A DNA stretch of 30,319 bases, from positions 1 through 30,319 of IMG/VR virus record IMGVR_UViG_3300021364_000115. One strand, written 5' to 3'. The position numbers and the translations under genes were made by a program. Origin of the DNA: a virus. How positions within the stretch are numbered: the first letter of the stretch is position 1; the number at the start of each line of letters is the position of its first letter. The notes under the pieces are model-generated. The model saw only the letters and a program-made list of their open reading frames with translations, was not told where the DNA came from and searched no databases. This document shows positions 1-30,319 of this stretch, piece after piece.

Positions 1-970
1 TATTAATATCATCAGCACCAACTACTTTTGCTCCGTCGGCACCTGCTAGTTGCATCATTCGTAAGATTTCTGCAACTTCTCCTGCGTCAGCACCGTTGAT
101 GTTGATGCTTGCTTCGTCTAATTGTTTTTTATCTGTCATAACTGACTCTCCCATTATAGCAGCAACATCTGCTTGTGTCATTGGTTCTCCAACCATTCCA
201 CCGTCGCCTGTTTTTTGTTGTAATATTTTTTGGTATTCCGGCGTAATCGGATCACCTACTTTTGGACCGCTTGCTGCTGGTGTTCCGTCCATATCTACCA
301 TATTAGCATCTACTCTAAATCCTGCTGCTCCTACCATACCAGTTGGTTTACCATTTTTCATCATAACTGGTCCACCGCCACTGTATTTTCCATCTTTTGG
401 TTCAGCACGTACAAAGTAATATCTTTCACCATTTGTAATTAAAACTTTGTTATTTTCACGGCCATAACCCGGTGGTTGAGGATTAACAGCTTTCCAAGGT
501 TTAGGTCCTGCTGCATAACCAACAGGTTTCTTTTTAGGTCTGTCTACGTTTACCTTGCTTGGATCTTTATCTAGATTATTGGCATACTTTTCAATCATGC
601 CTCTAGTTTCTGGACCAACGATACCATCAACTTTAGCTCCAGAAGTTTTTTGAAATGTTTTCACTGCTTTTTCTGTAGCCGGTCCAAAAATACCATCAAC
701 TTCATCTCCGGTCATACCGAGATTTCTTTGTAGTTCTTTTACGCCTTCGCCTCTGCTGCCACGTTTCATTATTTTGTTATAATCATCGCCTTGTGGAGTA
801 GGTTTAGCTGCTGGTTGTTTGTCTGGATCTTTCCAATTGCCTGCTTCAGCATCTTTCACAGCTTTTGCTGCTGCTTTTTTTGCTTTTTCTTTTTCTAGTC
901 CCATACCAACTAGTGCGCCCATTAATGCAATTGCGAGTGGATTTTCTGTTAGGACTTCTTTACGTTTCAT
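1..970 (-). CDS. Peptidoglycan-binding-domain virion protein, C-terminus cut by window edge
   Basis: The frame is open from an ATG at 970 to the left window edge, giving 323 residues with no stop, so the C-terminus is missing. Residues about 71-127 form a PG_binding_1-type domain: two half-repeats, with the motifs KELQRNLG, VDGIFGPATEKAVKTFQK and VDGIVGPETRGMI. The N-terminus MKRKEVLTEN resembles a short T4-style capsid-targeting peptide with an L-x-E cleavage site for the gp21 head protease. A hydrophobic stretch (PLAIALMGALVGMGL) follows, and then a Lys/Ala-rich segment. A second L-D-E-A site lies near residue 286. The start overlaps the stop of the upstream gene (ATGA), so the two are translationally coupled. 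I infer an internal or tail-associated virion protein that contacts the cell wall. No catalytic lysozyme domain is visible in the part seen. The domain call is firm; the role is a guess. Confidence 0.7.
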   Translation of the reverse strand, partial: MKRKEVLTENPLAIALMGALVGMGLEKEKAKKAAAKAVKDAEAGNWKDPDKQPAAKPTPQGDDYNKIMKRGSRGEGVKELQRNLGMTGDEVDGIFGPATEKAVKTFQKTSGAKVDGIVGPETRGMIEKYANNLDKDPSKVNVDRPKKKPVGYAAGPKPWKAVNPQPPGYGRENNKVLITNGERYYFVRAEPKDGKYSGGGPVMMKNGKPTGMVGAAGFRVDANMVDMDGTPAASGPKVGDPITPEYQKILQQKTGDGGMVGEPMTQADVAAIMGESVMTDKKQLDEASININGADAGEVAEILRMMQLAGADGAKVVGADDIN

Positions 971-1521
971 GATAACACTGCCTTGCTATTTTCAGCATCT
1001 CCAATGTCTTTGCTGTCACCTGTAGGAGCCTCGCCTACATAATCATTTGATCTTTCTTTACGTGCTGTTTCTAATTCTTTTAACAAATTCATTACACGAG
1101 CGCCGCCAGCATCTTCTTGTGCGCTTTCTCCGCCCATATCTTCTTGTGTAAGTTTAGCTGTGTATTCGTCTTTTGCATCTTCTTGCTGATATAGTTCTTG
1201 TGGTTCGTTTGGATTACGTACAATAATGTGACTTTGAGGAACACTGCATACACCGCCTAAATATTCTTGTAATACTTGTACAGTAGTTGGGTATGTTAGT
1301 TCAACTTCATAATACATTACATCTGTGTTTTCTAATTGTGGAAAATCCAACGGACGTTCTTGAATTGGAGTTTTTTTACCGGATGACATTTTTGTAATGC
1401 CAAACTTTTGCAATCCTGTTTCAATCATGTCCTCGCATCCGTCAGGCCTGTCACCTGCGATGCCAATTTTAAATTCATATGTTTTCTTTGATTCTGTTAA
1501 ATAATCAGCAAAATTTTTCAT
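967..1521 (-). CDS. Conserved phage protein with capsid-targeting-like N-terminus
   Basis: This is a 184-residue protein of unrecognised function, of a kind I recall as hypothetical in marine T4-like phages. Its first ten residues, MKNFADYLTE, match the T4 internal-protein capsid-targeting sequence (as I remember it, MKTYQEFIAE) with identical or conservative residues at nearly every position. They end in the L-x-E pattern cut by prohead protease gp21. The middle contains ESHIIVRNP-like text (QSHIIVRNPNEPQELYQQED), and the C-terminal third is acidic and Gln/Glu-rich with no predicted membrane segment. The start is supported by an AGGA ribosome site and by a late promoter overlapping the end of the gp16-like gene. 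Its stop overlaps the start of the peptidoglycan-binding protein. I infer a head-core or packaged protein made late. Confidence 0.65.
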   Translation of the reverse strand: MKNFADYLTESKKTYEFKIGIAGDRPDGCEDMIETGLQKFGITKMSSGKKTPIQERPLDFPQLENTDVMYYEVELTYPTTVQVLQEYLGGVCSVPQSHIIVRNPNEPQELYQQEDAKDEYTAKLTQEDMGGESAQEDAGGARVMNLLKELETARKERSNDYVGEAPTGDSKDIGDAENSKAVLS

Positions 1522-1543
1522 TGACGTATCCTAAACTATAATA

Positions 1544-2023
1544 CTATTTATCTTTATCTATGCCTTTTAGACGCTCAAGCAGACTGTTTCTATCTGTAAC
1601 CACATAGCCTTCACCGCTTACAATATCACCATCACCAGGTCCGCTGTCTCTATCCATTTTTTCTTTTTTAAGTTGTAGCTCTACCATTTTAAGTTTTTTA
1701 TCTAGTTTTGCAACTTTTGCATCTAAACTGGTTTTTAACATTGTGCCTGCAACTTCAAATACTCTGCCACTATAACGACTTTCTACATTCATACCTAAAT
1801 CCATCAAGTCGTCATACGCAGTCATTGCTTTGTCTGCAACTTCATTGAGTTCTTTGTCTGCCATGTCTCCCAAGCCTTTAACAGCAGGCAATGCACTGGC
1901 TATTTTGTCAAATTCTGCAATATCACGGAATGTATCTTCGTGCTGAACAACTGGCGCAGGTTCTTCTTGTTTAAGATCCTCGTTGTCAGGCAAGTTCAAC
2001 ATTTCTTCTAATTTTTTAGTCAT
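1544..2023 (-). CDS. 16: Terminase small subunit, gp16-like
   Basis: This 159-residue protein is the size of T4 gp16, the small packaging subunit that assembles as a ring, recognises DNA and stimulates the gp17 motor. It has an acidic N-terminus (EEMLNLPDNEDLKQEEP). A helical core follows, with the pattern usual in marine T4-like gp16: a segment after DIAEFDKIASAL, then AYDDLMDLGMNVESRYSG and VAGTMLKTSLDAKVAKLDKK, with a long Lys-rich coiled helix. The C-terminal tail carries VVTDRNSLLERLKGI. It lies directly after gp4 and has its own late promoter. The ribosome site is weak (GAAAGTG). The gp17 large subunit is not in this window, although gp16 and gp17 are usually adjacent. The assignment rests on motif pattern, size and location rather than a strong signature. 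Confidence 0.6.
   Translation of the reverse strand: MTKKLEEMLNLPDNEDLKQEEPAPVVQHEDTFRDIAEFDKIASALPAVKGLGDMADKELNEVADKAMTAYDDLMDLGMNVESRYSGRVFEVAGTMLKTSLDAKVAKLDKKLKMVELQLKKEKMDRDSGPGDGDIVSGEGYVVTDRNSLLERLKGIDKDK
1545..1552 (-). promoter_or_regulatory. T4-type late promoter GATAAATA for the 1521-to-967 gene
   Basis: GATAAATAGTATTATAG reads on the minus strand. T4-like phages use TATAAATA-type boxes at -10, recognised by gp55 and gp33. The box overlaps the last codons and stop (TAG) of the gp16-like gene and lies 23 bases before the downstream ATG, which has its own AGGA ribosome site. Confidence 0.7.
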
Positions 2024-2049
2024 AGTACACTTTCATTATATGCTAGTAT

Positions 2050-2057
2050 TATTTATC
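2050..2057 (-). promoter_or_regulatory. T4-type late promoter GATAAATA for the gp16-like gene
   Basis: GATAAATAATACTAGC reads on the minus strand and overlaps the TAA stop of the gp4 gene (AGA TAA inside the box). It is 26 bases before the gp16-like ATG at 2023. Same box as seven other sites in the window. Confidence 0.7.
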
Positions 2058-2490
2058 TACGTTTTCCTTGATGGAAAATATCTCCTTCATTTACAACACG
2101 GAAAGTCATTCCTTTTTGTTTGCAGTAAGCTCTTGCAGCATTCCATTTTGCTTGATTTAAAACATAGTGTGCTTTATTACTTTGACTTTTTCCTAGTTGT
2201 TCTTTGAATGTATGATTTGCCGGTTTCACCTCAATAAGTTCAACGTGTTGTTTGCCATTCCTGTCAGCATATACAATAAAAAAATCAGGTACATATATAG
2301 TATGTTTTCCAGTAAAAGGATTTCTATAAGGTATTTTTATAGATTCACTTGCCCATTTACTAATATTTTCATTAGTATCACACATTCTCATAAATGCAAA
2401 TTCCCAACTACTGCGATATGTAGGAGTACGTCCGCCAATGTATTTGTCAGGGTTTTTGAGTGCAAATTTACCCTGTGCGAAACGTGCCAT
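2053..2490 (-). CDS. 4: Head completion protein gp4 (PD-(D/E)XK nuclease fold)
   Basis: This 145-residue protein matches T4 gp4 (also called gp50), which completes filled heads and trims or protects DNA before tails join. The N-terminal pattern is that of the family: a basic start, KYIGGRTPTYRSSWE, then MRMCDTNENISKWASESIKIPY (T4 has a comparable ...IIAWGSETAVIPY). Candidate metal-binding residues of a TnsA-like nuclease fold are Glu30 (SSWE), Asp69 (VPDFF) and Glu87-x-Lys89 (LIEVKP). A C-terminal AKWNAARAYCKQKGMTFRVV segment also matches (T4: WKAAQSLAEKRGIKFRIL). The start overlaps the upstream stop by one base (TAATG), so it is read from the transcript starting before the tube-fold gene. 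Confidence 0.85.
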   Translation of the reverse strand: MARFAQGKFALKNPDKYIGGRTPTYRSSWEFAFMRMCDTNENISKWASESIKIPYRNPFTGKHTIYVPDFFIVYADRNGKQHVELIEVKPANHTFKEQLGKSQSNKAHYVLNQAKWNAARAYCKQKGMTFRVVNEGDIFHQGKRR

Positions 2491-2864
2491 TATAATCTCA
2501 CATTTCTATTTTCAGTTGTTTGTGTATTATAAGTGTTTTTGTATCCAAGAGCAGAAATCTTACTTCTGTTGTTGTTTAGGATAGCACTTACTAATTTGCT
2601 TAATGTAACTTGATCTAATCCTTCTAGTGTATCGATTAGTTCAAAAACATTTTTGTTTTCTGCTTTTGCTTGTTGAAGTATTACTGTTGCTACTGAAATT
2701 GCAGAATCTTTACTAAATTTTCTTTTGGTAAAAAATCCTACTACTGTATCAACTTCATTACTTGTTAAACTTATTTGCTTTGTGAAATATCTATCAAAAA
2801 ATTGTTTAGTTTCATTGGCACTATCTTTTTTTTGAGATTTTTCTTCTGCTGCAAAACTACTCAT
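2490..2864 (-). CDS. Small conserved T4-like phage protein, function unknown
   Basis: This is a 124-residue, largely helical protein. The N-terminus is charged (AAEEKSQKKDSANETKQF). The body includes QISLTSNEVDTVVGFFTKRKF, a segment about cofactor-free in motifs, then VFELIDTLEGLDQVTLSKLV and a C-terminal NNNRSKISALGYK stretch. I recall similar proteins in marine T4-like phages beside tail genes, but no function is known to me. It overlaps the tube-fold gene upstream by four bases (ATGA) and the gp4 start downstream by one base, so the three are tightly coupled. A role in tail completion or joining is only inference from position. Confidence 0.65.
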   Translation of the reverse strand: MSSFAAEEKSQKKDSANETKQFFDRYFTKQISLTSNEVDTVVGFFTKRKFSKDSAISVATVILQQAKAENKNVFELIDTLEGLDQVTLSKLVSAILNNNRSKISALGYKNTYNTQTTENRNVRL

Positions 2865-4168
2865 CCTATTAGTCCTATTTCTTTTAAATCATTTTGAAAT
2901 CCTGTAGAATTACCAACTACACCTTTTTCTAATTCGTTAAAATTATTTAATGCACTTTGTTCAACTTGTGCTTTTACATTAGGAGACAAATTATTGTAAA
3001 AATCTTTGGATTCTTGGATAGACAATCCTGAAAAAACTGCAATTTGTAATTGAGCTTCTCCTGCTGCATAGTCCGCAAGTTTTTGAGGATTACTTTGCAA
3101 TTGTCTTTTAAACTCTTGGTCGCTCAAACTTAAATCATCTAATCTAGTATTTAATGGTTGTGCCGATGTAAATGTATTATTTTTCTCACTAGAAGGAAAA
3201 TAATTTGTGTTAGTAAAAGATTGATTGTTAATTTGTGGATAAATTTGATAATTTATTGGTAAACTGCTTTGATTTTGTTGAGTGTTAAAATCAGTTAGAG
3301 AAATTGGATTAGATAAAAGATCTGTAAATACTTGTGCCCAAAAACCTATATTTCCTGTTCTTTCACCAACTCCATTAGATGTTGTATTCGAATACGGACT
3401 ATCTACTGTATCATAATGACTAATATCGCTATATAATGCAATATTGTTATCTGTAGTTTCTCCTCTATCATAAAACATAGATTCGTAATCAATTCTCATT
3501 GTATTACGCATTGTACCCGATCCATCTGATTGATCAACCCTGTCGTGTTGCCATTCTGATATTAATGGATTTACTAATGTAAAACTTGTAAAAGTGCTTT
3601 CAATATCTTGTGGATGTAACTGGTGTATTGTTATACTATTAAAAAATGGAACATCAGTAGTTCTACGTCTGTTAAATCCGTGTCTATATGTATTTGCGTT
3701 GTCAGTATCATAAAGTTTTGTATAATATGCTCTAGGACGGCCGCCTTCGTTATCGTAATTACCATCTTGATAATAATATCTATAATACGATTCCCATAAT
3801 AATGTAGTCAATCCAGCATTATCATCATGAAATTCAATATCAATAGGATTGTAATTTAATTTTGTTTGTATGACTTTTTTCCTATTATATTGATTTAAAG
3901 TTTCAGTATTCATAGTAAAAGTTGGTAAAGACGCTGCACTTGCTAGTAAATTAAATTCACGCTGATTAAGTAAACCGGTTACACTCCTACCTAATGTAGA
4001 TAATGCAGTTGTATTAACATCAATAACAACATGATATAAAAATTTAATTTTAGGAGCAAGTCTAAAATTATTACGTCTGTACAGTGCAGCCGCATGAGCA
4101 AAATCGCCCATAATTCCTTTGTTAGATCCTTGTCCACTAAAATTATCGTATAATCTATTCAACGCCAT
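2861..4168 (-). CDS. Tail-tube-fold structural protein (gp19/gp54-like)
   Basis: This is a 435-residue virion protein. Residues about 35-125 look like a myophage tube domain: RLAPKIKFLYHVVIDVN, then LASAASLPTFTMNTETLNQY, NRKKVIQTKLNYNPIDIEFH and a DDNAGLTTLLWESYYRYYY helix. Tube proteins share this 'SLP...TE..NQYNRK' layout. It is far longer than a normal tube subunit (the gp19 here is 212 residues), with a Tyr/Asn-rich middle and a Gln/Asn-rich C-terminal region (about 300-435). The best guess is a tail-tube initiator or cap (gp54/gp48 class) or another baseplate or tail protein. It follows gp19 behind a terminator and has a late promoter only four bases before its ATG, with no Shine-Dalgarno sequence, so a leaderless message is possible. 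The fold call is moderate and the exact T4 equivalent uncertain. Confidence 0.6.
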   Translation of the reverse strand: MALNRLYDNFSGQGSNKGIMGDFAHAAALYRRNNFRLAPKIKFLYHVVIDVNTTALSTLGRSVTGLLNQREFNLLASAASLPTFTMNTETLNQYNRKKVIQTKLNYNPIDIEFHDDNAGLTTLLWESYYRYYYQDGNYDNEGGRPRAYYTKLYDTDNANTYRHGFNRRRTTDVPFFNSITIHQLHPQDIESTFTSFTLVNPLISEWQHDRVDQSDGSGTMRNTMRIDYESMFYDRGETTDNNIALYSDISHYDTVDSPYSNTTSNGVGERTGNIGFWAQVFTDLLSNPISLTDFNTQQNQSSLPINYQIYPQINNQSFTNTNYFPSSEKNNTFTSAQPLNTRLDDLSLSDQEFKRQLQSNPQKLADYAAGEAQLQIAVFSGLSIQESKDFYNNLSPNVKAQVEQSALNNFNELEKGVVGNSTGFQNDLKEIGLIG

Positions 4169-4172
4169 ACTG

Positions 4173-4180
4173 TATTTATC
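4173..4180 (-). promoter_or_regulatory. T4-type late promoter GATAAATA just before the tube-fold gene
   Basis: GATAAATACAGTATG reads on the minus strand. Only four bases separate the box from the start ATG at 4168, so transcription should begin at or next to the ATG. It lies between a hairpin at 4186-4214 and the gene. Confidence 0.65.
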
Positions 4181-4185
4181 TCATT

Positions 4186-4214
4186 AAAAAAGGAGCCATT
4201 AAGACTCCTTTTTT
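4186..4214 (-). terminator. Terminator hairpin after gp19
   Basis: A perfect 10-bp stem (AAAAAAGGAG with CTCCTTTTTT) has a 9-base loop and sits 20 bases after the gp19 stop. On the minus strand the right arm supplies the T-run. The symmetric A and T runs mean it could also stop plus-strand transcription. Confidence 0.8.
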
Positions 4215-4234
4215 GTAGCAATCTCATTTAAGTA

Positions 4235-4873
4235 TTAAAGAGCTGCGCCGCCTGTAGCACCTGTGCCTGTTTCACTATTTCTATCTTGGAAATTATTAGG
4301 TGTACCGACGCCAGCATTAAGTTGAACTGCATTATCATATGTGATATTCAATGCAACTTGCATAGCATCATTTGTTGAATATGACATTGATCCATAATCA
4401 ACTTGGTTTAGATAACAACCATATAATTCCCAGGTTTCTAGTACTTGCGGAGTATTCGCACCATTACCACCGTCTAAAATTTCGATGCGTTGTGTAAATT
4501 TATAATCCTGACCTGTTGCAGCACTTGCTTGCTCAAAAAAGTCAAATTGTTTCTGTAATTGTTCTCCAACTAGTTTTTGAACATTACCGTTAATGTCGTC
4601 ACGTAAATTAATTGTTACAGGTTGCCATGTATGCTTACCTGCCATCATAATTTTACTGTTATAAACATCTAATGTTATTTGTTCAAACTGAATGTTTGGT
4701 CTAGTTGCATCAATTACTTGTTTTGTTAATTCTGTAGTGTTTCCAGTAATACCAAAATTTTCTAGTGTCACTCTAAAGCGATACTGAAGTTTTGGCATTA
4801 ACAAACCTTGACTACTCGAAGTAGTGTCGTTTGCTAAAGGTACTGTTAAATTCAATAGAGTTGAGATTGCCAT
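4235..4873 (-). CDS. 19: Tail tube protein gp19
   Basis: This 212-residue protein forms stacked hexamers inside the sheath through which DNA passes. The sequence fits T4 gp19 (163 residues) with an extended N-terminus and loops: MPKLQYRFRVTLENFG, then VIDATRPNIQFEQITLDVYN and SKIMMAGKHTWQPVTINLRD, a middle helix QLQKQFDFFEQASA, and a C-terminal VLETWELYGCYLNQVDYG plus DAMQVALNITYDNAVQ. It lies directly downstream of the sheath gene, as in T4 (18-19). The start is supported by an AAGGAG ribosome site and a late promoter at 4899-4906. Strong terminator-like hairpins on both sides make it a single-gene unit, which suits a protein needed in many copies. Confidence 0.88.
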   Translation of the reverse strand: MAISTLLNLTVPLANDTTSSSQGLLMPKLQYRFRVTLENFGITGNTTELTKQVIDATRPNIQFEQITLDVYNSKIMMAGKHTWQPVTINLRDDINGNVQKLVGEQLQKQFDFFEQASAATGQDYKFTQRIEILDGGNGANTPQVLETWELYGCYLNQVDYGSMSYSTNDAMQVALNITYDNAVQLNAGVGTPNNFQDRNSETGTGATGGAAL

Positions 4874-4898
4874 CTATAGTTTCTCCTTAATACACAAG

Positions 4899-4906
4899 TA
4901 TTTATC
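4899..4906 (-). promoter_or_regulatory. T4-type late promoter GATAAATA for gp19
   Basis: GATAAATACTTGTG reads on the minus strand, 25 bases before the gp19 ATG. It is followed by AAGGAG and preceded immediately by the hairpin at 4911-4937. Confidence 0.75.
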
Positions 4907-4910
4907 ATTT

Positions 4911-4937
4911 GTAGGGGGTTTTTATTTTACCCCCTAC
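4911..4937 (-). terminator. GC-rich hairpin after the sheath gene
   Basis: A perfect 9-bp stem GTAGGGGGT / ACCCCCTAC with a 9-base AT loop begins 9 bases after the gp18 stop. No long T-run follows on the minus strand, so it may be a terminator, a 3'-end stabiliser or a processing site. Five consecutive G-C pairs stand out in this AT-rich DNA. Confidence 0.65.
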
Positions 4938-4946
4938 ATTATGATA

Positions 4947-7900
4947 TTATAAACCTGCGATTTCGCCTGTGTTTTTAATGCGTAGTGGAATGTAAATAAA
5001 TTCTACTGCTTTTACTGGCTCAATAGCAATATCTACATATAACTCGTTTCTGTCAATTCTAGCTGGTGTATTATTTGTTTCATCGCACACAACTAGGAAA
5101 TCGTACAATGCACGTAAACCAACTAATTCTACTAACAAACTTTCTACTTGTTGTTTGATTTCATCACGTGTGATTTTATCATTTGGTTCAAATAAGTATG
5201 GTTTTGCTAATGTGTTAAGTTGACTACGTAAGTATACAACAAGTCTTGCAACATTTACTCTGTCTAGAGCACTTGCGTTTCTTGCACGAGTTTTCTGTCC
5301 AAATACAACTAACCCTGCACCTGTTAGGAATGTAATTGGGTTAACGTTGTTTGAGTACAGTGTATCTCTTACACCTTCGTTTAATGCTACTGCAACAAAT
5401 TCGCCTTCATTGTTGATATAACCAGTTGATGTTGCGTTAGTTACGCCGCCACGTCTTGTACCTGCTGGTGCAAACCATGGATATGCAACTTGGTCGTTAA
5501 GTGCAATTGTACGTAGTACCATATGCGAAGCTGGAACAACAACATTGTTACCTGCATTATCACTTGTAAAGCCACTTGGATAGTAAACAGCCATATACTC
5601 ATCTCTACTTACTAATCCGTTGTCATTATCTTCAACTGCTGTATTAACATTTGTTGCCCATTCATTTAAACTAGTTGCATCTGGTGTTAATCTCATCGGT
5701 GAATCACCTACAACAAACGCTGTTAAGCCTCTATCATAGTTTAATGTAATCATTTCACCAATTAGTTCAGGGTAACCTGGAGTTGCAATCAAGTTAAAGA
5801 TACGAGATTCATCATCGCGAATATCTTGATTTTCATTTAACAATGATTGTAGTTTTTGAACAACAACTTTACGTTGTGCTTTACGTCCAAAGCTACCTGA
5901 TCCATCAGCTTCGTTAGCTGATTCAGTTACCCAACGATGAGGATAGTAACCTGACATATCTTCATCGCCAAAGCGTGTATTGTCAGCTGTTAGATCAATG
6001 TAGTTACGCTCAAAACGTTTTACATTGAATCCGCTTCTACGTAGATTCCATAGCAGCATACCTTTTGGATATAGTGCTGGATCTGGACAGTCTGGATCAA
6101 CATAATCACTTTCAATTAGATCTACAATGTCCCCTGCTGATCCACTGTTTGCTCCTGCTGTATTATAACGAGCATCTGCAAATAGTACACCGTTTTCAGT
6201 GGTTTGATCAGTTGTATCTAATTCTTGCCATTCATTAAGTGTATTATTCCAACGATAAATTTTTGGGAAGTTTTCCAAATCTGCTGTGCTTACCCAAATA
6301 TCGCCTGAAACTAAATCGCCGCCATCTGAACGATCACCGTCAGCTGGTTCAGTAGCACTTACAATAGGTCCTGCTGCATCTGGTTGTGTTGCTGAATCAC
6401 CAGTCCAATATTGAGAATCGGCATTATTAACTCCGACCCATTTAGATCCATTGTGTACTAACAAATCAATTTCGTCAATAACACTGCTATACCACAATGC
6501 TCCGTCTGCTGCTAATGAAGTTGGTGCATCATCACTTGCTGTATATGTTAATTCTTTCCAGTAAGTTGCAACATATTCATTTGCTGCTCCATCTGGTACA
6601 TCATAAAAGTTTGCTGTACCTGTGTTTGCAGTATAATCAAATGCAGTGAATCCAATGTCGGCCAATGATCCGTCGGTGTCTACAAATCTAATTTCACCGC
6701 CTAATCTATGTGAAATTGTTACTTTATTAGTGCTTGTAACGCCTGCAACAATATTTGTTAAACCTGCTGCGTTAATTGCTGTAGCCATTGCCTCTGCATC
6801 TGTACTTGCACCAGTTGCTGTAAATGTAACTGTTACAGCTGATGATAGTGTAGCACTGCCTTTAACACTTTCTTGAATTGTAAAATTATAATTTTGTGCT
6901 AAAAGATCAGCTGTTTTAACAATTGCACTTGAAATTGTTAATGCACCTGTGCCGTTTCTTTTGTAAATTGTAAAATCAGCAATTTCACTACCTGCTGTTT
7001 CTTCAGCAACGTTAGTCATTACAAATAAATCTGTAGCAATTAAGTTTGCGCCGCCGCCTGATAAATCAAGCTCGTTAATTGCTTCGTGATTTGTTTTGTA
7101 AATTGGTGCACTAACTGTTTCCCATAATTCTGTTTCGCCATTGAATACTTTTACTGACCAATTTGCTCCAACATTAGGTGATGTTGTTTTTAACCATACA
7201 CTTCCTGTTGGGCGTGGCTTGGTGTCACTTGATTTAAATTCTGGAATGCTTGTATGAGGATCAGCTTGTAGTTTAGGAGCATAATACTGACCTGCTGTAA
7301 TTCCTGCTTCTGTAAGTGCAGTACCACCAATTGTAACTTCGTCATGTGCAGAACCATCATTGTAAATGTAAAGAATGGTGTCTACAATTTGAGCAGACAA
7401 TCCAGCAGCTGAAAATGCTGTATTAAATTCACTTACAAATGCTGCGCCATTAGATCCAACTAGGTTAAGAGTGCCTGACAATCCTGTAGTTGATGTTAGT
7501 GTTACAGTATTTCCTGGTGTGAAAGTTGTAATAGTTCCGCCCACAATTGATGGCCAACTTGCTTTCCAGTCTGCACTGCCTACTTTTACCCAATCGCCTG
7601 CAGATACTGTTAATCCATTTCCTGATGACTTGTAGTACAGTGTAGGAATTGTTGTAACGGCTGTGATTGCATAATCTCCAACTGATCCTATACTTCCTAA
7701 AGGAACAAACGAACTGTCAACTTGTGTGCTATCAGTAATTACAATTGGAGTTTTGTTAGAAAATGATTGTCCTGAAAGATTAGTTGTAGCTAATGCACTT
7801 CCGTCCCATTCAAAAACGCCAAATCTTGTTATACCGGTATCTAACCAATATGTACCGTCAGCTGGATTAGCAGTGGTCGGTGTTGAACTTGCATTTAGTG

Positions 7901-8252
7901 CGCCTAGATCAACATCTGCACGTACAACATAAGCTCTATTGCTTACACCCAAATATGAGTATGCAGCCTGCAATCCATATTCGTTTTGCTCTCCGCCATG
8001 TATTGGATTATTATTATTATCTACATAAAATGTTGGATCGCCAAATGTATCTACCAGTTCACGCTGTGAAGTAAGTAGGTATGGTTTTCCAGCATTTGCT
8101 TTTGTGGTACCTGGAGCAATTCCTGTTCCTGCACCATTTTGTTTATTTTCGCCAGTTGCGACGAATATAATAGGTACTGTACCCGGTTCTGCAGGAGTGT
8201 AAAAACTCTCGTCAATTACCTGTACTTCTACACCTGGTGATGTTAATGCCAT
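4947..8252 (-). CDS. 18: Contractile tail sheath protein gp18, enlarged
   Basis: This is a sheath subunit of 1101 residues; T4 gp18 has 659. The start MALTSPGVEVQVIDESFYTP and the end KAVEFIYIPLRIKNTGEIAG are typical. The conserved core spans about 1-120 and about 690-1101, including RIFNLIATPGYPELIGEM, a WFAPAGTRRGGV stretch, VNPITFLTGAGLVVFGQKTR, VNVARLVVYLRSQL and a helical VESLLVELVGLRALYDF. The block from about 121 to 690 is inserted. It has four short W-rich modules near 127-155, 343-378, 575-606 and 633-678 (patterns such as ADGTYWLDTG...FEWDG and SGDIWVST...YRWNN). Between them are two segments with INAAGLT-like text resembling bacterial-Ig or flagellin-insertion style beta modules. 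I infer surface decoration of the tail. An AGGAGAA ribosome site and a late-promoter variant precede the gene. Confidence 0.9.
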   Translation of the reverse strand: MALTSPGVEVQVIDESFYTPAEPGTVPIIFVATGENKQNGAGTGIAPGTTKANAGKPYLLTSQRELVDTFGDPTFYVDNNNNPIHGGEQNEYGLQAAYSYLGVSNRAYVVRADVDLGALNASSTPTTANPADGTYWLDTGITRFGVFEWDGSALATTNLSGQSFSNKTPIVITDSTQVDSSFVPLGSIGSVGDYAITAVTTIPTLYYKSSGNGLTVSAGDWVKVGSADWKASWPSIVGGTITTFTPGNTVTLTSTTGLSGTLNLVGSNGAAFVSEFNTAFSAAGLSAQIVDTILYIYNDGSAHDEVTIGGTALTEAGITAGQYYAPKLQADPHTSIPEFKSSDTKPRPTGSVWLKTTSPNVGANWSVKVFNGETELWETVSAPIYKTNHEAINELDLSGGGANLIATDLFVMTNVAEETAGSEIADFTIYKRNGTGALTISSAIVKTADLLAQNYNFTIQESVKGSATLSSAVTVTFTATGASTDAEAMATAINAAGLTNIVAGVTSTNKVTISHRLGGEIRFVDTDGSLADIGFTAFDYTANTGTANFYDVPDGAANEYVATYWKELTYTASDDAPTSLAADGALWYSSVIDEIDLLVHNGSKWVGVNNADSQYWTGDSATQPDAAGPIVSATEPADGDRSDGGDLVSGDIWVSTADLENFPKIYRWNNTLNEWQELDTTDQTTENGVLFADARYNTAGANSGSAGDIVDLIESDYVDPDCPDPALYPKGMLLWNLRRSGFNVKRFERNYIDLTADNTRFGDEDMSGYYPHRWVTESANEADGSGSFGRKAQRKVVVQKLQSLLNENQDIRDDESRIFNLIATPGYPELIGEMITLNYDRGLTAFVVGDSPMRLTPDATSLNEWATNVNTAVEDNDNGLVSRDEYMAVYYPSGFTSDNAGNNVVVPASHMVLRTIALNDQVAYPWFAPAGTRRGGVTNATSTGYINNEGEFVAVALNEGVRDTLYSNNVNPITFLTGAGLVVFGQKTRARNASALDRVNVARLVVYLRSQLNTLAKPYLFEPNDKITRDEIKQQVESLLVELVGLRALYDFLVVCDETNNTPARIDRNELYVDIAIEPVKAVEFIYIPLRIKNTGEIAGL

Positions 8253-8286
8253 TTTCTTGTTCTCCTAAACAATGTTATTATAGTAT

Positions 8287-8294
8287 TATTTAGC
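8287..8294 (-). promoter_or_regulatory. Late-promoter variant GCTAAATA for the sheath gene
   Basis: GCTAAATAATACTATAA reads on the minus strand, 34 bases before the gp18 ATG, and matches the gp16-promoter flank (AATACTA) after the box. The second base differs from the GATAAATA seen at the other seven sites. AGGAGAA follows as the ribosome site. Confidence 0.55.
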
Positions 8295-8325
8295 AGATCT
8301 AGGGGAAAATAGCGGTTTTAAGGGG

Positions 8326-8341
8326 TTAACTACGCAGTTAA
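8326..8341 (-). terminator. Weak hairpin over the stop of the kinase-like gene
   Basis: The stem TTAACT / AGTTAA has a 4-base loop and covers the TAG stop at 8330. It is followed on the minus strand by CCCCTTAAAACC rather than a T-run. It is short and AT-rich, so terminator function is only possible. Confidence 0.35.
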
Positions 8342-8836
8342 TTGTCCTTTGTATAGTTCATCAACCCAAAACTCCAAGTCCTTGAGTGTGCCATTATTAT
8401 CAATGTAAAAGTCGGCCATCCACGGTTCCAGCGTCATACTGTCTATAGATTCTTTAGGTAAGTAGTCACTACGATCGACCCAAATTGCATAATCAAAAAC
8501 ATTTGTGTTACGCATTGCAAAATATTCACGTTTGTTTCTTAATCCACAATAAATATCGTGTTCTGCAAATATAGCCCTGCCTAACGTTGCTGCATCTTTT
8601 GCATTCATATCACTTATAGCATTATACCATTCAGTTCTGTGATTATGTCTATCAGCATAACACTCTTCTTCACTGTCGTAATTGTATTTCTTTTTTAACA
8701 AGTCATAGATAAAAAGTTTGGAACAGAACGCACTGCTACTGTCAAAACTATATCCGTATTTGTCTCTTAAAATTTCGCAGACAGTATCTTTTCCATGTCT
8801 GCCGTGTCCGATTACCAACAGCTTCTTTTTGTTCAT
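8330..8836 (-). CDS. P-loop deoxynucleoside monophosphate kinase-like protein
   Basis: This 168-residue protein begins KKLLVIGHGRHGKDTVCEIL. The P-loop G-HGRHGK-D-T at residues 10-18 is typical of phage dNMP kinases (T4 gp1 class) and adenylate-kinase-like proteins, which convert dNMPs to dNDPs for DNA synthesis. A helix with FDSSSAFCSKLFIYDLL follows. Then come TEWYNAISDMNAKDAATLGRAIF, an Arg-containing segment YCGLRNKREYFAM, and the strand FDYAIWVDRSDYLP, as in substrate-binding and lid parts. It is smaller than T4 gp1. It sits among structural genes but has its own sigma-70-like promoter, which fits a protein needed earlier than the virion parts. The P-loop is certain; the substrate is inferred. 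Confidence 0.75.
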   Translation of the reverse strand: MNKKKLLVIGHGRHGKDTVCEILRDKYGYSFDSSSAFCSKLFIYDLLKKKYNYDSEEECYADRHNHRTEWYNAISDMNAKDAATLGRAIFAEHDIYCGLRNKREYFAMRNTNVFDYAIWVDRSDYLPKESIDSMTLEPWMADFYIDNNGTLKDLEFWVDELYKGQLTA

Positions 8837-8841
8837 AATTT

Positions 8842-8870
8842 ATAATATTATAAAAGTATTGTATTGTCAA
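8842..8870 (-). promoter_or_regulatory. Sigma-70-like promoter for the kinase-like gene
   Basis: TTGACA (8870-8865), a 17-base spacer and TATTAT (8847-8842) read on the minus strand. The -35 box overlaps the TGA stop of gp13. Only five bases separate the -10 box from the ATG at 8836, so the message may be leaderless. This differs from the late boxes elsewhere. Confidence 0.7.
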
Positions 8871-9628
8871 CCGATCAAGAATCCATAGCCTGTGCCGCCT
8901 GCAACTGCCATTGCTAGATCCATTTCTAGTTTTTCCATTTCTTGCTGTGCCTCGGCTTTTAGCGTGTCACCGTTAAGTGTTGTACCGCCACCTGGACCAG
9001 CAATAGTAGCAAATTTACTACGTGCTTCTCCTAGCATATACTTGCAATTTGCAAGTGTGTAATCTTTGATCCATTGATAGGCTTTATAATCTTTATATAG
9101 TTCAAAGTCGGGTCTATAATTATAACAATACAACAATGCTTCTTCATCGGCTCTAGGACGTTGTAAAATTGTTAATTTTTTATTACTGGTATTCCATTTG
9201 AATTCTATAAAACTACCAAACATACGTCCTACTAATTCTTGTTGTTGTGCAAAGAAATCATATGTAGCTAATCCACCAATGCCGCTACCTGCTAACAAAT
9301 ATGTGTTGGTGTATGCAAGATTAAATGGTTCAAACAAACTACCGCCATCTGCACTTCCGCCTAATCTGCTTCCTACACTTCTGCGATAAATTTTTCTAAC
9401 TTCAATTATTTCATTTGGTAAAATGTAATCGTTTTTATCTTGTTCAAATTTTATTGTAATGTAACTTTCCTCAACACTGTTTTCACTGCGTTGTCTGTAC
9501 TTGCTCAAACTTTTTGCTAGTGCAGTTTCGTAGTGTATCGGATCGAGTTCAACGTCGACCATACCGCCGCCTAAAAATGCATTAACATAATCAAAAATTT
9601 CTTGCTTTTCAGTAGTAAGTTGTGCCAT
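8867..9628 (-). CDS. 13: Neck protein gp13
   Basis: This 253-residue protein closes the filled head and forms the neck with gp14, connecting portal to tail. Text typical of marine T4-like gp13 includes MVDVELDPIHYETALAKSLS, KYRQRSENSVEESYI, NEIIEVRKIYRRSVG, FEPFNLAYTNTYLL, LVGRMFGSFIEFKWN and YKAYQWIKDYTLANCKYML, followed by GEARSKF..IAGPGGGTTLNG. I place the start at 9628 (MAQLTTEKQE), because GGAG lies 8-11 bases upstream. An upstream in-frame ATG at 9643 would put that ribosome site inside the coding region and sits right next to the promoter. The gene is transcribed away from gp14, unlike T4, where 13-14-15 run together. Confidence 0.82.
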   Translation of the reverse strand: MAQLTTEKQEIFDYVNAFLGGGMVDVELDPIHYETALAKSLSKYRQRSENSVEESYITIKFEQDKNDYILPNEIIEVRKIYRRSVGSRLGGSADGGSLFEPFNLAYTNTYLLAGSGIGGLATYDFFAQQQELVGRMFGSFIEFKWNTSNKKLTILQRPRADEEALLYCYNYRPDFELYKDYKAYQWIKDYTLANCKYMLGEARSKFATIAGPGGGTTLNGDTLKAEAQQEMEKLEMDLAMAVAGGTGYGFLIG

Positions 9629-9644
9629 ATGATATCTCCACATG

Positions 9645-9660
9645 TATTTATCGATAAATA
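9645..9660. promoter_or_regulatory. Palindromic divergent late promoter between gp13 and gp14
   Basis: TATTTATCGATAAATA is a perfect 16-bp palindrome made of two GATAAATA late boxes head to head, abutting at the CG centre. The minus-strand copy (9652-9645) serves gp13 (then GGAG, ATG at 9628). The plus-strand copy (9653-9660) serves gp14 (ATG at 9666, five bases on). Confidence 0.8.
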
Positions 9661-9665
9661 TGTGT

Positions 9666-10820
9666 ATGCCACGTTTAAGTTTATACAGACCAGAAAAGTC
9701 AAAGGATTACGAGTTTTTAGACAAAGTTGTCTATGAACAATTTACTGTTGGCGGCACTGATTTATTAATACACAAATACCTTGGGCCTAAAAACCCATTG
9801 GATGAAGATGCAACCGCAGAACAAAAACAATATGATGCGATTAGCGAAACCAATATACAAGATTTACTTTTTTTAGAAAATAGAGATAGAAAATACGACC
9901 AAGACATTTACAGTATCAGAGGACACTACAATGTTCAAGATCAAGATTTTGATTTGAGTCAATTTGGATTGTTTTTACAAAATGACACTATTTTTATGAC
10001 AATACATATTAACAGTAGTGTAAAAACATTAGGAAGAAAGATAATGCCAGGCGATGTTTTTGAATTGCCGCACCTAATAGATGAATATGCTGCAAATGAT
10101 TTCAGTGTTGCACTGAAAAGATATTATGTAGTCGATGAAGTAACTAGAGCAGCAGAAGGGTTTAGCCAAACTTGGTATCCGCATTTATATAGAGTAAGAT
10201 GTAAACAAATAATGGATTCTCAAGAATACAAAGATATTTTGGATTTACCTGCTGGTGACGAAGCTGGAAATACTTTACGAGAAGTATTAAGCACATACGA
10301 AAAAGAAATGCAAATTAATGATGCAATAATAGCACAAGCTGAAGATTATGCTAATCAAAGCGGATATAGTACAATACAATTTTATACACTATCTGTTACA
10401 GATGTAGGCGAAATGAATATTGTTAGTGCTGACTATACAGATTTACTAGCTGATGGTACTATCACATCCGATACCGTGTTTGTTACACCAGATGGAAATG
10501 GTTACCAAGGATATCTTGTTGGAGATGGTATTCCACCAAATGGTGCATTGTTTGGTACAGGAACAGGATTTCCAGTTGATCCACAGCTTGGTGATTATTT
10601 CTTACGTATAGACCTAGCACCCAATAGATTATTTAGATACGACGGGAACAGTTGGAGAAAAGTTGAAGATGCAGTAAGAACATCGCTAACACCAACAGAT
10701 AATAGAGATACTCTAAAAGGTACATTTATTAACAACACAACTGTAAATACAATTGCTGGCGAAGATGTAGTAGAACGCCAGGCATTAAGTAAAGCTCTAC
10801 GAGCAAAGGCAGATAGTTAA
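9666..10820 (+). CDS. 14: Neck protein gp14
   Basis: This 384-residue neck protein binds gp13 and the tail terminus. Recognisable stretches are MPRLSLYRPEKSKDYEFLDK, FTVGGTDLLIHKYLGPK, NIQDLLFLENRDRKYDQDIY, GHYNVQDQDFDLSQFGLFLQ, LGRKIMPGDVFELPHL and SQTWYPHLYRVRCKQIMDSQ, all typical of cyanophage-type gp14. It is longer than T4 gp14 (256 residues) because of a C-terminal extension from about residue 250. The extension contains GDYFLRIDLAPNRLFRYDGN followed by SWRKVEDAVRT and ends in RQALSKALRAKADS. Start choice: MPRLSLYR at 9666 matches family starts. ATGs at 9642 and 9660 fall before or inside the promoter palindrome. No Shine-Dalgarno is visible. The stop overlaps the gp15 start (TAATG). 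Confidence 0.85.
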   Translation: MPRLSLYRPEKSKDYEFLDKVVYEQFTVGGTDLLIHKYLGPKNPLDEDATAEQKQYDAISETNIQDLLFLENRDRKYDQDIYSIRGHYNVQDQDFDLSQFGLFLQNDTIFMTIHINSSVKTLGRKIMPGDVFELPHLIDEYAANDFSVALKRYYVVDEVTRAAEGFSQTWYPHLYRVRCKQIMDSQEYKDILDLPAGDEAGNTLREVLSTYEKEMQINDAIIAQAEDYANQSGYSTIQFYTLSVTDVGEMNIVSADYTDLLADGTITSDTVFVTPDGNGYQGYLVGDGIPPNGALFGTGTGFPVDPQLGDYFLRIDLAPNRLFRYDGNSWRKVEDAVRTSLTPTDNRDTLKGTFINNTTVNTIAGEDVVERQALSKALRAKADS

Positions 10821-12511
10821 TGCAATTTTTTTATGATGGACAAATACGCAGATATATTACTCAAATAGTAAGAACGTTTAGCAATTTTAGTTATAAAGAC
10901 GGTGAAGGCGATTTAAAACGTGTTCCTGTAATGTATGGCGATATTACTAGGCAGGTAGGAAGTATTATAAGAGAAAATTCTGAAAACAAAGTACCTAGTG
11001 CTCCACGTATGGGTATATACATCACTAGTTTGCAAATGGATAGAGCAAGATTAAGTGATAGTAGTTATATCAGTAAAATAAATTTAAGAGAAAAAGAATT
11101 TGATCCTGAAACTAATAGTTATATTGCTGCACAAGCTAAAGGATATACAGTTGAAAGACTACATCCTACACCATATACGCTTGCTGTAAATGTAGACGTC
11201 TGGAGTACAAGTACTGATCAAAAATTACAAATACTAGAACAAATTTTTATGTTGTTTAATCCTGACCTAGAATTTCAAACAACAGACAACTATATCGATT
11301 GGACTAGTTTAACAACACTATATTTAGAAGATATTAATTTCAGTAGCAGAACTATACCTATGGGTACTAACGACGAAATAGACGTAGCAACAATAGGTTT
11401 TACAGCGCCAATTTACATTTCGCCTCCTACTAAAGTTAAGAAGTTGGGCATTATTACAGATATTATTACGAGTGTTTACAATCAAGATGCAGGCACAATC
11501 AGTTTGGAAGGATTCAATCCTCCTACAGACAGCGATCAAGGTGCTGCCAGCGGTACTACAGTTTTACCTGATGGAACATTGATTTCAGACGGTTCTATTA
11601 CAAACGTAGGTCTAGGAGGCAGACTAGATCTTCAAAATCCTGTTGTAACTAGTTACAGAAATTTTGATCTAATAATTCAAGACGAAACAGGAAAATTAGT
11701 AAAAAATAAAAAATTACGTGTTGGAGAAATATCTTGGTTAAACATTTTAGAAGCAGAACTTCCTGCTAAATTCCAACCAGGTATAAGTCAAATTAGAATA
11801 CGTAGAGTTGAATTACAAAATGAAATTGTTGGTACTTTTACTTTAAGAAATAATGATAATTTTTTAATTGATATAGACTGGGACCAAGATACTTTGCCAA
11901 GTAATACATTGTTAACAGGGCCTAGTAAAACAGATGGAACAGTAGATTATATTGTTAGTCCTATTAGTTTCAGTCCACTAGCTGTTAAAAAAGCAGGAAC
12001 TAGAGTTATTCTTTTAGATCCAATCGGATATAAAGTTTCGAGGTTATTTACAGCAGATCAAAATACAAATATTATAAACACAGATATAGATTATTTTATT
12101 TCAAGCAGTGGTTTAGCAAATAGAACAGGTGACGAAACTGTAACAAGTTTCCAGGTTTATGTCAATGGTTCTTTAGTTAATGCTACTGGTTCTAATGTAA
12201 ATGACAAATTTGTTTTAACTTTAGATGTTGCATATGATTTTGATGATACAGTTGAATATATATTAAATTTAAACGAAGACGGACCCGAAGCTTGGAAAAA
12301 TGCAGATGGCACAGATTTTGTAGCAGATGCTAACGATGTAGTAGAGTGGGATGGACTAAAATGGCATATCATTTTTGATGCAAGTACAGAAAATGATACT
12401 ACATACCTTACAAATGTAACAACAGGTCAACAATATTATTGGAATAATTATTACTGGCAAACAAGCGTAGACGGATATTATCCAAGAGGAACTTGGACTA
12501 TTACACTGTAA
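10820..12511 (+). CDS. 15: Proximal tail sheath stabilisation protein gp15, extended
   Basis: In T4, gp15 (272 residues) caps the tail and joins it to the neck. The first about 215 residues match the T4-like pattern: MQFFYDGQIRRYITQIVRTF, RVPVMYGDITRQVGSIIREN, YTVERLHPTPYTLAVNVDVW, TDQKLQILEQIFMLFNPDL, DNYIDWTSLTTLYLEDINFS and DVATIGFTAPIYISPPTKVK. The remaining about 350 residues form an extension absent from T4. It is rich in beta-type text and ends in aromatic modules (VVEWDGLKW, QYYWNNYYWQTSVDGYYPRG). It overlaps the gp14 stop by one base and is therefore read from the divergent late promoter. The name gp15 rests on order (after 14) and motif memory; another tail-completion protein is possible. 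Confidence 0.7.
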   Translation: MQFFYDGQIRRYITQIVRTFSNFSYKDGEGDLKRVPVMYGDITRQVGSIIRENSENKVPSAPRMGIYITSLQMDRARLSDSSYISKINLREKEFDPETNSYIAAQAKGYTVERLHPTPYTLAVNVDVWSTSTDQKLQILEQIFMLFNPDLEFQTTDNYIDWTSLTTLYLEDINFSSRTIPMGTNDEIDVATIGFTAPIYISPPTKVKKLGIITDIITSVYNQDAGTISLEGFNPPTDSDQGAASGTTVLPDGTLISDGSITNVGLGGRLDLQNPVVTSYRNFDLIIQDETGKLVKNKKLRVGEISWLNILEAELPAKFQPGISQIRIRRVELQNEIVGTFTLRNNDNFLIDIDWDQDTLPSNTLLTGPSKTDGTVDYIVSPISFSPLAVKKAGTRVILLDPIGYKVSRLFTADQNTNIINTDIDYFISSSGLANRTGDETVTSFQVYVNGSLVNATGSNVNDKFVLTLDVAYDFDDTVEYILNLNEDGPEAWKNADGTDFVADANDVVEWDGLKWHIIFDASTENDTTYLTNVTTGQQYYWNNYYWQTSVDGYYPRGTWTITL

Positions 12512-12524
12512 GATAATTATTTTT

Positions 12525-12959
12525 ATGAACAAAATTACATGTAGTGGTGCTCTTTTTTATGCATTGTCGACAAAACGTTTTTTATTTTTACATCGTACTC
12601 AAAGTAAAGCAAAAAATCTTTGGGGAATTGTAGGCGGCACAAACGAAGATAAAGAAACTCCTTACACAGGCTTGTTACGTGAGGTAAACGAAGAACTAGG
12701 TTTTGAACCTGACATACAAAAATCTATTCCACTAGAAACTTTTGTCAGTAATGATGAACATTTTCATTTCCATACATATCTTTGTGTTGTCAATGAAGAA
12801 TTTATTCCTATATTGAATTGCGAACACAACGGGTATGCTTGGGTAAACTTTGGAGCATGGCCTAAACCATTACACAATGGGTTACAAAATACACTACGTA
12901 GCAAGATTAATCAAAACAAATTACAAACAATTATTGAAGTCATTGATATAATTTCTTAA
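12525..12959 (+). CDS. Nudix hydrolase
   Basis: This 144-residue protein has a complete Nudix box at residues 38-60: G-x5-E-x7-REVNEELGF, exactly G, TNEDK, E, TPYTGLL, REVNEELGF. The Glu residues bind the metal that attacks nucleoside diphosphates linked to another moiety. An N-terminal strand pattern (ITCSGALFYALSTKRFLFLH) precedes the box, and FHFHTYLCVVNEEF with a Trp-containing loop follows. The substrate (dNTP pool, NAD, capped RNA or sugar nucleotide) cannot be told. It lies 13 bases after gp15 on the same strand with no separate promoter or clear ribosome site, so late expression is likely. Its end overlaps the convergent 873-residue gene by 20 bases. Confidence 0.88.
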   Translation: MNKITCSGALFYALSTKRFLFLHRTQSKAKNLWGIVGGTNEDKETPYTGLLREVNEELGFEPDIQKSIPLETFVSNDEHFHFHTYLCVVNEEFIPILNCEHNGYAWVNFGAWPKPLHNGLQNTLRSKINQNKLQTIIEVIDIIS

Positions 12960-15561
12960 ATTCTTCTTTGAGCCATTCAAAGTCGTTGATTTTTGCAAGT
13001 TCTGCTGCATTGTCTTTGTTAAGTCTGCCAAACTCTTTTCCAGCTATAGCACCTGCAATTGCTGCTTTACCAAAGGGTTTGTCTGCTCCTCTAGTACACC
13101 AAGCCTCTAATCTAAATTCAGTTTCTTCATCTTTTTGTCTAGCAATAGTACGGCTTGCTAATTTTGCACATTCTCTAAATCCACTACGCCAAGCACTAAA
13201 TGAGTCAGTGTTAAATGCGCTAGTGTTACTCATTTCTTCTATGCCTTTAAACTTGTCACTTATACTAGTGGTCATATCTGTTGTAGATTCGTCCATATTA
13301 CGAGTTAAATTAGTAGGAAGTAATTTTACACCTCCATAACCGTAAACTAATCCATTGATAGGATTTAAACTGCGCCATACATGCACTGTATCTTTACCAT
13401 CAATATCGTATGCAGGAACATAGTAATCAAAGTCAAATCCATCTATAATTTCTGCATCACCGTCTACTACCCAAAACATATCTGTTTCTACTAATTCTGC
13501 TGCACGTTTATGTGCTGCATGAATACCTTTGATGTCCATAACACGTTTTGTTCTTGGAAACTTCTCTGAAAGTAAATCAAAATTATCATCTGCGTTCGGC
13601 TCACCATTACTGATAAAAACAATATCGTAGGGTTTTGGATTGCTGCCCACTTCCGGATATTCTTTTTTAGTAACAAAAAATCTATAATCAATTTCTCTTT
13701 GACTTATGCTTAATTTTTTACTGGTTAAAGCTATTCCGTCATAAAAGTCTCCGTTTTTCCACACGTGGTTAATTTTTCGTTCGTATTGATTATGATGATC
13801 AATATAAAAATTCCAATCAAAATCTTCTAAAGGTAAAAAACTATCGTTTACCATCCAAAACATATCATAGTTGCAATCGTTCTTTGCATTTAAATAATCT
13901 TGATAATTATTCACAGTGTAAATAGGATATGGTTTAGGATCACTTGCTACAATATCCCATTCTTTCTTTTTTATTAAAAATCTATGTTCAATTTCTTTTT
14001 CACTCACTAAAACATTTTTACTAAAAAGGACTATTCCATCATAAGTATTTCCGTTTAAAAACACATGATTGATATTTCTATCATAACTGTTATGATGACT
14101 AAAATATAATTTAAAGTCAAAATCTGGTGCAATCTCTACATCGCTAGGAACTCCCCAAAACATTTCTGTTTCACAATTATAAAGTGCAGCAGTATAATCA
14201 TCATAATTGTTAATTAAAAATTTGTCGTAAGGTTTTGGATAACTTGCAATTACATCGTGTTCTTTTTTATTAACAAAAAATCTATGTTCAATTTCTTTTT
14301 CGCTTATTTCAATTTTTGATGATAATAAAGCAATACCATCATAATCCTCACCGTTAAGAAATACATGATTGGTTTTTGTATCAAATGTTTCTTGAGATAA
14401 GAAATAATTATCCCATTGAAAATTTTCACAAGGATTTACATCTTTAGGAATAAACCAAAACATATCTGTTTTACATTTTGATAATGCTTGTTGATATTCT
14501 TTATAATTTCCAATTACAAATCTTTCAAATTGTTTTGGTACACTAGCTACTGCCTCGTGTTCGATTTTTTTATTTAAATCTTTAAATTTTATTTCTTCTT
14601 CGGTAACTGGAGATTGTTTGCTGAATAAAAATACTCCATTGTATTTGTTGCTATTGAGCCATGCATGATTGGTTTTTCTGTCACTGCTGTGATGACTTAT
14701 GTAAAAATCAAATTTAAAACTTTTGTTTATTTCTATTTGATCATTATATCCCCAAAATAATTCAGTAGTTGATTTTTTCAATGCTTGTTGATAATCATAA
14801 TAGTTATTAATTTCAAATTTATCGTAAGGTTTTGGATTACTTGCCATAATCCTTATTTCTTTTTTATTTACAAAAAATCTGTGTTTAATTTCTTTTTCAG
14901 TTGCCTTGTATGCTTTAGGCATTAACACAATGCCATCTAGTTGATCTATATCTCCGTTTCCAAACACATGAGGTGTATCGTAACTCCATTCATCAGGCTT
15001 GTAGCTAAACTTAAAGGTATCTCTTACATCAGTATCATCATACACAATCCACAACATATCTGTAAAACTTTGAGATTGGGCCTGCTGTAAATTATCAACT
15101 ACTTGAACATCAAAATTTCTTTCGACTAATTTATCGTAAACTGTTTTGTCTTCTCCAATATAAAAAATATCAAATTTTTCTTTTCCAAAGTAAGGATCGT
15201 AATGACCGCATATATATTTTTCTTTTACACTTTTAAACTTGCATAAATGTGCATTTACCGGAACCAACAGGGTTTTCTCATAAGAGATTATTTCTCTACT
15301 GTCTTTCTGAACGTAAGGAAATTTATAAATTTTATTTCTCTCTTCAGGAGAAAAATACCACGGAAAACTGCTGTAGGTTTTTATATTTTTGTCTACTAAC
15401 CATACATGCGTTGTGTCAAAATTATGTTTTTTTAAAATACTAAAATCAGTAGGATCATCTACATATAGTATGGGTGCTTTTTTTAGAATATTATTTCGAA
15501 GTGTGCTAAAACTTGAAAAAGTAGATTGTGGATCTATTCCAAACTTGTCAAATACTTTCAT
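12940..15561 (-). CDS. Array of glycosyltransferase-like repeats with one DGD-containing module
   Basis: This 873-residue protein consists mostly of repeats with a period of 100 residues. Each full unit has NNYxDYxxA, then [DE]MFWxVxxD, a strand F.F..Y.SHH, NHVFLNG..YDGI.L.SK, then SEKEIEHRFFVNKKE and a terminal PKPY. Units lie near 131-246, 247-346, 347-446, 447-546, 547-646 and 647-750; a weaker one lies near 30-110 (VWLVDKN). The FW motif is at 269, 368, 468, 568 and 696 (LW at 170). Only the last unit shows a DxD-like DGD at 700-702 (MFWVVDGDAEI), as in GT-A enzymes, so the others look degenerate. Residues about 780-873 form a separate domain (AFNTDSFSAWRSGFRECAKL, LEAWCTRGADKPFGKAAI, INDFEWLKEEF). 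The start overlaps the neighbouring glycosyltransferase stop (ATGA). Confidence 0.75.
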   Translation of the reverse strand: MKVFDKFGIDPQSTFSSFSTLRNNILKKAPILYVDDPTDFSILKKHNFDTTHVWLVDKNIKTYSSFPWYFSPEERNKIYKFPYVQKDSREIISYEKTLLVPVNAHLCKFKSVKEKYICGHYDPYFGKEKFDIFYIGEDKTVYDKLVERNFDVQVVDNLQQAQSQSFTDMLWIVYDDTDVRDTFKFSYKPDEWSYDTPHVFGNGDIDQLDGIVLMPKAYKATEKEIKHRFFVNKKEIRIMASNPKPYDKFEINNYYDYQQALKKSTTELFWGYNDQIEINKSFKFDFYISHHSSDRKTNHAWLNSNKYNGVFLFSKQSPVTEEEIKFKDLNKKIEHEAVASVPKQFERFVIGNYKEYQQALSKCKTDMFWFIPKDVNPCENFQWDNYFLSQETFDTKTNHVFLNGEDYDGIALLSSKIEISEKEIEHRFFVNKKEHDVIASYPKPYDKFLINNYDDYTAALYNCETEMFWGVPSDVEIAPDFDFKLYFSHHNSYDRNINHVFLNGNTYDGIVLFSKNVLVSEKEIEHRFLIKKKEWDIVASDPKPYPIYTVNNYQDYLNAKNDCNYDMFWMVNDSFLPLEDFDWNFYIDHHNQYERKINHVWKNGDFYDGIALTSKKLSISQREIDYRFFVTKKEYPEVGSNPKPYDIVFISNGEPNADDNFDLLSEKFPRTKRVMDIKGIHAAHKRAAELVETDMFWVVDGDAEIIDGFDFDYYVPAYDIDGKDTVHVWRSLNPINGLVYGYGGVKLLPTNLTRNMDESTTDMTTSISDKFKGIEEMSNTSAFNTDSFSAWRSGFRECAKLASRTIARQKDEETEFRLEAWCTRGADKPFGKAAIAGAIAGKEFGRLNKDNAAELAKINDFEWLKEEFKKLYQ
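13312..15171 (-). repeat. Six protein-level repeats (300-base period) within the 873-residue gene
   Basis: Units start near 15171, 14823, 14523, 14223, 13923 and 13623, and the middle four are almost exactly 300 bases long. DNA identity is also visible: segments encoding RFFVNKKE and EKEIEHRF recur near 13680, 13980, 14280 and 14875. The first unit is longer (116 residues) and the last holds the DGD motif. Confidence 0.75.
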
Positions 15562-16142
15562 AGTATAATTGCTTTCGTTCCGTAATGTGCTAGTGCTATG
15601 TCTGCATCAACAAAGACATCAATGCCATGATGCATTGCTTGATTACAAAAGTATATATCTTCTCCACCAAAGTTATCTAAATTTTTATTATAATAGTGAG
15701 AAAACCACGGCTTTGGTAATTCTTTATAAACATTTGATGTTGTTAACATACAGCCCATACCAACCGCCCATACTTTGTGTAAACCCTTTTTTTCATTTAA
15801 CCTTATGTTAATGTTATCTGGATCTAAAAAAGCAACACTAACGTTTGGCTTGTAACGTGTACTATAAGTTGCAGCTACAATATCTTTATTATGAGCATAC
15901 AGTTTTGTAAATATATTTGCTGGAAAATGAATATCACTATCTAACCATAAAATATGTGTGCATTCACTGTCTAATGCTTCTTTTGCTAAATCTATTCGAC
16001 TTTGTGCAATAACACTTCCGCACACAATATGTAGATTAAAATTTATATTATCTGCAGTTAATGTGCTGGTTAAATTTGCTAAACTTTTTGCAAATCCTGT
16101 ATGCACAGTATCTCTTGCAGGAATACAAATACTTAATTTCAT
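15558..16142 (-). CDS. GT-A glycosyltransferase (GT2-like)
   Basis: This 194-residue protein starts MKLSICIPARDTVHTGFA, the usual first strand of GT2-like enzymes. GSVIAQSRIDLAKEAL follows. The catalytic DxD is in THILWLDSDIHFP (Asp68 and Asp70), which binds the sugar nucleotide through a metal. Then come VAATYSTRYKP, VWAVGMGCMLTTSNVYKELP, a GGEDIYFCNQA segment (Glu161, Asp162, candidate base) and an end LAHYGTKAI with His186. It is compact but complete for the GT-A fold, with no membrane segment, so probably cytoplasmic. It overlaps the upstream 125-residue gene (TAATG) and the downstream repeat protein (ATGA), so the three form one operon. The target could be virion protein, DNA or host surface sugar; none is shown by the sequence. 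Confidence 0.85.
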   Translation of the reverse strand: MKLSICIPARDTVHTGFAKSLANLTSTLTADNINFNLHIVCGSVIAQSRIDLAKEALDSECTHILWLDSDIHFPANIFTKLYAHNKDIVAATYSTRYKPNVSVAFLDPDNINIRLNEKKGLHKVWAVGMGCMLTTSNVYKELPKPWFSHYYNKNLDNFGGEDIYFCNQAMHHGIDVFVDADIALAHYGTKAIIL

Positions 16143-16519
16143 TACACCATGGTGCTTGGTACTGAATCTTTATTCAATTCCTGTTCAGCAGCAACAGTTA
16201 AGTCGTTCCAACTTCTTGCAGAACTTGTTGCAACTTTTACACATTCTTGAAAATCTTCTGCACTTAAACTTGCCATAGCAATCATGTTTTCTGGTTGTAC
16301 TTTACCAATTGTGAGCAAGTCTGCTCCTGCTGTAGTACCTAGTTTTTGAATCCAATGTAATCTGTCATCGTCATCAGGAATATTCATTTCATCAATTGCT
16401 TTTTTTGCAGCAATTTCTGTCTGCGCATCAAGTTGTAATGTTTCAAGTACAGCTTTTTTACGAGCTTTAGTATATTGTTGCGCTAAATCAATATTTAGCA
16501 CTTCGTAAAGTGTTTTCAT
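16142..16519 (-). CDS. Unknown protein leading the glycosyltransferase operon
   Basis: This 125-residue, mostly helical protein is not recognised. It begins MKTLYEVLNIDLAQQYTKAR, continues through a Lys/Ala/Glu-rich helix and a DDDDRLHWIQKLGTTAG segment, and ends in SAEDFQECVKVATSSARSWN and a Val/Met terminus. The FQECVKVAT stretch resembles FRECAKLAS in the C-terminal domain of the 873-residue protein of the same operon, which may hint at a shared interaction surface, but the match is nine residues long. The start has an AGGAG ribosome site 9 bases upstream. A sigma-70-like promoter (16541-16569) lies just before it, so expression is likely earlier than for the virion genes. Confidence 0.6.
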   Translation of the reverse strand: MKTLYEVLNIDLAQQYTKARKKAVLETLQLDAQTEIAAKKAIDEMNIPDDDDRLHWIQKLGTTAGADLLTIGKVQPENMIAMASLSAEDFQECVKVATSSARSWNDLTVAAEQELNKDSVPSTMV

Positions 16520-16540
16520 ATCTTACTCCTATTTACACTT

Positions 16541-16569
16541 AATATATATGAATATTTGTTATTTGTCAA
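16541..16569 (-). promoter_or_regulatory. Sigma-70-like promoter for the glycosyltransferase operon
   Basis: TTGACA (16569-16564), a 17-base spacer and TATATT (16546-16541) read on the minus strand. About 22 bases then remain before the ATG at 16519, including AGGAG. The -35 box lies six bases after the stop of the 494-residue gene. It shares the flank CTTGACAAA-AACAAATA with the promoter at 18083-18112. Confidence 0.7.
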
Positions 16570-16574
16570 GTATT

Positions 16575-18059
16575 TTAAGCAGCACCGCCAACAGTAGGAA
16601 CATTGATCCTATAGACTTTATCATTGCTTGTACTTGCACCGCTTGTGCTGGAAACGCCGCCGCACATCATAGTTTGAGTGTTTGCTGTTCCGTTTTGCAC
16701 TATTTTTTTTGGTCCTGTTGTAGTATCATATATTGGATAAAATCTCGGCATATATGTAGGCGAAGGCGGGAAAGTAGGTAAATCGTCGCCTGAAATTGAT
16801 TCAATTATAGTAAAGGTAGAAAATTCAAATGACGTAGCTCTTGAATAAAGCCAACTTCTTCCAGGTTCTGGATCTGAATCAAATGTAGATCCAGAAAAAG
16901 ATTCTACAAAGGCACCTGGAGCGCCATATACTGTATTGATTTTTCTTGTCCTATTCGTAAAAAAATCCGTCCCGGCAGTTTGTAAATCTGGTGAATCTAA
17001 ATTTACAGCTGAACCAAATTCCCACTGCGCTGTAGGATCTACATAACCATTATACCAAACCGAACTTGTGCCTTGTTTCAAACCTAAACAGATAGTTGTT
17101 CCGTCAGCGCTCAAACATTGATCAAAAATTTCCGTAGCAGCAGTTACTCCGTCAAATGGAGATGTTAAAGCAGGAAGAGCACCACTAGGATCAGGAGGGC
17201 TACCTGCAATAACATACCATTGCTCATCATCCATATCAAACGATAGTGTAGCATATTTGTACAAACCAGCGCTACTACGAAAAAGAACAGTATACAAAAT
17301 TGCATTCTTATTTGGAATAGAGCAAACTTGTCCCTTTACAGTAAATTGTCTATCCCAAGTAAATCCATCTATAGGATTAGGAATTGCAAAACTAGCTTCA
17401 GGTGTAGTCGATGTATTGAATTTACGTATTCCATAGAAACTGTTTGCAGACGCTTCATTAAGTCCATAATATCTACCGTTATTAGGATTATAAAAAATAT
17501 CTCCGAAGTTATTTAAAGTTTGGCCACTTATAGGTCCTATTGATCTTACTAAACTACCACTGTGATTATAATGATAAATTATCGGACCAGTTGTAGTACT
17601 GCTAATTACTTTAAATATTAAATCGTTGCTTTGTATACCTGTAGGATGCATTATCACATTTTGGCTACTGGACAAGTTGAAAGTAAATAGTTCTGCGCCT
17701 GTAGCAACATTTACTACACCACAGGTCATAGCGCCAAAACTATAACCACTAACAAACATATACTCTCCAGATACTCCATTCCACTCGTCAAAAGCAATAT
17801 GCGGATTATCAAAGTTTTCTTCGCTAGTTGGATTTATATTAGGTAAAGTTGGACTTGTACTGACTAATGAGAAAGACCCAGGAGTACTGGATTGTCCAAA
17901 TCCACCAAAGGTACTACTCATAGTAATAGTAGTACCTTGACTGATACCAATATAAGTTCCTAATATACCTAAAACAAAACTACTAGTAAATCCTCCTCCG
18001 ACAAAAAAATCTCTAATGTCTGTCATTGTAATAGTAGAACCTGTGGGTGGTATTGCCAT
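16575..18059 (-). CDS. Putative tail-fibre tip or adhesin protein
   Basis: This 494-residue protein has an N-terminus (MAIPPTGSTITMTDIRDFFV and GISQGTTITMSSTFGG) that resembles the start of many small marine-phage tail fibre proteins, which have 'P.SG.ISMSDI' repeats. The rest is rich in Ser, Thr, Gly and aromatic residues and in beta-strand text, with several similar short segments (PIIYHYNHSGSLVRSIG, FYGIRKFNTSTTPEASFAIP, AGLYKYATLSFDMDDEQWYV). That would suit a beta-propeller-like or other beta domain. No enzyme motif is seen. It lies after the giant fibre gene and before the glycosyltransferases. A GGAATA ribosome site and a sigma-70-like promoter precede it. Adhesin function is inferred; a structural or secreted protein is also possible. 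Confidence 0.55.
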   Translation of the reverse strand: MAIPPTGSTITMTDIRDFFVGGGFTSSFVLGILGTYIGISQGTTITMSSTFGGFGQSSTPGSFSLVSTSPTLPNINPTSEENFDNPHIAFDEWNGVSGEYMFVSGYSFGAMTCGVVNVATGAELFTFNLSSSQNVIMHPTGIQSNDLIFKVISSTTTGPIIYHYNHSGSLVRSIGPISGQTLNNFGDIFYNPNNGRYYGLNEASANSFYGIRKFNTSTTPEASFAIPNPIDGFTWDRQFTVKGQVCSIPNKNAILYTVLFRSSAGLYKYATLSFDMDDEQWYVIAGSPPDPSGALPALTSPFDGVTAATEIFDQCLSADGTTICLGLKQGTSSVWYNGYVDPTAQWEFGSAVNLDSPDLQTAGTDFFTNRTRKINTVYGAPGAFVESFSGSTFDSDPEPGRSWLYSRATSFEFSTFTIIESISGDDLPTFPPSPTYMPRFYPIYDTTTGPKKIVQNGTANTQTMMCGGVSSTSGASTSNDKVYRINVPTVGGAA

Positions 18060-18082
18060 TTTTATTCCTTTTTAAATACTTT

Positions 18083-18112
18083 ATAATAACATATGTATTT
18101 GTTGTTTGTCAA
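18083..18112 (-). promoter_or_regulatory. Sigma-70-like promoter for the 494-residue gene
   Basis: TTGACA (18112-18107), an 18-base spacer and TATTAT (18088-18083) read on the minus strand, then GGAAT before the ATG at 18059. The -35 box overlaps the foot of the hairpin at 18110-18133. No late box is seen here. Confidence 0.6.
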
Positions 18113-18133
18113 GTAGCCATTGCTGGCTACTTG
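18110..18133 (-). terminator. Perfect 10-bp hairpin after the giant fibre gene
   Basis: The stem CAAGTAGCCA / TGGCTACTTG has a 4-base loop reading GCAA on the minus strand (a stable GNRA tetraloop) and starts directly after the TAA stop at 18134. No T-run follows, so it may be a 3'-end stabiliser or factor-dependent terminator as well as an intrinsic one. Confidence 0.65.
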
Positions 18134-21100
18134 TTACTTATCTGTTAATTTGTTTATCATTTCTTTCAATTGATCAATTTGTTGTTGTTGCTGTTTAAAC
18201 GCTTCGATAAACGCACCTGCCATAGCACCGTAGTTTACAGTTTTTATACCATCCTGATCAGTATGTACAACTTCTGGGAAATACTCTTCGACTTCTTGTG
18301 CAATGACACCCATATGTCTGCGTTCGGTATCTTCTTGATCAGTACGAGTAAATGTTACACCACGGATGCTCAATATTTTAGTTAACGGATCTGCTACTAC
18401 TTCAATATTGTCTTTTATTCTAGCGTCTGAATATGCTGTAACTTCGCCAGCAACTGTCATATTACCCGACATATCAAGTTGCCATCTATTAGCAGATGCA
18501 GACCATCCACCTATACGCAAGACGTTATCGCTGTCTAAACCCATATTAACTGCAAAGCTACCACCTCTGTGGAAACTCATAAACGCAGAGTTACCACCGG
18601 TTGCATATGCTTGTAGTGGAGGATTACTCAACGAACCGCTTGTACCGCCTAGATTACTTTGGAAATATGATACACCAGTAACAGTTCCTCCAGATGCTAA
18701 TATTAGGAACCCTGTGCTATCAATACCGTCAAGTGTGTTAGCATCGTCGGCACTAATACCAGTTAGACCCGAACCATCACCTGTGAATGCTGTTGCTTGT
18801 ATATTACCAGAGATGTTAATACTTCCAGTACCAGTGATTGTGCCACTGAAAGAATCATTTGTGTCACTGCGTAAGAACGATCCGCTATCTAGACCATCTA
18901 AATTATCTGCACTTAATCCACTGCCTGCACCATCATTTCCGCTGTGCCATACAGTGTATGTTGCACTACCGTCATAAAATGAAAGTCCACTAGTGCCTCC
19001 ATCTATGTTTAATCTAGTGTTACCGCCTTCGTTTGCAATTTGAAGTACGTCTCCGCTATCAACATATTGAATATAAGCACGTCTTGTCGTTGATTGGTAC
19101 CAAGACATATAAGGATTGCCTGTAGCACTTGTATCTTGTAAACGAAGCATTTCGTCACCTGCATGTGACAACGTAAGCAATCCTTCCATAGTATCAGCTT
19201 CATCGCTGCGTAGTAATTGGGTTACTCCTACGCCGCCTAACGTATCTGCTTCTATGTTTGTAAGTCCACTACCATTACCTGTAAATGTACTTGTACCAAT
19301 ATTAATATTACCAAAGTTGCTGGTAATGCTACCTGCATCTAATGCGCCTGTACCAGTTAAATTACTGTATGAACCACTAATACGTGCATTTGGAACTGTG
19401 CCGCTATCCAAGTTTGTTGCGTTCAGTCCGTCAATTCCACTACCATCAGCAGAGTTAAGAGTACCTGCATACAGGTCTCCAGCAACACCCATACCGCCAC
19501 CTACACGCACAGCACCAGTGGTTGTATTAGTTGCTGCACTTGTATCGCTGAATGTTTTTACACCCGCCATTGTTTGGTTGCCGCCTAGTCTATTTCCTGA
19601 CACTGTTCCACTTGTAATTTCTGTAGCATTCAGGTTTGTCAGACCACTACCGTTACCAGTAAAGGTACTTGTACCAATATTAATATCACCAAACGTGGCT
19701 GATATGCTACCTGCTGACAGTGTTCCAACACTTGTTAAACTACTTGCTGTTACACCACTGCCTAGTGTTGTTGCACTCAATACACTTGTGTTATTGATAC
19801 GATAAACTTTTGCGTTTGCAATGTTTACGTTTTCACTAAACTGCCATGCTGAATTAGTTACATTGTACAGCATGGTTTTGTTTGTATCACCTAACAATGT
19901 AATACCACCGCCATTTGCTGTTATATCAGTTGGAGATGCCACATTGCCTAGTTCTATATTTTTATCTTCAACAATTAGTGTTGTAGTATCTAATGTTGTA
20001 GTTGTACCACTAATAGTAAGATCGCCATCAACAACTAAATTACCTGCAAAAGTTGCATTACCTGTTGTATACGCAACAGTGAATTTATCTAGCGAATCGC
20101 CGAATGATAAGTCTCCTGTTGCACCAATTTGCATACGTTGAACATCTGCTGTATAAAAATCTAATTCATCGTTATCTGCACCAGCACTGGTTTCTGCGGC
20201 AATATAAGTGTCTTGGTCAACGTCTTTGACACCGCCTAGTGATCCCCAGTTGGTGCCATCGTAACCTTCGAATGTTGTGTCTGTTGTGTTGAAACGTATC
20301 TGACCTTGTGCAACACTTGTGCCTACACCCGCTTCACCTGGACGTTGTGCTGTAGTGCCAACAGGTACTTTAACACCTGTTGTATCACTGAAATTGGTGT
20401 ATCCTGTAACAGTTACAGCACCTACAGTATCAATACGCACACGTTCAGTTGATATATGAATATTGTCACCAGTAGTTGTAACTTCACCAGTTTTTAATAC
20501 TATATCTCCGCCTGTGCCCGAACCAGTACCTAATCCTGCTTCAATGGTAAATTCACCTGCACCTATATCGGTGCCGATTCCGTCTGTGCCTTTTATTTTT
20601 CCTGCGGCTGGGGATGCACTTGTTTCTGCATTACCTAAAATTACTGTTTCATTGCGCAAAATCAAACTATTATTGATTGTATGTGTCCCTGCTGGAACAT
20701 CAGTTGCTAATGCAGTTACTAGGTCATCTGTTTGAATAGTAAATGAAGTAGCAATGTCTGTTGCACCACTTACCGGCCATGTACCATCTAAATTTGTTAC
20801 ACCACTGCCTGTAATATTTACAGTATCACCTGGATTAATACCCAATGTGAATGGAGTATATGTAAATGATAACGTGGTGCCTGTTAGGATAGTACCAGTA
20901 GTGTTTGCACTTAAATAAATTGCATCATCTGTCACACCTGATATAGTAGTGTTTGCAGGAATACTACTACTACCTGTTACTACCATGCCAGCTAAAACAC
21001 CTGTAGTGTCACCTAAAATAACTTCGTTTTCGCCATTTTGAGTAACTTCTGTTGTACTTTCAGTTATATTTTCCAAGTTAACTACAACACTTCTAGAAAT

Positions 21101-24100
21101 TGTTGCTTCATAACTAGTAATAAATGGAAACAAGTCTCTTGCACCAGCGTTACTACCCATAACAATATTTGTAGCTTCTCCGCCAATTTCTAAACTTGTA
21201 ACATTTTCATTGTAAACTCTACCAGCACCAGTGCTGGTAGATGTAAGACTTGCACTACCAACATCAAGTCCTTCAGCAAGATCAAGTGCTGTACCCCATT
21301 CAGGAACTGTACCATCTGATTTTAAGAAGTTGTTTCTTCTACCAATGTTTAGTGTGTTTAATGTACCTGATGATTGAGCGTAAATAATATCACCAATAGC
21401 ATATGTACCAATGCCTGTACCACCTCTTGTTACAGGAACAAGACTGGTTAAGTTGGCCGGATTTAGGAAGTAAGCACTATCTAATCCGTCTAGTGTACCA
21501 GCATCAACTACACCATCTTTGATGAATACTTGTCCACTGCCGCCAGCATCGATGTCAAATTGGCTTTGTAAAAATCTAGCTACACCTAACGTACTAAATG
21601 TACCAAGAACATCTAAATCTACATTTGAAATACCAATGTTTACAGGGTCTCCGTAGAATTCGCCACTTACACTGTTACCTGTTAATGTAATAGGATTGTC
21701 AGTTGTGTTTGCAACTTTTAAACTTTGCACAACAGTTTTGTAACTACTATCGCCAAACAATGCTGTGTCGCTGTTTGGCACACCACTTGCACCAAGTCTG
21801 CTTGGGGAAATTGTACCTGAAATAATGTTTTCTGCGTCAATGTTTGTAACAGCCAACGTATTCCAGTTTTCTAATAGTCTACTTGATGTATTAATAACAG
21901 TGTTAACTTGAACATTGTTTTGTATAATTTGCGCACTTCCTACACCAGTGGTAACTAATCCTAATGCATTTGTTACCAAATCGTTAATACTGTTTAGTGC
22001 GTCACTGCGTAATGTATGGATAGTAAATGAGTTATCAGTAACAGATCCTACAAAGAATCTTGCACCTGTATCAATAGGGTCTCCTGTTTCGACAGTTGGT
22101 AACTCATTTACAGTTGATCCATCTTCTAGTGATTCAATGCGGAAAGCATCGCCTGTTGTGAAGCCGTGATTTTCTACAACAATACTGTTATCTGTTGTAT
22201 TCACTGTAAATCTTGTGATGTTATGATTGTTGTTTGCAGGTGTACTTGTAAATTCAACTTGATTTAGCAATGCAAAACCTTCATACAACTCAATAGTGTC
22301 TGCATCAATAACTTTGACATAGTAAACTTGCTCGTTTAACAATCCGCCGATAGGAGTATTTGCAAGTGAATCATATGTTACAGGGTCACCGTTACCAAAT
22401 CCGTGATCGGTAATACTAATTCTATAATCTGTGTAGTTTACAGCACCGCCGCCTGCTAGTGTACCTGCTAGGAAGTTGTGTGTAAGAATATCATCCAAGT
22501 TGATGTCTTTTGCAGTATCTACAGCAGTGTTATCTTCAACAAAGTCAATACTTGTAGCACTTGCAACAAATAATTCGCCACCTAATATATTAACATAAAT
22601 TCGTTTTTCAATTGCTGTGATTTCAATTTCAAATCCACTGCCTGTACCACCTACATCACTGGCTAATACTTCTAGTAGGTCTCCTACTTCGTATCCACTA
22701 CCTCCTCTACGTATATCAACATCGGTAATTTGTCCTGCTGTTACAGTTAAATCTGCTTTGGCTCCCGTACCACTACCAGTTTTTGCTTGCAGTGGAACAT
22801 TTTCATATGTTTTTGTTGCAAGGGTAGGAGTGTACCCAGAACCGTTTACAATGTTTGCATTGTCAAGGTTAACTGCGAGACCCGAAACAAATTCTGTTAC
22901 TGCACCTTGAGCACCACCGTCAGCACTTGTAACAATTGAGCGTACTGTGCCTGATACACTTGCACTTGCTTTAGTAGGGTCAGCACTGTCAACGTTTGAA
23001 ATAGTAAATGTAGTGCTTGTAGGTGTACTGATTACCAAACCATTTTCATTATACGATTCATCGTCAGTACAAATTACTTGTACATTATTTCCTACCTTCA
23101 AATTGTGTGCAGCATCTGTTGTAACAGTTGCAACATTGCTATTACGTTCTATATCTGTTATATTTACACTTGTAAATGTGTAAGAATCTGTTGGATCTAA
23201 AACCAAAAATTGACTTGTATTTGAACTACGTAAGAACCAGTTATCAACAATCTCTGTGCTAGGTCCTTTTGATGTTGGAACAGCACCACTGTCTACCCCA
23301 TTCACAAACAAGTTAGGTGCCGATCCATCAATTTGCCACGGATCGCCTGTACTATCGTCATTCTCGTCCCATGTACCTCCAATTGTAACAACAAGTATGT
23401 TGCCACTTGCAGCATACGCACCTTTTGCATAACCAATAGCATCTGTAATACCGGGCTGTGTAATAATATCACCGTCGGCTGCTGTAATAGTACCACTTAA
23501 TGTAAGTTCTACTTGCTCATAGTTTTCTGTAGCAATGTCACCAGCTTTCAAATCAATAGCAGGAATGTCATCAACTTGTTCTAGTCGTGATTGATATCCA
23601 TTTGTGTTGGTGTTTGTAAACTGACGTGTTGCCGGAATCAAGTCTGCGTTCAACTGGCCGTTTGTGTTCAACTGAACAATGGCACCCGGAACAGCCGCTG
23701 TTGATACTGTTTTATCAACAAATCCACCAAGTCTGTTACTAATAAAGCTTCTTACTGCTAACTGTGTTGGAAGTCTACTATCAGCAGGTCCGCCAATTTC
23801 GTCGTCGCCCAAGTTCACACTAGTTGAAATTTCTTCAATAGCAACATCTGACAAGCTCAATCTCAACGCATCGAGTTCGTCCACCTGAACTTTGTTTCTA
23901 AATGTAATGTTACCAGTTCTGTTAAACGCTGTGATAAAGTCACCAACTTTAAAGTCACCAAGTTCGTTTGTACCTGATGAGTAAACACGCCCTGGTAGTT
24001 CTTCAAACTGTTCGTACTCCGATCTTGTGTTACCACCGTTTTGTGGTAATGCGTTGTAGTCTGTACCTGAACCTGCATATTCCCAAGTGTGTGCAGAACT

Positions 24101-27100
24101 GTTAACAATACTTGGTCTGTGGAACCAACACTGATTTTCTGGTAAGTTTACCAAGTTAGTTAGACTTGAACTACCGTCTGTGGCTGTGACACTAAACGTT
24201 GCTGTACCTAAATTGGTACGTGCAGCAGCTTCGTTAACACCTATAGTTGTGTTTGGAACACTTGCATGATCTGAATCAATTGTACTTGTTTCGTCAAATT
24301 GAATACGTAGCAAACTTTGTCCAACAGCAACTTCTTCTATACTTACAACTAGTCTGCGTTCTCTTGGTTCCCAACTGTATACAATAGCACTGTTATTTTG
24401 CGCTCCTGTAGTACCTGTAATTTGTCTACCTGGTACAAATTCAAAACCTTCAGATCCTGATTCTAGTTCTAGTGTTTGATATGTTGTATGACTACTTAAT
24501 ATTTCTTGTACAAAAAATTCTATAACATTTGATAAGAATTTATGTGTACCGGTGCTTGCAGAAATAATATTAACGTCAAAATCCAAACTATCATCAAAAG
24601 CTAGTGTAAATTCGTCTTCACTGACAAGTTTTACATAGTATTGTTGTTCGTCATCTAAACCTCTAATAACATCGTTACCATTTGGATCGTAGATAACTTT
24701 TTGACCATTTGTAAATCCATGTCCTACAATTGTAAACACGTTTGTTGTTGCATTTACTGCTGTTTCCCCATCGAACGTTGTTTCAGTAGGTGAAGGTTTA
24801 AAGTTATTTGTAATATCTCCTGCACTACTTACTTCAGTTGGATCTGGTAAGTCTTGCGGATCATTAATAATTGTATTTACAATATCAAAACGTGATCCGG
24901 CAAAGTCTTGTACATTTGCAGACAAATCTGTAATATATGTAAGAGATTCTGTTTTTGCTTGTTCAATAGCAGCAATAGTTTGTAGCTCTTGCCCTTGAAT
25001 TGTTAATTGTGTAGAATCTTGTAAGTTACGTGTGTAATACGCTAAACCAGCACTACGTGAATATCTGTTACCAGTGTCCCATGTGTCTTTAGCAACAGCC
25101 TCAACAATAAGTTGTGTATCTCTGTTACACTTTGATTCATCATATGTGAAGCCATACCAAATATTTGCTTGTATTTGCTCGTTGATATATTGTGTAACAT
25201 TTTGTGCAATGTTTATTTGACCTTCTAAATCCAGTTCATTATATGCACTAAATTCTGCATTACCACTTACCCAACTTACATCAGGTTCTATTCTTGTTGG
25301 TGCAGTTGCGCCTTCACTTTGAATATAGTCTAAAATTTCTTGTACACGATCACCTGCATAATTGCTTGCATCTGTACTACCTGCTGTACCACTAACATCT
25401 TGTGTTTCTGCGTTACCTGTGCTTACACTCACTGGTGTTTCAAGGATAACTTCTTGAATAACTGTTTTAAGTCTTTCGTATGCTGCAACAGTTTCTTCTT
25501 GTTGTCCTGTACCATATTGTTGTACACCATCTACAAAATATGCAAGTGCTGCAATTGTTGTTTGTAAGTTACCACCATATGTTAAATCGTAAACAAGTGC
25601 ATCAATAATCAGTCCTGTGTCTCTTTCACATTTGTCTTCGTTGTAAACAAAACCTGTGCTAAACGGATCAATAGCACTACCAATTTGAACATCTATCCAA
25701 GCAGTAATTTCTTTGGTAATAAATGTTTTGTTTGCTAGTAACTGTTGAACTGCATTTGCAAACCCTGCATCACTAGCATTATCTGTTCCGCTGGTAGGAG
25801 TGGGATAACTGTATGCGTCTGCTACAGCATCGCCTGGTACAGTATTTGCATCACCGTTTGTAATAATATCAATAATTTCGTCCCATAATGCATTTGCTCT
25901 ACTTGTTGCAGTTGCATCTGTAAGGTAATTTGCTGTGATTGTTTTTGCTTGTCCAAACGCCTCAATGTGTTGATCTTTTTGTGCAGCAAATGTTTCTGAA
26001 TTAAAACTTCCGCTAAAGTAACGCAAAGCAGCACTTACTGTTCTGTAGTTACTGTTAAAGATAATATCGTATCTGATTGCATCTAGTAAGTCTCTAGTAT
26101 CTCTACGACACTTGTCTTCATTATAGGTAAATCCTGCCCATATGCTTGGAGTTGCTGCTGCAATTTGCGCATTAATCCATGTTACAACATCATCAGCAAT
26201 AAGATCTTTATTCAATAATAGTAAATCGTGTGCTGTTTTGTAATCAGCTTCTCTAAAACGTAAAACAAATTCTTCAACCGGAGTATCACGATTGATACCT
26301 ACAATACTTACTGTTTGCTTTCCGTCAGCAGCACCAGTAGCAGTAATAAAACTTCTATCAAAAGAAAATGCTTTAGGCGAGAATCCCGAACTTCGCAGCG
26401 CATACAAACCAAAGTTGGTAGCAGAGTTGGTAATTGAACAATATCCGCCTGACTGACAGTAAACACCATTGAGTAGGAAGATTTCAAAACACGAAACGAT
26501 CTGTGCGTAAGCATCGTTAGTTAGTCGCCACGCTGTACCACCAAATGATAGAATAGTAAAGGCGTTTGCAACCATTGATTTACCTTGTTCAGGTATAGCA
26601 CCAACAACTGGATTTTCAGCCTCAATACCGTAGGTCGGAACGTTGGGTGATTCAACTTTTGAACCGTCAATTTTTGCACCGTTCATACCTAAAAACGAAA
26701 TAATCGATGCGTTCTGGATATAGGGAGAAGTAAAGATTGTGGGTCTTGTGTTCGGTAGATTAGGATAATCTGCACGGTCTGTAACATCTGTTGCAAATGG
26801 ATCGTCAAATGCAACAGCATAGTCTGCTGTAATCAATGGAACAAAGTTATCATCAACGCCGTCGCGGAAAGTAAATTCACCAAAGTAACAAGCGTTACGA
26901 ACACGTAGCATATCCAAGTTAGCATTGGCAGGACGGATAATACAACCACGCAAGCCGTCGCCTTTAACAACTGTGTTATCTGGAATAATAACAGGGTTAT
27001 CTTCAGTATAGTCACCAACCGCAACTTTGATGTTAACACGTTTAAAGTTAATTGTGCCATCACTGTTGTAAACAATGCTACTTGCAATTTGTGCTGCACG

Positions 27101-27658
27101 TTTCAATGTTTTAACCGGAGCACTTTGTCCATCATTTTCGTCATCGCCTTGTTCTTGCGAAACATATACTACGTTACCACCAAATACGTCAGCGTCTTGG
27201 AAAAACAAGTTTCCAGAACCATCTGTTGCAAGTAACTGACCTACTGTACCTTGTGACGGAGGCAATGTCATACGGTATCCAGTATCTAGTGTATCTGGTG
27301 CTTTAATTGCTATACCGTCATCACCGGAAGCAGTTAATTCTTTGAATGTAATAGTATTTGCATCTTCAATGTCAATATCGTTTGTGAAATTAAAACCAGC
27401 AGCAGTAGCATTCATTTGATCAATGCCGTTGATTCTTACATTGATTTCTGCTTGCGCACTATCGCCTTTGTCATTAATGGCAATTTCTGTATCATTATCA
27501 AAAATTCTTCTAGTAATATCTTGAACTGTATTATCATCACGCAGTAAGAATACTTTACCATCTGCTGTGTTAATTGCCAATTCACCTGATTCTAATTGAG
27601 AAACTATTGGCTGTTTACCAGCCACACTACTACGTTTGTGTTTAATTTTTGTTGCCAT
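18134..27658 (-). CDS. Giant tail fibre protein with C-terminal S74 chaperone
   Basis: This 3174-residue fibre has an N-terminus (KHKRSSVAGKQPIVSQLESG, then ELAINTADGKVFLL) that is a typical fibre attachment domain of the Mtd_N type. Residues about 160-470 resemble a right-handed beta-helix (VYVSQEQGDDENDGQSAPVK, VIIPDNTVVKGDGLRG). Residues about 500-900 hold three Y(N/D)E.KC.RDT repeats. About 975-1830 carries HGF..G..V.Y...YYVK modules and GSGY motifs. The distal shaft has GSGLTNL-type repeats. The last 98 residues are a Peptidase_S74 self-cleaving trimerisation chaperone: SDARIKDNIEV (cleavage expected before Ser3077, Lys nearby), RRHMGVIAQEVEEYFPEVV, VNYGAMAGAFIEAFK and a terminal coiled coil. 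The ribosome site AGGAGG and a late promoter support the start. It likely binds the host receptor. Confidence 0.85.
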   Translation of the reverse strand: MATKIKHKRSSVAGKQPIVSQLESGELAINTADGKVFLLRDDNTVQDITRRIFDNDTEIAINDKGDSAQAEINVRINGIDQMNATAAGFNFTNDIDIEDANTITFKELTASGDDGIAIKAPDTLDTGYRMTLPPSQGTVGQLLATDGSGNLFFQDADVFGGNVVYVSQEQGDDENDGQSAPVKTLKRAAQIASSIVYNSDGTINFKRVNIKVAVGDYTEDNPVIIPDNTVVKGDGLRGCIIRPANANLDMLRVRNACYFGEFTFRDGVDDNFVPLITADYAVAFDDPFATDVTDRADYPNLPNTRPTIFTSPYIQNASIISFLGMNGAKIDGSKVESPNVPTYGIEAENPVVGAIPEQGKSMVANAFTILSFGGTAWRLTNDAYAQIVSCFEIFLLNGVYCQSGGYCSITNSATNFGLYALRSSGFSPKAFSFDRSFITATGAADGKQTVSIVGINRDTPVEEFVLRFREADYKTAHDLLLLNKDLIADDVVTWINAQIAAATPSIWAGFTYNEDKCRRDTRDLLDAIRYDIIFNSNYRTVSAALRYFSGSFNSETFAAQKDQHIEAFGQAKTITANYLTDATATSRANALWDEIIDIITNGDANTVPGDAVADAYSYPTPTSGTDNASDAGFANAVQQLLANKTFITKEITAWIDVQIGSAIDPFSTGFVYNEDKCERDTGLIIDALVYDLTYGGNLQTTIAALAYFVDGVQQYGTGQQEETVAAYERLKTVIQEVILETPVSVSTGNAETQDVSGTAGSTDASNYAGDRVQEILDYIQSEGATAPTRIEPDVSWVSGNAEFSAYNELDLEGQINIAQNVTQYINEQIQANIWYGFTYDESKCNRDTQLIVEAVAKDTWDTGNRYSRSAGLAYYTRNLQDSTQLTIQGQELQTIAAIEQAKTESLTYITDLSANVQDFAGSRFDIVNTIINDPQDLPDPTEVSSAGDITNNFKPSPTETTFDGETAVNATTNVFTIVGHGFTNGQKVIYDPNGNDVIRGLDDEQQYYVKLVSEDEFTLAFDDSLDFDVNIISASTGTHKFLSNVIEFFVQEILSSHTTYQTLELESGSEGFEFVPGRQITGTTGAQNNSAIVYSWEPRERRLVVSIEEVAVGQSLLRIQFDETSTIDSDHASVPNTTIGVNEAAARTNLGTATFSVTATDGSSSLTNLVNLPENQCWFHRPSIVNSSAHTWEYAGSGTDYNALPQNGGNTRSEYEQFEELPGRVYSSGTNELGDFKVGDFITAFNRTGNITFRNKVQVDELDALRLSLSDVAIEEISTSVNLGDDEIGGPADSRLPTQLAVRSFISNRLGGFVDKTVSTAAVPGAIVQLNTNGQLNADLIPATRQFTNTNTNGYQSRLEQVDDIPAIDLKAGDIATENYEQVELTLSGTITAADGDIITQPGITDAIGYAKGAYAASGNILVVTIGGTWDENDDSTGDPWQIDGSAPNLFVNGVDSGAVPTSKGPSTEIVDNWFLRSSNTSQFLVLDPTDSYTFTSVNITDIERNSNVATVTTDAAHNLKVGNNVQVICTDDESYNENGLVISTPTSTTFTISNVDSADPTKASASVSGTVRSIVTSADGGAQGAVTEFVSGLAVNLDNANIVNGSGYTPTLATKTYENVPLQAKTGSGTGAKADLTVTAGQITDVDIRRGGSGYEVGDLLEVLASDVGGTGSGFEIEITAIEKRIYVNILGGELFVASATSIDFVEDNTAVDTAKDINLDDILTHNFLAGTLAGGGAVNYTDYRISITDHGFGNGDPVTYDSLANTPIGGLLNEQVYYVKVIDADTIELYEGFALLNQVEFTSTPANNNHNITRFTVNTTDNSIVVENHGFTTGDAFRIESLEDGSTVNELPTVETGDPIDTGARFFVGSVTDNSFTIHTLRSDALNSINDLVTNALGLVTTGVGSAQIIQNNVQVNTVINTSSRLLENWNTLAVTNIDAENIISGTISPSRLGASGVPNSDTALFGDSSYKTVVQSLKVANTTDNPITLTGNSVSGEFYGDPVNIGISNVDLDVLGTFSTLGVARFLQSQFDIDAGGSGQVFIKDGVVDAGTLDGLDSAYFLNPANLTSLVPVTRGGTGIGTYAIGDIIYAQSSGTLNTLNIGRRNNFLKSDGTVPEWGTALDLAEGLDVGSASLTSTSTGAGRVYNENVTSLEIGGEATNIVMGSNAGARDLFPFITSYEATISRSVVVNLENITESTTEVTQNGENEVILGDTTGVLAGMVVTGSSSIPANTTISGVTDDAIYLSANTTGTILTGTTLSFTYTPFTLGINPGDTVNITGSGVTNLDGTWPVSGATDIATSFTIQTDDLVTALATDVPAGTHTINNSLILRNETVILGNAETSASPAAGKIKGTDGIGTDIGAGEFTIEAGLGTGSGTGGDIVLKTGEVTTTGDNIHISTERVRIDTVGAVTVTGYTNFSDTTGVKVPVGTTAQRPGEAGVGTSVAQGQIRFNTTDTTFEGYDGTNWGSLGGVKDVDQDTYIAAETSAGADNDELDFYTADVQRMQIGATGDLSFGDSLDKFTVAYTTGNATFAGNLVVDGDLTISGTTTTLDTTTLIVEDKNIELGNVASPTDITANGGGITLLGDTNKTMLYNVTNSAWQFSENVNIANAKVYRINNTSVLSATTLGSGVTASSLTSVGTLSAGSISATFGDINIGTSTFTGNGSGLTNLNATEITSGTVSGNRLGGNQTMAGVKTFSDTSAATNTTTGAVRVGGGMGVAGDLYAGTLNSADGSGIDGLNATNLDSGTVPNARISGSYSNLTGTGALDAGSITSNFGNINIGTSTFTGNGSGLTNIEADTLGGVGVTQLLRSDEADTMEGLLTLSHAGDEMLRLQDTSATGNPYMSWYQSTTRRAYIQYVDSGDVLQIANEGGNTRLNIDGGTSGLSFYDGSATYTVWHSGNDGAGSGLSADNLDGLDSGSFLRSDTNDSFSGTITGTGSINISGNIQATAFTGDGSGLTGISADDANTLDGIDSTGFLILASGGTVTGVSYFQSNLGGTSGSLSNPPLQAYATGGNSAFMSFHRGGSFAVNMGLDSDNVLRIGGWSASANRWQLDMSGNMTVAGEVTAYSDARIKDNIEVVADPLTKILSIRGVTFTRTDQEDTERRHMGVIAQEVEEYFPEVVHTDQDGIKTVNYGAMAGAFIEAFKQQQQQIDQLKEMINKLTDK
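19257..19315 (-). repeat. Fibre shaft DNA repeat, copy 1
   Basis: 59 bases match 19635-19693 at 53 positions. They encode FGNINIGTSTFTGNGSGLTN versus FGDINIGTSTFTGNGSGLTN, a shaft unit of the giant fibre. The two copies are 378 bases apart, consistent with duplication by recombination. Confidence 0.8.
19635..19693 (-). repeat. Fibre shaft DNA repeat, copy 2
   Basis: Partner of the repeat at 19257-19315 (6 mismatches in 59). It codes for the more N-terminal of the two INIGTSTFTGNGSGLTN shaft units. Confidence 0.8.
25110..26135 (-). repeat. Three C-RDT fibre modules in the giant fibre
   Basis: Modules of about 160-167 residues recur with GFTYNEDKCRRDT (near residue 514), GFVYNEDKCERDT (near 676) and GFTYDESKCNRDT (near 843). 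Each is followed by a D.A..YD helix, an A.AYF-like segment and an A....K helix. The DNA period is about 480-500 bases. Three more copies lie in the adjacent fibre gene at 29000-30000. Confidence 0.75.
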
Positions 27659-27735
27659 TAAGGCTGCCTCCTATTTAGGTACGGGTCAAGTCTATATAGA
27701 CGCCCAAAACTACACGATAAAAATCGCTGTACAGT
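27659..27735 (-). promoter_or_regulatory. Structured 5' leader of the giant fibre gene
   Basis: About 75 bases lie between the late box and ATG 27658. They include a perfect 12-bp palindrome GTCTATATAGAC (27690-27701), inside looser GGGT...GCCC complementarity, then AGGAGG seven bases before ATG. It is longer than the other leaders here, and the palindrome could form a stem in the mRNA or bind a protein. Confidence 0.4.
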
Positions 27736-27743
27736 TATTTATC
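27736..27743 (-). promoter_or_regulatory. T4-type late promoter GATAAATA for the giant fibre
   Basis: GATAAATAACTGTAC reads on the minus strand, 77 bases before the ATG and 8 bases after the T-run of the upstream terminator. Confidence 0.7.
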
Positions 27744-27750
27744 ATAGGAG

Positions 27751-27778
27751 AAAAAGTAGTAGCTTAATTAAAAGCTAC
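27751..27778 (-). terminator. Terminator at the end of the upstream fibre gene
   Basis: The stem GTAGCTT / AAGCTAC (27759-27765 and 27772-27778) has a 6-base loop holding the TAA stop and is followed on the minus strand by TACTTTTTCT, an intrinsic terminator layout. Confidence 0.7.
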
Positions 27779-30319
27779 CACCGTCTAGTGTATCAGTCCA
27801 AATCGGTGTATCATCGCCGCCATCAGTAACAGTTAAAATTTGGAAACTATCACTTGAATCAGCACTTCCTGCTGCTTCTGTAACTAACAATTGATCTGAT
27901 CCATTACCATAAACAATACCGTTTGGAACAAAGTCGCTTCTTCCTGTACCGCCGTATTGTATTTCAAGATCGTTATTTGTAAGTATCAAACTACCATCTA
28001 CAGTAACATCGATATCAAATGTTGTATTACCGTTTACTGTGCCACCTGTAAGTTTATTTAAATATCTATTTTCAACATAGATACTTACAGCTTGTTGAGT
28101 AGGAACAGTTTCAAAGTCTTGTGTACCTATACTTGATACCAAATTACTATTGTTGCTTACTTCTTTTAGTTCAACACCAACTGGTACACCGTCTCTAATA
28201 AACGGACCAACGCTGGTTAGACCTGATAAGTCAATTTCATTAGCGTTAAGTGTAATAGCACCTGTTAGAGCGTTAACACCGAAGAAGTTACCAACTCTAA
28301 AGTTACCAATTTGGTCAACAGTACCACCAGCAAATACCCTACCTTGATTACGTTCAATGATCTCTTGTTCTGGTATTGCTGTACCGCCAAAGAACGGTAA
28401 TGCATTATATGTCACACCTGCACCTACATATTCAAATGCGTGGCCTGATGTACTAATGGTACTAACATTGTATAGTGCCGCACGTTTATCAGTTGTAACA
28501 CTTGTAATACCTGGGAACACTGTAATAGTGCCGATACCACCAAATTCTAAATTAAGTGCATCAGTAGCAGTGTCCGCAATTTCTTCAGTGCGTTTAATTA
28601 TAGTGTTTCTTTCAGTATTATAAACCTCGCTACCAAGATCGTGATTATGAGGAACTTCATGCCAGCCTGTGGTATAACCTTCTAAAACAGCTTGTCCAAT
28701 TCTATCAACAAGTAATTTGACATTGTCGCCTACAGAAGTATCAGCATCATTATTTGTTAAAAATACTTGTGTTTCAGTATTGTTATAGCTTCTTGTTACA
28801 GGTTCATTAGCAGAAACCTGTTTCATTATCGTTCCAAGGTAATAATATGTGTAAGCAGTGATATCACTTTGATTTGGATAATCAGTATTAGACAAGTTGT
28901 TCAAAATAGCACCACTGTAATATGCTTCACCTGCTCTACGAGATTGTTTATTACCACCATACATAATGTCATACATTACAGCATCAATTATGTAACCTGT
29001 GTCTCTTTGACACTTGCCAATATTATATTCAAAACCAATTATGTTATTATTGATAAAATCAATAACTCCATTTTGTATTGAAGTTTTTGATGACAAGAGA
29101 TCTGCTGCAACACTTCTAGTTGATAAAGGTAACCAACTAAAATCTGCTTCAATTTCAAAAGGAGTACCTACCAATGTTTGATTGTCAACAGCATCTTTGA
29201 CAATACCAATTAAATCTGTTGCAGTAGTGCTTTCTACACTGGTTCCGTAGGCTCCTGATAAAACTTGGCTTTCAGTATTGCCAGGTTGTGGAGTTACTGC
29301 TGCACCTTCAATACAGCTTTCAACTATACTTTGTAAATGTGCATATGCTGCAACTGTGTTATCTTTTTGCTCATCTGGTAGATAATTAGCTGTTCCTAAA
29401 AAGTATGCTCTAGTTGCAATTAATGTTGCAATATTTCCTGTATACAATAAATCCCATGCTACTGCGTCTATGATTTGTCCTGTATCTTCGCGACATTTAT
29501 CTTGATCATAACTAAATGCATTGTAAGTTAATTCTAGAAAACTTATTGTATCATTTATAATTGTATCTTTGTTTGTTTGAAGATTTTCATATGCTGCAAT
29601 AAATCCTGCACCAAAAGGCCCAAATGCACTTAAATCAGGATATTCAATATCAGGAAGTTGATCTGTGCCATTTTCAATTACATCTTGAATAATTTGTAGT
29701 AATGTTTCTGCTCTAGCTACTTCGGTTGCACTTGCTGAAGGATTACCTACTGGAGATACCTGCGGAGCATCTGTTTGCTCTGGGTCTGCTACTGCTACAT
29801 CTAACAATACATCTCCTAGTAATGTTTTAACCCATCCTAATGCTTGTGCTGTTTCAGTTTGCTGTCCATTTACTTGGCTTGCTGCACCTACATAATATGC
29901 TTGAGCTGCTTGATGACTTGCACTATTACCACCATACATAATATCATAAGTTAATGCATCTACAATATACTTTGTATCTCTGTTACATTTTGTTGCATCG
30001 AATGTAAAATTACGTGTAAATGTAAAGTTAATATATTCAATAACTAAATTTTGATAATCTTCAATTTTTGCACCATTGTTAAGTTCATTGAAATCACCCA
30101 ACAAATCTGCAGATACCCATGATAAATCGGTGTTGTCATCAGCAGGAATGTTATCTAAATTACCATCATTAATTACATCTTCTATAATTTGTAATAAGTT
30201 TTGGACTTGACCGCCTATAGCAGCGCCTGCTCCTGGATTTGTACTATCTTGTGCAACAGTTACAGGCGATTGTTCTACAGTACCATGCACAATGTTTTGT
30301 ACAACATCAGATAAAACAT
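27768..30319 (-). CDS. Fibre protein with C-RDT repeats, N-terminus beyond window
   Basis: At least 850 residues are open to the right window edge, so the 5' end is missing. A GTG at 30290 is in frame, but coding continues upstream (LSDVVQNIVHGTVEQSP) in the same repeat pattern, so it is not the start. Three C-RDT modules are visible (FTFDATKCNRDT, FSYDQDKCREDT and FEYNIGKCQRDT). A module (GHAFEYVGAGVTYNALPFFG, then RVFAGGTVDQIGNFRVGNFF) matches one in the giant fibre (HTWEYAGSGTDYNALPQNGG, RVYSSGTNELGDFKVGDFI). The end is a GGTG module (YGGTGRSDFVPNGIVYGNGS) closing in TDTLDGGSF. There is no S74 domain. It is likely a proximal fibre or baseplate-attached part partnering the next protein. Confidence 0.75.
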   Translation of the reverse strand, partial: VLSDVVQNIVHGTVEQSPVTVAQDSTNPGAGAAIGGQVQNLLQIIEDVINDGNLDNIPADDNTDLSWVSADLLGDFNELNNGAKIEDYQNLVIEYINFTFTRNFTFDATKCNRDTKYIVDALTYDIMYGGNSASHQAAQAYYVGAASQVNGQQTETAQALGWVKTLLGDVLLDVAVADPEQTDAPQVSPVGNPSASATEVARAETLLQIIQDVIENGTDQLPDIEYPDLSAFGPFGAGFIAAYENLQTNKDTIINDTISFLELTYNAFSYDQDKCREDTGQIIDAVAWDLLYTGNIATLIATRAYFLGTANYLPDEQKDNTVAAYAHLQSIVESCIEGAAVTPQPGNTESQVLSGAYGTSVESTTATDLIGIVKDAVDNQTLVGTPFEIEADFSWLPLSTRSVAADLLSSKTSIQNGVIDFINNNIIGFEYNIGKCQRDTGYIIDAVMYDIMYGGNKQSRRAGEAYYSGAILNNLSNTDYPNQSDITAYTYYYLGTIMKQVSANEPVTRSYNNTETQVFLTNNDADTSVGDNVKLLVDRIGQAVLEGYTTGWHEVPHNHDLGSEVYNTERNTIIKRTEEIADTATDALNLEFGGIGTITVFPGITSVTTDKRAALYNVSTISTSGHAFEYVGAGVTYNALPFFGGTAIPEQEIIERNQGRVFAGGTVDQIGNFRVGNFFGVNALTGAITLNANEIDLSGLTSVGPFIRDGVPVGVELKEVSNNSNLVSSIGTQDFETVPTQQAVSIYVENRYLNKLTGGTVNGNTTFDIDVTVDGSLILTNNDLEIQYGGTGRSDFVPNGIVYGNGSDQLLVTEAAGSADSSDSFQILTVTDGGDDTPIWTDTLDGGSF
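28990..30010 (-). repeat. Three C-RDT modules in the upstream fibre gene
   Basis: Copies are centred near 29015, 29495 and 29980 with a period of about 485 bases. Each reads F.Y(D/N)..KC..DT, then (Y/Q)IVDA..YDIMYGGN-like text. They are paralogous to the modules at 25110-26135, and the text continuing to the window edge fits the linker preceding another copy. Confidence 0.75.

Follow-up and report, generated by a model that had tools for sequence, protein, structure and literature searches.

An uncultured tailed phage encodes, in a single open reading frame of its minus strand, a protein with six inert glycosyltransferase-like units (U0 to U5) followed by one apparently intact C-terminal glycosyltransferase (GT) domain of the GT-A, GT2-like type (Table 1; positions are those of the window, the whole stretch of 30,319 nucleotides that was analysed). 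Profile comparisons, with the tree and predicted structures in support, identify the units as half-domain pseudoenzymes, homologous to the front half of the GT-A fold. Architecture and homology are well supported. As to biological function we infer, giving it about an even chance, that an active transferase is combined with an acceptor-holding pseudoenzyme array and probably modifies a tail fibre or another late target.

Table 1. Positions of the array gene, its parts and its neighbours in the window
Feature	Position	Strand	Description and evidence
Array gene	12940..15561	-	873 aa, six inert units and C-terminal GT domain; ORF; relatives at 190 viral-contig loci
U0	15178..15486	-	aa 26-128; most degenerate inert unit; marginal: BLAST to U1 E = 0.002, hhalign to U5 85%
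U1	14833..15177	-	aa 129-243; inert; keeps strand 1/helix 1; triplet YDD; hhalign to GT, secondary structure
U2	14536..14832	-	aa 244-342; inert; triplet NDQ; 37-53% identity with U3-U5; GT match 3e-8
U3	14236..14535	-	aa 343-442; inert; triplet PKD; modelled together with U4, pLDDT 94
U4	13936..14235	-	aa 443-542; inert; triplet PSD; modelled together with U3, pLDDT 94
U5	13636..13935	-	aa 543-642; inert; triplet NDS; hhalign to GT 97%
C-terminal GT-A (GT2-like) domain	12943..13635	-	aa 643-873; PF00535 in relatives, fold
DGD (DxD) motif	13456..13464	-	aa 700-702
Anp1/GT62-like glycosyltransferase, separate gene	15558..16142	-	Pfam Anp1 3.9e-8, phrog_1574; overlaps array start by 4 bases
Small conserved partner gene g1409	16142..16519	-	phrog_1409 8e-10, synteny; 1-base overlap with Anp1-like GT
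Sigma70-like promoter candidate, TTGACA-17-TATATT	16541..16569	-	11/12 consensus matches; precedes three-gene unit
Tail-region gene	16575..18059	-	first part resembles small gene preceding g1409 in relatives
Giant tail fibre protein TF1, 3174 aa	18134..27658	-	PHROG tail fibre families; conserved neighbour; possible acceptor

The first-pass annotation of this DNA had read the same open reading frame as a tandem array of at least six units with a shared motif core, and this description holds, the motif [DE]M(F/L)W starting at six positions of the array protein (residues 168, 267, 366, 466, 566 and 694, with spacings of 99, 99, 100, 100 and 128 residues). It had given four units a length of exactly 100 residues, which is true of U3, U4 and U5 but not of U2, which has 99 aa with the boundaries drawn here. 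The triplets it had read at the DxD position (NDQ, PKD, PSD, NDS and the terminal DGD) are all correct, the first unit with the motif, U1, having YDD, and counting U0 brings the inert units to six, one more than it had listed.

In a seven-sequence BLAST comparison, U2 to U5 are 37-53% identical to one another over 100 aa (E values of 1e-24 to 1e-38). U1 shares 31-40% identity with these four, and U0 is marginal, its BLAST match to U5 having an E value of 0.006. The GT domain itself matches U2 (3e-8) and U4 (5e-8) over about 50 residues by BLAST, and profile-profile comparison with hhalign joins U1 to U5 to the C-terminal domain with probabilities of 92-97% (97% over 90-92 columns for U1). A non-iterated GT profile retrieves isolated real units with E values down to 1e-10, the best of 1000 shuffled units reaching 0.06, and in the reverse search stand-alone GT homologues are retrieved by the unit profile at about 1e-6 and by the U1 profile at about 1e-14. 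The identities among U2 to U5, the E values of the GT domain against U2 and U4 and the shuffled-unit control indicate that the likeness between units and GT domain is real rather than due to chance. The homology claim rests on the non-iterated test; an iterated unit HMM, with E values near 1e-20 against GT domains, had absorbed GT sequences and served for counting and column alignment only.

This homology is not a likeness common to glycosyltransferases in general, since the Anp1-like neighbour scores below 1% in an equal comparison. That the preceding gene encodes a separate glycosyltransferase had been recognised in the first reading and is confirmed by its Pfam match, but the resemblance that had been noted between its WLDSD motif and the array core is superficial, the hhalign probability being below 1% for the units as well as for the GT domain. 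An origin of the units from this neighbouring gene is rejected on the same value.

The aligned region spans helix 2, the MFW strand and the DxD position. Strand 1 and helix 1 are kept in U1 and absent from U2 to U5, and the C-terminal helices and subdomain are absent from every unit, the homology being limited to the front half of the fold; none of U0 to U5 has a complete GT-A fold, with both strand 1/helix 1 and the C-terminal subdomain. The whole-protein AlphaFold2 model, built from 34 sequences (pLDDT 87, pTM 0.60), has only GT-A-type enzymes among the PDB matches listed by Foldseek, chondroitin polymerase first, and the C-terminal domain is predicted to adopt the GT-A fold. For a two-unit model of U3 and U4 (pLDDT 94, pTM 0.84), the PDB matches listed are nearly all GT-A or sugar-nucleotidyltransferase folds. 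With a best E value of 0.04 and a TM score of about 0.3, the fold comparison of isolated units is directional only, and the homology claim is carried by the sequence profiles. The earlier suggestion that the units are GT-A half-domains is thus borne out by these profiles, with fold support from the two-unit model at weak E values.

The confinement of DxD to the last unit, seen first in this one protein, is general. The first aspartate of the triplet occurs in none (0/235) of the aligned units from non-redundant relatives, as counted by an alignment-based tally which replaces a noisy regular-expression one. Its place is taken by P (112 units), Y (47), S (25), N (25), W (17) and others. The third position is Asp in 167 of the 235 (71%), and in many units this second aspartate would be kept by something other than ordinary catalysis; other positions are conserved in nearly all aligned units (H 98%, G 99%, E 100%). 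Terminal domains have DGD, DAD or DSD in 76 of 77 cases and EAD in the remaining one. Assuming that the terminal domain is active, the protein keeps an inactive GT-like domain in tandem with an active one. Glycos_transf_2 (PF00535) matches above its cutoff in one homologue (L102); of 18 phage members, 10 have a weak match below cutoff, and Pfam gives no GT match for the window protein. Taken with its predicted fold, the DxD motif marks the C-terminal domain as a GT-A, GT2-like and apparently catalytic one. Other sub-cutoff Pfam matches, such as SSL_OB and NOV_C, were disregarded, and sequence matches in the PDB (TFAM, fumarate reductase and others) are weak chance matches.

A profile scan of viral contigs located relatives at 190 loci, 80 of which were fetched, and further queries added more; removal of redundancy at 90% identity leaves 94 GT-containing open reading frames, among them those of a paralogous family of about 305 aa. 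The number of units before the GT domain, U0 counted, is 0, 1, 2, 3, 4, 6, 7, 8, 10 or about 11, a variation between relatives that the first-pass annotation had named as decisive support. The GT domain ends every complete unit-bearing open reading frame, the units always lying N-terminal to it. In the GT tree, the stand-alone forms branch outside the group of unit-bearing proteins (support 85/94), which also contains L160, one two-GT fusion, and within which unit number shifts repeatedly, several deep joins being unsure owing to long branches. Two relatives (L124, of 1375 aa, and L134) have near-identical adjacent units, i.e. apparent recent duplications. One long-array clade (L082, L091, L094-L099; e.g. 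L095:7962-11297) has an SCP2-like C-terminal extension of about 230 aa, perhaps made of two domain copies, with PF02036 matches above the cutoff of 21.3 bits in L095 (30.5), L099 (30.6) and L082 (24.6); this extension is not in the window protein.

The paralogous family of about 305 aa has a DGD(N) motif and lies near the short-form GT in many contigs (e.g. L101:1808-2725, L105:4512-5435 and L165:4304-5194), with no match in Pfam or PHROG. At another locus (L104:6747-8708), the stand-alone form of the GT domain is fused to a domain that resembles radical SAM/SPASM and scores just short of the Pfam cutoffs.

The gene order around long arrays is TF1, g1409, the Anp1-type GT, the array, a nudix gene on the opposite strand and a gp15-like sheath stabiliser, the Anp1-type GT, g1409 or nudix gene missing from some long-array loci in the synteny comparison, in which TF1 is truncated by the locus flanks. 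The g1409 gene directly follows a small tail-region gene in most relatives, with only a ribosome-binding site between them. The window gene at 16575-18059 starts with GTYIGIS..ISMSS.FGG, and a similar segment ends the small gene found there in most relatives; the window copy therefore has an extension of roughly 400 aa. Sites like the promoter candidate occur in several relatives, on the basis of consensus match only. For a neighbouring structural gene, the closest relatives from cultured phages belong to myoviruses with large genomes, Atu_ph07 and Phosso among them, at about 40% identity. The usual setting of short forms and stand-alone GTs is a sugar/radical-SAM cassette, on viral contigs and on MAG contigs that may be viral or bacterial, where their neighbours are radical SAM proteins, a UDP-sugar dehydrogenase, a DegT aminotransferase, an AMP-binding enzyme, a carbamoyltransferase and a downstream family of about 300 aa; some short forms follow a tail-fibre-like gene (L156, L163, L165, L179, L199 and L200). 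The family of about 300 aa is encoded just after most short-form GTs (at L141:5113-6186 and 46 other loci); it matches nothing in Pfam or PHROG and by eye looks like a SAM methyltransferase.

Could the inert units be functionless, decaying leftovers of tandem duplication? Their motif positions are degenerate, and some relatives (L124 and L134) have near-identical units from recent duplication. Yet most dN/dS values (Nei-Gojobori, several pairs having a dS close to saturation) are 0.02-0.3 in the units and 0.01-0.07 in the GT domain, the most constrained part, so that the inert copies are maintained under purifying selection. As the near-invariance of the H, G and E positions and the retention of the six-unit layout down to about 55% identity also speak against decay, we regard it as very improbable. 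Somewhat less improbable, though still unlikely, is a virion or decoy role, the array being a structural or lectin-like part of the particle that binds host glycans, with a vestigial GT. The gene is located among structural genes, and phage fibres often contain modular repeats whose number varies. Such a role fits poorly with the DxD kept in nearly all terminal domains, with the strong constraint on the GT domain, with the existence of stand-alone GT relatives that have no units, and with structure searches that gave no fibre-type fold signal.

The units most likely serve the GT, given the purifying selection on them and their constant position before it. In the explanation we favour, the C-terminal domain would be the one catalytic domain; the units should not bind NDP-sugar in the usual way, because the first DxD aspartate and the C-terminal subdomain are missing from them, and strand 1 and helix 1 from U2 to U5 as well. 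By analogy with LH3 and B3GLCT, the array could serve as an arm, holding or orienting a long or repetitive acceptor so that the catalytic domain can act on it. A scaffold that holds or measures glycans, or a decoy, had been suggested in the first-pass annotation, and these roles stay conjectural. The least certain step is the target, most likely a tail fibre or another late phage or surface target, the tail fibre being proposed because the gene adjoins tail-fibre genes, together with two small partner genes. Against this explanation as a whole count the missing Pfam GT match of the window protein and the weak matches of isolated units to GT-A folds in the PDB, and against the tail fibre counts the location of most short forms in sugar/radical-SAM cassettes rather than beside such a gene. 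Neither internal repeats nor collagen-like runs were seen in TF1; a collagen-like or internally repetitive TF1 as acceptor was rejected for this reason, and a repeated binding array is thus not explained by TF1.

Host-surface glycans are the main alternative acceptor. The protein would then modify host LPS, O-antigen or some other glycan linked to a lipid, using the array to grip the chain; shutting out competing phages is one purpose that this could serve. Phage GTs encoded in such a region are commonly interpreted as enzymes that modify the O-chain (PMC7029224; PMC7824862), the SCP2-like, lipid-binding fusion suggests a lipid-linked acceptor in one clade, and both the sugar-modifying neighbours of the short forms and the promoter candidate before the three-gene unit are in keeping with it. 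However, the genes of most long-array relatives directly follow tail-region genes with only a ribosome-binding site between, which points to expression with the structural genes, and no polymerase, flippase or acyltransferase was seen adjoining long arrays. Modification of the host surface is accordingly possible but on balance doubtful, and gene order would point to the tail fibre instead. A still more tentative idea is that of a molecular ruler, in which each inert half-domain would bind a single repeat of an acceptor, be it glycan or fibre, and unit number would set how far or at what spacing the one live domain modifies it; if this were true, the phages would tune modification by duplicating or deleting units.

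Single inactive GT domains beside active ones are known from animal enzymes and giant viruses, where their role is unsettled. Chondroitin polymerase K4CP, the best structural match among those listed from the PDB, has two GT-A domains per chain, both known as active transferases, and differs from the array protein in having no pseudo-domains. PF00535 proteins share the fold and the DxD of the terminal domain, which in the array protein is preceded by a variable array of inert half-domains. The collagen GT LH3 (PLOD3) and mimivirus R699, also among the structural matches listed, have tandem GT-A domains of which one is inactive (for LH3, PMC6082870), but this is one full-size accessory domain rather than a half-domain array, and no sequence relation to the array was found. 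For the LH3 accessory domain an acceptor-holding role has been put forward, as a proposal only (PMC6082870), and so has an acceptor role for the N-terminal GT-like domain of B3GLCT (PMC8233153). In B3GLCT and EXTL3, too, an active domain is accompanied by an inactive GT-like one, for which acceptor or structural roles have been proposed (PMC8233153; PMC9178029), but these are single full domains of animal enzymes, and the inactive domain of EXTL3 is GT-B (GT47). A live GT paired with a single dead one thus has precedents; a dead half-domain array of variable length is, as far as our searches show, new.

Apart from the weak PF00535 matches, Pfam, PHROGs and NCBIfam have no annotated family covering the array, and a search of the open-access literature turned up no description of such an array. 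Searches of cultured phages (INPHARED, tblastn with five family members) gave no real match, in a collection that may omit near relatives. Two BFVD proteins from uncultured Caudovirales phages, A0A6J5LK21 and A0A6J5L5L5, match over nearly the whole length (E values of 5e-37 and 7e-34), so that the family is already in public data, unannotated; both are uncharacterised and, at 804 and 1076 aa, perhaps have other unit numbers. Since relatives carry none to about eleven copies, it seems that these phages assemble and retain a modular dead-enzyme array before a live enzyme. Such a natural graded series of inert copies before one conserved, apparently active domain makes the service of a pseudo-GT domain to its partner directly testable, and yields a definite prediction about a family of phage genes annotated in no database searched.

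Elsewhere in the window, the tail sheath (4947-8252) and the gp15-like sheath stabiliser (10820-12511) have 1101 and 563 aa, respectively. Compared with the PHROG families that they match next best after the closest one, both are much longer, and so seem to carry large insertions.
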